Shown: positions 1-64,000 of the stretch, piece by piece
Position numbering within the stretch: position 1 is the first letter of the stretch
How the letters are laid out: each line of letters begins with the position of its first letter
DNA from: Candidatus Gastranaerophilales bacterium
GTDB taxonomy: Bacteria > Cyanobacteriota > Vampirovibrionia > Gastranaerophilales > Gastranaerophilaceae
Direction of reading: 5' to 3'
Assembly (NCBI GenBank): GCA_944323655.1
Contig: CALUTL010000030.1
Location: forward strand, 1 to 64,000
Length of the DNA stretch: 64,000 nt
Made by a program: the position numbers and the translations under genes
Notes under the pieces: model-generated
Seen by the model: only the letters and a program-made list of their open reading frames with translations
What the model was told of the DNA's origin: nothing
Database searches by the model: none

Positions 1-89
1 AGGGATCTGAAGCACCTAAGGGATCTGAAGCACCTAAGGGATCTGAAGCACCTAAGGGATCTGAAGCACCTGAGGGACCTGAAGCACCG
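1..89 (+). repeat. Tandem 18-bp coding repeat (GSEAPK)
   Basis: Four near-perfect copies of an 18-base unit (aagggatctgaagcacct), the first missing one base at the window edge, then a fifth degenerate copy at 72-89. Each unit encodes six residues, so copy number can change without breaking the frame. The array probably continues to the left of the window. Confidence 0.95.
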
Positions 90-1901
90 ACTGAAAAACC
101 CGGTCCAAATGGAACAACAATTAAAAACGGTGAATACATTGATGCTAATGGAGTCAAACTTAAACCTGAATTCGCACGCGGAACAGAAATACAATTTGTA
201 GACGAAAACGGAAACAAAACCGTATCCGTAAGAGTTTGGGAAGGCGGTGAAAAAGTTACATACCGTGATCCAAACGGAAAAGCGATATCAATGAATGATT
301 TTATGAAAAAATATCCTAACGAATATGCGCAAACAGTTATACAACAATTCGTAAACTATGCAGGAGAAGATGTTGCAAAGAACCTCGCATACGATTTTGA
401 TCCAGATAAGAACAAAACTCTTGACGGCAAAGTAGAATTTACATATAACGGAAAAACAATAAAAGCAGGTTTGCCAATAAGCGTAAAGAATGTAGCAGAT
501 TTATTAGGAATTCAAAAGAAAGCGCCAGAGCCTGCAGAACAAGCCGAAGAAACAAGCTCAAATCAACCGGAACAATCTAATACACCTGCACAACAGCCAC
601 CAACAGCTCCGACTGATACAATTCCACCGATTACAGAACCGGCAGATTCTACAAATACCGCACCGGTTAATCCAAACACACCAGAGCAACCTAATGCGCC
701 AGAGCAACCTAATGCGCCAGAACAACCTAATGCGCCGGCAAATCATGCTGAATTACCCGAAGGTGCAACCGAAGTTGCAGGAAAAGATGCTTATGGAGAT
801 GACTGCCATATAATAAAAGATAAAGATGGCAGAGAGCTCAAACGTATATATAACAAAGGCCAAGAAAACGAATACAGCGTAACAGTAGAATATGATAATA
901 ACGGCAAAAAAACAAAAGAAATAGAAACTCATTGCGGTAATACCAAAACAGATATAATACGCTATTACAAACCTAACGGCAAATTAGAAAAGGTAGAAGA
1001 CTACATAGAAGACGGCAAAACAATTTGTAGTACGGAAAACTACAAATATAACGAAGACGGTAGTTATACCAAGATTTACAAAAATGGGGACGGTAAAACC
1101 TCCAGTATCACCCAGTATGACAAAAAAGATAAAACACTAAAAGCAACTTATTACAAAGACGACAGCACGACCATTGATTATACACAAGAATACCAATATA
1201 ACGAAGATGGTAGCTATACAAAGACTGAAAAACATGGGGACGGCAAAACCTTCACAATCCACCAACATGACAAAAATGGTCGCATAATAAAATTAACCGA
1301 ATACAAAGGAGACGGTAAAACCATTGATAATACAATAGAATACAACTATAACGAAGATGGTAGTTATACCAAGATTTACAAAAATGGGGACGGTAAAACC
1401 TCCAGTATCACCCAGTATGACAAAAATTATAAACTGCTAAAATATACTTCTTACAAAGAAGACGGCAAAACACCGGATAAAATCATCGAAAATGGCATTG
1501 TCCGACTTCAGCATATCAAAAACAAAGATGCTGACGGTAAAGTGGTTGAACATAAATACGAATTCGATGAAAACGGTGTATGCATAAAATCAAGTCTTGC
1601 ACAAGAATTGTATGATCAGATTTCCCCCGCAAGCTTGAATTCAAATACTATTAAAAAGCTTAAACAACTTAACTCCCAAAACATTATAAAAGTTTTAACA
1701 GCATATCAAAAACTTGCAGGAAAAACTCTTCAACAAGCAATTGAAGATGAATGGGGCTCTGACAAAGATGTAATGAGAAAACTTGTCAATGATGCCTTGA
1801 ACGCAAGATTGAAAGAACTAGACCTTGATCCGGCAAAAGGAAATATCAATGACCCTAAACAGCTTGCCGAAATAGCAAAACTTGACAATAAAAAATCATA
1901 A
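1..1901 (+). CDS. Large repeat-rich protein, 3' part (5' end outside window)
   Basis: The frame is open from base 3 with no start before the window edge; the first ATG at 291 is internal, so this is the C-terminal ~633 residues of a longer protein. Visible in order: tandem GSEAPK hexapeptides, a mixed beta-looking stretch, a Pro/Gln/Thr-rich linker with three PEQPNA units, then three 50-residue units each beginning YNEDGSYTK and rich in NGDGKT and YDK motifs (YD/MORN-like in texture), and a helical C-terminal domain (~110 residues). Linkers plus repeats suggest an extracellular or envelope protein, but no signal peptide can be seen because the N-terminus is missing. A terminator follows the stop. 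Function unknown; coding status is certain. Confidence 0.9.
   Translation, partial: GSEAPKGSEAPKGSEAPKGSEAPEGPEAPTEKPGPNGTTIKNGEYIDANGVKLKPEFARGTEIQFVDENGNKTVSVRVWEGGEKVTYRDPNGKAISMNDFMKKYPNEYAQTVIQQFVNYAGEDVAKNLAYDFDPDKNKTLDGKVEFTYNGKTIKAGLPISVKNVADLLGIQKKAPEPAEQAEETSSNQPEQSNTPAQQPPTAPTDTIPPITEPADSTNTAPVNPNTPEQPNAPEQPNAPEQPNAPANHAELPEGATEVAGKDAYGDDCHIIKDKDGRELKRIYNKGQENEYSVTVEYDNNGKKTKEIETHCGNTKTDIIRYYKPNGKLEKVEDYIEDGKTICSTENYKYNEDGSYTKIYKNGDGKTSSITQYDKKDKTLKATYYKDDSTTIDYTQEYQYNEDGSYTKTEKHGDGKTFTIHQHDKNGRIIKLTEYKGDGKTIDNTIEYNYNEDGSYTKIYKNGDGKTSSITQYDKNYKLLKYTSYKEDGKTPDKIIENGIVRLQHIKNKDADGKVVEHKYEFDENGVCIKSSLAQELYDQISPASLNSNTIKKLKQLNSQNIIKVLTAYQKLAGKTLQQAIEDEWGSDKDVMRKLVNDALNARLKELDLDPAKGNINDPKQLAEIAKLDNKKS
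681..734 (+). repeat. Tandem 18-bp coding repeat (PEQPNA)
   Basis: Three copies of ccagagcaacctaatgcg at 681, 699 and 717; the third differs by one base. They encode PEQPNA and lie in a Pro/Gln/Thr-rich linker. In-frame copy-number variation is possible. Confidence 0.95.
1047..1496 (+). repeat. Three 150-bp coding repeats (50-residue YNEDGSYTK units)
   Basis: Units start at 1047, 1197 and 1347, exactly 150 bases apart. Bases 1047-1126 and 1347-1426 differ at one position only, while the middle copy is clearly more diverged. This points to recent exchange or conversion between the outer units. Confidence 0.9.
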
Positions 1902-1937
1902 TTTTTTACGATTTATAAAAACATTACAGATAAATAA

Positions 1938-1975
1938 TTAAACCGCCCTTAAAAACTGTTTTAGAGGCGGTTTAA
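1938..1975. terminator. Bidirectional terminator
   Basis: A 10-bp perfect stem (1938-1947 with 1966-1975) contains ccgcc/ggcgg and is flanked by T-rich sequence on both strands. It sits between two convergent genes and serves both. Confidence 0.85.
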
Positions 1976-1984
1976 TTTTAAAAT

Positions 1985-3361
1985 TTATTTTTCAACCGTA
2001 TTCATTAATTCTTCAAGCTTATTCAAATCATCGCTTTCAAAATAAATTCTCAACAAAGGCTCCGTTCCGCTCGGACGAACAAGAATCCAGCTTCTGCAAT
2101 CCTCCAGATAAAGCTTCACACCGTCTTTAAAATCTTTCTTTACAACTTTATAACGCCCAATCATTTCGGAATTTTTGTAAAAATCAATAACCCGCTGGAC
2201 TTCTTCTCTTGTACTTACCCTTTTGTCAATTCTGTCATTGTAAAACTTGCATCCGACAAAAGTTTCAAGCTCTTTTTGAAGCTCAAAAAGCGGTTTCCCT
2301 TCATAAGCCATCGCCTCTAAGATAAGAAGATTTGCAAGAATCCCGTCTTTTTCCGGAATATGCCCCTGAATACTTAAACCTCCGCTTTCTTCTCCACCGA
2401 TTACTGGATTAAACTTCCGCATCGCTTCTCCGACATGCTTAAAGCCGACTGCCGTTTCAATCACTTTAACCCCGAGTTTTTCAGCCGCAATATCCAGCAT
2501 AAGACTTGCTCCGACTGTTTTTACAAGCGAGCCTTTAAGATGTTTATTTTCAGTCAAATGCTTCAATAAAATCGCAATAATTTCATTCGGCGTAACGTAT
2601 TCTCCGTTTTCATTTATAACCCCGAACCTGTCAGCATCCCCGTCGTTTGCAAATCCAATAGAATTAGAACTTGCCTTAACTTTTTCAATAAGTTCTTTTA
2701 AATATTTAGGCTTCGGCTCAGGCATTCCGCCGCCAAAATTCGGATCGTGAAATAAATGCAAAGTTTCGTATTTTATTCCAAAAGAATCCAAAAGCTTGTC
2801 AAAATACCCGATGCTTGCAGAATAAAGTCCGTCATAAATTATATTTGTTTTCAAAGTTTTTATTTTTTCAAAATCAATTAAAGTTTTAATATGGTTAAAA
2901 TATTCTTGGCTGAAATCGTATTTTTCGACTTTTCCATCCCCGAATTTTTCAAAATTTTCCTCAAGATAAGAAACAATTTCATCGGTAATTTCAGCGGTCG
3001 CAGGCCCTGCGTAGTCAGGAATAAACTTTATTCCTAGATACTCAGGCGGGTTGTGTGATGCCGTAAACATCAAAGCGCAAGCATTTAAAACTTTTGCGTT
3101 GTAAGCCAAAACAGGTGTCGGAATAACTTTGTCGCTGTAAAGAACTTCAAACCCCGCTTCCGCTAAAGTTTCCGCCCCAAGCAAAGATAATTCATCCGCC
3201 TTATTTCTCGGATCGTAACCGACTATTATTTTTTTAGTTTCGCCTAAGTTTTTATAAACATATTTTCCGGCTGCACGACAGACCTTAATTACGTTTTCCA
3301 CGTTAAAATCTTTTCCTACAATCGCTCTCCAGCCGTCAGTTCCGAATTTTATCACGCTCAT
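1985..3361 (-). CDS. Alpha-D-phosphohexomutase (phosphoglucomutase/phosphomannomutase family)
   Basis: A 458-residue, full-length member of the phosphohexomutase superfamily, which interconverts hexose 1- and 6-phosphates for glycolysis and sugar-nucleotide synthesis. All four signature loops are visible: TASHNP with the phosphoserine near residue 102, the metal-binding DGDADR near 240-245, the sugar-binding GGEESGG near 322-328 and the phosphate-binding RPSGTEP near 429-435. The GEESGG loop and the length fit PGM/PMM better than GlmM, but the exact substrate cannot be fixed. The gene is convergent with the repeat protein and divergent from pheA, with 64 bases between the starts. Confidence 0.93.
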   Translation of the reverse strand: MSVIKFGTDGWRAIVGKDFNVENVIKVCRAAGKYVYKNLGETKKIIVGYDPRNKADELSLLGAETLAEAGFEVLYSDKVIPTPVLAYNAKVLNACALMFTASHNPPEYLGIKFIPDYAGPATAEITDEIVSYLEENFEKFGDGKVEKYDFSQEYFNHIKTLIDFEKIKTLKTNIIYDGLYSASIGYFDKLLDSFGIKYETLHLFHDPNFGGGMPEPKPKYLKELIEKVKASSNSIGFANDGDADRFGVINENGEYVTPNEIIAILLKHLTENKHLKGSLVKTVGASLMLDIAAEKLGVKVIETAVGFKHVGEAMRKFNPVIGGEESGGLSIQGHIPEKDGILANLLILEAMAYEGKPLFELQKELETFVGCKFYNDRIDKRVSTREEVQRVIDFYKNSEMIGRYKVVKKDFKDGVKLYLEDCRSWILVRPSGTEPLLRIYFESDDLNKLEELMNTVEK

Positions 3362-3367
3362 TTTAAA

Positions 3368-3396
3368 TTGCCCTTTTACTTACTCTCTGGTATAAT
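3368..3396 (+). promoter_or_regulatory. Promoter of pheA
   Basis: TTGCCC (3368-3373), a 17-base spacer, then TATAAT (3391-3396) with an extended -10 TGG immediately upstream. It reads toward pheA, whose start is 30 bases downstream. Confidence 0.75.
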
Positions 3397-3425
3397 TATA
3401 TTGAAAATACGGAGTTAAGTAAACA

Positions 3426-4271
3426 ATGGATTTATCTGAAATAGGAAGAATAGCATATTTAGGGCCGAGAGGTTCATTTTCAGAAATGGCAGCGGACGTA
3501 TTTTGCGGGAAATACAATATGCACCCGTATCCGGAACCGGTCGGCACGATAAGAGAAGTTATAGAATTTGTAGACGAAAACCCCGGAGTTTTAGGGGTAA
3601 TTCCTCTTGAAAATTCAAACGAAGGTTCAGTCCGAGAAGCTTTGGATCATCTTATGATGACAATAAACCCGAATATCCGTATTTTATCCCAGACAATTCT
3701 GCCGATACGCCACTGTCTTTTGTCAAGGACGACAGAATTTTACAGCATAACAGGAATAATTTCTCATCCGCAGGCACTTGCACAATGCCAGAATTTTATA
3801 CACGACGAGATGCCGCGTAATATGAACTTTGTAGAAGCCGCAAGTACGGCGGAAGCTGCAAAAAGTCTTGCAAATTACAACCTGACTTACGCTGCAATCG
3901 GAAGTGAAAAAACAGCAGAGCTTTATAATTTGAATATTTTGAAAGAAAATATCAATGATGATAAAAATAACCAAACACGCTTTGCACTAATAGGTGATTT
4001 TGAAACGGAAATAACCGGTCATGACCGCACCTCACTTGTTTTTGCAACAGAAAACAAACCCGGAGCTTTGCTTGAAATTCTGCACATATTTTACGAAAAT
4101 AACATCAATCTTTCATACATAGTTTCTCGGCCTTCAAAAATCAAATTCGGAGATTACAATTTTATTGTAAACTTTGACGGCCATATTAAGAGCCCCAAAA
4201 TATTAAACACCCTGAAAGAAATAAAAGAAAAAACAACCTTTATGAGATTTTTCGGGTCATACGAAAAATAA
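3426..4271 (+). CDS. pheA: Prephenate dehydratase
   Basis: Converts prephenate to phenylpyruvate in phenylalanine synthesis; cytoplasmic. The catalytic domain shows GPRGSFSE near residue 13, IPLENSNEGSV at 59-69 and the catalytic TRF motif at 184-186. A C-terminal ACT domain follows with GALLEIL (213-219) and SRP (234-236), the usual Phe-binding feedback region. At 281 residues it is a standalone enzyme with no chorismate mutase domain. A GGAG ribosome site lies somewhat far upstream of the ATG. It is transcribed alone from a good extended -10 promoter. Confidence 0.96.
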   Translation: MDLSEIGRIAYLGPRGSFSEMAADVFCGKYNMHPYPEPVGTIREVIEFVDENPGVLGVIPLENSNEGSVREALDHLMMTINPNIRILSQTILPIRHCLLSRTTEFYSITGIISHPQALAQCQNFIHDEMPRNMNFVEAASTAEAAKSLANYNLTYAAIGSEKTAELYNLNILKENINDDKNNQTRFALIGDFETEITGHDRTSLVFATENKPGALLEILHIFYENNINLSYIVSRPSKIKFGDYNFIVNFDGHIKSPKILNTLKEIKEKTTFMRFFGSYEK

Positions 4272-4280
4272 AACTGCGAC

Positions 4281-4310
4281 TTGACAGTTTTTCAAATCAC
4301 GTGGTATATT
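4281..4310 (+). promoter_or_regulatory. Strong promoter of the tail-fibre-like island
   Basis: Perfect TTGACA (4281-4286), 18-base spacer, TATATT (4305-4310) preceded by TGG (extended -10). It is among the closest consensus matches in the window and lies just after the pheA stop. The start codon is 62 bases downstream of the -10. Confidence 0.8.
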
Positions 4311-4371
4311 TAGTTGTTGCGCCTTATTAAAAAACTATGAAAAGTTCGTCAAATTTGTCAGAAAGGCAAAT

Positions 4372-5199
4372 ATGACAAATTCTATGATTCCTTATTCATT
4401 TACTCCGGGCACAAAAGCGAAAGCTCAGGAAGTAAATGCAAATTTTAATGCACTGGCAGATAAAATTGATGAAAACAATGAAACAGCCCTGCATTACAAC
4501 ACCAGTGCCACAATAAGCGGTGATATGACATTCACAAAACCGATAGTATCCACCGGTCAATATTCGGCAACCAAAGGTAATCTAACAATCAAAAATCTGG
4601 CAAATGGCGGAACAACAGATGCGGTACTTGCAGTAAACAGCGACACAAATCTAAATTGCGGATCCTTAAGACTTTCTAACGGTAACGGATACAATGAAGT
4701 TACTCTAACAGCAGCGGCAGAAAATGGCGACATTTTATCTATGGGTATAAGAAATACCAACGGCACCGCTTATGCTTTTTGTCCGACATACACCACAGAT
4801 TACGCAGATAGTTCCACAAAGATTGTAACAACAGAATATATGGCAAACCACTGGTGTAATACTGAACCTACAACCTCAAGTACAGCTTCTAAAGCCCGCC
4901 CTGCAGTAATCATTGAAAACTATGTGAACGGAACAAGTGGATATATATTATATTCAAATGGTCTTTGTGAACAATGGGGACACATTGGAGCAACTGGTGC
5001 AGTAGTGACAACTACATTTATTAAACCTTTTAAAAACACAGATTATTGTATTGTCTCAAATTTTATAGATGGAACAACAAATAACAGTTTTGGTCCCAGA
5101 CAAATTTCAATTCTCACTAAAACTGAAATAAATTTTAAAATTGATAGAGATTATGCTGATAGAGGTTCAACAGACTGGCGTGCAATAGGTTATGTATAA
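4372..5199 (+). CDS. Phage tail-fibre-like protein
   Basis: 275 residues with no signal peptide. The N-terminus (FTPGTKAKAQEVNANFNAL) looks like the start of phage tail-fibre or receptor-binding subunits. The middle is Thr/Ser/Asn-rich and beta-like. The C-terminal ~100 residues (NGLCEQWGHIG, a Phe-x-x-x-Phe stretch, ending W-R-A-I-G-Y) resemble the gp53-like tail-fibre C-terminal domain. No other virion genes are nearby, so it may be a prophage relic, a domesticated adhesin or part of a tail-like particle encoded elsewhere. AGAAAGG precedes the start. The following small gene starts 15 bases after its stop. Confidence 0.7.
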   Translation: MTNSMIPYSFTPGTKAKAQEVNANFNALADKIDENNETALHYNTSATISGDMTFTKPIVSTGQYSATKGNLTIKNLANGGTTDAVLAVNSDTNLNCGSLRLSNGNGYNEVTLTAAAENGDILSMGIRNTNGTAYAFCPTYTTDYADSSTKIVTTEYMANHWCNTEPTTSSTASKARPAVIIENYVNGTSGYILYSNGLCEQWGHIGATGAVVTTTFIKPFKNTDYCIVSNFIDGTTNNSFGPRQISILTKTEINFKIDRDYADRGSTDWRAIGYV

Positions 5200-5213
5200 T
5201 AGGAGGACAAACA

Positions 5214-5720
5214 ATGAGTTACAAATTAGAAAAACCATATACAGATGAAGAAAGAGCTAATTTTATTGTAGAGTACAACCATAATAAAGGATTAACAATT
5301 AAGGAGACCTCGACAGCCTTATATGCTCTTGAAGCTTGGGAAAAATTGGAAGGTGAAGTTGTTATTGATAACACAGAAGAATATCAGCAAGAACAAGCAC
5401 AAAAAGAAGCCGAGCGTATTGCAATGTTGAATCTTACAGCCGCCGATGTCGAAAGAGCAATATATAAAGCAAAAGGAATGGACTTTGATGATATTGTTGA
5501 GCTTGTAGAACAATACAACCAAACAGACCCAATGAGCGAAACAGGGGAAAGTACAAGCATTGATATTAAGGCTTTAAAAATTGAATTAAAAGCGAACAAT
5601 TTTTATCGGGGAAACCCTTATATAGATATGGTTGGAACTCTTTTAGGCTTAAGTAAAGAACAGCTTGACGAGTTTTTTGAAACAAACGATTATACAAAAT
5701 TGTTAGCAGAAGAAGATTAA
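5214..5720 (+). CDS. Small phage-type protein downstream of tail fibre
   Basis: 168 residues, acidic, with a strong AGGAGG ribosome site. It begins YKLEKPYTDEERANFIVEYNH and has a Glu/Gln-rich helical centre and an acidic C-terminus (LSKEQLDEFFETNDYTKLLAEED). Similar short proteins follow tail-fibre genes in phages, so a chaperone/assembly or tail-tip role is possible, but this is inference from position. It shares the transcript with the tail-fibre gene and is closed by a 14-bp terminator. Confidence 0.7.
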   Translation: MSYKLEKPYTDEERANFIVEYNHNKGLTIKETSTALYALEAWEKLEGEVVIDNTEEYQQEQAQKEAERIAMLNLTAADVERAIYKAKGMDFDDIVELVEQYNQTDPMSETGESTSIDIKALKIELKANNFYRGNPYIDMVGTLLGLSKEQLDEFFETNDYTKLLAEED

Positions 5721-5738
5721 TTAAATAATTTGAAGTAA

Positions 5739-5775
5739 GGCGGCGGATGTTTTTTAAACATCCGCCGCCATTTTT
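5739..5775 (+). terminator. Strong rho-independent terminator
   Basis: Perfect 14-bp stem (5739-5752 with 5756-5769), GC-rich at its base (ggcggcgg), a 3-base loop and a T-run after it. It closes the two-gene phage-like unit. Confidence 0.92.
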
Positions 5776-5866
5776 AATAACAAAAAAAGTATGTTAAATA
5801 TCTTAACCACAAATACTCTTGTCTTTTTGTTTTTGATACAATTAAGACAACAAGGAGAGAAGAAAA

Positions 5867-7090
5867 ATGGTTGATATACGAGAAGAATTTATAGAACAGG
5901 CAAAAAAACTTTCGCGCGGAGCGGAGGTTTTACCGGGCGGAATTGAAGAATTAGCGGTAAAATTGCAGCACGCAAAGGATACAAACACACCCTTAAGAGT
6001 AAAACTCGGAATGGATCCGACTCGTCCGGATTTACATTTAGGGCACACTGTTGTAATGAGAAAGTTAAGAGAATTTCAAAAACTCGGACATAAAGTTGTT
6101 TTGATTGTCGGAGGTGCAACCGCAATGGTCGGAGATCCTTCAGGCAAATCTGAAACCAGACCGTCTTTAACTAAAGAACAGGTTGAAGAAAACGCAAAAT
6201 CATATTTTGAACAAATGTCAAAAGTTGTAGACGTCACAAAAGCTGAAGTTACAAACAACGCTGACTGGCTTCACAAAATGAGTTTTACAGACTTATTAAA
6301 ACTCGCCTCACAAATAACAGTTGCGCAAATGATGACAAGGGACGATTTTGCAAAAAGATACGCAGAAGGCAGACCGATTTCTGTTCATGAATTTTTCTAC
6401 CCGCTTATGCAGGCTTACGATTCAGTTGCAATAGATGCAGATATAGAACTTGGCGGAACTGATCAAAGATTTAATACTCTTTTAGGCCGCCAGATACAAG
6501 AAGCTTACGGCAAAAAATATCCGCAAATGGTTATGCTTCTGCCCTTAATCGAAGGTACAGACGGGCTTGTCAAGATGTCAAAAACTTATCCTGAACATTG
6601 TATTTCACTGACAGACAGCGCAAATGATATGTTCGGAAAATTGATGAGTATTCCTGATACTTTAATCGTAAAATACTTTATGCTTTTAACTGACGTAAGC
6701 GAAGAAGAATTGAAAAATATCGAAAATTCTTTAAAAGACCCGTCAGTAAACCCACGTGATTTAAAACTTAAACTTGCATACACAATCACTGAAGAATACC
6801 ACGGAAAAGAAGGGGCCGATAAAGCTCAGGCTGAATTTATCAATGTTGTATCCAACAAAGGGCTTCCTTCAGACATTGAGGAAGTAAAAGTTGATATGGG
6901 CAAAAACATTCTCGACCTTCTTGTGGAATTAAACTTCGTTCAAAGCAAAGGTGAAGCAAAACGCTTAATTCAAGGCGGCGGCGTAAAAATTGACGGCGAA
7001 AAGATTGCCGATATGATGTATACCGTAGAATTTGAAGAGAGTGTAATATTACAGGCAGGCAAACGTAAGTTTGCAAAACTTGTAAAATAA
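5867..7090 (+). CDS. tyrS: Tyrosyl-tRNA synthetase
   Basis: Charges tRNA-Tyr. Class I features: HLGH (the HIGH motif) at residues 57-60 after DPTRPDL, KMSKT at 236-240, and a C-terminal S4-type RNA-binding domain at about 340-400 ([14 protein letters not shown]). The 407-residue length and [11 protein letters not shown] fit the bacterial type-2 TyrRS subgroup. An AAGGAGAG ribosome site lies 8 bases before the ATG. An extended -10 (TGA-TACAAT, 5834-5842) lies upstream. cysE follows 29 bases later, probably co-transcribed. Confidence 0.97.
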
Positions 7091-7119
7091 AAAACTTCGC
7101 AAAAAATGATCGGAGAAAA

Positions 7120-7773
7120 ATGTTTAGTGTAATTAAACGAGGAATTACAAAAGTAAAAGAAGACATAAAGGTTATCTACGACAAGGATCCGGCCGCAAAC
7201 AATCTTTTAGAGGTAATCTTATGTTATCCGGGGTTGCATGCGCTTGTGGCATACAGGTTTGCGCACAGATTATACAAATGGCATATTCCGCTTATCCCGA
7301 GGATTATTTCTTATATAACAAGGATTATTACAGGCATTGAAATTCATCCTGCGGCAAAAATCGGCAGAAGATTTTTCATCGACCACGGGGAGGGCGTTGT
7401 AATCGGTGCAACTACAATAATCGGTGATGACGTGTTGATTTATCAGCAGGTAACCTTAGGCGGCACAGGGAAAGAACAGGGCAAACGCCACCCGACATTA
7501 GGAAATAACGTAATTGTAGGTGCAGGAGCGAAAGTTTTAGGTAATATTACTCTTGGTGATTACGTAAGAGTCGGGGCCGGCTCGGTTGTCGTTGAGGATG
7601 TTCCGGAATATTCAACAGTAGTCGGAGTTCCCGGAAGAATTGTCCGCAGAAAAACTCGTGATAAAAACGGCGTTTTGATGCACAACAGAATTCCGGATCC
7701 TGTCAAATGCGAACTTAACAGACTTAAATATGAAATTCTGGAATTAAGGGAAAAACTTGAAAAACAAAATTAG
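7120..7773 (+). CDS. cysE: Serine O-acetyltransferase
   Basis: First step of cysteine synthesis: acetyl-CoA plus serine gives O-acetylserine. 217 residues, the short form. Left-handed beta-helix hexapeptide repeats run from about residue 75 ([21 protein letters not shown], the His of the HGEG motif included) to [10 protein letters not shown] near 170, followed by a helical tail ending in a short coiled coil. A GGAG ribosome site precedes the ATG. It lies just downstream of tyrS. Confidence 0.95.
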
Positions 7774-7825
7774 TGTATTTCGGGTTTGACTCAGATAAAA
7801 ATTTAAAAAGAAAGGGAAATAGATT

Positions 7826-8026
7826 ATGTATCACGTTTACACAGAAAAAAATCGTTCAGAACTTACCAAAACCCTAATCGGAGATTTTAAAGATTACGAC
7901 GAAGCGATGGACGCCGCAGAAAAAGCAATTGAAGGAAAACCTGAACTGAGCTACATTGTAGAAGAAACAGACGGACACTTCAACAGCTACGGAGAGCTTG
8001 TCGCAGAAGTCGTTGCAAGATCTTAA
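7826..8026 (+). CDS. Conserved small hypothetical protein (66 aa)
   Basis: A small acidic soluble protein with a clear AAAGGGAAA ribosome site. It looks like a compact alpha/beta fold (YHVYTEKNRSEL, then DYDEAMDAAEKAIE, then LSYIVEETDG). No motif allows a function. It sits between cysE and an MDR dehydrogenase with 52- and 23-base gaps and is probably in the same transcript. Confidence 0.75.
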   Translation: MYHVYTEKNRSELTKTLIGDFKDYDEAMDAAEKAIEGKPELSYIVEETDGHFNSYGELVAEVVARS

Positions 8027-8049
8027 AAATCAATTAAATGAGGGGAAGT

Positions 8050-9015
8050 ATGAAAGCCGTAGTATTTGATAAAGAATTGAAACTTGTAAAAGATTACGAA
8101 AAACCAACACCGAAAAAAGGAGAAGCCTTAATCCGCGTAACTTTGGCAGGAATTTGCAATACGGATTACGAAATCACAAAAGGCTATATGGGCTATAAAG
8201 GGATTTTAGGACACGAAGCTGTCGGAATTGTCGAAGATGTAAACGGAGAAGATAAATCTTTAATCGGCAAACGAGTAGTATCAGAAATCAGCTACGGCTG
8301 TAAAGAACCTGATTGTCCTTATTGTGCCCAAAAGCTTTACCGCCACTGTCCGAATCGTCATACTCTCGGAATCTGGAGAAAAGACGGCTGTTTCGCTGAA
8401 TATTTCACAATGCCGACAGAAGTTCTTTTTGAAGTTCCCGACAATGTTCCGGACGAACAGGCAGTTTTTGTCGAACCGCTTGCAGCAGCTTGCGAAATCA
8501 CAGAACAACTCCACATAAAACCTTTTGAAAAAGTAATCGTACTGGGGGACGGAAAATTGGGGCTTATCACAGCTTTGACACTTAATGCCCAAAATATAGA
8601 CGTAACTTTGGTCGGCAAACACCAAAATAAACTCGATATTGCAAAAGCTCAAGGGGTAAAAACTTCACTTCTGCAAGACTTTCCGATAGAAAAGAAATAT
8701 GACGTTGTAGTTGAGGCAACGGGTTCTGTTTCAGGATTTGAAACATCAATTGCGCTTTCCAAACCCAGAGGAGTTTTGGTTCTGAAAAGCACCGTCGCAA
8801 CAGGAAAAGAATTAAATCTTGCACCGATTGTAATTGATGAAATTACAGTACTTGGTTCACGCTGCGGTCAGTTCGGCCCAGCACTGAGGCTTTTAAAATC
8901 CGGCAAAATAGATTTCACTCCTCTAATTTCTGCCAGATACAAAGCCGATGATGCAATCGAAGCTTTTGAAAAAAATAAAGAACGTGAAACATTGAAGGTT
9001 TTATTGGAATTTTAA
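8050..9015 (+). CDS. Zinc-type medium-chain alcohol dehydrogenase family protein
   Basis: 321 residues. The N-terminal GroES-like domain has the catalytic-zinc cysteine in AGICNTDYE and GHEAVG. A four-cysteine structural-zinc lobe follows (GCKEPDCPYCAQKLYRHC). The Rossmann domain has VLGDGKLGL near residue 165. I chose the ATG at 8050 because AGGGGAAG sits directly before it; an in-frame ATG at 8038 would put this ribosome site inside the gene. It is an NAD(P)-dependent polyol/alcohol dehydrogenase type; substrate unknown. Confidence 0.88.
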   Translation: MKAVVFDKELKLVKDYEKPTPKKGEALIRVTLAGICNTDYEITKGYMGYKGILGHEAVGIVEDVNGEDKSLIGKRVVSEISYGCKEPDCPYCAQKLYRHCPNRHTLGIWRKDGCFAEYFTMPTEVLFEVPDNVPDEQAVFVEPLAAACEITEQLHIKPFEKVIVLGDGKLGLITALTLNAQNIDVTLVGKHQNKLDIAKAQGVKTSLLQDFPIEKKYDVVVEATGSVSGFETSIALSKPRGVLVLKSTVATGKELNLAPIVIDEITVLGSRCGQFGPALRLLKSGKIDFTPLISARYKADDAIEAFEKNKERETLKVLLEF

Positions 9016-9027
9016 TTAAGTTTGGGA

Positions 9028-9033
9028 TAAAAT
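9028..9033 (+). promoter_or_regulatory. -10 element of the LptF/G gene (leaderless layout)
   Basis: TAAAAT with TTGGAA 18 bases upstream (9004-9009). The hexamer ends six bases before the ATG at 9040, and there is no Shine-Dalgarno sequence, so transcription should start at or next to the start codon. Confidence 0.5.
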
Positions 9034-9039
9034 AAAATT

Positions 9040-10164
9040 ATGGCTGAAGCAGAAAATAAAATTCAGGTAAAATTGCTTGACTCTTATATCTTAAGGCAAA
9101 TTATTGAGATGTTTATAATGGGAGTTTGCGTATTTACGTCGATTATATTTGCCTCAGACACTTTTATTACGCTGATTAAACAGATATCAATGTACGGAAT
9201 TCCGTTCAAAGTTGCGTTTATGATGATTATCCTGAACCTTCCGCAAGTAATCGTTATGACAATTCCGATGGGAGTATTGCTTGCAACGGTAATGACGCTA
9301 AACGGCTTAAGCTTAAAATCCGAAATCACCGTTATGAGAGCTTGCGGAATAGGACTGAACAGAATTGCAAAACCGATTTTTATATTTGCAATCGGAATGT
9401 CAATTTTCAGCTTTGTTATTAACGAAACAATCGTTCCGGTTATGATGAAGCAATCAAAAGACCTTGCACTTTGGGCTTTAGGACAAAAAAACATCCCAAA
9501 TGGCAAACAAAACTTTGTATTCAAAGAACTTAATGACAACGGAGTTTTGAAGCGGCTGTTTTACGTCGGATACTGCGAAGATAAGATTCTGCATAATATA
9601 ACGGTCTTGGATTCCTCAAAAGAAGGAACCATTCAAATTCTTCAAGCCGATGAGGGTAAAACAAGTCCTGAAGGCTGGAACTTCCAAAAAGGCGCGGTTT
9701 ACACAGTCGGGGACGACGGCAAAATTTTAAATACAGCATTGTTTGAAGATTCTATATTCAAATTCGGTATGGATTTGTCTAAGCAGATGAACAAAGACGT
9801 CGCAAAAGAAATGAATTTTCCGAAACTTGTTAAATACATCGGTAAAAACGGCAGCAAAATGGAAGCAAAACAAAAAAATATTCTTGTGATAGAGCTTTAT
9901 GATAAACTTGCACTGCCGCTTACGACAATAGCACTTGTTTTAATCGGAGTACCGCTTGCAATTACACCGCCGAGAGTAAGATACAACAGGGGATTTTTAT
10001 TCAGTATTCTGATAATTTTTACATATTATCTGATTCGCGCACTTTCAATATCGTTTGGCGAAGCTGGCACACTACCTGCATTTTTAGCTGCCTGGATGCC
10101 GAATATTATACTAACAATTGCAGGTGCGGCACTTTATTATAAGAAAGTTTACACAATTGAATAA
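9040..10164 (+). CDS. LptF/LptG family permease (YjgP/YjgQ)
   Basis: 374 residues with three N-terminal membrane helices (about 20-45, 55-85, 100-125), a ~130-residue periplasmic beta domain and three C-terminal helices. The motif SEITVMRACGIGLNRI is typical of LptF/G, the membrane subunits that extract lipopolysaccharide for transport to the outer membrane. This implies a Gram-negative envelope. Only one permease is present here; the partner and LptB are not in the window. There is no ribosome site. Confidence 0.9.
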   Translation: MAEAENKIQVKLLDSYILRQIIEMFIMGVCVFTSIIFASDTFITLIKQISMYGIPFKVAFMMIILNLPQVIVMTIPMGVLLATVMTLNGLSLKSEITVMRACGIGLNRIAKPIFIFAIGMSIFSFVINETIVPVMMKQSKDLALWALGQKNIPNGKQNFVFKELNDNGVLKRLFYVGYCEDKILHNITVLDSSKEGTIQILQADEGKTSPEGWNFQKGAVYTVGDDGKILNTALFEDSIFKFGMDLSKQMNKDVAKEMNFPKLVKYIGKNGSKMEAKQKNILVIELYDKLALPLTTIALVLIGVPLAITPPRVRYNRGFLFSILIIFTYYLIRALSISFGEAGTLPAFLAAWMPNIILTIAGAALYYKKVYTIE

Positions 10165-10207
10165 AAAAGGCAAAAAATATTTTTACGGGTTTTTAAGATA
10201 GACAACA

Positions 10208-10780
10208 ATGAACGAAAATTTCTTCCACAACAACAACAAAAGACTTAACGACTACGACTTAAACATCCTAAATGACAAGGCTTTAAAAGAAACGGATGAC
10301 GAGTCGCTTCGTCTTGAAATTTTAATCCACCAAAAAGAAGATGAACTTGAAAGTATAAATTCAAAAATTAAAGGTAGAGAAGTTTTAGGCAAACTTCTTG
10401 ATGTTATGGAATTAAGAATCAAGGCAAAACAAATTGAAAATGAGCTTAACGAATTGAAAGAAGAATTCGCAAAAAACAATTTTAAAATGCGCCTTAAAAC
10501 CCAAAGACCAAAATCTAAAAAACGCTTGCCCTTTATAAAAAGATTTCAGAGATTCATAACCCGCAAAATTTTCCCGATAATTTCAAGGAAATTCCGCTCA
10601 ATTGCAGATATCGGCGAATCTCTTGATACTTTAGAAAGTATTAACGAAAACGTAGATGAACTTATAGCAATGAAAGTTCCATACGGAGAAACAAAAGCCA
10701 ATTATGAAAAGCTTACGGCATACCTATACAGAGCAAACAGAATTCACTCTGAAATAGCAAAAAAAATGAACAAACTTTAA
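10208..10780 (+). CDS. Coiled-coil hypothetical protein
   Basis: 190 residues, highly charged. The region 25-95 is predicted coiled coil (LRLEILIHQKEDELESINSK and onward). A basic Arg/Lys-rich stretch follows at about 98-130 (RLKTQRPKSKKRLPF). No signal peptide, membrane helix or known domain is visible. It lies 44 bases after the LptF/G gene on the same strand. Function unknown. Confidence 0.75.
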   Translation: MNENFFHNNNKRLNDYDLNILNDKALKETDDESLRLEILIHQKEDELESINSKIKGREVLGKLLDVMELRIKAKQIENELNELKEEFAKNNFKMRLKTQRPKSKKRLPFIKRFQRFITRKIFPIISRKFRSIADIGESLDTLESINENVDELIAMKVPYGETKANYEKLTAYLYRANRIHSEIAKKMNKL

Positions 10781-10944
10781 TACCCGAATTAAGGCACAGT
10801 TAATTATAAAAATTTTACGAGCCGGAATGTAAACATTTGTTACAAACGAAGTTCATATTTTAAAGTTTTACTCTCCAAAATCCGTCTTACTATATGAATA
10901 ATCAGGAAAATTGTTACTAACTTGAAAGGATTTCACGTAAGACA

Positions 10945-12663
10945 ATGGGATTAGCGGCATCACAAGCGAGATTATTAACCATCACGGCAAGAAAATCTGA
11001 CTGTGAATATGAAAGCATGGTGCTTTCACACCAGAAGATAGCCTTGTCTCGTAAAATGAGCCAGCTTTCTGCCGAATACGATGATGCAATTCAGCAGACC
11101 AAATTGATCTACGATTACTACGGTCAAACCAGTGAAACCACGCCTTTAAGTTACAATTTAATGATGACACCATCTGCGATGAACAATTATACTCCGCTTC
11201 TGGTAACAGACAACGGAGGTCGTGTCGTGCTTGACGGAAGATTGGCAAAAGCCGCAAGAGATGCAGGTATACCGCAAGAAGGGTTAGACGGACTTCCATC
11301 CAGTGATATACGTAATGCATTTATTGATTCTCTTGCCTCCACAGGTTATATTTCACAAAATACTGCTGAAAATATTAAGAAAACAACTTACAACCAAATG
11401 GCAGGCGTCGGTTCTTGTGATTTGGTAAACATAAATACAACTGAAGGTACCTTAACCGACTTAATTAATATGGTATCAACTCAGTACTTTGATTTTTCAG
11501 ATATTACTTCATTCTCTAACCAATTTGTTGAAAAAGTATATCTTGAACAACGTAAAAACGGTACTAACCAAACGGCAGGAAACCGCCTCTCATTTGCAGA
11601 TATCTTGAACAATGATTATATGATGATAGCTCAAACCGCAATCGCAGAAGGCAAGTACGGTTTTAACAACTTAACAGTTGATAATGGTACAACTGATACT
11701 CTCAGTAAAATGAGCCTTTGGGATGCTATGTTTGAAACATTTGAAGGTCTGTTAGATACCGGAGATGAATATACTCAAGCAGCTCTTGCTTATGCAAGAA
11801 GAATGATTACCGATATGATTACTAACCTTGGTGAAGGTCAGGATGATGGTACAAGTTACGGTAGCGGACACTATGGTTTGGGTACAGTTGGTACAGAATT
11901 TGGTAACGATTACAGTGAGAATGGTAAAAACATCCACGACAACTTCGGAGATTGGAGATACGTCGGTGAATCAAGCCTTGGCGAGGTACTTGGATGGGCT
12001 CGTGATGACATTTCAGCTGATGTTGTAGGTTTCAACGGTATTTACAACCAAGACTGTACAGGTGGTGCTGAAGATAACGACCATGTAAGATCAGCAGTAA
12101 CTATTAACATTTCAACAATGTTTAAAGCATATTTGACATACTTTGCACAATATATGGAAGGTATCGGAGATTCAAGTTATGAAGTAAATAAAACCAAAAC
12201 AAGTTCTAACTTAATTGATGATATGTTTACATTCACAATAGTTACTGATGTTGATACTTCAGGTGATAACCTTCTTATTGCAGCATATTATGATACTTTG
12301 TTTAACCAAATTTGCTCAAAAGGATGGACAGAAAATGACAAAGTAAATGATAATGAATACTTACATGAATCTCTTAAAAACGGTAATATGTATATATCAA
12401 CCCTTGCCGATGACGGTTATTATTATCAGGGCAACTATGCAACAAACAATTATATCAAAGAGATTACCGACGAAGAATCTATTGCTCAAGCTGAAGCTAA
12501 ATACAACAGAGAAAAAGAAAAACTCAGCTACAAAGAAAATATCCTTGATATGAAGATGAAAAATTTAGATACTGAAATATCCTCACTAACAACAGAATAC
12601 GACACGATTAAATCAGTAATTTCCAAGAACATTGAAAAAGGATTTAAACGATATCAAGCATAA
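10945..12663 (+). CDS. ASQARLL family protein, long paralogue
   Basis: 572 residues. The N-terminus MGLAASQARLLTITARKSD leads into a ~50-residue helix, and the last ~70 residues form another helix (LDTEISSLTTEYDTIKSVISKNIEK). The centre is a large Asn/Thr/Gly-rich region. The gene at 14650-15771 has matching first ~55 and last ~70 residues but a different centre. There is no classical signal peptide. Paired terminal helices around a variable centre recall flagellin/FlgK/FlgL axial proteins, but homology is not established. The AAAGGA ribosome site is unusually far (15 bases) upstream. A terminator follows. Confidence 0.85.
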   Translation: MGLAASQARLLTITARKSDCEYESMVLSHQKIALSRKMSQLSAEYDDAIQQTKLIYDYYGQTSETTPLSYNLMMTPSAMNNYTPLLVTDNGGRVVLDGRLAKAARDAGIPQEGLDGLPSSDIRNAFIDSLASTGYISQNTAENIKKTTYNQMAGVGSCDLVNINTTEGTLTDLINMVSTQYFDFSDITSFSNQFVEKVYLEQRKNGTNQTAGNRLSFADILNNDYMMIAQTAIAEGKYGFNNLTVDNGTTDTLSKMSLWDAMFETFEGLLDTGDEYTQAALAYARRMITDMITNLGEGQDDGTSYGSGHYGLGTVGTEFGNDYSENGKNIHDNFGDWRYVGESSLGEVLGWARDDISADVVGFNGIYNQDCTGGAEDNDHVRSAVTINISTMFKAYLTYFAQYMEGIGDSSYEVNKTKTSSNLIDDMFTFTIVTDVDTSGDNLLIAAYYDTLFNQICSKGWTENDKVNDNEYLHESLKNGNMYISTLADDGYYYQGNYATNNYIKEITDEESIAQAEAKYNREKEKLSYKENILDMKMKNLDTEISSLTTEYDTIKSVISKNIEKGFKRYQA

Positions 12664-12666
12664 AAT

Positions 12667-12698
12667 AAGGCGCCGGATAAAAAATCATCCGGCGCCTT
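12667..12698. terminator. Bidirectional terminator between convergent genes
   Basis: 12-bp perfect stem (12667-12678 with 12687-12698) with the core ggcgccgg and an 8-base loop. It lies between the stops of the long ASQARLL gene and the phosphofructokinase gene. Confidence 0.85.
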
Positions 12699-12720
12699 CT
12701 GTATTACATTTAAATTTCCG

Positions 12721-14403
12721 TTATGCAATTACCGGAGTTTTAGCTCTTTCAAGCTGAAGTGTGCAGGTTGTAATATCGCACACGCAAGAAGGTCCGAAGT
12801 ATTGGATTGCACCGGGGAATAAATATCTGTCATTCATTGCCCAATCTTCTCTGTGTTCTTCAAGCTGTTTAAACACAGGGCCGTCAAGTTCTACAAGTGC
12901 TTTTTGAATAACAGGCTTCATTTCACCGTGTCTTCTTTCCATATTCATCATCATCGTCAACGGAACACCGCCTGCAATCCACTGGTCTGCAGGTTGTGTA
13001 AGATTTCTTACTGATGACAAGTATCCGGTTAATCCGAAGTTAATCAATGCAAAAGCATTGAAACCTAATGAATAACAGTAATCCGCATCAAAGTTTGACG
13101 GGAATGCACATCTTCCTTCATATCCGAAGAAGTGTGATTGTGCTGAGAATTTACCGATGTATTCGCCTTGAGATTTCAATTCATCAAGTCTTGTTTGAAT
13201 CATTTCGATTAACAATTTTTCGGTCTCAATTTTTGATACCTGAACGTTTCCGTGAGGATCTCTGTCTGCAAGAAGCTGACCTTTGATTAGTACAGGCAAT
13301 GAATTGTAAACTTTTGCATTAGCTTCATCAAGTCTGTTTTCAACGATATCAAATTTTTCTCTTATTGTTGTTGCGTTAACAAAATTCGGATCTGATTCTA
13401 ATGTTGCCATTATATCGTTAAGGTTAGCAATCATTGATTTCATTTCAGGAATAAATTCGATTAAACCTTCAGGAATAATTGCGATACCGAAATTTTTGCC
13501 CATATCTGCACGTTTTACAATGATGTTTGTCATATAGTTGACAATTTGTTCTAATGACATTTTCTTTTGTTCAACTTCTTCAGAGATCATTGTAATATTC
13601 GGTTGAGTTTGAAGAGCAGCTTCCAAAGCTACGTGAGAAGCGCTTCTGCCCATAATTTTGATGAAGTGCCAATATTTTTTAGCAGAATTTGCATCACGCT
13701 GAATATTTCCGATTAATTCAGCATAAGTTTTTGTTGCAGTGTCAAATCCGAATGAAATTTCGATTTGATCATTTTTCAAGTCGCCGTCGATAGTTTTCGG
13801 ACATCCGATAACCTGAATACCTGCATTATTTTTTACAAACCATTCAGCCAAAAGTGCTGCGTTTGTGTTTGAATCGTCACCGCCGATAATTACAACAGCT
13901 TTGATGTTCAATTTTTTGCAAACTTCCCAAGATTTTTGGAATTGTTCTTCAGTTTCTAATTTTGTACGACCTGAACCGATAATATCAAATCCGCCGGTAT
14001 TTCTGTAATCATTGATAAATTCATCAGTAAATTCAATATATTTACCATCAATAATACCGGACGGGCCGCCTAAGAAACCGTAAAGTTTATTAGCTGAATT
14101 TGCCTGTTTCAAAGCATCATAAAGCCCTGCAATAACGTTATGTCCGCCGGGAGCCTGACCGCCGGAAAGAATTACACCGACATTTTTCGCTTCCGAAACT
14201 GACATTGATATTGAATTTTTAAATGTTACAACAGGTTTGCCGTAAGTATTTTTGAATAAATTTTTGATCTGTTCCTGATCTCTTACTGATTGTGTCGCTT
14301 CACCTTCAACAAGTTCAAGGCTGTTAATCCCGAGTGCCAAACTTGCCGGAAGTTTCGGCTGATACTTCAATCTTTCAATTTGCAACGGTGAAAGTGTTTT
14401 CAT
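12721..14403 (-). CDS. pfp: Pyrophosphate--fructose 6-phosphate 1-phosphotransferase
   Basis: Phosphorylates fructose 6-phosphate with pyrophosphate instead of ATP, a reversible glycolytic step. 560 residues, the long PPi-PFK class. Visible motifs: [14 protein letters not shown] near residue 75, GGDDSN with the Asp associated with PPi use, [10 protein letters not shown], and MGRSASH. The start at 14403 is supported by AAGGAAGAG just upstream; a further in-frame ATG at 14448 would add 15 residues before that site. It lies between two ASQARLL genes, probably without functional connection. Confidence 0.93.
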
Positions 14404-14526
14404 ATTCTCTTCCTTTTTGTTTAAAATTGTACTCTTACACACTGACATTCTACTACAAAAATACTTATTGGCAAATTTATATTGAATTAAAACCGCACAT
14501 TTCGCTGATTTAAATATCTTTTTCAG

Positions 14527-14554
14527 AAAAAAAACCGCTTTTGGGAAAAAGCGG
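14527..14554 (-). terminator. Rho-independent terminator of the short ASQARLL gene
   Basis: 8-bp stem (14535-14542 with 14547-14554; ccgctttt/aaaagcgg) with a GGGA loop, followed on the minus strand by eight T residues. It lies ~95 bases beyond the stop at 14650. Confidence 0.85.
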
Positions 14555-14649
14555 CAGGGAATAGTTACGAAATTAGGGAAATTATTATGTTTTTTATGTA
14601 TTACAAGTTATGCCTTGTTTTTGACAAGGACTTGAGTTTATTATTTTTA

Positions 14650-15771
14650 TTAAGAAAAGATGTTGAAGGTTTTTTCAACGTTCTTTTCAATTACGTTTTT
14701 GACCGAATCATATTCAGTCTGAAGCGCATTATGTTCGGAATCCAGTTTTTGCAGTTCAAGGTCGTACTTGTTATCTAACTGCTCAACTTTTTGCAAATCA
14801 TTTTTATATTTTTGTTCAATAATTGCGATTTCTCTTTCATCTTCAACTTCCTGAATATTTGTATCTTCGGATATTGAAGTAGAAACGAATTTCTTTTCGG
14901 CTGAAGAATAGTATTCAAGCTGCAATTCACCCTTACGAAGCTGTTCTTCAAACCAGGTATTATCTTTAATTGTCATATTCGGATCATCTTCCGTATAATA
15001 ACCCGATTGCTGAATTCGCTGGAAGATATTTGTCAAATATTGAATATATCCGTCATTTTCAGGTTTTGCAGCAGTTTTCAATTCTGTTGCGGAATTTGAA
15101 TCACCATAATAAGCTTCTGTCAAAGCTACTGCATAATCGTAATTCTGACGCTGTTCAGCGGTACTGCCTTCGTAATTCAAAGGAACAGTTTCGCCGTTAA
15201 GCGTGTACGTCGCATAACCGTTAAAGTAACCGGCACCCAGTGAAGTATAACCGAACTCAAGTCCGTGTTCTTCATCTTCAAATTCAAGACCGACTGATGT
15301 CAAATAAACGTCCCAAGCATCGTGTACTTTTTGACGAGCCAGAACCTTATCTTCATCAGTATATCCGCCGGTTGTATTTTTAGTAATATCAATATCGGCC
15401 ATAGAATAACCGAGAGAAGCTAAAAATTTGTTCAAATCTCCGTTGCCTGATTCGTAAGCCTTTGCTATTTCATCTGTTACAAGAACTTTTCCGTCCTTAT
15501 TTGTAACAACATACTGTTTGCCTGCCGCAACAGTATTATAGCCTGTCATTAGACCGTATGAAATATCAGTATAAATTTCTTCCGAATCGTTAAATCCTGT
15601 TAAAACCGTTAATTTTGTTGCATCAAGAGCCGCTAAATAATCAGTATTAAGCTGATCCATCTTATCTGCAAGCTGGATTTTAGCATAAGAAATATCCTGA
15701 CCTGAATTTTCGTTATCGGTCAGTCTTGCCGTAATGCTTAATAGTCTGGCTTGAGAAGCTGTCATTCCCAT
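14650..15771 (-). CDS. ASQARLL family protein, short paralogue
   Basis: 373 residues. MGMTASQARLLSITARLTDNE opens a helix ending LAALDATKL, matching the long paralogue at 10945-12663. The C-terminus (LDSEHNALQTEYDSVKNVIEKNVEKTFNIFS) matches the other's end almost position for position. The ~230-residue centre is unrelated in sequence. As in the other gene, AAAGGA lies unusually far (11 bases) before the ATG. Function unknown; the shared ends suggest a common assembly or secretion role. Confidence 0.85.
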   Translation of the reverse strand: MGMTASQARLLSITARLTDNENSGQDISYAKIQLADKMDQLNTDYLAALDATKLTVLTGFNDSEEIYTDISYGLMTGYNTVAAGKQYVVTNKDGKVLVTDEIAKAYESGNGDLNKFLASLGYSMADIDITKNTTGGYTDEDKVLARQKVHDAWDVYLTSVGLEFEDEEHGLEFGYTSLGAGYFNGYATYTLNGETVPLNYEGSTAEQRQNYDYAVALTEAYYGDSNSATELKTAAKPENDGYIQYLTNIFQRIQQSGYYTEDDPNMTIKDNTWFEEQLRKGELQLEYYSSAEKKFVSTSISEDTNIQEVEDEREIAIIEQKYKNDLQKVEQLDNKYDLELQKLDSEHNALQTEYDSVKNVIEKNVEKTFNIFS

Positions 15772-15879
15772 AAGTTATGCGGTCCTTTCTGTTATCGTAA
15801 CTTATGTTCATGTTTACGGCTCAATAAATTGTAATCTTTAATTTACACAGCTTTGTTTTTACATTTTGTAACAATAAAT

Positions 15880-16605
15880 TTATGACAATTCATCAGGCTC
15901 TAAAATCGTAATTGATTCCAGCCCCGTAAGATTCTCAAACTCTTTATACATTGCCTGAACAGGACGTTTTCTTAAAACATCCGCCGTAAAAGATATATTT
16001 GTACAATTCTCGAACTTACTGCTTTGCTTTTTATTAATTTCAACAATTTGCGTAAAATTATCAATTATATAATTATAAATTTCATCAACATTTTCGCTCA
16101 CACAAGAAAGCTTTACACGAACACGTTTTTTGTTTTTAGTACTGTGAATAAGAACATCTTTCTCAAAAATTCTAATAGTGACAAGGACAACAATAGTTGC
16201 GATGGTTGATATTAAAGCAAGTCCGTACATACCGGTTCCGCAAGCCATACCGATAGCAGCTGAAGCCCAAAGGGTTGCGGCTGTCGTAAGCCCGAAAACA
16301 TTTGCGCCATGTCTTAAAACCGTTCCGCCGCCGATAAAACCGATACCTGTAACAACTTGTGCCGCAACACGTGCCGTATCACGAGTTCCAAGTTCATCTC
16401 CGGTGACAGACACCTCTGGAAATCCGTAAATTGAAATTATTGTAAATATGCAAGCGCCGACGCATACAAGAATATTTGTGCGCAAACCAGCATACTTATT
16501 AGTCATCTCTCTTTCAAGCCCGACAGCAAATCCTAAAAGTACTGCCGATAAAACTCTTTCTATTATATTAAAATCAAATAACTGTCCAAATATTTCTAAC
16601 ATCAT
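15880..16605 (-). CDS. MgtC/SapB family membrane protein
   Basis: 241 residues. The N-terminal half has four to five membrane helices with the family signature LGFAVGLERE, GLRTNILVCVGA and GFIGGGTVLR. The C-terminal ~90 residues look like the soluble ACT-like domain of MgtC proteins. The family is linked to magnesium limitation and regulation of P-type ATPases. The start overlaps the stop of the upstream permease gene (ATGATG over TGA), so it is translationally coupled to the peptide transporter operon, an unusual partner. Confidence 0.9.
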   Translation of the reverse strand: MMLEIFGQLFDFNIIERVLSAVLLGFAVGLEREMTNKYAGLRTNILVCVGACIFTIISIYGFPEVSVTGDELGTRDTARVAAQVVTGIGFIGGGTVLRHGANVFGLTTAATLWASAAIGMACGTGMYGLALISTIATIVVLVTIRIFEKDVLIHSTKNKKRVRVKLSCVSENVDEIYNYIIDNFTQIVEINKKQSSKFENCTNISFTADVLRKRPVQAMYKEFENLTGLESITILEPDELS

Positions 16606-17669
16606 CTAACCTTATTTTTAGGATCTAAAACATCCCTTATTGTATCACCTATAAGGTTAAAAGCCAACACCGCAACAAAAATTAAAAATCCCGGAGTCAA
16701 AAGCCATGGACGTGAGATTATGTTAGTAAACTCCTGAGCTTCCTTAAGCATATTACCCCAGCTTGCATCAGGCTGTTGAATTCCTAAACCTAAAAAGCTT
16801 AAGCCTGACTCAGATAAAATATACGAAGGCACCGACAAAGTCATTGCAACAATTACAAAACTGGTCGTCTGCGGCAGAATATGTTTTATAATAATTCCAA
16901 GTCTTGACTGCCCGATTGAACGCGCAGCTTGCACAAATTCCTGATTTTTAACGGACAAAACCATACCTCTTACAACCCTTGCAAATCCTGCCCAGCCGAC
17001 GAGTGCTAAAATAATTACAATCAGCATAAACCTTTGAATACTTGTCATGCCGGAGGGCAAGACAGATGCCAGAATTATCAAAAGATAAAAGCTTGGAATT
17101 GACATAACAGCTTCTGCAAACCTCATCATAATCGTATCAACTTTTCCGCCAAAGTATCCTGAAATTCCGCCATACAAAAGCCCTATCGGAAAAAGAACAA
17201 AAAGAGCCAGAAATCCGATTGTCATTGAAATTCTGCCGCCAAAAAGTAATCTTGAAAATACATCACGACCATTTATATCGGCTCCAAGCAAAAACAATCT
17301 GCCAGAACTATCTGTTGTCACAAGGTGTCTTTTCATCGGGATTAACCCTAAAAATTTATAAGGCTCGCCTTGCGCAAAAAATTTCAAATAATGTTTTTGA
17401 CTTCTGTCAAGAGAATAGACTATCCTTAAATTTTCACCGTCAAAATCCCTGCGATAATTATATGTATAAGGTTTTGAAAGTTTTCCGTTCTCATCTATCG
17501 TAAAAATCTTTGAAGGCGGCACGTAAGCCATTGTTCTGTCGGAAAAATCCTTCGTATAAGGTGCTATAAAATCCGCAAAAAACAAAGCAAAATAAATTAT
17601 GCCTAACAAAATCAATGCAATACGGGCAAATTTATCTTTCCAGAGCTGTTTCAAAACCTCTTTTATCAT
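16602..17669 (-). CDS. Peptide-type ABC transporter permease (OppC/DppC family)
   Basis: 355 residues. One N-terminal membrane helix, a ~90-residue periplasmic insertion (including LFLLGADINGRDVFSRLLFGG), then the five-helix permease core, with the ATPase-contact loop about GWAGFARVVRGMVLSVKNQEFV. The C-terminus ends GDTIRDVLDPKN, typical of OppC. It forms the inner-membrane channel with the OppB-like protein encoded upstream, whose gene it overlaps by 4 bases. No ATP-binding subunit is encoded nearby. Confidence 0.93.
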   Translation of the reverse strand: MIKEVLKQLWKDKFARIALILLGIIYFALFFADFIAPYTKDFSDRTMAYVPPSKIFTIDENGKLSKPYTYNYRRDFDGENLRIVYSLDRSQKHYLKFFAQGEPYKFLGLIPMKRHLVTTDSSGRLFLLGADINGRDVFSRLLFGGRISMTIGFLALFVLFPIGLLYGGISGYFGGKVDTIMMRFAEAVMSIPSFYLLIILASVLPSGMTSIQRFMLIVIILALVGWAGFARVVRGMVLSVKNQEFVQAARSIGQSRLGIIIKHILPQTTSFVIVAMTLSVPSYILSESGLSFLGLGIQQPDASWGNMLKEAQEFTNIISRPWLLTPGFLIFVAVLAFNLIGDTIRDVLDPKNKVR

Positions 17670-18646
17670 GAAACACCTCCCTTAACCCTTATTCTCGGAT
17701 CGGTAATTATAAGAAGAATATCCGCTATCAAGTTGCCTAAAATCAGCATTATAGCACCCATCATCAATGATGCCATAACAAGGTTTATGTCAGATCGCAA
17801 AACCGCTTCCAATATCAAACGCCCTAATCCGGGGTATTGAAATACGTATTCTGTTAAAGCCGCCCCACTTAAAAGTCCCGCAAATTCAAACCCTAACAAA
17901 GTAATCATCGGATTTATCGCATTTCTTAAAGCGTGTTTATAAACGACCTTAAATTCTGAAAGCCCTTTAGCTTTTGCAAATTTAACATAATCGCTGTCAA
18001 GAACGTCAAGCAAATTTGCCCTCATCTGTCTTTGCAAACCAGCAAGAGATATCGTAAACAAAACAGTTACAGGCAAAACAAGATGATGCGCTAAATCTAA
18101 AAACTTACCCCCAAACGACATCTCCGAAAAATTGGAAGACGTAAGCCCGCCGACAGGAAACCAGCCTGTTTTTACGGCAAACAGAAGCAGCAATACCGCA
18201 AAAAAGAACGACGGAATTGCCATTCCGATACTTGTTAAAACAGTCAAAATCCTATCCGTTTTAGATTTCCACCTCAATGCCGCTAATACCCCTAAAGGTA
18301 CACCGACTATCCATGTCATAAAAATTACAACGACAGCAAGAAGAAGTGTATTCGGGATTCTTTCTTTCAACTTTGTGCTAACCTGCTCGCCGTTTGAGGT
18401 TATCCCTAAATCCCCCTTCACAAAAGACTTTGCCCATTTACCGTATTGCACAATAATCGGCTTATCCAATCCTAAACGCTCTGTTTCTTTTTGGAGGGTT
18501 TCTTTGGACACCGAAGGATTTAACCTCAATTCTGCCAAAGGATCGACAGGAGATAATCTTATTATAAAAAAGCTTATCAGCGAAACTATTATCAACAAAG
18601 GAATTGACTGCAAAATTCGTTTTAAAATGTAAATAAATACCTGCAT
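17666..18646 (-). CDS. Peptide-type ABC transporter permease (OppB/DppB family)
   Basis: 326 residues, six membrane helices. The N-terminal helix is followed by the typical SPVDPLAELRLNPSVS stretch and LGLDKPIIVQYGKW. The core loop LLDVLDSDYVKFAKAKGLSE contacts the ATPase. The C-terminus NLIADILLIITDPRIR is diagnostic of OppB. Its ATG overlaps the stop of the binding-protein gene by one base (TAATG). Confidence 0.94.
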   Translation of the reverse strand: MQVFIYILKRILQSIPLLIIVSLISFFIIRLSPVDPLAELRLNPSVSKETLQKETERLGLDKPIIVQYGKWAKSFVKGDLGITSNGEQVSTKLKERIPNTLLLAVVVIFMTWIVGVPLGVLAALRWKSKTDRILTVLTSIGMAIPSFFFAVLLLLFAVKTGWFPVGGLTSSNFSEMSFGGKFLDLAHHLVLPVTVLFTISLAGLQRQMRANLLDVLDSDYVKFAKAKGLSEFKVVYKHALRNAINPMITLLGFEFAGLLSGAALTEYVFQYPGLGRLILEAVLRSDINLVMASLMMGAIMLILGNLIADILLIITDPRIRVKGGVS

Positions 18647-20490
18647 TATTCATCTCCTCCGTCAATATAAATTTCTTCAATGTTATAAGTAATTCCAGTC
18701 AAACCTGACGGAAATATATTTTTAAATTTCGTTCTTATTGCCGTTATTATAATCGGTGAATATATGTAAATAAAAGGCTTCTGCTCATAAGCAATCCTCT
18801 GATATTCATCATAATATTTTTTACGTTCTTCAAAAGAAGTTGCAAGCGCACCTTTTACGTAAACATCGTCAATTTCTTTTTCCCAATCAAAACGGGAACT
18901 GTTTTCATCACCCTCTAATCTTTGATTAAACATATGCAAAGTCCCGTCAGACATCCAGACGTTTTTACCGCCGTTAGGTTCCAGCGGACTTCCGGTTAAG
19001 CCCATTATGACCATATCCCAGTCAAGAGTATTCACAAGTTTGTTGACAAGAGTGTTAAATTCTATGGGTTTAAAATTAACTTTCATCCCCAAATCTTCCA
19101 AGTCCTGCTTTACCATAACCCCGATTGCTTCACGCTCTGTATTTCCGGCATTGGTAAAAAGATTAAATTCAACGTGATTTCCCGACTTATCCCTTAAGTG
19201 CCCTTTCTTATCCCAATAAAACCCTGATTTTTTCAAGTATTCTTTTGATTTTTCAAGACTTCTCGGGTATGGTTGAAGTTTTTTATTCAAAAATATTGAA
19301 TTCAGACTTTCTGCCGTATAAAGCGGTTCTCCAAGCCCGTTTGCAATATTCAACACCATATTTTTTCTGTCTATTGCATAATCGCAGGCAAGACGAAAAT
19401 TGACATCCCTAAACCATTTCTGTTTAATCGGATCCACATAATATTTTCCGTCTTTATTTTTGCGGTCATTGAGGTTCATCGTGACAAACATTGTGCCTGT
19501 ATTTGGCCCCAGATTGTAAATTTTATAATCCGAATGCGCTTCTCTTTCCTTAAATCTTGCAACATTTGCCCCTTGAAGATTTATTACATCAAGCTCCCCG
19601 CCTTCAAATTTTAAAACTTCATTATTCAAATCCCCGACTATGTAATAAACAAGCCTGTCAAGATACGGAAGCTTTTCATTGTTTGTGTTTATTATGTAAT
19701 AATTCGGATTACGTTCAAAAACAACTCTTTGTGCAGGCACGTATTCTTTTAGCTTAAATGCGCCTGAAGTTACAAAGGTTTTGGGATCAGTATTTGTCGA
19801 TAAAAATGTATAAAAATAATCCTTACCTTTTTTAACCGCTGGCGCAAAAATATGCTTCGGCGCAATCGGTGTGGATAGCATTCTGATAAACGGCGCAAAC
19901 GGTTTTATTGTAGAAAATTTGACAGTATATTTATCAATTTTTTCAACACTCGGCAGCTTCCCGTCAATTACAAGAGAATCCCTTGTTGAAGTGTTTCCAA
20001 ACCCGTCAAAAATGATATTCTGCCACGTAAAAACAACGTCATCTGCCGTAATCTCTTTACCGTCAGACCATTTTGCCCCTTTTCGAAGATGAATTATATA
20101 ATCGTTACCGATTATCTCAAAAGATTTTGCCAGTTTCGGAATAGGTTCGCCCGTTTCGGCATCGGTCGATAAAAGCCCGTCATACATAACCTCTGACAAA
20201 AGCGAAGATATATTATCTTTAGAATTAAACGGGTTAAAGGTTTTCGGCCCTTCTCCAATTGTAGAAGCTTTAAGTTCTCCGCCAAACTTGCCCACAGGTG
20301 CCTGAGATTGAAGATATTCAACATCATCAATCGTAACTGTCTTTTGAGATGGCGGAAAATGAACATACTGAACATCATTTTGAACAGTACTTTTTATCTG
20401 TTCAACTTCAGGATAATCCCTATGAACACACGCTTTTAAAAACAAAGCACAAAATACCAAAACTAAAACAACATAAACCCATTTCTTCAT
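18646..20490 (-). CDS. Peptide-type ABC transporter substrate-binding lipoprotein (family 5)
   Basis: 614 residues. The signal peptide ends in a lipobox-like FLKAC (Cys 21). The mature protein has the family-5 layout: FNPFNSKDNISSLLSEVMYDGL, SDGKEITADDVVFTW, and a C-terminal RFDWEKEIDDVYVKGAL region. It would capture oligopeptides or a similar ligand at the outer face of the inner membrane for the two permeases encoded downstream. There is no Shine-Dalgarno sequence; a possible extended -10 (TGA-TATTCT) ends six bases before the ATG. Confidence 0.92.
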   Translation of the reverse strand: MKKWVYVVLVLVFCALFLKACVHRDYPEVEQIKSTVQNDVQYVHFPPSQKTVTIDDVEYLQSQAPVGKFGGELKASTIGEGPKTFNPFNSKDNISSLLSEVMYDGLLSTDAETGEPIPKLAKSFEIIGNDYIIHLRKGAKWSDGKEITADDVVFTWQNIIFDGFGNTSTRDSLVIDGKLPSVEKIDKYTVKFSTIKPFAPFIRMLSTPIAPKHIFAPAVKKGKDYFYTFLSTNTDPKTFVTSGAFKLKEYVPAQRVVFERNPNYYIINTNNEKLPYLDRLVYYIVGDLNNEVLKFEGGELDVINLQGANVARFKEREAHSDYKIYNLGPNTGTMFVTMNLNDRKNKDGKYYVDPIKQKWFRDVNFRLACDYAIDRKNMVLNIANGLGEPLYTAESLNSIFLNKKLQPYPRSLEKSKEYLKKSGFYWDKKGHLRDKSGNHVEFNLFTNAGNTEREAIGVMVKQDLEDLGMKVNFKPIEFNTLVNKLVNTLDWDMVIMGLTGSPLEPNGGKNVWMSDGTLHMFNQRLEGDENSSRFDWEKEIDDVYVKGALATSFEERKKYYDEYQRIAYEQKPFIYIYSPIIITAIRTKFKNIFPSGLTGITYNIEEIYIDGGDE

Positions 20491-20496
20491 AAGTAA

Positions 20497-20502
20497 AGAA
20501 TA
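20497..20502 (-). promoter_or_regulatory. Possible -10 of the transporter operon (leaderless layout)
   Basis: On the minus strand TATTCT preceded by TGA, ending six bases before the ATG at 20490. A better hexamer, TATGAT, overlaps it five bases upstream. No convincing -35 is visible. Confidence 0.35.
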
Positions 20503-20635
20503 TCATAAAAATAAAGTTTGTTTATAGCCTTAGCGGAGAAAATATAAATCAACCTTCTTGAAATTTAATTCTACGAATCTTGCGCAGAGGCTTTAAAATT
20601 AATTCATTTTATTATTCGTATGCAAAACTATTATC

Positions 20636-20655
20636 GGTGCGTCAAACGACGCACC
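20636..20655. repeat. Dispersed hairpin repeat GGTGCGTC, copy 1
   Basis: Perfect 8-bp stem GGTGCGTC/GACGCACC with loop aaac. Further copies occur at 20924-20941 and 26428-26448, all intergenic. Confidence 0.85.
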
Positions 20656-20710
20656 CTACATTAAACTTTTTTTATGTCAAATTATTCTAAAATTTTCGAT
20701 TTAAAATAAT

Positions 20711-20838
20711 CGCCCTTCACGAAGTGAGCAAACATTGTTTTGTTTCACAACTTCATAAGCAAGCTTTGTCTAAGCGAAGCGAGTTTGCTTGCTTTAGGTG
20801 AAACAATTACAGATAATTAGCGAACGTAGTGCAGGGCG
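20711..20838. repeat. Nested inverted repeat
   Basis: Three concentric pairs of arms: cgccct (20711-20716) with agggcg (20833-20838); ttgtttcac (20740-20748) with gtgaaacaa (20798-20806); aagcaagc (20757-20764) with gcttgctt (20787-20794). This could form one long cruciform or RNA hairpin. Confidence 0.75.
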
Positions 20839-20846
20839 CGGTTTGC

Positions 20847-20868
20847 GTCGCTTTTCCGCAAAAGCGAC
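20847..20868. repeat. 9-bp hairpin
   Basis: gtcgctttt (20847-20855) pairs with aaaagcgac (20860-20868) around a ccgc loop, immediately to the right of the nested inverted repeat. Confidence 0.75.
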
Positions 20869-20923
20869 CGACCTTCTAGCACAAGACCCACCGGAGGCTT
20901 AAATTAATTCATATTATAAATTC

Positions 20924-20941
20924 GGTGCGTCAAAACGACGT
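20924..20941. repeat. Dispersed hairpin repeat GGTGCGTC, copy 2
   Basis: Same orientation and same 5' flank (ttc/atc-ggtgcgtc) as copy 1. The right arm is gacgtacc, giving one wobble pair. Confidence 0.75.
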
Positions 20942-20958
20942 ACCATATTTATAATTAA

Positions 20959-21717
20959 CTATTGATTAACTCCAAGTCCGAACATTGCAAAATCATACTT
21001 TGTAGGATCATCGGCATCAAACTTTTTAAGATTTTCTGTTAATTCCAAAACCGCTTTAAAATCATTTTGCTTTCTTGTTAAAAGCCCCATTTCTCTTGAA
21101 ATTCTGGCGACATGAACATCCAGAGGAATTAAAAGTTCAGACTGCGGAATAAAATTCCAAACACCAAAATCCACAGGCGGTTTTCTGACCATCCATCTTA
21201 AATACATGCACATTCTCTTCATCGCCCCACCGTTTCTGGGATCCGGAATCATAAAATAAAACCCTTGCCCTGCATTTTTAGAAACTCTTGAATAAAAATA
21301 ATCCGTCACAACTTCAAACATTTTCTCAACTCGCCCGTCAATCGTGTCAGTCAAGCCGTAACCATATTTAAAAAGTTCTTCAAGTCCGCCGTCTTTTTCA
21401 TATAAATTGCGCAAAATCTTAAAAATTTCAGCAAAATCTTTAGGTTTCCCAAATCTGTAATTAAAATCCACAATCATTTCAGGTTCAAAATTCAAAACAA
21501 AATTCAGCGGTTCATTATTTGCAATTTGAAAAAATTCCTCAAGTTTTTTCAAAAAAACTTTCCTGCTTCCATACGCCACAAGCGAAGAAATAAACCCCGC
21601 AAGTTCTATATCTTTTTTATCCTGAAACTTGTGCGGAATACTTATCGGATCAGGAGATATAAAGCTTTCAGTTTCGTATTTTTTAACAAGCTCGTCCATT
21701 TTTTCTTTCGTAATCAT
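20959..21717 (-). CDS. TIGR02757 (DUF2400) family protein
   Basis: 252 residues matching the TIGR02757 layout: SPDPISIPHKFQDKKDIELAGFI, AYGSRKVFLKKL, RFGKPKD, and a conserved RMCMYLRWMVRKPPVDFGVW near residue 165, then LIPLDVHVARISREMGLL. The VHVARISRxxGL stretch resembles helix-hairpin-helix DNA glycosylase-like folds, but no activity is established. The start overlaps the stop of the deaminase gene by 4 bases, so it is the last gene of a coupled operon. Confidence 0.85.
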   Translation of the reverse strand: MITKEKMDELVKKYETESFISPDPISIPHKFQDKKDIELAGFISSLVAYGSRKVFLKKLEEFFQIANNEPLNFVLNFEPEMIVDFNYRFGKPKDFAEIFKILRNLYEKDGGLEELFKYGYGLTDTIDGRVEKMFEVVTDYFYSRVSKNAGQGFYFMIPDPRNGGAMKRMCMYLRWMVRKPPVDFGVWNFIPQSELLIPLDVHVARISREMGLLTRKQNDFKAVLELTENLKKFDADDPTKYDFAMFGLGVNQ

Positions 21718-22136
21718 CGAAGCCCCTCAAAAAATTTCCTTAAAATTTCATCGCATTCTTTTTCCATAATTCCGCCCCAAACTTTTGGTTTTGAATCCGA
21801 AAATTCTCTTAAATCAATTACCGAACCTAAAGCGCCGTATTTTGTATCGTAAGAGCCAAAATAAACCGATTTTATTCTTGATTGTAAAATTGCCCAGGCA
21901 CACATCGGACAAGGCTCTAAAGTTACGTAAAGCTCGCAATCGTCAAGCCTCCATCTTCCAAGTTTTTTAGAAGCCTCTCTTATCGCAAGAATTTCAGCAT
22001 GTGAAGTAACATCATTTTCAAATTCTTTTCTGTTACAAGCCGAAGCGATTATTTCATTATCTTTCACAACAATCGCCGCAACCGGAATCTCCTTTTCACT
22101 TGCGTTTTGCCTCAGATAATCAATTACCCTCTGCAT
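21714..22136 (-). CDS. tadA: tRNA adenosine deaminase-like (TadA family)
   Basis: 140-residue zinc deaminase. SHAEILAI supplies the His ligand and catalytic Glu; EPCPMC supplies the two Cys ligands; GRWRLDDCELYVT and SYDTKYGALGS are typical of TadA. The role is expected to be conversion of A34 to inosine in tRNA-Arg, although guanine-deaminase relatives are possible. The N-terminus is slightly shorter than usual. The start lies 17 bases inside the upstream kinase gene, so translation is coupled. Confidence 0.87.
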   Translation of the reverse strand: MQRVIDYLRQNASEKEIPVAAIVVKDNEIIASACNRKEFENDVTSHAEILAIREASKKLGRWRLDDCELYVTLEPCPMCAWAILQSRIKSVYFGSYDTKYGALGSVIDLREFSDSKPKVWGGIMEKECDEILRKFFEGLR

Positions 22137-23820
22137 TTAAAACCTCATCTATGGATGCAAAATTCAATGTAACCTCTGCACAAAATCCGATTTCTTTATC
22201 CGAATGAAGCTCTATTGTTCCATTCATTGCCTCTATAAGCCCTTTTACGATAAATAATCCCAAACCTGTGCCTCTGGTTGTTCTTGTAGTATTATCGTCC
22301 AGTCTTACAAACTTTTCAAATAATCTTTTTAACTGTTTTGGCGGAATTACATCGCACTCGTTTTTTACATAAATTTTTGCCTTATTATCTACAATTGCAG
22401 TATCAACTACAATTTTCGTTTCCGTTTTTGCATACTTAACTGCGTTTTCGATTAAATTCACAAAAACCTGCTCCAGCCTTGTCTTGTCACCCGAAACATT
22501 CGGAAAATCATCCGCTACATTTATTATAATTTCTTTATTATCCTTATTTTTTACAAGTAAACGAGAGGTTTCAAACACTTCCGGCAAATAAACGCTTTCA
22601 ATATCAGTTCTTAATCTCATCCCCTCAATGTCAGGAATGGTTAATAAATCCTCTATCAAACGCTTAAGTCTGTCAGATTGCTCTTTAATTACTCTCAAAG
22701 ATTTTTGTCTGGTTTCTTCATCAATTGTTATGTCATTGCGCATTAAACGTGAAGTATATCCTTGAATACTCGTTAAAGGAGTTCTTAACTCATGACTTAC
22801 GGTATCTATAAGATTTGACCTAAATTCATTAAGTTGTTTTAATTCTTTGTTATTCTTTTTTAATTGCTTGTAAGACTTATAAATTTCGCTTGCCATTTTG
22901 TTAAATTCGTGTGCCAAAAATACGATTTCATGCGGGGTGAAGGCTGTGATTAAAAGTCGAATTTGGCGTTCGTAATTACCTTTTGAAAGTGCAATTATCC
23001 CTTTAAACAACTGGCGAATGTTAATATAAAGATAGAAGGTATACAACGCCGTCACAAAAAGAATCATAAGGGTTGCGGCGATAATTGAAAGAATAATCTT
23101 TAATCTGCCTTTATAAATCGTTCTGTCAGTTACGGCTTCTGTCGTATTAACGACAATCGTAATTTTCGGATTATCTTTTTTTACATAAACAAGAGGCTGG
23201 TTTTTAGTATCACCGAAGATTACGGGTTTCCCTATTTTCATATTCTTCGGAAGAAGTGACATCGTTTTCTTAAAATCATCTTCCGAAAAATTGTGAGAGG
23301 CAATAAGCTTATCATCATCGGTTAATACGTAAATTTGCCTGCTGTCATCTTGAAGCGCACTGAAAAGTTCATCCTGCAATTCAACAAGCGAATAAGTCGC
23401 AACAAGAAATTCTCCATCATTCAATGGAACTGCAATTGTCGCTTTATTGTTTAATTTATTATTATTTCTAATTTCGTCAACCTGCTCTTGCGAATTTATA
23501 ATAACAAGCTCCTCACAATTCTGCATGCTCTCACGAACTTCATTCATATATTTAGCCCGATTCACGGGATTTTTAAAATATCTGAGAGACAGCGCTAATT
23601 GCTCAAGATTTCCTGTAATTGTATCCGAAAAAAAATCAATCTCGTCAGACACAATATTTGTAATTAATACCGCTGATTCTCTAAGCTGATATCTTATAGA
23701 CTGCTGGTTTACGTTGTTTATAATAAAAGCACTTACAGACATCGGTATAAGTACCGCAAAAAAGAAAACTATCGCAATTTGTTCGACAATTTTAAGTCTG
23801 TTAAATTTAAAAATACTCAT
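22120..23820 (-). CDS. Membrane sensor histidine kinase
   Basis: 566 residues. A membrane helix at about 12-33, a ~190-residue extracytoplasmic sensor region, a second helix near 225-260, then a HAMP-like linker (RQLFKGIIALSKGNYERQI). HisKA has DTVSHELRTPLTSIQGYTSRL with the phospho-accepting His. The ATPase domain has NLIENAVKYAKTE (N box) and RGTGLGLFIVKGL (G box). GGAAGG precedes the start, three bases after the stop of the response-regulator gene, its obvious partner. The ligand is unknown. Confidence 0.94.
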   Translation of the reverse strand: MSIFKFNRLKIVEQIAIVFFFAVLIPMSVSAFIINNVNQQSIRYQLRESAVLITNIVSDEIDFFSDTITGNLEQLALSLRYFKNPVNRAKYMNEVRESMQNCEELVIINSQEQVDEIRNNNKLNNKATIAVPLNDGEFLVATYSLVELQDELFSALQDDSRQIYVLTDDDKLIASHNFSEDDFKKTMSLLPKNMKIGKPVIFGDTKNQPLVYVKKDNPKITIVVNTTEAVTDRTIYKGRLKIILSIIAATLMILFVTALYTFYLYINIRQLFKGIIALSKGNYERQIRLLITAFTPHEIVFLAHEFNKMASEIYKSYKQLKKNNKELKQLNEFRSNLIDTVSHELRTPLTSIQGYTSRLMRNDITIDEETRQKSLRVIKEQSDRLKRLIEDLLTIPDIEGMRLRTDIESVYLPEVFETSRLLVKNKDNKEIIINVADDFPNVSGDKTRLEQVFVNLIENAVKYAKTETKIVVDTAIVDNKAKIYVKNECDVIPPKQLKRLFEKFVRLDDNTTRTTRGTGLGLFIVKGLIEAMNGTIELHSDKEIGFCAEVTLNFASIDEVLNAEGN

Positions 23821-23823
23821 AAA

Positions 23824-24537
23824 TTAACCTTCCGCAAAGGGTGTAAGCTTGTAACCTACGTTTGTCACAGTATGAAGATATTTTGGAGTTTTCGGTGTCA
23901 GTTCGATTTTATTTCTCAACCCGCCGACATGCACTCTTAACATTCTTACATCCTCGTCGCTGTCATACCCCCAAACTTCATCCAAAAGAGTTGCCAGCGT
24001 AACGGGATTGTTGAAATGCTGCATTAAACAATACAAAATTTCAAATTCCGTCGGTGTAAGCTTAATACGTTTGTTTATTACTATACACTCAAGAGTTTCC
24101 GGAAAAATCTCTATATCTCCGGCCTTTAGAATTTCATTTGAAAGCGGTTTTTCTTCTTCAAAATGGTTACGTCTTAAAAGCACACGAATTCTTAACAAAA
24201 CCTCCTGAACATCAAAAGGTTTTACCAAATAATCATCCGCCCCGCAATCAAACCCTTCAGTCTTATCATCAATCGTACCTTTAGCAGTCAACATCAAAAT
24301 CGGAATTGCAAGTTTTGCCTGACGAATGTTTTTACAAACATCAAACCCGTTCATCTTAGGCATCATAACATCCAGAAGAATTAAATCATAAGCGTTATTT
24401 AAAGCCTTATTCAGCCCCTCAAGCCCGTCACGGGCAGTATCGACAAAATACCCGCTATGGGAAATATCAAATTCCAACAAATCACGAATTTCATCGTCGT
24501 CATCAACTATTAAAATCCTTTTCTGAATGTCAGTCAT
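23824..24537 (-). CDS. OmpR-family response regulator
   Basis: 237 residues. The receiver domain has the acidic pair DDDD near the N-terminus, the phosphorylated Asp in LILLDVMMPKMNG, Thr in LMLTAKG and Lys in DDYLVKPFD. The C-terminal winged helix includes LTPTEFEILYCLM and DVRMLRVHVGGLRNKIE. It is the first gene of the operon with the kinase, deaminase and TIGR02757 gene. AAGGGG precedes the ATG, and TATAAT lies upstream. Confidence 0.95.
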   Translation of the reverse strand: MTDIQKRILIVDDDDEIRDLLEFDISHSGYFVDTARDGLEGLNKALNNAYDLILLDVMMPKMNGFDVCKNIRQAKLAIPILMLTAKGTIDDKTEGFDCGADDYLVKPFDVQEVLLRIRVLLRRNHFEEEKPLSNEILKAGDIEIFPETLECIVINKRIKLTPTEFEILYCLMQHFNNPVTLATLLDEVWGYDSDEDVRMLRVHVGGLRNKIELTPKTPKYLHTVTNVGYKLTPFAEG

Positions 24538-24710
24538 AAAATACCCCTTGTGTTTCCTTTTATATTATAAAAATTAAACCGCTGTATGCAATATTAGAAA
24601 TTATATATTCTTTACATTATTTAACTTATTTACAACTGAAAATATTGTTGTATTATCATATATGTAGTAAATGGAATATTTTCGAAAAAGACAGTTTTTT
24701 CGGAGGAAAA

Positions 24711-26033
24711 GTGGCAGAGAAATATTACATAAAAGGCGGCACACCTTTAAGAGGTGAAGTTAAGATTGGCGGAGCAAAGAACTCCGTGCTAAAGCTTATG
24801 GCAGCAGCACTTCTGGCAAAAGGCGAAACCAAGATATATAATGTACCTGATTTGACAGATGTAGAAATCATGTTAAATGTTATAGCGCAGTTAGGAGCAA
24901 AAACGCACTATGACAAACAGGAAAAATCAATAACTATTGATGCAACAGATCTTACAAGCGTGACGGCAAAATACGAACTGGTCAGCAAAATGCGAGCTTC
25001 ATTTATAGTTTTGGGCGCTTTAATATCAAGATGCAAAGAAGCAATAGTAGCACTTCCTGGAGGCTGTGCAATCGGAGAACGCCGGGTCGATTTTCATATA
25101 AGAGGGCTTGAAGCACTGGGCGCAAAAATAAAAATTGAAAACGGATATGTTCATGCAAAGGCCTCAAAACTTTGCGGAACAGACATTTATCTTGATATTC
25201 CGTCTGTCGGTGCCACTGAAAACCTTATGTTGGCAGGAGTTTTGGCAGAAGGTGCTACAAGAATTCAAAACGCCGCACAAGAGCCTGAAATTGTTGACCT
25301 TGCAAACTTTTTGAATGCAATGGGAGCTGACATAAACGGTGCAGGAACCTCTGAAATTGTTATTAACGGGGTTAAGCAGGAACAGCTTCACGCAATTGAA
25401 TACACAACAATTCCTGACAGAATTGAGGCAGGAACATTTATGACGGCAATTATCGCCACCAGAGGTAAAGCAATTATCAGAGATGTTTTCCCCGCGCATT
25501 TAACATTCTATACGGATAAGTTATTGAAAATGGGCGCAAATATAAAACTGATTGAGCCTAATTCTCTTGAAGTAAGCTGCAAAAACAGACTTAATTCAAT
25601 TAATTTTATAACCCAGCCATATCCGGGATTTCCGACAGATTTGCAATCCATGGCAATGACGCTTTTGACAACCGCAAACGGAGTGGGAATTATAACCGAA
25701 AGCTTATATGAGAACAGGTTTATGCAGGTACCGGAACTTAGAAGAATGGGAGCGGACATTCATCAGGACAGAAACCATGCCATAATTAAAGGTGTTAAAA
25801 AGCTTACGGGCGCAACGCTTGCCGCAAGTGATTTAAGAGCAGGCGCTTCGTTAGTTGTTGCGGCTTTAATGGCAGAAGGGAATTCGGTCATAGAAAATCT
25901 ACATCATATAGATAGAGGATACGAAAAATTTGAAAATAAGATAAGATTGTTGGGAGGCAAGATAGAAAGAAAAAACGAAGACATATTGCCTGCAAACCTA
26001 ACGGAGGATATACACAATGAGTCCTACTTATAA
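24711..26033 (+). CDS. murA: UDP-N-acetylglucosamine 1-carboxyvinyltransferase
   Basis: First committed step of peptidoglycan synthesis: adds enolpyruvate from PEP to UDP-GlcNAc. Start at GTG 24711, preceded by GGAGG and leading directly into EKYYIKGGTPLRGEVKIGGAKN, the family N-terminus; an in-frame ATG at 24645 would add 22 residues unlike MurA. The catalytic Cys in GGCAIG (about residue 119) is present, so the fosfomycin target site is of the Cys type. 440 residues, with a ~15-residue C-terminal extension overlapping the next gene by 17 bases. Confidence 0.96.
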   Translation: MAEKYYIKGGTPLRGEVKIGGAKNSVLKLMAAALLAKGETKIYNVPDLTDVEIMLNVIAQLGAKTHYDKQEKSITIDATDLTSVTAKYELVSKMRASFIVLGALISRCKEAIVALPGGCAIGERRVDFHIRGLEALGAKIKIENGYVHAKASKLCGTDIYLDIPSVGATENLMLAGVLAEGATRIQNAAQEPEIVDLANFLNAMGADINGAGTSEIVINGVKQEQLHAIEYTTIPDRIEAGTFMTAIIATRGKAIIRDVFPAHLTFYTDKLLKMGANIKLIEPNSLEVSCKNRLNSINFITQPYPGFPTDLQSMAMTLLTTANGVGIITESLYENRFMQVPELRRMGADIHQDRNHAIIKGVKKLTGATLAASDLRAGASLVVAALMAEGNSVIENLHHIDRGYEKFENKIRLLGGKIERKNEDILPANLTEDIHNESYL

Positions 26034-26355
26034 ACGCTGGTATGACCACGATCCGCTTTTGCTGGAGGTTATAGAGCTACTCAAAAATTATCAGACAGAA
26101 TTGAGAGCACAGGCAGAAATATTTCTGGCAAAAATAGAAGAGAAAGTATCAAAAGAGACAATAGAAAAATTTTACCAGATGGTTAAACCGGTTAATGCCA
26201 ACAATCGTTGGTACGATAAAGATCCTGTAATATCAAGGACTGTTGAAATTCTGCGTATTGTTCCTCCTGAAGCACAAAAAATTTGTGCGGAAAATTTTAT
26301 AAGAACTTTAAAAGAAATGGGCATTGAATACGAAAGCCCGAACAAAGATAAGTAA
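26017..26355 (+). CDS. Small protein with duplicated RWYD-DP motif
   Basis: 112 residues made of two related halves: RWYDHDPLLLEVIELL (from residue 7) and RWYDKDPVISRTVEIL (from about 67), each followed by a helix with a conserved AE-x-F. No known domain is recognised. It starts inside the 3' end of murA behind GGAGG, so it is translationally coupled, and it is followed by a terminator. Confidence 0.8.
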   Translation: MSPTYKRWYDHDPLLLEVIELLKNYQTELRAQAEIFLAKIEEKVSKETIEKFYQMVKPVNANNRWYDKDPVISRTVEILRIVPPEAQKICAENFIRTLKEMGIEYESPNKDK

Positions 26356-26384
26356 AAGCCGATTTTTTTTAATCGGCTTTTTTC
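26354..26384 (+). terminator. Terminator after murA operon
   Basis: Stem aaagccgatt/aatcggcttt with a T-rich loop and a trailing T-run. Confidence 0.88.
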
Positions 26385-26427
26385 GTGATAAGACTTTATC
26401 GGTTTTACAACAATTGCAAAAACCTTC

Positions 26428-26448
26428 GGTGCGTCGTTCCGACGCACC
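26428..26448. repeat. Dispersed hairpin repeat GGTGCGTC, copy 3
   Basis: Perfect 9-bp stem (ggtgcgtcg with cgacgcacc) and a 3-base loop, in the murA-mfd gap. The 5' flank (ttc) and 3' flank (ata) agree with copy 2. Confidence 0.85.
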
Positions 26449-26489
26449 ATACTTTTTATAATTTAAAAGCTTATTTACAATAATTTGAA

Positions 26490-26495
26490 TATAAT
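26490..26495 (+). promoter_or_regulatory. -10 element of mfd
   Basis: TATAAT, overlapping a second candidate TATAAA at 26495-26500. The GTG start lies 13 bases after the first hexamer, and no ribosome site lies between, so the 5' leader would be only a few bases long. Confidence 0.45.
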
Positions 26496-26508
26496 ATAAA
26501 CTTAAATT

Positions 26509-29500
26509 GTGTTTACAATAAATAATTTAGATAATGAAAATTATTCACAGTTTCAATACCTTGTGAAATCGAGGTATTCTTTTGCCGTGACCGGTCTTAT
26601 CACAATTTTGAGATTATTTTTGCTAAAGCAGGCACAAAAAATTTCAAAGAAAAAAGTTCTTTTTATAACCTCAACCGAGCAAAACGCATTAAAATATCAA
26701 AATGATATAAAACGCGCATTCGACATAGAATCTGAGATTTTACCGTTTCAGAACATTTCGATGTACGAAACAATTACCCCAAACGGTTATGAATACGCAG
26801 AGCAAATAAGAATTTTACGTCAAAAACCCGACATAATAATTGCCCCTGTCAAAGTAATGCTTGAAAAATTTCCGGACGAAGAATTTTTCAAAAAAAATTC
26901 ACTAAAAATCAAAATAGGTGAAGACATTGACACAAAAAAAATCGGAGAAACTTTAATAAATTTTGGTTACAAGCGCTCAACAATGGTAAGTGACATCGGA
27001 GAATTTTCAATTCGAGGGGACATTATAGACATTTACACTCTTGATAAAAAGCCTGTCAGAATAGAACTTTGGGGAGATGAAGTTGTTGATTTAAGATATT
27101 TTGACAATGAAACACAAAAGTCAATTGAAAAAATAAAAGAAATAGAAATCCTTCCGATTCATAAATTTGTACTTACAGACGAGAATAAAAAAAGCTTTAA
27201 TCTTACTCCGGAACTAAAAGAACAACTGCAAGAGGAAGGTTATTTTGAGGGAATTGACGTTTATCAAAGCTACTTCAATCCTTCATTAGTAACAGCTTTA
27301 GATTATTTAAAGGATTATCTTGTTATAACGGACGAAGCAGCGGAAGTTTTTTCGAAATTTGAAAGTTTTGACAATTCTTATGAAGATCAGATTGCAGAGA
27401 ATTTAAAACTCGGAATCCATTATGAATTAAAGGACAAAAACCATGTACTTTACGAAAATTTCATCCAAAAACTTGCGGGATTTGTAAAGATAGGGTTCAA
27501 CAATTTTCTTGATGATGAGATGGATGAAATTGTGGAATTCAACACACTTCCGCTAAAGAATTTTGAGGCGAACCTTGATGAAATAGCAGAATTTATAAAA
27601 GAAAATTCAAATTACGATATAGTAATTGCAACGGATTACAAAGAGCGAGTAAAAGAGATTTTAAAAGAGCGAGAGGTATTTAAAATAATCGAATTTACCG
27701 ATAGCATAACCTCTCACGGCGGAATTTTAGAAGATTTTCGGACGATAATATTTACAGACAGAGAACTATTCAACAAACGCTCAAAAGAAGTAACGACAAC
27801 CCGCAAATCCTATTACAAAGAAAAGCCTGAATATATAGAAAATATCAACGACATAAAAGAAGGCGAATATGTAGTTCACAGCATTCACGGGGTTGGAATT
27901 TACCGCGGCCTAAGCCAGCAGGAAATCGACGGTCAGTTAAAGGATTACCTGACGATAGAATATGCAGCAAAAGACCGACTTCACATTCCTGCGGAACAAA
28001 TAAACCTACTTGTCCGTTATCGTGGCTCAGGCTCAATAAAGCCGAAACTTTCGAGAATGGGCGGCAAAGACTGGGAAAACACAAAAGCCCGAGTAAAGAA
28101 AGAAGTCGAACAAGTTGCTTATGATTTATTGAGGCTTTATGCAAGACGAAAAATGCAGCAGGGAATTGCATTTTTACCTGATACCAACTGGCAGGTGGAA
28201 ATGGAAGAGGCCTTTGAATACACGGAAACTCCTGATCAAATGAAGGCGATAACAGAAGTGAAAGCTGATATGGAAGATGACAAACCGATGGATAGATTAA
28301 TCTGCGGGGATGTAGGATTCGGCAAAACAGAAGTTGCAATGAGGGCGATATTCAAAGCCGTCACTTCAGGCAAACAAGTAGCAGTAATAGTTCCGACAAC
28401 AATTCTTGCCCTCCAGCATTTTCAGACAATGAGTGAAAGATTTAAACCTTTCGGGGTAAACGTCGAACTTCTCTCACGCTTCAGAACTCAAAAGGAGCAG
28501 AAAGAAACTGTAAAAAAGCTAGCCCTTGGCGAATGCGATGTTGTAATAGGAACTCATAGGCTTTTGCAGGAAGGAATAATTTTTAAAGATTTAGGGCTTC
28601 TGGTAATTGATGAAGAGCACAGATTCGGGGTAAAACATAAAGAAAAATTGAAAGCCTTCAGAGAAAATATAGATATAATTACGATGTCTGCAACGCCAAT
28701 TCCAAGAACTTTATATATGTCATTATCCGGAATTAAAGATATGTCCATAATTAATACTCCGCCGAAAAACAGGCTTCCGATAAAGACCTACGTCGGAGTA
28801 TGGAACGAAACAATGGTTAAAAATGCGATTATCCACGAACTTGATAGGGAAGGTCAGGTATTTTATCTGTACAATCGTGTTGAAACCATAGAAGAATTCA
28901 AATATCAGCTTCAGCAGCTTGTTCCGAATGCCAGAATTGCGGTAGGTCACGGGCAGATGGATGAAAAGGGATTAGAAAAAGTTATTGTGGATTTTGCAAA
29001 CCACGAATATGATATTCTGCTTGCGACAACGATTATCGAAAACGGCATTGATATACCGAACGCAAACACAATGATAATCCATGATGCAGACAGATTTGGG
29101 CTTGCGCAACTTTACCAGCTCCGAGGGCGTGTAGGACGCTCGCAAAGACAAGCTTATTGTTATTGTTTCTATAAACAAAGCAAAGAAATAACAAAAGAAG
29201 CATTCCAAAGATTGAAAGCGATAAAGGAATTCACAACACTTGGAAGCGGATATCAAATAGCAATGCGGGATGTAGAAATTCGAGGAGTCGGAAACATTTT
29301 AGGCACCAAACAGCACGGGCATATGATAAACGTCGGATTTGATACATATTGCCAGCTTTTAGACGAAACCGTAAGAGAACTTCAAGGGGAAGTCGTAAAC
29401 AAAAATAATCCGGCAATAGTCGATATAAACGTAACGGCATTTATACCCGATGAATGGGTAGGTTCAGCCGAACAAAAAATGATTGAATATAAACGATTGG

Positions 29501-29889
29501 CGGATGTAAAAAATGATGTTGAACTTGATTACATAACTGAAGAATGGAAAGACAGATTTTCAAAACCTCCCGAAAGTGTCGAAAACTTAATCAAACTAAT
29601 CCGAATACGACTTGCAGCAACAGATGTCGGAATTTCACTAATAAGAGAGACTTCAGAAAACATAAGGATATATATGCCGTTTTTAGAAGGAGAATGGAAA
29701 ATTATCCAACGAGGGCTGCCGTCAAATATCTTGAAGAAAATAAAATTTACAATTGCACCAAAGTCTTGCCAGGAGGGTAATTCCATTTTACTTTTAAATA
29801 ATGCATATATGAATTTTGATGAAGTATTTAACATTTTGACAGATTTGTTTTATTATATTCATAAAATCAGTCACGAATTTACATACTAA
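26509..29889 (+). CDS. mfd: Transcription-repair coupling factor
   Basis: 1126 residues, full length. It removes stalled RNA polymerase from DNA lesions and recruits UvrA. Order: UvrB-homology N-terminal module (ISMYETITPNGYEYAEQIRIL, FSIRGDIIDIYTL), RNA-polymerase-interaction domain around 470-540 (EYVVHSIHGVGIYRGL), RecG-like helicase with GDVGFGKTEVA near residue 600, DEEHRFG, SATPIPRTLYMSL and QLRGRVGRSQRQAY, then a C-terminal TRCF domain. The start is a GTG without a ribosome site. Confidence 0.97.
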   Translation: MFTINNLDNENYSQFQYLVKSRYSFAVTGLITILRLFLLKQAQKISKKKVLFITSTEQNALKYQNDIKRAFDIESEILPFQNISMYETITPNGYEYAEQIRILRQKPDIIIAPVKVMLEKFPDEEFFKKNSLKIKIGEDIDTKKIGETLINFGYKRSTMVSDIGEFSIRGDIIDIYTLDKKPVRIELWGDEVVDLRYFDNETQKSIEKIKEIEILPIHKFVLTDENKKSFNLTPELKEQLQEEGYFEGIDVYQSYFNPSLVTALDYLKDYLVITDEAAEVFSKFESFDNSYEDQIAENLKLGIHYELKDKNHVLYENFIQKLAGFVKIGFNNFLDDEMDEIVEFNTLPLKNFEANLDEIAEFIKENSNYDIVIATDYKERVKEILKEREVFKIIEFTDSITSHGGILEDFRTIIFTDRELFNKRSKEVTTTRKSYYKEKPEYIENINDIKEGEYVVHSIHGVGIYRGLSQQEIDGQLKDYLTIEYAAKDRLHIPAEQINLLVRYRGSGSIKPKLSRMGGKDWENTKARVKKEVEQVAYDLLRLYARRKMQQGIAFLPDTNWQVEMEEAFEYTETPDQMKAITEVKADMEDDKPMDRLICGDVGFGKTEVAMRAIFKAVTSGKQVAVIVPTTILALQHFQTMSERFKPFGVNVELLSRFRTQKEQKETVKKLALGECDVVIGTHRLLQEGIIFKDLGLLVIDEEHRFGVKHKEKLKAFRENIDIITMSATPIPRTLYMSLSGIKDMSIINTPPKNRLPIKTYVGVWNETMVKNAIIHELDREGQVFYLYNRVETIEEFKYQLQQLVPNARIAVGHGQMDEKGLEKVIVDFANHEYDILLATTIIENGIDIPNANTMIIHDADRFGLAQLYQLRGRVGRSQRQAYCYCFYKQSKEITKEAFQRLKAIKEFTTLGSGYQIAMRDVEIRGVGNILGTKQHGHMINVGFDTYCQLLDETVRELQGEVVNKNNPAIVDINVTAFIPDEWVGSAEQKMIEYKRLADVKNDVELDYITEEWKDRFSKPPESVENLIKLIRIRLAATDVGISLIRETSENIRIYMPFLEGEWKIIQRGLPSNILKKIKFTIAPKSCQEGNSILLLNNAYMNFDEVFNILTDLFYYIHKISHEFTY

Positions 29890-29906
29890 AAGGAAAGAGA
29901 GACATT

Positions 29907-31061
29907 ATGAAAGGAAAAAAACTCTTAGTTACATTAGCGGTATCAACACTTTTGTTCAGCGGCTGCGGGTTCAAAGGCGGCAATACAATTATAAAAGTAA
30001 ATGATACAAAAATTACTCAGGGACAATTTGACAAAGCCTTGGAAAAACAGATGGGAAATTCAATGTTTGCCAAAATGGGTGTTGATTTAAAAAACAATAA
30101 AAACACATTTTTAATTAATATCCTAAAAGTCAGAGTAGTAAACGACTTAGTAACCAAAGCCCTAATAGAGCAAGAGCTGCAAAAAAGAGGAATCAAAGTA
30201 TCAAATAAAGATGTAGATGATGCAATAAAAGATATAATAACAAAAGTCGGCTCAAAAGACCAATTAAACCAGATATTAAAACAGAACGGTTTAACGACCT
30301 CAGAATTTAAAGAAGGGATAAAAGATCAGGTCAAAATCAAGAAATTAGCAGATCAAATACAAGATACAACAGTATCAGACGCAGAAGCAAAAAAATATTA
30401 CAACGACAATATAAACAGATTCAAATATCCTGAACAAGTAAAAGCATCACATATTTTAATAGCAGCCAACAAAAAAGATCTTGAAGAATTAATCAAAGCA
30501 GAAAACGAAGGCAGAGAGTTAAGTGAAGCAGAATTAAAATCAAAAGTAGAAGAAAGAATAAAAGAAAAGAGAGCAAAAGCAGATGAGATATTGGCAGAAG
30601 TCAAGAAAGATCCGACACAATTTGCCAAGATAGCAAAAGAGAAATCAGAAGATCCGGGAACAGCGCAAAACGGAGGCGATTTAGGTTTCTTTGCTAAGGG
30701 CAGAATGGTACCGGAATTTGAAAAAGCAGCATTTGCACTCAAACCGAATTCTGTATCAGGCATTGTTGAAACAAACTTCGGCTATCACATAATTTATGTA
30801 ACCGACAGAAAAGAAGCAGGACAAGAACCGTTTGAAAAAGTACAAAACGACATAAAACAATACGTTCAGAGTGAAAAACAAATAACGCTTGTTGACAATT
30901 TATTGGAATCACTCAAGAAGAATTCAACAATAGAATTTGTAGATCCTGCGTACAATCCAGAAGCAATACAAGAAGATATACAAAAACAATTAAACGGACC
31001 TTTTGAAGAAGAAAAACCGGCAGGAGCAAAAGAAGAAGTACCGGACCTTCAAAAAAAATAA
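29907..31061 (+). CDS. PpiC-type peptidyl-prolyl isomerase lipoprotein (PrsA/SurA-like)
   Basis: 384 residues. The signal peptide ends in the lipobox LLFSGC (Cys 20). A SurA N-like helical region (about 30-160) is followed by a parvulin domain (QVKASHILIA near residue 178 to FGYHIIYVTDR near 290), with a Lys/Glu-rich helical insertion of ~45 residues. The tail is acidic and Pro-rich. It is a likely envelope folding factor, consistent with the Lpt-type outer membrane. AAGGAAAGAG precedes the start, 17 bases after mfd. Confidence 0.93.
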   Translation: MKGKKLLVTLAVSTLLFSGCGFKGGNTIIKVNDTKITQGQFDKALEKQMGNSMFAKMGVDLKNNKNTFLINILKVRVVNDLVTKALIEQELQKRGIKVSNKDVDDAIKDIITKVGSKDQLNQILKQNGLTTSEFKEGIKDQVKIKKLADQIQDTTVSDAEAKKYYNDNINRFKYPEQVKASHILIAANKKDLEELIKAENEGRELSEAELKSKVEERIKEKRAKADEILAEVKKDPTQFAKIAKEKSEDPGTAQNGGDLGFFAKGRMVPEFEKAAFALKPNSVSGIVETNFGYHIIYVTDRKEAGQEPFEKVQNDIKQYVQSEKQITLVDNLLESLKKNSTIEFVDPAYNPEAIQEDIQKQLNGPFEEEKPAGAKEEVPDLQKK

Positions 31062-31084
31062 ATAATACCAAAACAAAATATAGA

Positions 31085-31116
31085 AAATCCGTCTTAATAA
31101 CAAGGCGGATTTTTTA
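31085..31116 (+). terminator. Terminator after ppiC gene
   Basis: Stem aatccgtctt/aaggcggatt with one wobble pair, a 6-base loop and a T-run. Confidence 0.88.
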
Positions 31117-31216
31117 TATAAAAATTTTTTAAATTATTAAAAAATAATAAAATTTATAATTGAATTGAACTTGATAAATTATAATTAAGGTATACTATAT
31201 TGTAGAGGTAGGGAAA

Positions 31217-31798
31217 ATGACACACAAACACAACAATCCTTTTAAAAAAGATATAAACGAGGATGAAAAACAGGCAGAAGAATTAAAAGAAACAGAAGAA
31301 ACTTCTGAAAACACAGCTAAAGAATCTGAAGATATTCAAAACGATGAATTAGAAAAACTTCAGGTAAAATACGATGAATTAAACAGTCAATACATAAGAT
31401 TAGCAGCGGACTTTGACAATTACCGCAAAAGACAGGAGCAGGAAAGAGAAAGTCTTTATAAATTAGGCACAGAAAACACTTTAAAGAAACTTCTTGAAGT
31501 GCTTGATAATTTTGAACGAGGCGAAAAAGCATTAGAAAACGTAGAGGACTGTGCAAAATGCAAAGAAAGCTTTGCTCTTGTACACAAGCAGGTTGTAGAC
31601 GCCTTAACAAAACTGGGCTTAGAAACTATTGATGCAGAAGGTCAAACATTTGATCCGAATTTTCACGAAGCCGTAATGCAGACACCGACGTCAGAACACC
31701 CGGAACATACGATTATTACAGAGCTTCAAAAGGGTTACAAGCTGGGCGACAAAGTATTAAGACCGACATTAGTAAACGTTGCAATGGCGGAGAATTAG
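31217..31798 (+). CDS. grpE: Nucleotide exchange factor GrpE
   Basis: 193 residues. An acidic N-terminal tail and long coiled coil (30-90, with LAADFDNYRKRQEQERE) are followed by the beta-wing domain (GQTFDPNFHEAVMQ, GYKLGDKVLRPTLVNVA), all diagnostic of GrpE. It releases ADP from DnaK. AGGTAGGG precedes the ATG. dnaJ follows 70 bases later; neither dnaK nor hrcA is in the cluster. No CIRCE-type inverted repeat is obvious upstream. Confidence 0.96.
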   Translation: MTHKHNNPFKKDINEDEKQAEELKETEETSENTAKESEDIQNDELEKLQVKYDELNSQYIRLAADFDNYRKRQEQERESLYKLGTENTLKKLLEVLDNFERGEKALENVEDCAKCKESFALVHKQVVDALTKLGLETIDAEGQTFDPNFHEAVMQTPTSEHPEHTIITELQKGYKLGDKVLRPTLVNVAMAEN

Positions 31799-31868
31799 AG
31801 AGAATAACAGAAAAAAAAAATAAACAAAAAAGTTTAATTTTTCATAGGGATAAAAAGAAAAAAGAACA

Positions 31869-33005
31869 ATGGCAAATTACTACGAAATATTGGAAGTATC
31901 ACAAAACGCAACCAAAGAAGAGATAAAATCAGCATTTAGAAAAAAAGCAAGAACACTACATCCGGATGTAAACAAAGCACCTGATGCTGAGGAAAAGTTC
32001 AAAGAGCTTGGTAAAGCTTATGAAACACTGATGGATGACGACAAAAGAGCCACTTATGACCGGTATGGAGAAGACGGCTTAAAAAATGCAGGCTTTGACA
32101 CAGGCGGCCCGTTTGCGGGAGGTTTTGGCGACTTAAACGATATTTTCAATTCATTTTTCGGAGGTTTTGGCGGCTTTGGTTTTGGCGGCGGGCCTGATCC
32201 GAATGCACCAAGACGCGGTGACGATTTAAGACACGACATTGAAATAGATTTTAAAGAAGCAGTCTTTGGCACGACAAAAGAGATAAAATTCACTCACCTT
32301 GAGCTTTGTCCCGAATGCAACGGCACAGGGGCACAAAAAGGAACTCAGCCGATAACCTGTCCAACCTGCCACGGTCAAGGTCAAGTCCAAACCGTTACAA
32401 GAACTCCGCTTGGTGCAATTTCACAAATTACAGTCTGCCCTGACTGCCATGGAACAGGCCAGAAAATAGGGACCCCCTGCAAAGCTTGCAAAGGTTCCGG
32501 TAAAATTGAAAAGGAAAAGAAAATCGAAATAAAAATTCCTGCAGGAGTCGACAATTTATCAAAGATAAGAGTATCCGGCGAAGGAGATGCAGGTTCAAAC
32601 GGCGGGCCAGCAGGGGATTTGTATGTAGTTTTGCATGTTAAATCTTCAAAATACTACCAGCGTGACGGAATTAATATCTTCTCAACGGTAGAAATTGATC
32701 CATCTCAAGCAGTTTTGGGAGATGAAATTCAAATCGGAACGCTTGACGGAATAAAGAAAATAAAAATTCCCGCAGGCTCTCAAAGCGGAAACAATATAAA
32801 ACTTAAAGGAGCAGGAATTCCGGTAATTTCAAGACCGTCACAACGAGGAGATCATATAGTAATAATTAATGTCGTAATCCCGACACAGACAACAGAAGAA
32901 GAGAAACAATTATACAGAAAACTTTATGAGCTTAAATGCGGCAAAAAGCCTGCGGAAAAAACAAACGAAAACATTTTACATAAGGTAAAAGGAGTTTTTA
33001 AATAA
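31869..33005 (+). CDS. dnaJ: Chaperone DnaJ
   Basis: 378 residues, type I DnaJ: J domain with HPD (about residues 33-35), a Gly/Phe-rich linker (75-115), four CxxCxGxG zinc repeats (CPECNGTG, CPTCHGQG, CPDCHGTG, CKACKGSG) and C-terminal substrate-binding domains. It delivers substrates to DnaK and stimulates its ATPase. The ribosome site is weak. The stop overlaps the next start by one base. Confidence 0.97.
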   Translation: MANYYEILEVSQNATKEEIKSAFRKKARTLHPDVNKAPDAEEKFKELGKAYETLMDDDKRATYDRYGEDGLKNAGFDTGGPFAGGFGDLNDIFNSFFGGFGGFGFGGGPDPNAPRRGDDLRHDIEIDFKEAVFGTTKEIKFTHLELCPECNGTGAQKGTQPITCPTCHGQGQVQTVTRTPLGAISQITVCPDCHGTGQKIGTPCKACKGSGKIEKEKKIEIKIPAGVDNLSKIRVSGEGDAGSNGGPAGDLYVVLHVKSSKYYQRDGINIFSTVEIDPSQAVLGDEIQIGTLDGIKKIKIPAGSQSGNNIKLKGAGIPVISRPSQRGDHIVIINVVIPTQTTEEEKQLYRKLYELKCGKKPAEKTNENILHKVKGVFK

Positions 33006-34432
33006 TGCGAAAAATATTGATTGCACTTGCATTAGTTTTAATGATGTCAGGAAACGCTTATGCGGCAAAACTTCCTAACGATGTTAAAGCTTTAGTCAAC
33101 CAATCATTTCCGGAAACGAACTTTCGATTTGACGGGGTTATAATCCTGCCTGACAACACAATTTATCTTCCGGTAATTCCTGCCCGCATACTAAATCCAG
33201 AGACAGTTGAAATTGCACAAACAATTCCTGCCGGCAAGAACCTTTCCGACAAGCCTGACGTAATAATTTTCAATAACGATTATGCGTTGTTAAAAGTTAC
33301 CGACCTTTCTGACGGCAGAAAGGGGATTTTAAAGATGCAAACCCCTCCGCATCAATTAAAATCAGGATTATTGCCGCAAGACATGCTTGTACCGAGAGGA
33401 CTTGTAATTCCTGAAAACTTAAAAGGAATTATCGGCAACCTTGAAATCGCAACGATTCACGATCCGACATTAAAAGTTGTCCCTTCTAACGGAAAAAATA
33501 CTGTTGTCAATTCACTTTCATTAATTCCACAGCTTTCGAATAAAACAATTTATGCAACAACAAATTTTTCCAAAAACATTCAGGTCGTGAACCCCTCAAA
33601 ACAGACTCCTGAATATGCACTTGCACAAGAAACAATTCCGATTTCAATAAAAGGTTATGACGGCAAATTTCTTTTAATCACGTCATATAACAAAAAATCC
33701 GTTGATATAGTATCTTTAGCGGACGAACAGATCATCAAACAGGTTGAACTAAAGACACAGCCGGATGAGATAATTATCGACAGCAAAAACAAAATTGCCT
33801 ACATAGCAGCCCCTTCAGATGCAAGTATTTATGTTCTGAGTCTTGATACAATGACATTAAAAAGACAACTTAAACTCAACGGGATGTGTGAAAAACTTAC
33901 CCTAAGCGAAGACGGCACAAAGATTTTTTATGTAGATAAAAAAACTAACGAAATATGGGCAGTTGAATTAGATAACCAATATTTATTAAAAGAAATAGGC
34001 AGATTTCCGAACACTTCAAAGATTGCTTATGCAAACGGCAAAATTTATATAACAAGCCGCACTAAAAACAGACTTGCAATAATAGATTATAACACCGTAG
34101 GATTTGTAGGAGAAACAGAGATAACCGAAAAACCTATTGATATGCTTGTTTATAAAGATATGCTCTACATTCTCGGAGCCGTTAATAACGAAATTTGCGT
34201 AATAGACACTAAAACCGATAAATTAACTGATATTATAAAGCTTGGCACAGAAGGGTTTTCAACAAAAATTTTCAGGATTGATGACACCGATCTTGCGATA
34301 GTAACTGATACTCTGGCTCAAAAATACACAATGGTGGATCTTTCAGCTAAAAAAGTAATCAAGTCAAATTCGGTTGAAATTCCTATAAATTCGATAGTAG
34401 TTGTAGATAAAGTAAAGAAGATAAACAAATGA
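33005..34432 (+). CDS. Secreted YncE-like beta-propeller protein
   Basis: 475 residues with a Sec signal peptide (cleavage after AYA, about residue 20). The region about 180-460 shows repeated blades of the YVTN/YncE type (IIDSKNKIAYIAAPSDASIYVLSLDTM; KLTLSEDGTKIFYVDKKTNEIWAVEL). The N-terminal ~150 residues form a separate beta-rich part. It is probably a periplasmic interaction or scaffold protein; ligand unknown. Its start overlaps the dnaJ stop (TAATG) and its stop overlaps the next start (ATGA), so three genes are translationally linked. Confidence 0.85.
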   Translation: MRKILIALALVLMMSGNAYAAKLPNDVKALVNQSFPETNFRFDGVIILPDNTIYLPVIPARILNPETVEIAQTIPAGKNLSDKPDVIIFNNDYALLKVTDLSDGRKGILKMQTPPHQLKSGLLPQDMLVPRGLVIPENLKGIIGNLEIATIHDPTLKVVPSNGKNTVVNSLSLIPQLSNKTIYATTNFSKNIQVVNPSKQTPEYALAQETIPISIKGYDGKFLLITSYNKKSVDIVSLADEQIIKQVELKTQPDEIIIDSKNKIAYIAAPSDASIYVLSLDTMTLKRQLKLNGMCEKLTLSEDGTKIFYVDKKTNEIWAVELDNQYLLKEIGRFPNTSKIAYANGKIYITSRTKNRLAIIDYNTVGFVGETEITEKPIDMLVYKDMLYILGAVNNEICVIDTKTDKLTDIIKLGTEGFSTKIFRIDDTDLAIVTDTLAQKYTMVDLSAKKVIKSNSVEIPINSIVVVDKVKKINK

Positions 34433-34998
34433 TAGAACAATTTGACCCCGAAACACAGGAAACTTTAAAAGAACTTGAAAAAACACAGCGTCAATTTTGG
34501 AATATTTCAAGAGTAACCGGAGAATTTTTAAATCTGTTAATTCGTACCACAAAATCCAAAAATATTTTAGAACTCGGCACCTCAAACGGATATTCAGGCA
34601 TTTGGATAGGAAAAGCCTTAAAAGAAACAGGCGGCAAGTTAACGACTATTGAATTTTACGAAAAAAGAATAAAGCCTGCCCGTGAGAACTTTGAAAAATG
34701 CGGGGTTCTGGATATTATAACAACGCTTGAAGGTTCGGCAATTAAACTTCTTGAGTACATGCCAGAGGAAGAAAAATTTGACTTTGTATTTATTGACGCA
34801 AACAAAAGCGAAACTTTAAAATATTTTGAACTTATTCACCCTCATCTTGTAAAAGGCGGAATTTTGGCAGTGGATAACGTTTTATCGCACAAAGAAAAAG
34901 TTCGTCCGTTTATTGATGAGATAAACAACCGACCGGATTATGAAAATGTTGTTCTTTCGCTTCCTGCGGGGCTTTCGCTTGCAAGAAAAATACTCTAA
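34429..34998 (+). CDS. SAM-dependent O-methyltransferase (family 3)
   Basis: 189 residues. Class I Rossmann fold: ILELGTSNGYSGIWIG (SAM-binding motif I), TTIEFYEKRI, FDFVFIDANKSETLKYF (the metal-binding Asp region) and GGILAVDNVLSHKE. This matches the catechol-type or caffeoyl-CoA-type O-methyltransferase family; substrate unknown. It is coupled by ATGA to the beta-propeller gene and overlaps the convergent thiL gene by 4 bases at the stops. Confidence 0.9.
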   Translation: MIEQFDPETQETLKELEKTQRQFWNISRVTGEFLNLLIRTTKSKNILELGTSNGYSGIWIGKALKETGGKLTTIEFYEKRIKPARENFEKCGVLDIITTLEGSAIKLLEYMPEEEKFDFVFIDANKSETLKYFELIHPHLVKGGILAVDNVLSHKEKVRPFIDEINNRPDYENVVLSLPAGLSLARKIL

Positions 34999-35900
34999 AA
35001 ATGATTAAAAATCTTATTTTCGATATCGGTTTTGGTGAAATTTTTGCGCAGTCCGTTTTGGTACAAAACTGTAACTCCTGAACCTTTTTTAACCTCACCG
35101 ATTGCGGTAAAATCTTTTGCGATATCATCCCCGACGGCGGCCACAAGCCCGTAATCTTCTCCGCCAAAGAGAATTAAATCCTCATAATCTTCAAAAACTT
35201 TTAAATCTTTATCATACGGAATTTTAGAAAAATCAATTTCAATATTTACTCCGCCAGCCTCGGCAATTTGGGATAAAGCATCCGCTAACCCGTCTGAAGT
35301 GTCCATCATAGCATAATCTTCTTTAATATTTTCAGCAATTTCCCTTGAAAATTCGACTTGCGCCGACGGCATAAGATGAGCTTTAATAAATTTTTCAGGC
35401 TCTTTTTGTCCGTTCATTAAAAGCCTTAATCCCGCAGAACTTGAGCCGTGCAAACCTGCAACAATTATTTTTTGCCCTACTTTTGCATTTTTTCTTGAAG
35501 AAATCTTCCGCCCCAAAGTCCTGCCGATTGCAGCAACAGAAACAAAAATTTTATCCGCTCCCGTAATATCTCCGCCGACAATTTCAACCCCGTTTGCGGC
35601 AGCCTTCATTCCTTTATAAAATTCTTCAACAAAATTATTATTTATTTCCTGAGGAAGCGATAACCCGACTGTCAAATACTTAGGCTCAGCTCCGCTTGCA
35701 CAAATATCAGAAATATTAACCATCGCTGACTTCCAACCTAATTGATAAGAAGTAATGAAATCTCTCTTAAAATGAACATCCTCAACCAAATTGTCCTGAG
35801 TAATTACAATTCCCAAATCTTCCAAATAAGCGCAATCATCTCCTATGTATGAGGAATTTAAAACGGTTTTAATTGTATTTAACAGCTCTTTTTCTTTCAT
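34995..35900 (-). CDS. thiL: Thiamine-monophosphate kinase
   Basis: 301 residues. Phosphorylates thiamine monophosphate to the active diphosphate. PurM-like motifs: IGDDCAYLE near residue 18, GWKSAMVNISDICASGAEP, VGGDITGA, MDTSDGLADAL and FGGEDYGLVA. No ribosome site is visible; the start lies 5 bases after the stop of the GGDEF gene, suggesting reinitiation. No thiamine riboswitch is seen. Confidence 0.94.
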   Translation of the reverse strand: MKEKELLNTIKTVLNSSYIGDDCAYLEDLGIVITQDNLVEDVHFKRDFITSYQLGWKSAMVNISDICASGAEPKYLTVGLSLPQEINNNFVEEFYKGMKAAANGVEIVGGDITGADKIFVSVAAIGRTLGRKISSRKNAKVGQKIIVAGLHGSSSAGLRLLMNGQKEPEKFIKAHLMPSAQVEFSREIAENIKEDYAMMDTSDGLADALSQIAEAGGVNIEIDFSKIPYDKDLKVFEDYEDLILFGGEDYGLVAAVGDDIAKDFTAIGEVKKGSGVTVLYQNGLRKNFTKTDIENKIFNHF

Positions 35901-35905
35901 AAATT

Positions 35906-37810
35906 TTAATTAATATCGTGTTCAATCAATGTTACAAATTCCTGAACAAGAGTTTGCGACCATTTTTTGCCGGTATCTTTCTTAATTTCGATAAGCGCTT
36001 CAACAGGCGAAAGCTTTGCACGATAAGGCCTTTGCTCCGTCAGTGCAAAATATGCATCAACTATCAAAATGATTTGGGATGTTATCGGAATTTCATCCTT
36101 TGAAATTTTTCCAGGATACCCTGTTCCGTCCCAATTTTCATGGTGATGCTCTACAATCGGAATTATATCCTGAACATAAGAAATCGGTTTTAAAATTTCT
36201 CTTGCCGCAATCACCGGATGCTCCTGAATATGCTTTCGCTCCTCATCTGTCAAAGGAGAAGCTTTCTGCAAAATTTCTTTCGGAAGCATAAGATTTCCGA
36301 TGTCATAAAGAAGTACGGCAACTTTCAAATTATCTACCTCTTCTTTTGGAAGATCAAACCTTTTTGCAAGAGAAGATGCAAGAAGAACTTTTGATTTTAC
36401 AACCCCTGATTCGTGCAGAGGATTGTATGTTTTAGTCAGCATATCCGCTACATTATAAAGCACTTCTTTTGGCAATTCAGCTTGATGATTAATTGATGTA
36501 AGTTTATTAATAAGTTCTTCAGATAATCCGCCCTCAATAGGCACATCGTGTTTTGAGAGAATATCCATAAACGTATTAACTGCAATTTCCTGCCAGCTTG
36601 TCTCAGAAACCGGTTTTGCAAGAGTAACTCTGTTTCTGCCCTCTCTTTTTGACTGGTACATCGCCTGATCAGTCAGTTCCATAATTTCTTCCAAACTGTC
36701 CGAATGTTCGGGAAATGATGCAACCCCTATACTTGCTGTTATATGCCCTATTGTATCAAGTTCGCATACCTCTATCGCCTTACGAATTCTCTCCGCTGCC
36801 ACCATCGCACCGTTTGAATCAATTCCTGGAAGCAAAATGTTAAACTCTTCCCCGCCCATTCTTGCCGCAATATCTATGGATCTTGCGTTATTTTTTAATA
36901 CTTCCGCAACTGTTTTAATCGCTAAATCACCGTATGCATGCCCGTATTGATCGTTTATTTTTTTCAAAAAATCTAAATCTAAACCGATTATACTAAAAGG
37001 CTGCTTCTGCCTTAATGCTCTTGTAGCTTCTTTTGAAATGTATTCTTCAAAATATCTTCTGTTATAAAGCCCCGTAAGACCGTCTGTTATTGCCTGCTCT
37101 CTGACCGCTTGGAATAAATCTGCAATAGTTATTGCCATTTCAATCTGCTGGGCAAAAATCGTCAAAAAATCGGTTTCACTGTCCGCAAGATCCTCACGTG
37201 AAGAAAATACACAAAACCAGCCAAACGGATTATTTCTGGTATAAAGCGGAATTACTATCAAAAGCTTCGTCTGCATTCCGCTCATAACATTATCGAAAAT
37301 ATCCTCCCGCAAATCAGGAATAATACTTCTTAATGCCTCCGCTATATTTTTTGTAGTCCTTATTTCCCTTTTATTTAGAGCTTCAGCATAAAAACTGTCC
37401 TCAAAATAATTAAGCCTTCTCATCTGCATCGGGATTTGAATTATGGAATTTACCCGCTTAATTATATTATTATCGGCTTCCGCAATCACAGACATATAAG
37501 GCCCTTTTTCATCCTTCTGGTATCTTAAAATTGTACTGTGAAGATAGCCCAATTCTCCCTGTAAACTGTTTACTATGGTTTCCAAAACACTCTCAAGCGG
37601 TCTTGCGGAGTTCATCATCTCCCAAATATGCTGCAACGTCAGCATTCTTTTGTTTGCAATATTAAGCTCCTGAGTTCTTGCAGCAATTTGTTTTTCCAGC
37701 TCTAAATTACGCTCGTAAACCTCCAGATAATCCTGTTTGTTTCCGTAAACGCTGTTTTCAATTTCCGCTAAAGTTTTTCTGTATTCTTTCAGTTTATCGA
37801 AAAAGTTCAT
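35906..37810 (-). CDS. GAF-GGDEF-HD-GYP cyclic-di-GMP signalling protein
   Basis: 634 residues, cytoplasmic. A short coiled coil (25-60), a GAF-like sensor (about 70-235), a GGDEF domain with the active-site variant GGEEF at 319-323 and the inhibitory RxxD (RSID, 310-313) five residues before it, then an HD-GYP domain (~410-634). HD-GYP has HHHENWDGTGYPG (555-567), but the HD dyad is YD (LLYDIGN, 500-506). The cyclase looks intact; phosphodiesterase activity is doubtful. AAAGGG precedes the ATG. Confidence 0.92.
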   Translation of the reverse strand: MNFFDKLKEYRKTLAEIENSVYGNKQDYLEVYERNLELEKQIAARTQELNIANKRMLTLQHIWEMMNSARPLESVLETIVNSLQGELGYLHSTILRYQKDEKGPYMSVIAEADNNIIKRVNSIIQIPMQMRRLNYFEDSFYAEALNKREIRTTKNIAEALRSIIPDLREDIFDNVMSGMQTKLLIVIPLYTRNNPFGWFCVFSSREDLADSETDFLTIFAQQIEMAITIADLFQAVREQAITDGLTGLYNRRYFEEYISKEATRALRQKQPFSIIGLDLDFLKKINDQYGHAYGDLAIKTVAEVLKNNARSIDIAARMGGEEFNILLPGIDSNGAMVAAERIRKAIEVCELDTIGHITASIGVASFPEHSDSLEEIMELTDQAMYQSKREGRNRVTLAKPVSETSWQEIAVNTFMDILSKHDVPIEGGLSEELINKLTSINHQAELPKEVLYNVADMLTKTYNPLHESGVVKSKVLLASSLAKRFDLPKEEVDNLKVAVLLYDIGNLMLPKEILQKASPLTDEERKHIQEHPVIAAREILKPISYVQDIIPIVEHHHENWDGTGYPGKISKDEIPITSQIILIVDAYFALTEQRPYRAKLSPVEALIEIKKDTGKKWSQTLVQEFVTLIEHDIN

Positions 37811-37865
37811 TATACCCTTTTATAACCATATTTTTAAAAACAAAATACATTAAAATTATACCGTA

Positions 37866-38917
37866 TTATGAGTTTACTGTATCAAATTTAAGCAATTTTT
37901 TTACAATATTTAGTATTTTTTCAGGCGAAGGGTTTCTCGTACACTGCTTATATTTGTCCCCCGTCATTGAGCAAACCTGAGTTGATGGACAAGGCTGGCA
38001 TTCCAATCCACCGTTAATCGCAACATATTTTTCATTTCCAAAGGGTCCGTAAAATTTCGGATTTGTACAGGTGAAAATTGCAATAACGGCAGGTTTTCCG
38101 CTTGCCCAAGCTAAATGAGCACTTCCGCTATCAGGTGAAATTACCAAATCAGCTCTTTTAAATACTTCAATCAAGCTTTCAAGATTTGTCTTTCCGCAAA
38201 GATTCAAACCCTTATCCGCACCAACCTCATTCAAAAGCTCTTTATTTTCTTCAGCTCCGGTAAACACTAAAGAACAATCATTTCTTAGATTTTCAACTAC
38301 CACCCGCCAATTTCCAACATCCCAATACTTCATTTCTCTTGTCGTTGCAGGTGCAATTATAACCATAGGCTTTGTCCTGTCTAAATCCTTCAAAAGCTCA
38401 TCAACATTTGCTTTTACTTCAGAAGAAGCCTCAGGTAATGTAAATTTTATATTATCCGTCTTCAAACCCAAATATTTGGCGTATTCCATATCATAATAGA
38501 GAACGTGTTTATTAAAATCTATTTTTACATTTTTTATAATCTCATTTGCGCCTAAATTTGAAAATTCTTTGCAAGGCGTGGTTATCAATCTTCTTTTACC
38601 GCCTGAAAAATAGTCCAAATAAGACTCTTAAACATCTTTTGACAATCAATAACTACATCATACTTTTCCTTCCTGATTGCAAAAAGAATTTTCAAATATT
38701 CAATTAAATTCAAAATATTTAATCCGCGTTTTTTCCATTTTTTAGCAGGAACAAAATAAACTTTATCCAAACAAGGATTGTTTTTCAAAATCTCATATCC
38801 TTTTTCAGAAACAACCCAGTCGACTTCATAACCGTTTTGCTTGAATACGTTGGCCAAAGGAATATGAAAAATGATATCGCCCATGGAAGATAAACGTACT
38901 ATTAAAACTTTTTTCAT
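37866..38917 (-). pseudogene. GT9 (heptosyltransferase-like) glycosyltransferase, interrupted by a -1 frameshift
   Basis: Two frames make up one family-9 glycosyltransferase. The 5' frame (38917 to 38585) starts KKVLIVRLSSMGDIIFHIPL, the family N-terminus, and runs off after SLIWTIF. The 3' frame (from about 38618 to 37866) continues SGGKRRLITTPCKEF and carries LVISPDSGSAHLAWA and CTNPKFYGPFG, typical of LPS heptosyltransferases. One extra T in the T5 run (38606-38610) would join them into a ~350-residue protein of normal length. This may be a sequencing error, a mutation or slipped-strand phase variation. It lies 1 base after the ROK gene. Confidence 0.85.
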
Positions 38918-38918
38918 A

Positions 38919-39878
38919 TTATAACTTTCTGTCTTCTAAAAATGCAGCCCCGACAACTCCCGAAAAATCACCTAACTCTGCCTTTTTAAATTCAATCTTA
39001 CTTGCCGGAACAGGTAAAGATTTTGCTCTTGCCTTTTTAATAGTATTTTTATAAAAATAATCCACAGCTTCAATTAATCCGCCGCCTAATACTATAAGCT
39101 TAGGATTTACAAAATTTATAATACTTGCGATTCCGCCGGAAAGGTATTCACTTGCTTCATCCACGCAAGCCTTCACAAGCTCATCATCTCTTTCGATTGA
39201 TTTTCTTATCATGCTTGAAGAAATAGATTTGCCTTTTTCAAGGTAATCAAGAATAACCGAATATCTGCCTTTTTTAAGAGCACCCTCAATCCTTTTTTCT
39301 ATTGCGGATCTTGATGCGTAAGCTTCCAGACACCCGTGAGCTCCGCAAGCACAAGGACGGCCGTTTAAATCAACTATAATATGCCCGATTTCACCTGCTG
39401 TTCCTGTTGCACCTCTGATTATCTCACCGTTTTTTACAATCGCTGAACCTACTCCGGTTCCGACAAATATACATACAAAATCATCGCAGCCTTTTGCCGC
39501 ACCGAATTTCATCTCTCCAATCGTTGCAATCTCTACATCATTACCTAAATATACAGGCATTTTAAAATAATCGTAAATTAAATCCCTTATATTTAAATCG
39601 TAACAATCCAAGTTAGGAGCACCGATTAAAATCCCGTTTTCTCTGTCTATCTGACCTGCTGCGCCAATTCCGATTGATGAAATTTCATCCTTTTTGACAG
39701 AGGTTTCTTTTAATAATTCCTCAATACTCTCCTTCAGCTTTCGAATTATATTATCGGGGCCTTTTTCTTTTTTGGTTTTCTTTTTAACCGAAGCTAAAAC
39801 TTCTCCTGTCTGTCTGTTTACAAGAGCTGTCAGGATTTTAGTTCCGCCTAAGTCTATTCCTATTGAATAATTCTTCAT
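38919..39878 (-). CDS. ROK-family sugar kinase (glucokinase-like)
   Basis: 319 residues. Phosphate-binding GIDLGGTKI at the N-terminus, GVGSAIVKNGEIIRGATGTAGEIGH in the middle, the ROK zinc motif CACGAHGCLE near residue 178-187, and a C-terminal GGIASIINFVNPKLIVLGGG. A glucokinase role is likely, but N-acetylsugars are possible. A good promoter lies directly upstream with a leader of only a few bases and no ribosome site. The GT9 gene follows after one base. Confidence 0.92.
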   Translation of the reverse strand: MKNYSIGIDLGGTKILTALVNRQTGEVLASVKKKTKKEKGPDNIIRKLKESIEELLKETSVKKDEISSIGIGAAGQIDRENGILIGAPNLDCYDLNIRDLIYDYFKMPVYLGNDVEIATIGEMKFGAAKGCDDFVCIFVGTGVGSAIVKNGEIIRGATGTAGEIGHIIVDLNGRPCACGAHGCLEAYASRSAIEKRIEGALKKGRYSVILDYLEKGKSISSSMIRKSIERDDELVKACVDEASEYLSGGIASIINFVNPKLIVLGGGLIEAVDYFYKNTIKKARAKSLPVPASKIEFKKAELGDFSGVVGAAFLEDRKL

Positions 39879-39887
39879 ACAAACCAG

Positions 39888-39916
39888 ATTATATACTAAA
39901 GTATCTTATTTGGCAA
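39888..39916 (-). promoter_or_regulatory. Promoter of the ROK-GT9 operon
   Basis: On the minus strand TTGCCA (39916-39911), 17-base spacer, TATAAT (39893-39888). Nine bases separate the -10 from the ATG, predicting a near-leaderless mRNA. Confidence 0.75.
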
Positions 39917-39937
39917 ACTGCCGTATATGCTTATTTC

Positions 39938-39966
39938 TTGCATTAAAAATCTTATTCTGCTAAAAT
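39938..39966 (+). promoter_or_regulatory. Promoter of the GH13 gene
   Basis: TTGCAT (39938-39943), 17-base spacer, TAAAAT (39961-39966) preceded by TGC (extended -10). It is divergent from the ROK promoter. Confidence 0.75.
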
Positions 39967-40003
39967 TCTGGTAGGGATGGTATCATTTTAAAGGGATAAT
40001 TTA

Positions 40004-41560
40004 ATGTTTAAATTTTTCAAAATTACTTTTATTATTTTAGGAATAATGATTTGTACATATACTCGTGCTTTTGCAGCTCAACAAGTATGGGTAAATGATT
40101 TAAGAAAGCTTTTTCTCTCTAACGGCGCCTCAATTTATGAACTAAACATCAGAACATTTAATGCTGACGACAAAAATGGCAACGGTATTATTGAATTTGA
40201 TGAGGGAGAAAACAGCGGAACTTTTATAAACGCAATACAAAGACTTGATGAACTTAAAAATGCAGGTATAAACACAATTCATGTTCAGCCGATTACACCT
40301 GTCGGAAAAACAAAGGCTCTTGGAACAGCAGGTTCAATTTACGCAGCATCATCATTCAACACTCTTAACCCGCAATTGAAGGATAAAAATTCCACCCTTT
40401 CTCTTGAAGAACAGGCAAGAAAATTTTTCGCTGAAGCTCACAAACGTAACATCAGAGTAATTGTTGATTTACCCGCTTGCGGAGCTTATGACCTTTATCT
40501 TCAGCACCCTGAATTATTCGTAAAAGATAAAAATAACCAACCCGTTGTTCCTTCTGATTGGACCGACGTAAGACTTTTGAATGCAGGTTCGGAAGAAAAA
40601 ATAAATCGTGATGTTTATATTTTATATAAAGAATTTGTTGATATGGTTATAGACCTTGGTGCTGACGGGATTAGGGCTGACGTTGCGCCTTTAAAACCGG
40701 CAAAATTCTGGAAAGAATTAATTGAATATTCCAGAAAAAAAGATATGCAGTTTATGTGGCTTGCGGAAAGCTCTGACAGCTGGACGACACCTTTGTCAAA
40801 TTACGGGGTTTATACTCAATACAACAAGCTTCTTGAAGCGGGTTTTGACGGATATTACGGAAGCTGGTTTAATCTCAAAGATTGGAATAAAGCTTCTGAC
40901 CTTTACAAACACGTGAAATTCAATAACGAACTTCGCACAAAATACAAAGATCCAAAATCCGTTATCGGAAGCTTTTCAACTCACGATGAATTAAGCCCTG
41001 TACTAATTAACGGAATCCCATACAGTGATATGATTTTCTGGCTTAATGCAACCCTTCCGATAAATTCTTATTACGTTGACGGAATGCAAACCGGCGACAA
41101 TTATATCTATTTCTGGGCAAATAAAAAAGCTCCCAAAACTTATACCGATGACGAATACTATTTTGCTCACAGAGGCAAAATTGATATATTTAATTTTTCA
41201 AGAAAACCGGGATTAACCAACCAAGCTCTTAACGACAGCTTTATTTCATCGGTTAAATTCCGAAAAACCCTTGCCCCGATGCTTGCAAACGGCAAGTTTA
41301 CAGTTCTTAAATCCTCAAATCCTGAGGTGTTTGCTTATGCAATGAGCTATGATAATAAAACTATTCTTGTCTTTGGAAATTTAGATTTCTCCGACATTAA
41401 CGAAAGTAATATAAAAGTTCCTAAATATAACGAAAAACTTATAGCTATTCCGATAAAAATAAACAGCATTCCTGTTTTTGAAAGCAACCGTTTTAAAACA
41501 AAATTAAAACCCGGAGAAATTCAAGTTCTTCTGGTGGAGGATTTTAATGTTACAAAATAA
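40004..41560 (+). CDS. Secreted alpha-amylase family (GH13) glycoside hydrolase
   Basis: 518 residues with a Sec signal peptide (cleavage after AFA, about residue 24). TIM-barrel motifs: VIVDLPACGAYDL (region I variant), GIRADVA with the nucleophile Asp near 226, WLAESSD with the acid/base Glu near 255, and STHDE with the transition-state Asp near 328. An EF-hand-like DDKNGNGIIEFDE at 55-67 may bind calcium. It acts outside the cytoplasm on alpha-glucans or a related sugar; specificity unknown. AAAGGGA precedes the start. Confidence 0.9.
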   Translation: MFKFFKITFIILGIMICTYTRAFAAQQVWVNDLRKLFLSNGASIYELNIRTFNADDKNGNGIIEFDEGENSGTFINAIQRLDELKNAGINTIHVQPITPVGKTKALGTAGSIYAASSFNTLNPQLKDKNSTLSLEEQARKFFAEAHKRNIRVIVDLPACGAYDLYLQHPELFVKDKNNQPVVPSDWTDVRLLNAGSEEKINRDVYILYKEFVDMVIDLGADGIRADVAPLKPAKFWKELIEYSRKKDMQFMWLAESSDSWTTPLSNYGVYTQYNKLLEAGFDGYYGSWFNLKDWNKASDLYKHVKFNNELRTKYKDPKSVIGSFSTHDELSPVLINGIPYSDMIFWLNATLPINSYYVDGMQTGDNYIYFWANKKAPKTYTDDEYYFAHRGKIDIFNFSRKPGLTNQALNDSFISSVKFRKTLAPMLANGKFTVLKSSNPEVFAYAMSYDNKTILVFGNLDFSDINESNIKVPKYNEKLIAIPIKINSIPVFESNRFKTKLKPGEIQVLLVEDFNVTK

Positions 41561-41573
41561 ACCAAAATCTTTA

Positions 41574-41582
41574 TGCTATAAT
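41574..41582 (+). promoter_or_regulatory. Extended -10 inside the GH13/TPR junction (leaderless layout)
   Basis: TGC-TATAAT; the hexamer (41577-41582) ends six bases before the ATG at 41589. No -35 is evident, as is usual for extended -10 promoters. Confidence 0.55.
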
Positions 41583-41588
41583 CCGAAT

Positions 41589-42503
41589 ATGAAAAAAATT
41601 TTGTTATATATAGCCTTTTCGCTATTAATTTCAGCACCTTATGCGTATGCAAATGAAATTACCGATGATTATATGGATATTGCCGCAAGTTATGCCGTAT
41701 CTGGAAATTACGCAACAGCAGAAGAATATCTTGATAAAATTCTATCACTTGAACCCGACAATAAAGATGTCGCAAATCTTAAAATATTTTTGCAGCAGGC
41801 TCAAAAAGGCAATATTCAGTCAACCATAGCTTCCTCAGACTCAAAGTTGTCGCAAGCTCAGGCTGCATACAAAACAGGCAATAAACAATCTCAAATGCAG
41901 CTTCTGACTCAAGCTGCAGCCTCAGGGGGTTATTGGCAGAATATGTTTGCAGGCCATTTTTTCAGAAAAGAAAAACAATTCTCTAAAGCTTTGCAGTATT
42001 ATCAAAATGCGCTTAAAGCAACAACTCAATCCTCAGCTCCGCTTCTTTATATCGGAATCTGCCATTTTGAAATGAAAAATTACAACGAAGCATACCCTGT
42101 TCTAACACAATTCATAGCATACAATCAGCAGGAAAGTTATGCTTATGCGATGAGAGCAAGAGTCGAAACAGAACTTGGGCGATATAATGATGCCGAAACT
42201 GATGTTGTTACCGCAATTGCACTTGAAGATACCATTGAATACAGATACCTTGAAGGACTTATCCTGTTTAAGAGAGGAAATTTTAAAAAAGCACAGACTT
42301 CTCTTGAAAAAATAGCTAATCAAATTCAGACATCTGATGTTTATAAATTTTTGGGATTAAGCTATTACGCAACGGGAGATTTGAATAATGCACTTTTAAA
42401 TCTTGATAAGGCAATCATTCTATCTAACGATGATATGGATTTGAAAACAAAGTATAATGAAATAAAATCAAAATTAAGAAATCAAATGCAAAGCGGCGTA
42501 TGA
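41589..42503 (+). CDS. Secreted tetratricopeptide-repeat protein
   Basis: 304 residues from ATG 41589: a signal peptide (KKILLYIAFSLLISAPYAYA) and about six TPR units (AASYAVSGNYATAEEYLDKIL; QYYQNALKATTQSS; LGLSYYATGDLNNALLNLDKAI). An earlier in-frame ATG at 41547 has a fine GGTGGAGG site and overlaps the GH13 stop, but would put 14 residues before the signal peptide. Both starts may be used, the later one from the leaderless promoter. Probable periplasmic scaffold. Confidence 0.85.
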   Translation: MKKILLYIAFSLLISAPYAYANEITDDYMDIAASYAVSGNYATAEEYLDKILSLEPDNKDVANLKIFLQQAQKGNIQSTIASSDSKLSQAQAAYKTGNKQSQMQLLTQAAASGGYWQNMFAGHFFRKEKQFSKALQYYQNALKATTQSSAPLLYIGICHFEMKNYNEAYPVLTQFIAYNQQESYAYAMRARVETELGRYNDAETDVVTAIALEDTIEYRYLEGLILFKRGNFKKAQTSLEKIANQIQTSDVYKFLGLSYYATGDLNNALLNLDKAIILSNDDMDLKTKYNEIKSKLRNQMQSGV

Positions 42504-43477
42504 AAAAGCGTATGAAAAAGAAAGAATCAGCTTTAATAAAACTTGCAAACGCAATATTTACGATATTGCTGGCAATTGTAATGGCATACGGACTTCAATG
42601 TTACAGTGCGGCTTCGTCATTAACCTTTGCCAATATAAGCGACGTTCATTTTTACACTGGAGAAGACAATACCTCATATAAGCTTCGGGCAGAATCCGAT
42701 AAACTTCTTGACGATGCAATTGCTCAAGTTAATGAAACCCCTAACATTAATTTTGTAATGTTTACAGGTGATCAAATCGACAAATCATTTGAAAAAGAAT
42801 TAAGAGCTTTCCTTCCGCACGCTCAAAAGCTCAATTATCCGTGGTATATAGCATTCGGCAACCACGACACTTGTATCGGAGGATACTTGACTCCCGAAGT
42901 TTACCTTAATATGGTACACGACGCTAATCCTAATTTTGAATTTAAAAAACCTTACTATTCTTTTACACCTCAAAAAGGTTATAAGGTAATAGTTCTTGAT
43001 ACAATAATTCGTGACAGATTGACAAGCAACGGAAAAATAGGTGAAGAACAACTTAAATGGCTAGATAATGAACTTGATAATGCTGAAAAAGATACAGTTT
43101 TGATATTTATGCACGTACCGGTAATTGAACCCTTTGCAAGCGCAAGCCACATGCTTCTTAATTCAAACGAGGTAAGAACTGTTATTGAAAAACATAAAAA
43201 TCCGATTGCAGTATTTCAAGGGCACTACCATGCGGCAAAAATTACACAGCACGACAATGTTCTATATATAAGCACCCCGGCACTTGTTTCATATCCTAAT
43301 GCTTTCAGAATAATAAAAGTCACAAATCATCGTAAAAAAGTAATTTTTGATATTCAATATAAAGAAACACGTCTGACAAATTTACAAAAACTTTCAAAAA
43401 TAATGGTCTTTGCAGCCAACCTTTATGCGGGAGAAGATAAAGACCGCTCAGGAATTTTTGAGATTAAAAAAGATTAA
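42500..43477 (+). CDS. Membrane-anchored calcineurin-like metallophosphoesterase
   Basis: 325 residues. A basic N-terminus and one membrane helix (about 14-35) are followed by the phosphoesterase core: NISDVHFY, FTGDQID, FGNHDT, MHVPV and QGHYHAA, the complete set of dimetal ligands (D-x-H, GD, GNH[DE], H, GHxH). It would act on the outer face of the inner membrane on a phosphoester or nucleotide; substrate unknown. The start overlaps the TPR stop (ATGA). Confidence 0.9.
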   Translation: MKKRMKKKESALIKLANAIFTILLAIVMAYGLQCYSAASSLTFANISDVHFYTGEDNTSYKLRAESDKLLDDAIAQVNETPNINFVMFTGDQIDKSFEKELRAFLPHAQKLNYPWYIAFGNHDTCIGGYLTPEVYLNMVHDANPNFEFKKPYYSFTPQKGYKVIVLDTIIRDRLTSNGKIGEEQLKWLDNELDNAEKDTVLIFMHVPVIEPFASASHMLLNSNEVRTVIEKHKNPIAVFQGHYHAAKITQHDNVLYISTPALVSYPNAFRIIKVTNHRKKVIFDIQYKETRLTNLQKLSKIMVFAANLYAGEDKDRSGIFEIKKD

Positions 43478-43490
43478 TTCGGAGGAAAAA

Positions 43491-44417
43491 ATGGGCGAAT
43501 TTAACATAATATTCAGAGGAGTAAGAGGCAGCTATCCGGTTGCCAAAAAAGAGTTCTTAAACTACGGCGGAAATACTTCGTGTGTTGAAGTTAATGTCGG
43601 CGGGCATTTGATTATACTTGATGCAGGAACTGGACTTATTGACACAGGAAATGCACTTTTAGAAAAATACATAACTTCAGGAGTTTCAAACCCTGATAGA
43701 ACTCCGATGAAAGCAATTGTTCTTATTTCGCACATCCATCAGGATCATATACAAGGTTTTACATTCTTCAGACCGCTTCACATCCCGTCTACTACTATTA
43801 AAGTCTACGGAAATGCAAATTATGACGAAAGCTTGTCGGATGAACTTGCAAATATTTTGTTCGGGAAATCCTTCCCGCTTGATCTGGGCGATATCGCAGG
43901 TAACCTTGAAATATCCGACTTGAACGAATCCGAAGGTATAATAATTAAAAAGAATTCAGAAATAATTATCAAAAGAATTGAAACCCTCGAGGATGAAAAA
44001 ATTGGTAAAGATGATGTTTTAATAACATACTATCGCTCTTACGCACACCCGCAGGAAGGCGTTTTAATTTACAAGATTAAATATAAAGACAAAGTTATGG
44101 TCTACGCAACAGACAAAGAAAGCTATCAAGGCGGAGATGCAAAACTTACAAACTTTGCACGCAACTGCGACCTGTTAATCCACGATGCACAATATACAAC
44201 TGAAGATTACCTGAACAAATTCGTACCAAAACAGGGTTACGGACATTCGACATTTGATATGGCCGTTGAATGTGCTAAACAAGCTAATGCGAAAAATCTT
44301 ATATTTTTCCATTTTGACCCTGCCTATGATGACAAAAAACTTAATTCCATTAAAAAACAATATGAAACAGAAAATATAAGACTTGCCTACGAAGGAATGG
44401 AAGTCGAACTTCTTTAA
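43491..44417 (+). CDS. MBL-fold metallohydrolase
   Basis: 308 residues from ATG 43491, chosen because TCGGAGGAAAAA precedes it; an earlier in-frame ATG at 43410 lies inside the previous gene. The GVRGSYPV opening, GGNTSCVEV and LDAGTGL are typical of the PhnP/cAMP-phosphodiesterase-like subgroup. Metal ligands are in HIHQDHIQG (HxHxDH), LIHDAQYTTEDY and FHFDP. Substrate unknown. Confidence 0.9.
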   Translation: MGEFNIIFRGVRGSYPVAKKEFLNYGGNTSCVEVNVGGHLIILDAGTGLIDTGNALLEKYITSGVSNPDRTPMKAIVLISHIHQDHIQGFTFFRPLHIPSTTIKVYGNANYDESLSDELANILFGKSFPLDLGDIAGNLEISDLNESEGIIIKKNSEIIIKRIETLEDEKIGKDDVLITYYRSYAHPQEGVLIYKIKYKDKVMVYATDKESYQGGDAKLTNFARNCDLLIHDAQYTTEDYLNKFVPKQGYGHSTFDMAVECAKQANAKNLIFFHFDPAYDDKKLNSIKKQYETENIRLAYEGMEVELL

Positions 44418-44440
44418 ACAAATTAAAAAACGGAATTTTT

Positions 44441-44998
44441 ATGAAAAAAACATCTGTAATATTTTTTCTCATATTTTTGTCATTATTAACCTGCGGTTAT
44501 AAAAAGCCTGATGTGTATAAAATTGATGCTGTCAGAAACGCATACATCCACAACAACAAAGGCATAAATTACGTACAAGACAGGCTTTATTATCCTGCGA
44601 TTCAGGAATTTAAAATCGCCATAAGCCTTAATCCAAACACGCAAGCAACCGCTGTATATTATAACAATCTCGGCGAAGTCTATATGAAAATAGGCGCTCC
44701 GGATCTTGCCGTAGATTGTTTTGAACGCGCGATTTTACAGTACAGCCTTAATCTTAAATATTACAAAAATCTTGCCGAATGCTATGATGCATTGAATATT
44801 GCAGACAAAAAAATTCAAGAAACCAGAAACAATTCAAATCCCCTAAACCTCGTAATGCGCGGCATGCTCTACGAACAAACCGGAGATATCCGAAAAGCCA
44901 TTACTACCTTAGATGAATTCACCTATAAAGAACCGGATCTTTTAATTACGCCCGATGTCAGACTCCATATTCAATCACTTGTCAAAGAAAATCTCTAA
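44441..44998 (+). CDS. TPR lipoprotein
   Basis: 185 residues. The signal peptide ends with the lipobox LLTC (Cys 18). TPR units include YVQDRLYYPAIQEFKIAISL and YNNLGEVYMKIGAPDLAVDCFERAI. It is probably an envelope-anchored scaffold. It is the last gene of the GH13-TPR-phosphoesterase-MBL run and overlaps the convergent regulator gene by 4 bases. The ribosome site is weak. Confidence 0.85.
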   Translation: MKKTSVIFFLIFLSLLTCGYKKPDVYKIDAVRNAYIHNNKGINYVQDRLYYPAIQEFKIAISLNPNTQATAVYYNNLGEVYMKIGAPDLAVDCFERAILQYSLNLKYYKNLAECYDALNIADKKIQETRNNSNPLNLVMRGMLYEQTGDIRKAITTLDEFTYKEPDLLITPDVRLHIQSLVKENL

Positions 44999-45396
44999 TG
45001 AATTTGAAAAACACATTTTGAACAATGAGCTTTCGGATGATAAACAAGATTATCCTCCAAATCGTACATCCGCTCAACTTTTGTAATCAAATCCGCACCG
45101 CATTTAGGACACTTCAGACCGCCCGCACCTTTCAAAATAAGCTCTTTTAAACTCTCAATAACCTCTAATGATACAAAATCAGTGCTGAAATCCTTTTCAT
45201 ATTTTTTAATATCTTCCGGCAGACATTTCAAACCCTTAGACAAATTTTGCCTTATTGTAACCGGCAAAAACAACTCTTTTCCGCTCTCGATTTCTTCAAT
45301 AATTTCAGGCGAAATATTACACCTTTTAGCCAAGCCTGTTACTGATAACCCGACCTGTTCACGTCTTTCCTGTACAAATCTTGCAAGTGTTTTCAT
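44995..45396 (-). CDS. XRE-type HTH protein with C-terminal zinc ribbon
   Basis: 133 residues from ATG 45396 (MKTLARFVQERREQVGLSVTGLAKRCNIS, a standard XRE start); an in-frame ATG lies five codons upstream. The HTH occupies about 5-60. A C-terminal four-Cys zinc ribbon is formed by CPKCGADL and HCSKC. The combination suggests a DNA-binding regulator or phage-type regulator; target unknown. TATAAT ends exactly six bases before ATG 45396. Confidence 0.85.
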   Translation of the reverse strand: MKTLARFVQERREQVGLSVTGLAKRCNISPEIIEEIESGKELFLPVTIRQNLSKGLKCLPEDIKKYEKDFSTDFVSLEVIESLKELILKGAGGLKCPKCGADLITKVERMYDLEDNLVYHPKAHCSKCVFQIH

Positions 45397-45402
45397 AATA
45401 GA

Positions 45403-45408
45403 ATTATA
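45403..45408 (-). promoter_or_regulatory. -10 element of the XRE zinc-ribbon gene (leaderless layout)
   Basis: TATAAT on the minus strand, six bases before the ATG at 45396 and directly after the terminator of the preceding gene. The upstream -35 position is only T-rich. Confidence 0.5.
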
Positions 45409-45413
45409 CATAA

Positions 45414-45452
45414 AAAAACTTCTTTAAAAAATATTTTTCTAAAGAAGTTTTT
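45414..45452 (-). terminator. Terminator of the secreted DTVY-repeat gene
   Basis: Stem aaaaacttcttta/taaagaagttttt, with a T-run on the minus strand. It lies 27 bases past the stop at 45479. Confidence 0.8.
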
Positions 45453-45478
45453 CGGGTATTTACATTCTCATTTCAAAT

Positions 45479-46495
45479 TTAATCAACGTCGCCTTTAATA
45501 ATATTCCAATCCTTTAAAAGCCACTCGCTTGCGTATGGATTAACAACCGTAACTGATTGTTTAGGGCCGTCGGATTTTAATTTAAACCCGTTTGTAAGTT
45601 CAATAAATTGAGCTTTCGGAATTGCAAAGAATGCATCTGCATCCTGCCAAGCATCAGGTGTTGAAAGTGTACCTTTTTCAAATACCTGCCAATTAGATTT
45701 TTTATCATCATTAGAAACCTTAATATCAACTTTTGGTGCCATAATCTTCATTCCAAGCTGGCTTCCGTCTTCTGACAAGTAAACAAGTTGTTTTTCAAAA
45801 GTTTCGTTTTTACCTAATACGACACCTTCAGCTTCGTTATCCCATTTTGTTTTAACTACGTTATAAACAAGGATTTCACCATCTCTTGAGCTTGATTGTC
45901 CGTCAAGATGTCTTTGAACAAACGCACTGTTTTTGTTGTCGTAATAAGACATTGCTATAAAGAATTTACCGTCACCGTTCTGCTCAATCCCTAAGTCATC
46001 ATAAATTTCTTCTTGCTTAGGCGGAACAGGAGAAGTCCAATCAGGCTTCATCCAAACAGTATCACCTTTAACATATACTGTATCCCATTTTATAATTGGC
46101 GGTTTTTCTATGTAAACAGTATCGTGCTTTATTATAGGTGGTTTTTCAATGTAAATAGTATCTGGTCCTACTACAACTGTATCTGGCGGCTGAGGAACAG
46201 GAACTTCCTGTATTATTGTATCAGTTTTACCAGGAACTTCTTTTTCTATAACTATTACTTGAGGTGGAACTGGTGTAGGAACCAATTCTGTTTTTACAAA
46301 AGTATCAGTCGGAAGATCAAAATAATGATTGTGTTCTACATTTAATTTATCGCATCCGCCAACTGCCGCAGAAAGTGCCGTTGCAAGCATTATAGCTTTT
46401 GTTGCTTTTTGCATTGAATTATCGGCCTTTTTGTTATTTTCTGAACCGAATGTCAATGGATTTGAGTTATAAAAATTTATCGAATTAACTCGCAT
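45479..46495 (-). CDS. Lipoprotein-like protein with long N-region and DTVY repeats
   Basis: 338 residues. The start has a perfect GGAGG site. The N-terminus MRVNSINFYNSNPLTFG is followed at 31-48 by a hydrophobic stretch ending in a lipobox-like AVGGC (Cys 48), so the n-region is unusually long (~30 residues). A Pro-rich repeat segment (DTIYIEKPPIIK, DTVYIEKPPIIK, DTVYVKG) spans about 100-150, then a ~180-residue beta-rich domain. An internal ATG at codon 28 would give a normal lipoprotein but lacks a good ribosome site. Function unknown. Confidence 0.8.
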   Translation of the reverse strand: MRVNSINFYNSNPLTFGSENNKKADNSMQKATKAIMLATALSAAVGGCDKLNVEHNHYFDLPTDTFVKTELVPTPVPPQVIVIEKEVPGKTDTIIQEVPVPQPPDTVVVGPDTIYIEKPPIIKHDTVYIEKPPIIKWDTVYVKGDTVWMKPDWTSPVPPKQEEIYDDLGIEQNGDGKFFIAMSYYDNKNSAFVQRHLDGQSSSRDGEILVYNVVKTKWDNEAEGVVLGKNETFEKQLVYLSEDGSQLGMKIMAPKVDIKVSNDDKKSNWQVFEKGTLSTPDAWQDADAFFAIPKAQFIELTNGFKLKSDGPKQSVTVVNPYASEWLLKDWNIIKGDVD

Positions 46496-46600
46496 AACAT
46501 GCCTCCGTTTATTTGCTTTTGCGTAATCATATTAAAGCCCGAAATATTTTTTTTTGCTATTCATTCCGTCAAATCTTAATATATCTTAAATTATAAATAA

Positions 46601-46629
46601 AAAAACGCCCGATATTTTCGAGCGTTTTT
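46601..46629 (-). terminator. Terminator of recA
   Basis: Stem aaaaacgc/gcgttttt with a further inner cga/tcg pairing; T-runs on both strands. Confidence 0.82.
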
Positions 46630-46650
46630 CATTTAGACTTTAAATTAAGC

Positions 46651-47676
46651 TTATTGTTTTTCAAGTTTTTCTCTGACAAGAGTTTCAACTTGATTAAGAA
46701 TATCAGGATTTTCAGTTAAGAAATCTCTTGCCTTGTCACGTCCCTGACCAAGCTTTTCATCATTAAAGCTAAACCAAGAACCTGCTTTTTTAACGATATC
46801 AAGGTTAACCGCAACATCTAAAATATTTCCGACTTTGCAGATACCTTTTCCAAAAATTATATCAAACTCAGCAGTTCTAAACGGAGGTGCTACTTTATTT
46901 TTAACGACTCTGACTCTAACATGATTTCCGACATCTCCTTCTTCACCTTTTACACCCTCAGTACGTTTGATTTCCATACGAACTGATGCGTAATATTTTA
47001 GAGCGTTACCGCCGGTTGTAGTTTCAGGATTGCCGTACATAACCCCGATTTTCATTCTTAATTGGTTAATAAAAATTACGGTGGTATTTGTCTTGCCGAT
47101 TACACCTGTCAATTTTCTCAAGGCCTTGCTCATCAACCTTGCCTGCAAGCCCATCTGCTGATCTTCCATTGAACCTTCAATCTCAGCCTTCGGAACAAGA
47201 GCTGCAACAGAGTCGACAACAACAACATCAACCGCACCTGATCTTACAAGCTCCTCTGTTATATCAAGAGCCTGCTCTCCTGTATCGGGCTGCGAAATTA
47301 ACAAATCATCAACTTTTACACCTAAATTTCTTGCATATTCAGGATCAAGAGCATGCTCGGCATCCACAAATGCAGCAATTCCGCCTCTTTTTTGGCATTC
47401 AGCCACTATATGCTGAGCCAATGTCGTCTTACCTGAACTTTCAGGCCCGTAAATCTCTATAATTCTGCCTCTTGGAACTCCGCCAATTCCCAAAGCCAAG
47501 TCAAGTGCAAGTGAACCGGTCGGTATAGCTTCAACATTTACGGAAACTTTATCGCCAAGCTTCATTATTGAACCTTTTCCGAAATCCTTTTCAATTTTTT
47601 CTATTGCAAGTTTTAATGCTTTACTTCTTTCATCAACATTTGATGTTGTTTCTGCTTCTTTTTCTTTCGTAGCCAT
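46651..47676 (-). CDS. recA: Recombinase RecA
   Basis: 341 residues. Strand exchange and SOS co-protease. Walker A GPESSGKT at 77-84, [17 protein letters not shown] (Walker B and L1), [15 protein letters not shown] (L2). The C-terminal tail is short and not strongly acidic. A weak AGGG lies before the start. No LexA box was recognised. It is preceded by the terminator of the upstream gene and followed by its own, so it is monocistronic. Confidence 0.98.
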
Positions 47677-47752
47677 TGTTTTCCCTAACCATTTTGTAAC
47701 CCGAATAAGGGCAATTTCTGCTTTTTAACGAGGTTTATAAACCCTAATAATT

Positions 47753-47778
47753 AAAAACACCGGCTTTGCGGCGTTTTT
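47753..47778 (-). terminator. Terminator of the MerR-like gene
   Basis: 10-position stem aaaaacaccg/cggcgttttt. The one mismatch on the plus strand becomes a G-U pair in minus-strand RNA, supporting the minus direction. Confidence 0.8.
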
Positions 47779-47790
47779 AATCTTTAATGC

Positions 47791-48309
47791 TTATTCCCAA
47801 ACATTTTTCTCTTTTTTTCTGTACATGCCAAATCCGACATGTTTGTAACAGCCTAAATCATTTTTTAATTGATAAATCTCTTTATTCAAATCAATTATTT
47901 TTTGACGCAAAGTTTCATTATCAGTCTTGCAGCGAATAAGTTCCACTACAACTTCGTCCATGCCTTCAAGCTTTTCATCAATTACTTTCGCAATTCTGTC
48001 ACTTAATTTGGTCTCCATTTCTTTTAACGAAACCAAAATATTCTTTATTGCAGAAGCCTGTTTTTGAGGTGCTGCTGATACCGCCACAGGAGTAGATACT
48101 GTTATAGGGTTAGAAACACCTTTCTTTGCTTGAAGTCTTCTTAAATTGCGGACTTCTTCATATGAAAAATAAGTCTGACCTTTTTCATTCTTTTTCGGCA
48201 ATATAGAAGCTCTTTTACAAAGCTCCACTATCTCTTTGTTGTCCGCATTTAGTATAGCTCTGACTTGCTGCGGAGATAAAGTTTTTTCTTTAACCTCTTC
48301 TTTTAACAT
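47791..48309 (-). CDS. MerR-like HTH protein with coiled coil
   Basis: 172 residues. Residues 10-60 (LSPQQVRAILNADNKEIVELCKR, then YFSYEEVRNLRRLQ) resemble a winged MerR/excisionase-type DNA-binding domain. A Pro/Val/Ala linker (65-85) and a coiled coil (90-155) follow. The architecture recalls chromosome-associated proteins such as RacA, but this is only an analogy. GAGGG lies ~12 bases before the start. Divergent from the first TonB-C gene. Confidence 0.75.
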   Translation of the reverse strand: MLKEEVKEKTLSPQQVRAILNADNKEIVELCKRASILPKKNEKGQTYFSYEEVRNLRRLQAKKGVSNPITVSTPVAVSAAPQKQASAIKNILVSLKEMETKLSDRIAKVIDEKLEGMDEVVVELIRCKTDNETLRQKIIDLNKEIYQLKNDLGCYKHVGFGMYRKKEKNVWE

Positions 48310-48424
48310 ATTAATTTAATCCCTCAAATTTCCCAATTATATTTTATTTTATTCGAACAAAAAAAACAAATCTATTTTACAATCTTGTAACATCACTTAA
48401 TAAAATTTTACGGATTTTAAAAAC

Positions 48425-48454
48425 TTGCACAACTCCTATGTTTACTATTATAAT
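48425..48454 (+). promoter_or_regulatory. Promoter of the TonB-C gene cluster
   Basis: TTGCAC (48425-48430), 18-base spacer, TATAAT (48449-48454). A GAGGG ribosome site follows 8 bases before the ATG at 48482. Confidence 0.7.
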
Positions 48455-48481
48455 GTTTATAAAAAAGAATGAGGGTTAAAT

Positions 48482-49225
48482 ATGAAGAAAAAATTATTAA
48501 TTTTAGCAATGTGTTTATTAACAGCTATGTCAGCACAAGCTGCAACTTGGGTTGCTTTAGAAAGCGGTAATCCTGATATTCAATTGTTTATTGACAATGA
48601 CTCCATTAAATACACGTCTAATAATCAGTGTATTTATGCGATTTTATACAAAAAATTAAATAATCCGGTAAAGCTTGCTTATATTAAATCGGATTATTCT
48701 GCTAACAAAGTAGGTATCATTAGAGTTGAAGATTACGAAATTGACAAATATGACCCTATTTTTTACGCTAAACACAACAGAGCGTTTATGAAAAATGTTG
48801 AAAACAATAATATTTTACTTTCCGCTCACAATTATGCGCTTTCTCAGCACAAAGAAAAATTTGAACCCGTTTCCGCTAACAATATGACTACTGATATTAA
48901 TACAAACAGCGGTTATCTTGAAAGCAGAGCATTCAAAACTTATGCTGAGGATGTGAAAGCTAAAATACTTAAAAACTGGAATACTACCATCGGAACTGTT
49001 TACACCGATGTTAATATTCTAATCAGTATTAATATGGATGGAAGCCTAAACGGTTACAGAATTCTTGATTCTAATGCCGGTGAAAAAGCTAAAAGAACAG
49101 CTATCGCTGCAATTATGCTTTCTGCCCCGTTTAATCCTTTCCCGGACGGTCACCTTATTACAACCAGCGTTGTTAATATCCCGCTCCATTTTGAACAAAA
49201 ATTCTTTAAAAATTACGTTAAATAA
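48482..49225 (+). CDS. Secreted protein with adhesin-E-like N-part and TonB C-terminal domain
   Basis: 247 residues. Signal peptide cut after AQA (about residue 19). Residues 20-90 (TWVALESGNPDIQLFIDNDSIKY...) resemble the surface-adhesin E fold: Trp, then a Tyr/Phe-x-D-x-x-SI motif. The C-terminal ~95 residues (YAEDVKAKILKNWN, VNILISINMDGSLNGYRIL, AIAAIMLSAPFNPFPDG) match TonB/TolA C-terminal domains. There is no membrane anchor or Pro-rich spacer, so it is not a classical TonB. First of three tandem relatives. Confidence 0.85.
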   Translation: MKKKLLILAMCLLTAMSAQAATWVALESGNPDIQLFIDNDSIKYTSNNQCIYAILYKKLNNPVKLAYIKSDYSANKVGIIRVEDYEIDKYDPIFYAKHNRAFMKNVENNNILLSAHNYALSQHKEKFEPVSANNMTTDINTNSGYLESRAFKTYAEDVKAKILKNWNTTIGTVYTDVNILISINMDGSLNGYRILDSNAGEKAKRTAIAAIMLSAPFNPFPDGHLITTSVVNIPLHFEQKFFKNYVK

Positions 49226-49297
49226 TTTGCTTTTGGAGAAATTATCATAAACTTGATAATTTCTCCTTTTTAGATTTACAACAAATGAGGAAGGTTT

Positions 49298-50074
49298 ATG
49301 ATTAAAAAAACAATCATATTGTGTATTGCTATTCTGTCTGTGAATTCTGCTGTTTTTGCAGCCGACTGGATTAGACTCAATATTACGAACACAGAAAAAT
49401 ACATTTACCTTGATCACGATTCTATTTCTAAAAACGAAAATAATCTTTATTATGTTGTCAGATTTAAAAACAACAACGACAAAGAAAAACTTGCGTATAT
49501 GAAATACGAAATTAACGAGGATAAAATCGGCATAATTAAGGTTAAAGATTACAATTCTGAAAAATACGAATCGCCAAAAGCTTGGCAGGAATCTTACGCT
49601 TTTATGAAAAAAGTTAGCGAAGATTCTTTCTTTAACAACATTAATAATTTTGTAAAAGACGATGAAATGGTTCAAAAACTTGTTACGACAAGACAGCTTA
49701 GGAAGCAAAATTCCCAATCCAATAATTCCGAACTTATCAAAAAATACGGTGAAAAATATCCGACAATGAAGGATTACATTACATCAGTCGAAACAAAAAT
49801 CCGCCATAACTGGAAGCTTCCTGTTACAAACAACGGCGGAGTTGCAAAAGTTCAGTTTAAAATCGGACGTGACGGCAAGCTTTTATCTTGCGAAATAAAG
49901 CAAAGCTCGGGTAACAAAATCAATGACGACAGCGCTGTTGCTGCAATAAAAAATACTGAACCTTTTGATGCTTTCCCAGAAAATACAGACAAAAATTTAA
50001 AAGAGATAAATATCATCATGACATTTGATTATTACGTTATGGATGTAAACAAAAAACAGGATAATAATGATTAA
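49298..50074 (+). CDS. Secreted adhesin-E-like / TonB-C protein, second paralogue
   Basis: 258 residues. Signal peptide cut after VFA. The N-part (DWIRLNITNTEKYIYLDHDSISK, KLAYMKYEINEDKIGIIKVKDY) aligns with the first gene (KLAYIKSDYSANKVGIIRVEDY). The TonB-C part has VETKIRHNWKLP, VQFKIGRDGKLLSCEIKQSSG and AIKNTEPFDAFP. A strong GAGGAAGG site precedes the start. It overlaps the third gene by 8 bases. Confidence 0.85.
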   Translation: MIKKTIILCIAILSVNSAVFAADWIRLNITNTEKYIYLDHDSISKNENNLYYVVRFKNNNDKEKLAYMKYEINEDKIGIIKVKDYNSEKYESPKAWQESYAFMKKVSEDSFFNNINNFVKDDEMVQKLVTTRQLRKQNSQSNNSELIKKYGEKYPTMKDYITSVETKIRHNWKLPVTNNGGVAKVQFKIGRDGKLLSCEIKQSSGNKINDDSAVAAIKNTEPFDAFPENTDKNLKEINIIMTFDYYVMDVNKKQDNND

Positions 50075-50639
50075 AAAAATATTTATTACAATTGCTTTCA
50101 TTTTAATTTTATCAGGAAAAGGCTTAGCAATGGATTTCTCCTCCGATGTGACAGCGATAAGCCCGATGCTTGGAAGTCCGGAAATGCAGGCTTATTCTCT
50201 TGAAGTCGGCAAAAAAATTATCAAAAATTTTGAACTTCCCACAACCGACGATAACCTCGCAACTCTTGTTACTTTCAAAGTCGACAAAAACGGTAAACTT
50301 TTAAGTTATGAAATAACACAAACCTCAGGAAATACGGATTACGACAAGCGTGTAATTAACGCAATTAAAAAATCCTCTCCATTTCCGCCACCGTCATTTC
50401 AGGAAGGAGAAGAAATCGGGGTCATTTTGAATATGGATATGAATATCCTTAAACTTGTGAAAATGTTAGAAAATTTTGATCTTGATTTTAATTTTGATTC
50501 GAATTTACTCCCTGAGGATTTGGAAAATATTTTTTCTCAGCAGGAATATCCCGCTCCAAAAAAACCGCAGGTAAATACCAAAACCCCAAGCGGTAAAAAG
50601 TTTGTTAACCCTTATGACATTGAAAAGAGCCTTGAATAA
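50067..50639 (+). CDS. Secreted TonB-C protein, third paralogue
   Basis: 190 residues. Signal peptide about residues 1-21. There is no adhesin-E-like part; the TonB-C domain comes straight after (VGKKIIKNFELPTTDDN, VTFKVDKNGKLLSYEITQTSG, AIKKSSPFPPPSFQEG), followed by an acidic, Pro-rich tail (LPEDLENIFSQQEYPAPKKPQ). The closest match to its TonB-C is the second paralogue. Its stop codon lies in the loop of the terminator hairpin. Confidence 0.85.
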   Translation: MIKKIFITIAFILILSGKGLAMDFSSDVTAISPMLGSPEMQAYSLEVGKKIIKNFELPTTDDNLATLVTFKVDKNGKLLSYEITQTSGNTDYDKRVINAIKKSSPFPPPSFQEGEEIGVILNMDMNILKLVKMLENFDLDFNFDSNLLPEDLENIFSQQEYPAPKKPQVNTKTPSGKKFVNPYDIEKSLE

Positions 50640-50651
50640 TCAAGGCTCTTT
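50624..50651. terminator. Terminator overlapping a stop codon
   Basis: Perfect 12-bp stem (50624-50635 with 50640-50651) around the loop ataa, which contains the first bases of the TonB-C gene's stop. It probably also ends rpmB transcription from the other strand. Confidence 0.85.
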
Positions 50652-50676
50652 CTAAAATTCGTGCGTAATCAAAAGA

Positions 50677-50868
50677 TTAAACAGCTTTTTGAACTTTACC
50701 TGCTCTCAAGCAAGAAGTGCAAACGTTAATTCTCTTTGTCTGACCGTTTACGTTAACTTTTACAGACTGTAAGTTCGGCATCTGACGGTGCACGATTTGT
50801 TTATGAGAGAATGTTAATTTTGCTGCTTTTAAAGATTCTTTTCCGCATACATCACATTTTTTTGACAT
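50677..50868 (-). CDS. rpmB: Ribosomal protein L28
   Basis: 63 residues, full length. Zinc-type L28 (C+ form): CDVC near the N-terminus and CTSC near the C-terminus, with KLTFSHKQIVHRQMPNLQ between. A clear AAGGAAA site lies 8 bases before the ATG. Monocistronic. Confidence 0.97.
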   Translation of the reverse strand: MSKKCDVCGKESLKAAKLTFSHKQIVHRQMPNLQSVKVNVNGQTKRINVCTSCLRAGKVQKAV

Positions 50869-51004
50869 AATAAATTTCCTTTTCTAGCTAGTTGTGTAAT
50901 CTTATAATATATTAAAAATCAAATAAATCAAGTATCATGTTAAATTTAATTACGATATTTTTATGGTAGAATTTAATATATAAGATTTATGCGGGAGTTT
51001 TAAG

Positions 51005-51652
51005 ATGAAAATTAATGCCGTTATAACAGCCGGAGGAACCTCGTCAAGGTTTGGAAATAAGAACAAACTTCTTGAAAAAGTTTATGATAAAGAGATTATC
51101 AAATACACGATTGACGCTTTTGAAGCCTCAAATGTTGATGAAATTATTGTTTGTTCACACATTTCGATAATGGATGAATTGAAAGAAATTTTCAAAGATT
51201 ACAAAAAAGTAACCTTTACCGAAGGCGGAACAACACGCCAACAGTCGGTTTATAACGGACTTAAAAAATCCGAATGCGATTATGTAATAATTCACGACGG
51301 CGCCAGACCTATGGTTACGACTGATATCATAAACAACTGTATTGAAATGGTTAAGGATATGAAGGCGCTTACCGTCGCAACCAAAACAATCGACACGATT
51401 AAAGAAGTTGAGAACGGAAAAATTATCCGCACTATTGACCGCTCAAAACTTTACAACACACAAACCCCACAGGCTTTTGAATATAAACTGATTAAAAAAG
51501 CTCACGACAAACTTAAAGATCAAAACTTCACAGACGATGCCGGAATGCTTGAGGCTTTAGGTGAAACGGTTTATATTCTTGACGGAAGTTATAAAAATAT
51601 AAAAATTACAACTCAATTTGATATTGAAACCGCCAAAATATTTTTGAAATAA
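51005..51652 (+). CDS. ispD: 2-C-methyl-D-erythritol 4-phosphate cytidylyltransferase
   Basis: 215 residues. Third step of the MEP isoprenoid pathway: joins MEP and CTP. Motifs: AVITAGGTSSRFGNKNKLLEK at the N-terminus (a somewhat relaxed nucleotide-binding loop), HDGARPMVT, ATKTIDTIKEV, TPQAFEYKLIKKAH and TDDAGMLEALG. GGGAG precedes the start. A related ribitol-5-phosphate cytidylyltransferase activity cannot be excluded. Confidence 0.92.
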   Translation: MKINAVITAGGTSSRFGNKNKLLEKVYDKEIIKYTIDAFEASNVDEIIVCSHISIMDELKEIFKDYKKVTFTEGGTTRQQSVYNGLKKSECDYVIIHDGARPMVTTDIINNCIEMVKDMKALTVATKTIDTIKEVENGKIIRTIDRSKLYNTQTPQAFEYKLIKKAHDKLKDQNFTDDAGMLEALGETVYILDGSYKNIKITTQFDIETAKIFLK

Positions 51653-51653
51653 T

Positions 51654-51893
51654 TTAAACCATTTTTTTGTGCAGATAAATTTCATACCCCAGAATATCTG
51701 CTATTTCAGCAAGTTCAGAAACTCTAAATGTCTTATTTCTAAGCTTGTTGCCTAAATTTCTTACGCTGTCAGTTTTATTGTATTTGGAATTTACTTCTTG
51801 CTTCAATTTGTTCATCGTTATCCCCTGAACTGCTGCAAGATATTTTATTTGCTCTTTTAAATTATCCAAATCCAATCTATATTCACTATTCAT
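51654..51893 (-). CDS. Small HTH-like protein, divergent from prepilin gene
   Basis: 79 residues. Residues 10-75 (LKEQIKYLAAVQGITMNKLKQEVN, then VRNLGNKLRNKTFRVSELAEIADILGYEIYL) look like an XRE/Cro-type HTH. There is no ribosome site; TATGAT (51905-51900) ends six bases before the ATG. It shares the intergenic region and a palindrome with the prepilin promoter, so it is a candidate regulator of that gene. The stop lies 2 bases from the ispD stop, tail to tail. Confidence 0.75.
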   Translation of the reverse strand: MNSEYRLDLDNLKEQIKYLAAVQGITMNKLKQEVNSKYNKTDSVRNLGNKLRNKTFRVSELAEIADILGYEIYLHKKMV

Positions 51894-51899
51894 TGTACA

Positions 51900-51905
51900 A
51901 TCATA
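51900..51905 (-). promoter_or_regulatory. -10 element of the small HTH gene (leaderless layout)
   Basis: TATGAT on the minus strand, six bases before the ATG at 51893, with a weak TTTCGC 17 bases upstream. Confidence 0.45.
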
Positions 51906-51933
51906 CTATTTAATGAATTTTTGCGAAATTAAA

Positions 51934-51962
51934 TTGACAAAGTGCATTATATAATGTACTAT
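51934..51962 (+). promoter_or_regulatory. Promoter of prepilin gene with palindrome in the spacer
   Basis: Perfect TTGACA (51934-51939), 17-base spacer, TACTAT (51957-51962). The spacer holds the 12-base perfect palindrome CATTATATAATG (51945-51956). TGCATTAT recurs downstream at about 51975. A protein bound here would block the promoter. Confidence 0.7.
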
Positions 51963-52028
51963 GCAATTAATAAATGCATTATTTTTATTGAAAAATTTAA
52001 TAATTTACAAATAATTGAAAGGACAGAT

Positions 52029-52763
52029 ATGTTAGAAAAAAAGGTACGTAATCTAAAAAAAACGGCATTTACAATGGCAGAAGTCCTTATCACACTTGGC
52101 GTGCTTGGAATTGTAATTGCTATGACCTTACCGTCATTGGTTCAAAATTATAGAAAAAAAGTTGTTGAAACAAGATTAAAAAAATTTTACTCTGCCATAA
52201 ATCAAGCAATTATGCTATCAGAAAAAGACCATGGAGACAAAAAAGACTGGTATCAAGATTTAAAAGGTGCAGAAATAGATGCAGACGGAAATCCTATTGA
52301 AGGCACAAGCGAACAAGAAAAATGGTTTAAAATATATTTACAACCATATCTTAATGTTGTTAAAAGTGAGTTATTAAAAAATGGAAGCTATATTGTATAC
52401 TTAGCTGACGGAGGCGCTTTAGAGATACCTACATCAACTACTCGTGATTATTATTTTTTTCCGGGCAAGCCGCAAAAATGTCTTAAAAAAAACAATTATT
52501 CAGGTCATTGGCAGGAAATTTCAGGAATCTGTATGTTTCCTTTCAATTTTAATCCAAGTAACAAAAATACAAGCTGGAAATACCATTATGACAAAGGGAT
52601 GGAACCATTTAAAGCTGGCTGGGACGGCAACATAGAAACATTAAAAACCAATTCTTTATATGGCTGTTATGATGAAAATACTAATCATTTTTATTGTACG
52701 GCTTTAATTCAAATGAACAATTGGAAAATTCCTAAAGAATATCCGCATAATCTTAGCTATTAA
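52029..52763 (+). CDS. Type II secretion/type IV pilin-like protein with prepilin leader
   Basis: 244 residues from ATG 52029 (GAAAGGA just upstream); an in-frame ATG at 51942 lies within the promoter and is rejected. A basic leader (LEKKVRNLKK) is followed by the prepilin motif TAFTMAEVLITLGVLGIVIAM, with the conserved Glu at position 5 of the mature protein. The peptidase site has Ala instead of the usual Gly. The ~200-residue head contains several Cys and Trp. It is a pseudopilin or minor pilin. A terminator follows. Confidence 0.88.
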   Translation: MLEKKVRNLKKTAFTMAEVLITLGVLGIVIAMTLPSLVQNYRKKVVETRLKKFYSAINQAIMLSEKDHGDKKDWYQDLKGAEIDADGNPIEGTSEQEKWFKIYLQPYLNVVKSELLKNGSYIVYLADGGALEIPTSTTRDYYFFPGKPQKCLKKNNYSGHWQEISGICMFPFNFNPSNKNTSWKYHYDKGMEPFKAGWDGNIETLKTNSLYGCYDENTNHFYCTALIQMNNWKIPKEYPHNLSY

Positions 52764-52773
52764 ATTACTAATT

Positions 52774-52804
52774 AAAAAGACCGCGGGTTAAGCGGTCTTT
52801 TTTT
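52774..52804 (+). terminator. Terminator of prepilin gene
   Basis: Stem aaagaccgc/gcggtcttt (within 52776-52800) followed by a long T-run. Confidence 0.9.
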
Positions 52805-52846
52805 GTACATACATTATTGAGAATTATTTCAAACTATTGGTTTCAA

Positions 52847-53707
52847 TTAAAAAGCGTTAGCCGGTTTTTTCTGAGCAGTTGCGCCCGGAATTGATTGCCA
52901 GTTTGCAGCCATAATTTTCTTGAATGATTTCAAAGCAGTATCTTCAAGTTCGCCGAGTTCTTCAGCTTCCATAATAAGTTCTCTTAAAGGAAGCAATGCT
53001 CTTTGATCTCTCAATACTCCTAAAGCTGCTGCTGCTCCGGCTCTAACAAGTTCATTTTCGTTGCGGTTTTTCATTACATCTATCAAAGCCGGAACTGCTT
53101 TTGTATCATTCAATTTACCCAAAGATGTAACCGCATAAATTCTAACATTTACCCATTCGTCATAAAGCATATTAATGACTTTATCAACTGCCTTTTTGTT
53201 TCCGATTTCGCCCAATGCTCTTGTTGCATCACAGCGTACGTTAACTTTTTCATGATCGAGTGACGCTATCAAAGCATCAGTTGCAACATCACCTATTTCA
53301 ATAAGAGCATCTGTTGCAGTAATACACACCTGCGGATTTTCGTCATTCAACGCTTCAACAAGCGGTTCAACAACAATAGCGCCGCCCAAACGACCTAATG
53401 CACGTGCTGCACGTACTCTTACATCGACATTTCTGTCTTCACGCAAAGATTCAATTAAGTGAGTTGTAGCTTTGCTGTCGCCAAGTTCACCTAAGGCTCT
53501 GGCTGCATACAATCTGACGGAACCGTTTTTATCATTTTTTAAGACATCAATTAACGGTTCAACAGCTTTTGAATCACCCATTTCGCCTAAAACACGGGCT
53601 GCATTATATCTAACTTTTTCTGAATTACTTGTTCTCAAATCCATCAACAATTCATCAAAAGTTTTTTTCACTTGTTTTTTCTTGCTGTTCACACTAATTG
53701 TCATCAT
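52847..53707 (-). CDS. HEAT-repeat protein (PBS-lyase-like)
   Basis: 286 residues. At least six HEAT units of ~31 residues, such as VRYNAARVLGEMGDSKAVEPLIDVL, VRLYAARALGELGDSKATTHLIESL and VRVRAARALGRLGGAIVVEPLVEAL. These are like the HEAT repeats of cyanobacterial phycobilisome lyases, but no bilin biology is expected here. It is a likely protein-protein scaffold. GGAGG lies 3 bases before the first ATG and 6 before a second adjacent ATG, so 53704 may be the real start. Confidence 0.9.
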   Translation of the reverse strand: MMTISVNSKKKQVKKTFDELLMDLRTSNSEKVRYNAARVLGEMGDSKAVEPLIDVLKNDKNGSVRLYAARALGELGDSKATTHLIESLREDRNVDVRVRAARALGRLGGAIVVEPLVEALNDENPQVCITATDALIEIGDVATDALIASLDHEKVNVRCDATRALGEIGNKKAVDKVINMLYDEWVNVRIYAVTSLGKLNDTKAVPALIDVMKNRNENELVRAGAAAALGVLRDQRALLPLRELIMEAEELGELEDTALKSFKKIMAANWQSIPGATAQKKPANAF

Positions 53708-54017
53708 TTTCCTCCGACACTACAAAAATATTCTACACACTATACTTTTATAAAAAATTTGGTTAGAATATTATTGCCTTTTTACCTACTTATATTAAAA
53801 TTTGTTTACAATCTAAATCTTTTACTGTGGGATATCTGTCTTTAGTAAAATTTTTCATAAAGGGTAACACTCACACTTTATATTTATAATATAAACTATT
53901 TTTTGCATTCTGTCATGCGTCGGTTATATTATTTGTTCAAATTTAATGATTGTTTTTTTAATATAAGACGAAATTCAATTATATATAAATCAAATTTGTA
54001 ACATTTTTTAACACGTA
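53708..54017. other. 310-bp AT-rich intergenic region
   Basis: It contains the ribosome site and presumably the promoter of the HEAT gene (minus strand), and the 3' end of the kinase transcript. Nothing further was recognised: no ORF with a start signal, tRNA or strong GC-rich hairpin. Confidence 0.7.
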
Positions 54018-55676
54018 CTACTCACTACGGATAGTAATAATAAACTCGGTGCCTTTACCAACCTCACTGTTTACAATAATTTCGCCCCCGTGCTTTTCAA
54101 TTATTTTTGCAGAAATCGCTAATCCTAATCCTGTTCCGACTCCTACTCCCTTTGTAGTATATCCGGCTGTAAAAATTTTATTAATTTCTGATTTTTCAAT
54201 TCCTTTTCCGGTGTCTTTTATAGACACAGTCAAAGTTTTAGCCTTATAAGAAGTCGTTATTGTTATCTTTCCGCACCCTTCTATTGCTTGGCACGCATTG
54301 ACCAAAACATTGGTGAATACTTGATTTAGCATATTCGGATAGCACTTTATAAGAGGGATTTCCCCAAAATGTTTTTCAACCTCTATTCTGTTCTTAGTTT
54401 CGTGGCGAATCAAGTCCAGCGTTAGTTCCAGCTCTTTGTTAATGTCCGCTTCCTGAAGTTCGGCTTCATCAAGGCGAACGAATTTCTTTAATGAAGTTAC
54501 CATATGGCTTATCCTTTGTATCGCCTCACGGTCAACTTCATTGATATCAGCTAGTATTGAGGATATTTCCGCATCCTCTATGCGGGGAATAAATTTTGAT
54601 AAAATCGCATTATTTGACTTGATTGAAGCAACGGGAGTGTTAATTTCATGTGCAACTCCTGCAACAAGCTGGCCAAGAGAAGCCATTTTCTCAGAATTTA
54701 TCAAGTGAAGCTGGGTTTCTTTAAGCTCTTTCAGTGTATTTTGAAGCTGGTGAACGGTTTGAATATTTTTGTTATACAGTTCGGCTCTTATAATTGCGTT
54801 TCCCAATTGAGAGGATATTGCTTCCAGAATTTCCAATTCCTCATTCAACTCTCTTTTGTTATAACTCAGCAAAACTATCACTCCGATTAAGTTCTGGAGA
54901 TGAAAAACAGGAACAGCAATTCGCATAACAGGCTGCTTAAACGGGTGAGCATTTTTAAATTCTTTCAAAATATACTGTGTTGAAATCTTTTGTGAGAGAA
55001 TAGTTTCAACCGTTTCATCATCTAGTTCAAATTCTTTTTTTAGTTCAGATTTTTTAGAAGGATAAACTTCTTCTATAAAAAATTTTTTCTCACTGTAAGA
55101 TGCGTAATAAGTTTTAAAAGCACCGAACATCACGGATAATTCTTTCAACGCAGAAACCAAAATTACGGACAAATCCATGGACTCTCTGATTGTGTTGGAA
55201 ACTTTGTTTATAAGCGCAATTCGGATAGCTTGAGATTGCGCTTTTTGTTTAATTTTCATCAAATCTTCGTTCTGTTTTTCAAGAATATTTATTTGTTCTT
55301 TAAGATTTTTATTTTGATTTTCAATTGAATTAAGCTCTGTTTCAGCGCTTATATCAGAAAAAAACATTATAGTATAGCGCCATCTTTTAGCGGCAAAAAG
55401 ATCGTAATATTTCAATTCACCGGTTTCATTTTGGTAAGAAATTCTTGCTGAAAAATCCTCTTTAGAAATCAGCGCATTATAGATGGGAGAATAGTTTCGG
55501 ATGTTATCACTTTCAAGCGGACAGATATCAAAATTCACATTATGCGAAAATTTTTTAAGCCCCGAAAACCCCGAAAACCATCTTTTAAATTTATTATTTT
55601 TATAAACAACATCTCCGCTGTTGTTCACAATAATTACCGCATCCCTAAAACGGTTAAAAATATCGAACTTTTTCAT
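54018..55676 (-). CDS. Soluble PAS-GAF histidine kinase
   Basis: 552 residues, no membrane helix. PAS-like N-terminus (AVIIVNNSGDVVYKN), a coiled coil (120-150), GAF domain (~165-305), second coiled coil, HisKA with GVAHEINTPVASIKSN (phospho-accepting His), and ATPase domain with NACQAIEG and GVGTGLGLAISAKI. No regulator gene is adjacent, so it is an orphan kinase here. Its own -10 (TATAAT) lies six bases before the ATG. holB ends 47 bases upstream. Confidence 0.92.
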   Translation of the reverse strand: MKKFDIFNRFRDAVIIVNNSGDVVYKNNKFKRWFSGFSGLKKFSHNVNFDICPLESDNIRNYSPIYNALISKEDFSARISYQNETGELKYYDLFAAKRWRYTIMFFSDISAETELNSIENQNKNLKEQINILEKQNEDLMKIKQKAQSQAIRIALINKVSNTIRESMDLSVILVSALKELSVMFGAFKTYYASYSEKKFFIEEVYPSKKSELKKEFELDDETVETILSQKISTQYILKEFKNAHPFKQPVMRIAVPVFHLQNLIGVIVLLSYNKRELNEELEILEAISSQLGNAIIRAELYNKNIQTVHQLQNTLKELKETQLHLINSEKMASLGQLVAGVAHEINTPVASIKSNNAILSKFIPRIEDAEISSILADINEVDREAIQRISHMVTSLKKFVRLDEAELQEADINKELELTLDLIRHETKNRIEVEKHFGEIPLIKCYPNMLNQVFTNVLVNACQAIEGCGKITITTSYKAKTLTVSIKDTGKGIEKSEINKIFTAGYTTKGVGVGTGLGLAISAKIIEKHGGEIIVNSEVGKGTEFIITIRSE

Positions 55677-55682
55677 GCCTAA

Positions 55683-55711
55683 ATTATAAATAAGAAACGC
55701 CCGATAATCAA
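55683..55711 (-). promoter_or_regulatory. Promoter of the PAS-GAF kinase (leaderless layout)
   Basis: On the minus strand TTGATT (55711-55706), 17-base spacer, TATAAT (55688-55683), then six bases (TTAGGC) and the ATG. This is the best-supported leaderless candidate in the window. Confidence 0.6.
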
Positions 55712-55722
55712 TTTGTTAAAAA

Positions 55723-56592
55723 TCACAAAACAAGATTAAGGCTAAGAGTTTCGAAAACAGTCTGCGGATTCATATTCACATCAAATTGTTTTTTCGCATT
55801 TTCGATTAACTTCATATATTTGATAAATTGATACTGTTTTGCTCTTGACAAATTTCCGCCTGAAATTACCGCAGCAAGATAGTTTTGCATCTGAGTCAAA
55901 ATAAGCAAGGGTTCATTTTCCTGCGCAAGCTCTAAAAGTTTTTCACTAAATTCCAAAACTTGCGAGCGCTCAATTTCCAAAAAGAAATCCATCAAATCCT
56001 TAACTATTGAAAAATCTCTGTCTTCAGGAAGTTTTGACGGCACAAAAAAGCTTTGCGCACGAGAAAGCACCGTTGTAATTACATCGGTTTTGTCTTTTGT
56101 CAGGAAGAAAAAAGTCGTCCCTGAAGGCGGTTCTTCAAAAGTTTTTAAAAGAGCGTTAGCGGCAGCCTCCGGAAAATTAATCTCATTCAACGGGCAAATA
56201 TTTCCGTCCTTATCTTTGTCGCAAAAAATTAAAACTCTGTGGTAATCCGACGAAACCATCAAATCATTTTTAATCATTCTTGCCTGCGCAATTGAGATAA
56301 CAGTTTTGGCATCATCGTCGGAGGGTTTGTTGTCAACTTTGGAGATCGTCCTAACTTCGGGATGATTATTTTCTCTTATCCAGCGGCAATTCAAACAGTC
56401 GCAATCGGGGGTGTGAGAACCTTTACAATTAAGCATCCTTGCAACTTCCAGTGCAATTTGATATTGAGAATTCAAATCGTTTCCGTAAAGAAGAATACAA
56501 TGCGCGATACTTCTTTGTGGATTATTAATCCCGCTTTCAAAATATTCGATAAGTTTCGGGTAATCTTCTCTGATTTTATTTGAGGAAAGCAT
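55723..56592 (-). CDS. holB: DNA polymerase III subunit delta'
   Basis: 289 residues from ATG 56592, chosen because GAGGTGG precedes it; in-frame ATGs at 56604 and 56613 lie further inside holA. The AAA+ fold has a degenerate P-loop (LLYGNDLNSQYQ), as expected for the non-ATP-binding clamp-loader subunit. A four-Cys zinc module is present (CKGSHTPDCDCLNC), and TVLSRAQSFF occupies the SRC-motif position. It overlaps holA by 17 bases. Two clamp-loader subunits encoded together support the call. Confidence 0.9.
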   Translation of the reverse strand: MLSSNKIREDYPKLIEYFESGINNPQRSIAHCILLYGNDLNSQYQIALEVARMLNCKGSHTPDCDCLNCRWIRENNHPEVRTISKVDNKPSDDDAKTVISIAQARMIKNDLMVSSDYHRVLIFCDKDKDGNICPLNEINFPEAAANALLKTFEEPPSGTTFFFLTKDKTDVITTVLSRAQSFFVPSKLPEDRDFSIVKDLMDFFLEIERSQVLEFSEKLLELAQENEPLLILTQMQNYLAAVISGGNLSRAKQYQFIKYMKLIENAKKQFDVNMNPQTVFETLSLNLVL

Positions 56593-57532
56593 TTTCCACC
56601 TCATCTTCCACATTAAAAGACTGCCCTGATTTTATTCTGTATTCCGCTTCAGTAAGATTTTTTTTCATCTCTACAAGATCTTTCAAATTTGTTTTTTTAA
56701 GTTTTTGAATAGAAAGTTTTACGACATATTCGTGCTGACCGGTCAATTTTCCAAGCTCAAAAGGCGAAAGTTCTGAAGATTTTGCCTTTATTATAATCCA
56801 GCGTCTCAGCATAGTTTGCAAAGTTGACAAAATCTCAAGCGGATATTTTTTCTCCAATAATTTTCTGTACTCCAAAAGCGCCTTATCTTTTTCTCCCAAC
56901 ATTAAATAATCGGAAAACGCAAACAAATCTTCATTTGAAATACAAATTTCTTTAACCGTTTCTTTTGTTGCAATTTTATCGGGATAGCAAATAAGCTTCA
57001 ATTTTTCCAACTCACCGTCAAGCTGACGCAAATTATTTCCAACCTGAACAATTAATGCCGTGACCGCATCAGGATTAATTTTTAAAGACTTAGCCTTTGC
57101 TTCCCTCTTAACCCAATCTTCAAGTTCTGCCATCTTGTAACTCGGGATTGAAGCACATTCTTTTGAGTTATATTTTGAAAGAATTTTAAAAATTTTCTTT
57201 CTGCTGTCAAGCTTCTTCCCCCCGTCACGAGGAAGCTCCGCAACAAAAACTATATCAAGATTTTCGTTATTATTTTCTAATGCTGATTCAATTTCTTTAA
57301 TCTGTTTGTCATCAAAAGTTTTCGTAAAATAATCCAAACATTTGATAACCACAAGCATTTTTCCAAACATCAAAGGCTGTGAGCGCAAAACTGAAACCAA
57401 ATCAGGAAATTTTGGATTGTCATAAGTTTTAAAACTCATTTCAAGAAAATTTTTATCAAGACCTTTTTTCAGCTTGCCGATTTCTTTTTCTATATTAAAA
57501 TCTTCGTCACCGTAGAAAAAATAAACTGCCAT
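56576..57532 (-). CDS. holA: DNA polymerase III subunit delta
   Basis: 318 residues. Clamp-loader wrench subunit. Typical features: YFFYGDEDFNIEKEIGKL at the N-terminus, LVSVLRSQPLMFGKMLVVIK, VQVGNNLRQLDGELEKL and a C-terminal helical collar (LEILSTLQTMLRRWIIIKAKS). There is no obvious ribosome site. It is the first gene of holA-holB. Confidence 0.93.
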   Translation of the reverse strand: MAVYFFYGDEDFNIEKEIGKLKKGLDKNFLEMSFKTYDNPKFPDLVSVLRSQPLMFGKMLVVIKCLDYFTKTFDDKQIKEIESALENNNENLDIVFVAELPRDGGKKLDSRKKIFKILSKYNSKECASIPSYKMAELEDWVKREAKAKSLKINPDAVTALIVQVGNNLRQLDGELEKLKLICYPDKIATKETVKEICISNEDLFAFSDYLMLGEKDKALLEYRKLLEKKYPLEILSTLQTMLRRWIIIKAKSSELSPFELGKLTGQHEYVVKLSIQKLKKTNLKDLVEMKKNLTEAEYRIKSGQSFNVEDEVENAFLK

Positions 57533-58116
57533 ATTTTAATTATTAGCACAAACGGTTTTCAGAAACAAACCATTCAATCATACTACTCTTCGCCCTTCAC
57601 GTTTCACTTTTTAGTCCGCCCCCTCACTCTAACCCTCTCCCGCTGGGAGATGGGATTTATTTTACGTAACGAACTTTTCGTCCTAACGTCTTATCGCCTT
57701 TATCAACTCTTCTCACTCTTCACTTTCGCCCCATTTTGTCTGCTGAGTTTATTTGACTACTTTTGCCGAAATCTTTGATTTTGTGCAAAATGTCCGGTTT
57801 TCCGCAGGATCTCAACGTCATCCTGAGGCTTTAGCCGAAGGATCTTCTGGAAACGCAAGAAGAGTCTTCGGTCGTTTCACTCCCTCAGAATGACATGACT
57901 TAGACAAAATGGGGCGATTTCTTATCACCTTCCTCAACTCTCCTCACGCTTCACCCTTCACTCCTCACTCTGATAAGAACTTATCGCCTTATCGCCTTAG
58001 TGTCCTGATGTCTTAGCTTTTGTCGACTTTGCAAATCCGGCCTACTTGCTTTAATAATTATTAACAATCATCCTTCTTTAGCGCAAATTTACTATTTTTC
58101 ATGTCTTAATTATAAT
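57533..58116. other. 584-bp intergenic region with repeat-derived sequence
   Basis: No gene is seen. It contains pyrimidine-rich segments with a short palindrome (ccctctcccgctgggagatggg, about 57633-57653, shown here in part) and a 190-bp inverted-repeat element at 57727-57916. Phrases such as cttatcgcc, cttcac and ctcactct recur, suggesting degraded repeat sequence. Confidence 0.75.
57727..57916. mobile_element. MITE-like 190-bp element with 15-bp terminal inverted repeats
   Basis: CGCCCCATTTTGTCT (57727-57741) and its exact reverse complement (57902-57916) bound a 190-bp segment. Inside lies a second, imperfect inverted repeat (57817-57894) with ends gtcatcctgag and ctcagaatgac and inner gccgaagga/tcttcggtc. 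The inner part resembles widespread intergenic repeats with TCATCCTGAG and AAGGATCTTC words. There is no coding capacity and no clear target-site duplication. Confidence 0.6.
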
Positions 58117-58518
58117 ATGACATTAAAAATTGAAACAACAAAAATCCCGAATACAAATTCATGCCGTGTGTCATCATACGATGAAATCAATTTGAACGGT
58201 GAAATCAAACGGAAAAACCTGAGAAATTTTGTTGTGCCGACAGATAAAACCGACGAATTTGTAAAAAGATATAAAAAGACTGAAAAGACATCCTTTATTT
58301 CCATAGCGCTAAGCGGTTTGGCTGGATTTTTAGGAGCCGGCGCACTTATGCTGCAAATTGCCAAAAAGCATCCCAAAAGCCTTCTGGCTAATGATATTGA
58401 TTTACCAGCTTATGCCGCAGTTGCAGGTGCCATAATCTGCGGTGCAATTCCGTATCAAATTACGCATCACAAAGAACAACAGCTTTTACAAGATTGCAAT
58501 GCTGTTGAAATTAAATAA
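58117..58518 (+). CDS. Small membrane protein, hypothetical
   Basis: 133 residues. A polar N-terminal ~60 residues is followed by two hydrophobic helices (about 67-88, SFISIALSGLAGFLGAGALML; and 105-120, AAVAGAIICGAIP), then a short charged tail. No known domain. TATAAT directly abuts the ATG, so the true transcription start must lie elsewhere or the start codon is uncertain. No ribosome site. Confidence 0.65.
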   Translation: MTLKIETTKIPNTNSCRVSSYDEINLNGEIKRKNLRNFVVPTDKTDEFVKRYKKTEKTSFISIALSGLAGFLGAGALMLQIAKKHPKSLLANDIDLPAYAAVAGAIICGAIPYQITHHKEQQLLQDCNAVEIK

Positions 58519-58652
58519 AAAAATAGTTTTCCAACAAATAACCACGGAAAAATTTTAACAGGAGAGAGCCCTATTAAAATGTCCGGAAGGTTATAAAACC
58601 GTTTCAATGATTTGTAAAGATTAATTTAAAATTACCTAAAAGCTTGTTTTTA

Positions 58653-58661
58653 TGCTATGAT
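58653..58661 (+). promoter_or_regulatory. Extended -10 promoter of gyrA
   Basis: TGC-TATGAT with TTACCT 18 bases upstream (58632-58637). The GGAGG ribosome site and TTG start follow. Confidence 0.6.
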
Positions 58662-58699
58662 ATGGATATATAGAATATCAGACACTGGAGGATAAGAGA

Positions 58700-61252
58700 T
58701 TGAGTAACCAGCAGAGCATGTTTTCAGACGGGAAAATAATTCCGGTTAATATAAGAGAAGAGATGAAACGGTCGTACATAGATTACGCAATGAGTGTAAT
58801 TGTCGGACGTGCGCTTCCTGATGTAAGGGACGGCTTAAAACCTGTTCACAGACGTATTTTGTATGCAATGAATGAATTAGGAATGACGCCGGATAAACCG
58901 TTTAAGAAATGCGCCCGTATTGTTGGTGAAGTTCTCGGTAAATACCACCCCCACGGCGATAGCGCTGTATATGAAGCTTTGGTTCGTATGGCTCAAGACT
59001 TTTCAACAAGATACCTGACAGTAGACGGCCACGGGAACTTCGGTTCAGTCGACGGTGACGGTGCGGCTGCGATGAGGTATACAGAAGCCCGTATGCATAA
59101 AATTACACAATCAATGCTTGCCGATATTGATTGCGAAACAGTTGAATTTGAACCAAACTTTGACGGTTCATTACAAGAACCATCAGTTCTTCCGGTAAGA
59201 CTTCCGATGCTTTTGTTGAACGGATGTTCAGGTATTGCAGTTGGTATGGCAACAAACATCCCGCCTCATAACGTATGCGAAATTGTAGACGGTACCGTTG
59301 CACTTATCAACAACCCTGATATTACGGTTGCTGAACTTATGGAATATATTAAAGGACCTGACTTCCCAACAGCGGCAACAATTATCGGATTGAACGATAT
59401 TAAACAGGCTTACGAAACAGGCAGAGGCTCAATAAAAATGTCAGCCGTTGCTACTATTGAAGAAATTGCAGGAGGCGGCGGACGCCAGGCAAGAACAGCA
59501 ATCGTCGTTACTGAAATTCCTTATCAGGTTAACAAATCTATGCTTATCGAAAAAATCGCAGAACTTGTTAAAGATCAAAGAATTACAGGCATCTCCGATA
59601 TTCGTGATGAATCCGACCGTGAAGGTATGAGAATCGTTATTGAGCTTAAACGTGATGCAAAACCTGATGTTGTTAAAAATAATTTGTTCAAATATACTCA
59701 ACTTTCAACAACTTTCGGTGTAAATATGCTGGCACTTTGCGGCAAACAACCAAGATTAATGAACCTGAAACAAGTTTTGGATGAATTTGTCGAACACAGA
59801 GTTGAAATTGTAACAAGAAGAACAATTTTCTTCCTTAAAAAAGCTAAAATCAGAGCTCATATTTTGGCAGGCTTAATCATCGCATTAGGTTCAATTGACG
59901 AAGTTATCGAACTAATTAAAAATTCAAAAACAACTGATGAAGCAAGAGAAGGTTTGATGAGCAGATTCGGACTTGACACAGATCAGGCGAATGCAATTCT
60001 TGAAATGCAATTACGCAGATTGACAGGATTGGAACAAGATAAAGTTAAGGCTGAATATGATGAACTTGTTAAGAAAATTGCAGAATACGAAGAAATCTTG
60101 GCAAGCCGTCACAAAATCCTTGAAATTATTAAAACAGAACTTCTTGAAGATAAAGAAAAATACGGAGATGACAGAAAAACTCAAATCCTTCCTGAACAAG
60201 GTGAAGTAACCATTGAAGATTTGACACCAAACACTCCGATGGCTGTATTTATAACACATCAGGGATATTTAAAGAGAATTTCACTTGACACATTTGAGCG
60301 TCAAAACCGTGCAACAAGAGGTAAATCAGGTATAAAAACAAAAGAAGACGATGATATTCAGCACTTCTTTACGGCAATGATGCACGATAAAGTTCTGTTC
60401 TTCTCATCAAAAGGAACGGTTTATAGCTTGAATGTATACGACTTCCCGGAAGGCGGACGTCAGGCTAAGGGATTACCGATAGTAAACGTTCTTCCGATTG
60501 AACAGAATGAAACAATCACTGCAGTCGTTCCTGTCAGCACATTCTCACACGATTTGAATTTGATTATGCTGACAAGAAAAGGCTACATCAAACGCATAGA
60601 ACTCGACAACTTCTCAAATATCCGCCGCAACGGAATTATCGCAATCGGACTTGAAGAAGGCGACGAACTTTGCTGGGTTAAACTTGCAACAGCACACGAT
60701 GAAATAATTATCGGAACCTCATGCGGTATGGCAATCAGATTCCCGATTGAAGATTTAAGACCTTTAGGCAGAAGCGCAAGAGGCGTAACTTCTATGAAAC
60801 TAAGAACAGGCGATACAATCGTCGGATGCGATATCGTTCCGAGAAACTATGATGCGGATCTTCTCGTCGTAACATCTGACGGGTTTGGCAAACGTACAAA
60901 ATTGTCCGAGTTCAGAAGCCAAAACAGAGGCGGAATAGGACTTATCGCAACTAAGTTCAAATCACCTAAATCAAGATTAGTTGCACTTACAATCGTTAAA
61001 GAATCCGACGACATTATGATGGTAACCGCAAACGGCGTCGTAACCCGTATTAATGCAGGTTCTATAAGCTGTCAGGGAAGACCCGCAACAGGCGTCAGAG
61101 CCCAAAACTTGATGGATAACGATACCGTTGTTTCAGTTAATAAAATTCTGAACCCTGAAGAAGATGAAACCGCAATTCCTGCCGATATGCAAAAGGCAAT
61201 TCCTCAGGATGTTAATGTCGAACAAACTAAACTGATTGACGACGAAAATTAA
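58700..61252 (+). CDS. gyrA: DNA gyrase subunit A
   Basis: 850 residues from a TTG start with GGAGG eight bases upstream. The breakage-reunion domain has the catalytic Tyr in [10 protein letters not shown] (residue 127) and the quinolone-determining stretch [10 protein letters not shown] with wild-type Ser 88 and Glu 92. The C-terminal beta-pinwheel has [10 protein letters not shown] and [16 protein letters not shown], as in cyanobacterial GyrA, supporting the taxonomic call. ParC is less likely for the same reason. gyrB is not in the window. Confidence 0.95.
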
Positions 61253-61278
61253 TTTTTTAAATTAATATATTGATTTTC

Positions 61279-61312
61279 AAACAAGATGTTTTATTTTAAA
61301 AACATCTTGTTT
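61279..61312. terminator. Terminator between gyrA and the small EF-hand-like gene
   Basis: 14-bp stem (61279-61292 with 61299-61312) around aaacaagatgtttt. It overlaps the stop of the minus-strand gene and lies 26 bases after the gyrA stop. Confidence 0.75.
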
Positions 61313-61707
61313 AAATTTTGTATGTCTTTTTTGAACCATTCACCTATTGTATTATTTTTTGAGCCATATGCATTACTCATTTTATAGTTATTTAAATCTC
61401 CAGCACCATTATGTCTTTTTACTGTTTCAAAACCCGTCCAGTCGCTTTCGATAACTTCATCATAATGCCCGTCATTATCTAAATCTCTATATTCTCTTGT
61501 ATTAGCTGATTTTGAATTTACATCATAAAATTTTATTGAAACAGCTTCTGACATATCATATTTACCGTCTTTATTTCTGTCTTCAAATAATGTCCTTTTT
61601 ATAACTTGACCAGCTTCATTGTACAAAGTTTCAGTTCTCTTGCCGTTATTTCCCGAAACCTCTACCCTTTTAGCTACATAAGCATTCTTAGGTAATATTA
61701 ATCCCAT
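61291..61707 (-). CDS. Small protein with two EF-hand-like loops
   Basis: 138 residues from ATG 61707, with AAGGAG just upstream (an ATG at 61725 lies before this site). Two calcium-loop-like motifs, DRNKDGKYD and DLDNDGHYD, lie ~35 residues apart (D-x-[DN]-x-D-G). There is no signal peptide. The YNEAG and DG motifs recall the repeat protein at the left edge. Divergent from the radical-SAM gene. Function unknown. Confidence 0.75.
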   Translation of the reverse strand: MGLILPKNAYVAKRVEVSGNNGKRTETLYNEAGQVIKRTLFEDRNKDGKYDMSEAVSIKFYDVNSKSANTREYRDLDNDGHYDEVIESDWTGFETVKRHNGAGDLNNYKMSNAYGSKNNTIGEWFKKDIQNLNKMFLK

Positions 61708-61817
61708 AATAAATCTCCTTTCCAAATATCCCCATTTATTGCATATTTATATAAAAAATATTTAATAAAATTAATTGACTAATTTTTTTTGGAGATTTAC
61801 ATTCTGTTACATTTAGC

Positions 61818-61835
61818 AAAAAAATATTTTTGCGG
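61818..61835. repeat. Hairpin upstream of radical-SAM gene
   Basis: gcaaaaa/tttttgc with a 4-base loop, between the divergent EF-hand-like and radical-SAM genes and 15 bases before the radical-SAM ATG. Possible operator or attenuator-like structure; no direct support. Confidence 0.4.
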
Positions 61836-61849
61836 GGTTTAAAAAAAGT

Positions 61850-63331
61850 ATGAGAATTACCGCAAATTATTACTACGGAAATATTAATAAAAACGGCATT
61901 GTTCCATGTAACAAGGGCCAACAAACCCCTAAGCAAAACTATTTTTCTCCCTCCGTCAGCTCTCCAACCTCCAACATGCCTGCATTTGAAGGCAGTTTAA
62001 CAAAAAATATTATAGAGTATTTGAACTTTTTAAAAGTTAAAAAATACGCAAAAATTGTTGAAAAAGAGCTTGCAAATGAACCTAACGGAGACAAATTTCT
62101 TTTCAGAAATCTAAGTATGGAAGCAATGGAAGGAATTCAATACGGAATCGAAGTTTTCAAAGGGCTTTCGATGAAAGATATTCAATATATGAGCGAAAAC
62201 CTTCACGTTATTGCAGTTAAAAGAGGTTGCAAAAACATGTGCGGATATTGTTATGCTGACGCAAAGCCTTCAAACAGAGAAATGTCCTGGGAGGATTTCA
62301 AACTAATCACAGACGGATACAAAAAACTTAGAAAACGGCTTGGAAATCTGCCTTTATTTGGCGAAAATATGACCTCCGGAAATGATACCCTATTATACAG
62401 ATCAACTGAGCTTTTTTACGATTCCGATTGTATTGATATTGCAATAAAGGATAAAAAAGGCAATATTTACGACTTTACAAAACTTTCAAGCGAGTTATAC
62501 AATTCATTAGGCAGAAGAACAGTTTTTGACACTTCCGGCTGGGATCCGAACAATAAAAAGCTTCAAGAACGTGCCGAAAAATATGCTGAATATTTTTCAA
62601 AACCTGAAAATATGGCACAGCTGAATGCCTTCAGTCTTTCGTTCAACTGTTTTAACGCAACTTATATCGCAGCGGTTAAAGCTCTAAAAAACGGGGATAA
62701 AGAAAAATATTTAAGACTTAAAAACAAATTCACCGACAGAATTGCAAATGCATTGTATACTTTCACCCCGCTTGTTAAGGATAAAAAATTTAATGTAATG
62801 ACAAGAAGCTTCGGAGATAACGCAAAAAATGCCCACTATTTTGATTTTTCAACAATGTTTGAGCTTGGCACTGATGTTCTTAACAAGCTTGCGAAAATGT
62901 ACTCTAATGACTTAAAAGGTGAACAAAAATATGTCAAATCTAACGCCGAAATTGAGAATCTGATAAATTTATATTTTTCCAAAATTTATAAATTTGATGC
63001 TAATTTAAATTCTTCAGGCAGGATGGGAAAATTTATGCGGGATTTTAAAATAACAGCCCCGATGCAAGACCACACTGAATCCACCGTTATTATGGCACAG
63101 GATTTAAAAACCGGCGGAAGATACCACAGGTATTTAGGGATGAAGCTTATTGATACTGACGGAAAAGTTTATCACATGGATTACGCAAGATTCTTCCCGA
63201 CCGAAATCCAACTTAACTTAAAAAATAAATCTGAGACTCCAAAACTTGCAAATTTAAGAGAAGATTTCCCGATATCAAAAGAAGACATAAACCGCAAAGA
63301 AGTACTCCGAGATATTTCCGATTTTATATAA
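61850..63331 (+). CDS. Unusual radical-SAM-like protein
   Basis: 493 residues. A low-complexity N-terminal ~45 residues carries NMPAFEG (43-48), then a helical region, then VKRGCKNMCGYCYADAKP with CxxxCxxC (Cys 127, 131, 134), the 4Fe-4S signature of radical-SAM enzymes. A GENMTSGND segment may correspond to the SAM-contacting GGE region. The rest lacks recognisable SPASM Cys clusters. The length and order match no common radical-SAM family I recognise. The GGGG before the start is weakly placed. Substrate unknown; the neighbouring EF-hand-like protein is a speculative partner. Confidence 0.75.
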   Translation: MRITANYYYGNINKNGIVPCNKGQQTPKQNYFSPSVSSPTSNMPAFEGSLTKNIIEYLNFLKVKKYAKIVEKELANEPNGDKFLFRNLSMEAMEGIQYGIEVFKGLSMKDIQYMSENLHVIAVKRGCKNMCGYCYADAKPSNREMSWEDFKLITDGYKKLRKRLGNLPLFGENMTSGNDTLLYRSTELFYDSDCIDIAIKDKKGNIYDFTKLSSELYNSLGRRTVFDTSGWDPNNKKLQERAEKYAEYFSKPENMAQLNAFSLSFNCFNATYIAAVKALKNGDKEKYLRLKNKFTDRIANALYTFTPLVKDKKFNVMTRSFGDNAKNAHYFDFSTMFELGTDVLNKLAKMYSNDLKGEQKYVKSNAEIENLINLYFSKIYKFDANLNSSGRMGKFMRDFKITAPMQDHTESTVIMAQDLKTGGRYHRYLGMKLIDTDGKVYHMDYARFFPTEIQLNLKNKSETPKLANLREDFPISKEDINRKEVLRDISDFI

Positions 63332-63336
63332 AATCC

Positions 63337-63744
63337 TTACTTAACCCAAAATTCGTTCATAGTCAAAGGGGTTCTGGGGTTGTCACGCGAAAAAACCTGC
63401 ATTACATAATTGCCGGACTGATTTATTACGATATAATCGTCATAATAGTAAATCTGTTCGTCCTTTAATCTTATGTCCTTACCGTAATAAACCTTATACC
63501 CCAGTCTGCCGTAATCGTTATCTTTTTTGACGATTTGCAGATACATAAATCTTGAATGAATTTTCTGAGGCATAACAACAAGATAATAAATTCTTGTACC
63601 TCTTTCAAAAACCTGCTCATGACCCATTACAGTGTCAACGGTTATCGGATATTTGTTAAAAAGTATTCCGGGTTTTTCCTCATCACAAGCTGTCGTGAAA
63701 AGCATTATGAATAATATACAGACCGTAAATAAAATCTTTCGCAT
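63337..63744 (-). CDS. Lipoprotein, hypothetical
   Basis: 135 residues. The signal peptide ends with the lipobox FTTAC (Cys 20). The mature part is beta-rich (RIYYLVVMPQKIHSRFMYLQIV, QIYYYDDYIVINQSGNYVMQVFS) and ends in a single compact domain. Its ATG overlaps the stop of the upstream TPR gene (TAATG), so the two are co-translated. Function unknown. Confidence 0.85.
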   Translation of the reverse strand: MRKILFTVCILFIMLFTTACDEEKPGILFNKYPITVDTVMGHEQVFERGTRIYYLVVMPQKIHSRFMYLQIVKKDNDYGRLGYKVYYGKDIRLKDEQIYYYDDYIVINQSGNYVMQVFSRDNPRTPLTMNEFWVK

Positions 63745-64000
63745 TACTGTAAGCTGTTAATCCTGTCTTCTACAACTTTTACCATATTAGAATCTTTGTT
63801 ATATTTTAAAAACGAACGATAATTTTCTACGGCTTCAGCTTTATTATCTTCTTCTTCATACGCAATTGCAAGAGCATAATAAGCATAAGCATATTCAGCA
63901 TTCAAAGAAATTACTTTTTCAAAACATTCCTTGCTCTTTGAAATATTATTGTCATTAGCATATACAAGACCTAAATTAAACCATCCGTCAGCATAATCAG
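63744..64000 (-). CDS. TPR protein, 3' part (5' end outside window)
   Basis: The frame is open from the right window edge to TAA at 63746-63744 (85 codons). The translation shows two TPR units: ADGWFNLGLVYANDNN...CFEKVISLN and AEYAYAYYALAIAYEEEDN...YRSFLKYN, ending VEDRINSLQ. The gene begins beyond the window. It is coupled to the downstream lipoprotein gene. Confidence 0.85.
   Translation of the reverse strand, partial: DYADGWFNLGLVYANDNNISKSKECFEKVISLNAEYAYAYYALAIAYEEEDNKAEAVENYRSFLKYNKDSNMVKVVEDRINSLQ

Follow-up and report, generated by a model that had tools for sequence, protein, structure and literature searches.

A radical-SAM family restricted to the Gastranaerophilales combines a SPASM/twitch-like predicted fold with the absence of auxiliary-cluster cysteines and carries a recurrent N-terminal tag

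Does the open reading frame at positions 61850-63331 of the window, the whole analysed stretch of 64,000 nucleotides from a Candidatus Gastranaerophilales genome, encode a radical-SAM (rSAM) enzyme of a kind not yet described, and on what might such an enzyme act? Gastranaerophilales is an order of gut bacteria that are related to the cyanobacteria but do not photosynthesise, and we found no published work on rSAM enzymes or N-terminal tags in this order. The gene is present in single copy in the source genome (G000; 1.95 Mb in 33 contigs), starts with ATG and encodes 493 amino acids on the plus strand. Compared with four same-genus orthologues, residues 49-493 show a dN/dS of 0.066-0.086; being below 0.1, these values indicate strong purifying selection and not a chance reading frame. 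Since both flanking genes (61291-61725 and 63337-63744) lie on the opposite, minus strand, across spacers of 125 bp and 5 bp, the gene is monocistronic, in agreement with an earlier reading made from the letters of the DNA (the sequence-only reading). An Rfam search around the gene gave no match.

rSAM enzymes use a [4Fe-4S] cluster to split SAM reductively into methionine and a 5'-deoxyadenosyl radical, which abstracts a hydrogen atom. The CX3CX2C motif reported earlier at residues 127-134 is present (C127, C131 and C134; 62228-62251, plus strand) and invariant in 46/46 aligned members, its cysteines being the predicted ligands of the SAM-cleaving cluster; D191, G230, W231, Q239, S264, N300, G438 and N456 are also invariant in the 46. 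Pfam Radical_SAM (PF04055) covers residues 124-300 with an E of 1.2e-5 and 26.0 bits versus a cut-off of 29.5, and 17 of 22 family members match it at E <= 0.1. PF04055 occurs at 20 places in the source genome, of which this one is the weakest and the sole one below the cut-off. With the Pfam score under its cut-off, membership of the superfamily rests on motif and fold together; the sequence evidence alone is thin, and the family-wide conservation is strong. No Pfam or NCBIfam subgroup fits, which leaves the protein outside the known rSAM subgroups, as the sequence-only reading had proposed: the best E over all members tested against the NCBIfam rSAM subgroups is 1.5e-4, and the best score of the window protein is 16.9 bits versus a cut-off of 370. 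Two assignments were tried and rejected, namely a MiaB/RimO methylthiotransferase (TIGR00089, 11.3 bits versus a cut-off of 251, the cluster motif alone matching) and the HxsB and CXXX-maturase families, which score far under their cut-offs with the match limited to the cluster motif. A PDB sequence search returned nothing with the window protein and, with the family profile, nothing beyond the cluster motif of MiaB (E about 1). Aligned by hhalign to the SPASM proteins of relatives, the family paired at the cluster motif, at TSGW with SNG and at the beta4 strand; this pairing has a probability of 54%, and the hhalign probabilities to SPASM proteins are 54-63% in all. Domain searches gave no SPASM or B12-binding features, as had been stated; for the B12-binding domain, no Pfam match was found in the window protein or in any member of alignment A1. 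Taken together, these results make it almost certain that 61850-63331 encodes a true rSAM enzyme belonging to an undescribed family, with cluster binding and SAM cleavage predicted. The superfamily itself is known; this family has not been described previously.

AlphaFold2 predicted the whole length with a pLDDT of 82.8 (22 sequences) and the core, residues 81-493, with a pLDDT of 93.4 and a pTM of 0.91 (46 sequences). Strands 118-124, 187-189, 223-228, 258-266 and 314-319 alternate with helices, and the alternation over residues 118-356 in the pLDDT 93 model forms a partial TIM barrel, (beta/alpha)5-6, to which short strand residues near 381-387 may contribute a sixth strand. The structure prediction suggested by the sequence-only reading thus returned the rSAM fold around the cluster, and a model lacking the barrel did not occur. 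When the core was compared with known structures by VIA-align, rSAM enzymes made up all of the best 50 matches listed, led by EpeE (8ai6; Z 13.0, rmsd 5.0, 246 aligned) and SkfB (Z 12.0) and followed by ChlB (10.6), GDGT-MAS (10.6), SuiB (10.4), DesII (9.9) and a viperin-like enzyme (9.9); the leaders were unchanged with the whole-length model. Foldseek, weaker than VIA-align, placed DesII first (E 3.8e-5) with SuiB also leading, and a viral structure library gave generic rSAM matches only. The description of the architecture as unfamiliar was therefore too strong, because the core aligns over nearly its full length with SPASM/twitch-type rSAM enzymes.

The conserved motifs can be placed on this fold. 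The cluster loop comes after beta1. After beta2, at the position where rSAM enzymes usually carry GGE, as judged from the predicted secondary structure, stands DSDC (D191-C194; 62420-62431, plus strand), in which D191 is conserved in 46/46, D193 in 44/46 and C194, a candidate hydrogen-atom donor, in 37/46 members. After beta3, TSGW (residues 228-231; 62531-62542, plus strand), with invariant G230 and W231 and paired with SNG by hhalign at modest probability, is the putative equivalent of the TNG motif of SPASM-type rSAM enzymes. FYDSDC would thus occupy the GGE place, TSGW the TNG place and an LSFN stretch the SxD place. Towards the C-terminus, a twitch-like hairpin without cysteines spans I434-N456 (IDTDGKVYHMDY...PTEIQLN; 63149-63217, plus strand), with strands 431-434, 439-443 and 448-454 and invariant G438 and N456. 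The hairpin strands (431-454) fall inside the range aligned with EpeE and SkfB, and the hhalign alignment ends before them. The hairpin bears I-D-x-D-G-x-V-Y, resembling the start of a SPASM/twitch domain, and the cysteine expected next is absent. No family-wide cysteine exists outside CX3CX2C among the 46 members, C194 being present in 37, so that the lack of auxiliary-cluster cysteines holds across the family; an RRE-like peptide-binding domain is likewise absent from the predicted secondary structure. Twitch domains are defined by one bound auxiliary cluster and SPASM domains by two (PMC9012708). Having no auxiliary-cluster cysteines, the family falls outside SPASM/twitch by definition, though its predicted shape is alike, and a taxon-restricted family with a SPASM/twitch-like fold minus these cysteines offers a natural test of the need for the clusters.

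The family profile matches 67 of 241 Gastranaerophilales genomes, at one to four places each. Outside the order, a phylum-wide sample of 386 genomes yielded a single match, a 54-position fragment with E 9e-7, and no relatives were found in phages, plasmids or viral contigs. The family is thus restricted to the order Gastranaerophilales, with no convincing match in the rest of the phylum sample. The site of the gene is stable within a genus (beside gyrA in the window) and differs among genera, where it lies beside dnaN, recA, fumarase and others. Across 50 loci, no neighbour is conserved across genera and no precursor peptide gene is adjacent; in the window, a conserved precursor gene would not fit into the spacers of 125 bp and 5 bp. 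At one locus (L143), a 214-aa protein (5351-5995, plus strand) is encoded 6 bp upstream of an rSAM paralogue and shows a spaced Cys/His/Asp pattern like that of a cysteine peptidase or transglutaminase, with no Pfam match.

Comparison with known systems bears on the second part of the question. The best structural match, covering the core end to end at 11% identity, is EpeE (YydG), the Bacillus subtilis peptide epimerase (PDB 8ai1-8ai6). Common to both are CX3CX2C and, in most family members, one candidate cysteine hydrogen donor, C194, which may be the counterpart of EpeE Cys223. However, EpeE has two [4Fe-4S] clusters (PMC8326336), whereas the family lacks auxiliary-cluster cysteines; EpeE has an adjacent precursor gene, whereas no peptide is encoded next to the family genes; and, unlike EpeE, the family begins with 120 residues that include a disordered tag. 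The SPASM/twitch RiPP maturases SkfB, ChlB and SuiB are alike in the rSAM barrel and probably in the C-terminal hairpin (Z 10-12) but differ in having the SPASM cysteines and RRE domain that are missing here, the latter in prediction. PoyD-type proteusin epimerases (TIGR04517) resemble the family in their single [4Fe-4S] cluster and in a conserved cysteine outside the cluster (PMC8326336), yet only one member reaches E 0.007 against TIGR04517, and the PoyD-type C-terminal RRE and adjacent nitrile-hydratase-leader precursor are not seen in the family. Viperin, DesII and GDGT-MAS share the barrel and are weaker structural matches than EpeE; viperin, like the family, has no auxiliary cluster.

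On balance, we lean towards a new, order-restricted family of catalytically competent rSAM enzymes that would act on a peptide or protein in trans without an auxiliary cluster. As a plausible mechanism, the [4Fe-4S] cluster would reductively cleave SAM, and the 5'-deoxyadenosyl radical would abstract a hydrogen atom from a peptide or protein whose gene lies elsewhere; the outcome would probably be redox-neutral, e.g., C-alpha epimerisation with C194 as a possible hydrogen donor in most members, or another electron acceptor would be used. A peptide or protein substrate, which we consider an even call, is suggested by the peptide maturases that head the structural matches. A redox-neutral outcome is suggested more weakly, since in oxidative SPASM/twitch enzymes the electron is believed to pass to an auxiliary cluster (PMC9012708), which this family is not expected to have. 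A cysteine serves catalysis in the epimerases EpeE and PoyD, of which PoyD has only the SAM cluster (PMC8326336); an epimerisation-like reaction in the present family is a speculative suggestion. Against the peptide reading, no substrate or precursor gene lies beside the rSAM gene, an RRE-like domain is missing from the prediction, the hhalign probabilities to SPASM proteins are modest, C194 is missing in 9/46 members, and small-molecule rSAM enzymes (viperin-like, DesII, GDGT-MAS) match at Z 9.4-10.6. Small-molecule chemistry is accordingly a serious rival, in which the enzyme would act on a nucleotide, sugar or lipid like viperin, DesII and GDGT-MAS, as a solitary metabolic step. A solitary gene with no precursor peptide would suit this role, as would the lack of an auxiliary cluster, as in viperin, the VIA-align scores of viperin (Z 9.2-9.9), DesII (Z 9.9) and GDGT-MAS (Z 10.6), and the first place of DesII in Foldseek. 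However, the peptide maturases EpeE and SkfB stand 2-3 Z units above the small-molecule enzymes at equal coverage, and up to four diverging paralogues per genome better suit varied macromolecular targets than one metabolic step. We consider a small-molecule substrate less likely than a peptide or protein.

The N-terminus provides the most novel lead from this gene. As the sequence-only reading had proposed, it is disordered (residues 1-47 with pLDDT <50) and carries PAFEG at residues 44-48. The segment (61850-61993, plus strand) forms a bipartite tag with an MRI start and an N/Q/Y/S/P-rich linker that ends in PAFEG, and the corresponding pattern, M[KRQ][IV]-(N/Q/Y/P/S/T-rich)-[PVI][SNA]FxG/A/S, is found in 47/50 family members. 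The linker varies, with an excess of N, Q, Y, P, S and T and a shortage of E, G and M; nearly every member has the end [PVI][SNA]F[GKT][GAS]. We built a tag matrix on the rSAM family only and ran it on 922 proteins from outside the family, each 150 aa or longer, taken from three genomes and the rSAM neighbourhoods, the counts thus referring to sampled stretches and not to full proteomes. There were 31 N-terminal matches versus 12 internal ones. An M[KRQNIL][IVL] start accompanies 20/31 N-terminal matches versus 99/891 other proteins (odds ratio 14.5, Fisher p 9e-12; p 8e-10 with one protein per homology cluster), p-values that are somewhat optimistic because the start pattern was chosen after the family and some tagged proteins had been seen. 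Internal matches show no such link (1/12, p 1.0). The 20 tagged non-family proteins belong to 20 different homology clusters, and the resemblance in style between PAFEG and other proteins, noted earlier, is therefore a real, statistically supported tag. It is present in sampled genomes of two Gastranaerophilales families and absent (0/133) from a single genome of a different order. Among the tagged proteins are a CheR-like methyltransferase and an ankyrin protein (both weak matches) and membrane-like pairs; tagged proteins are not enriched near rSAM genes (7/293 versus 14/630 elsewhere, the 630 including the window protein). Further examples are encoded at 45479-46495 of the window (minus strand), L092 7693-8736, L101 16321-17397, L132 7173-12016, L151 5498-7185 and L162 7165-9061; the tagged protein at L128 7299-8639 (minus strand) consists largely of near-identical leucine-rich-like repeats (TNLGNLKSIGG...). 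Two otherwise different window proteins (10945-12663, plus strand; 14650-15771, minus strand) have in common another N-terminal signature, MG[LM][TA]ASQARLL[ST]ITAR, and similar coiled C-terminal ends.

The disordered tag would play no catalytic part and would instead place the rSAM enzyme together with other tagged proteins. In a tag-less rSAM subclade (G006 and G007), the rSAM gene immediately follows the genes of a tagged ankyrin protein and a tagged 239-aa protein, the gaps being 2-3 bp. This gene row of ankyrin-like protein, 239-aa protein and tag-less rSAM paralogue is conserved in both genomes (L132 5995-9238 in G007; L014 1129-3748 in G006; minus strand), the N-terminus of the G006 ankyrin protein being outside the stretch read. 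Of the partner candidates found for the family, the tagged 239-aa protein is the best. As a tentative proposal, an undescribed, order-wide bipartite N-terminal address tag may gather unrelated proteins at one place or machinery, of which the rSAM enzyme would modify the tagged set without an auxiliary cluster, with the partners in G006 and G007 supplying the tag in trans. The recurrent tag comes to light in gut bacteria that have hardly been studied by experiment; if it is a sorting signal, it would link dozens of unknown proteins to one system, and their location could be tested by a simple reporter fusion. The tag could also be an export or translocation signal, by which the rSAM protein would leave the cell with other tagged proteins; disordered N/Q/S/T/P-rich N-termini on unrelated proteins, including the ankyrin-repeat protein and the CheR-like methyltransferase, and a flagellar-type export gate, FlhA, encoded in the genome are consistent with this. 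Export is nevertheless improbable: it would hardly suit an enzyme that is sensitive to oxygen and depends on reductant and SAM from inside the cell, some tagged proteins resemble membrane proteins, and no TraG/VirB4-type ATPase was found in the source genome. The full FlhA of G000 is encoded at C1:253986-255974, and two more proteins (G000:C7:13353-14396 and G000:C2:139426-140358) match only the C-terminal half of FHIPEP.

A strict SPASM/twitch RiPP maturase, complete with auxiliary cluster and neighbouring precursor, would agree with the best fold matches being RiPP maturases and with the DGKVY stretch, which resembles the SPASM GxxxPC start. It is nevertheless very improbable: C194, in 37/46 members, is the only conserved cysteine beyond CX3CX2C, the SPASM Pfam model gives no match in the window protein though it finds SPASM in 29/40 relatives, and the 125 bp and 5 bp spacers are too small for a conserved precursor gene.

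The divergent neighbour (61291-61725, minus strand), a small protein with the EF-hand-like loops DRNKDGKYD and DLDNDGHYD, had been put forward as a substrate or partner. An obligate two-gene system with it, suggested by divergent neighbouring genes in five same-genus genomes, is refuted by the presence/absence pattern, since each gene occurs without the other: the EF-hand-like gene, confined to 7 genomes of one genus, is lacking at L024 and L027 and in other genera, and the rSAM gene is lacking at an empty site in G006 (L200), where gyrA, the EF-hand-like gene, 165 bp and a lipoprotein gene follow one another. Surveyed over its neighbourhoods, the rSAM gene stands without an EF-hand-like gene beside it at L024, L026, L027 and in all other genera, so that the association is not conserved outside one genus and the EF-hand-like protein lies outside the rSAM system. 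On the other side, the convergent small putative lipoprotein gene (63337-63744, minus strand) occurs with and without the rSAM gene and reflects local synteny only.
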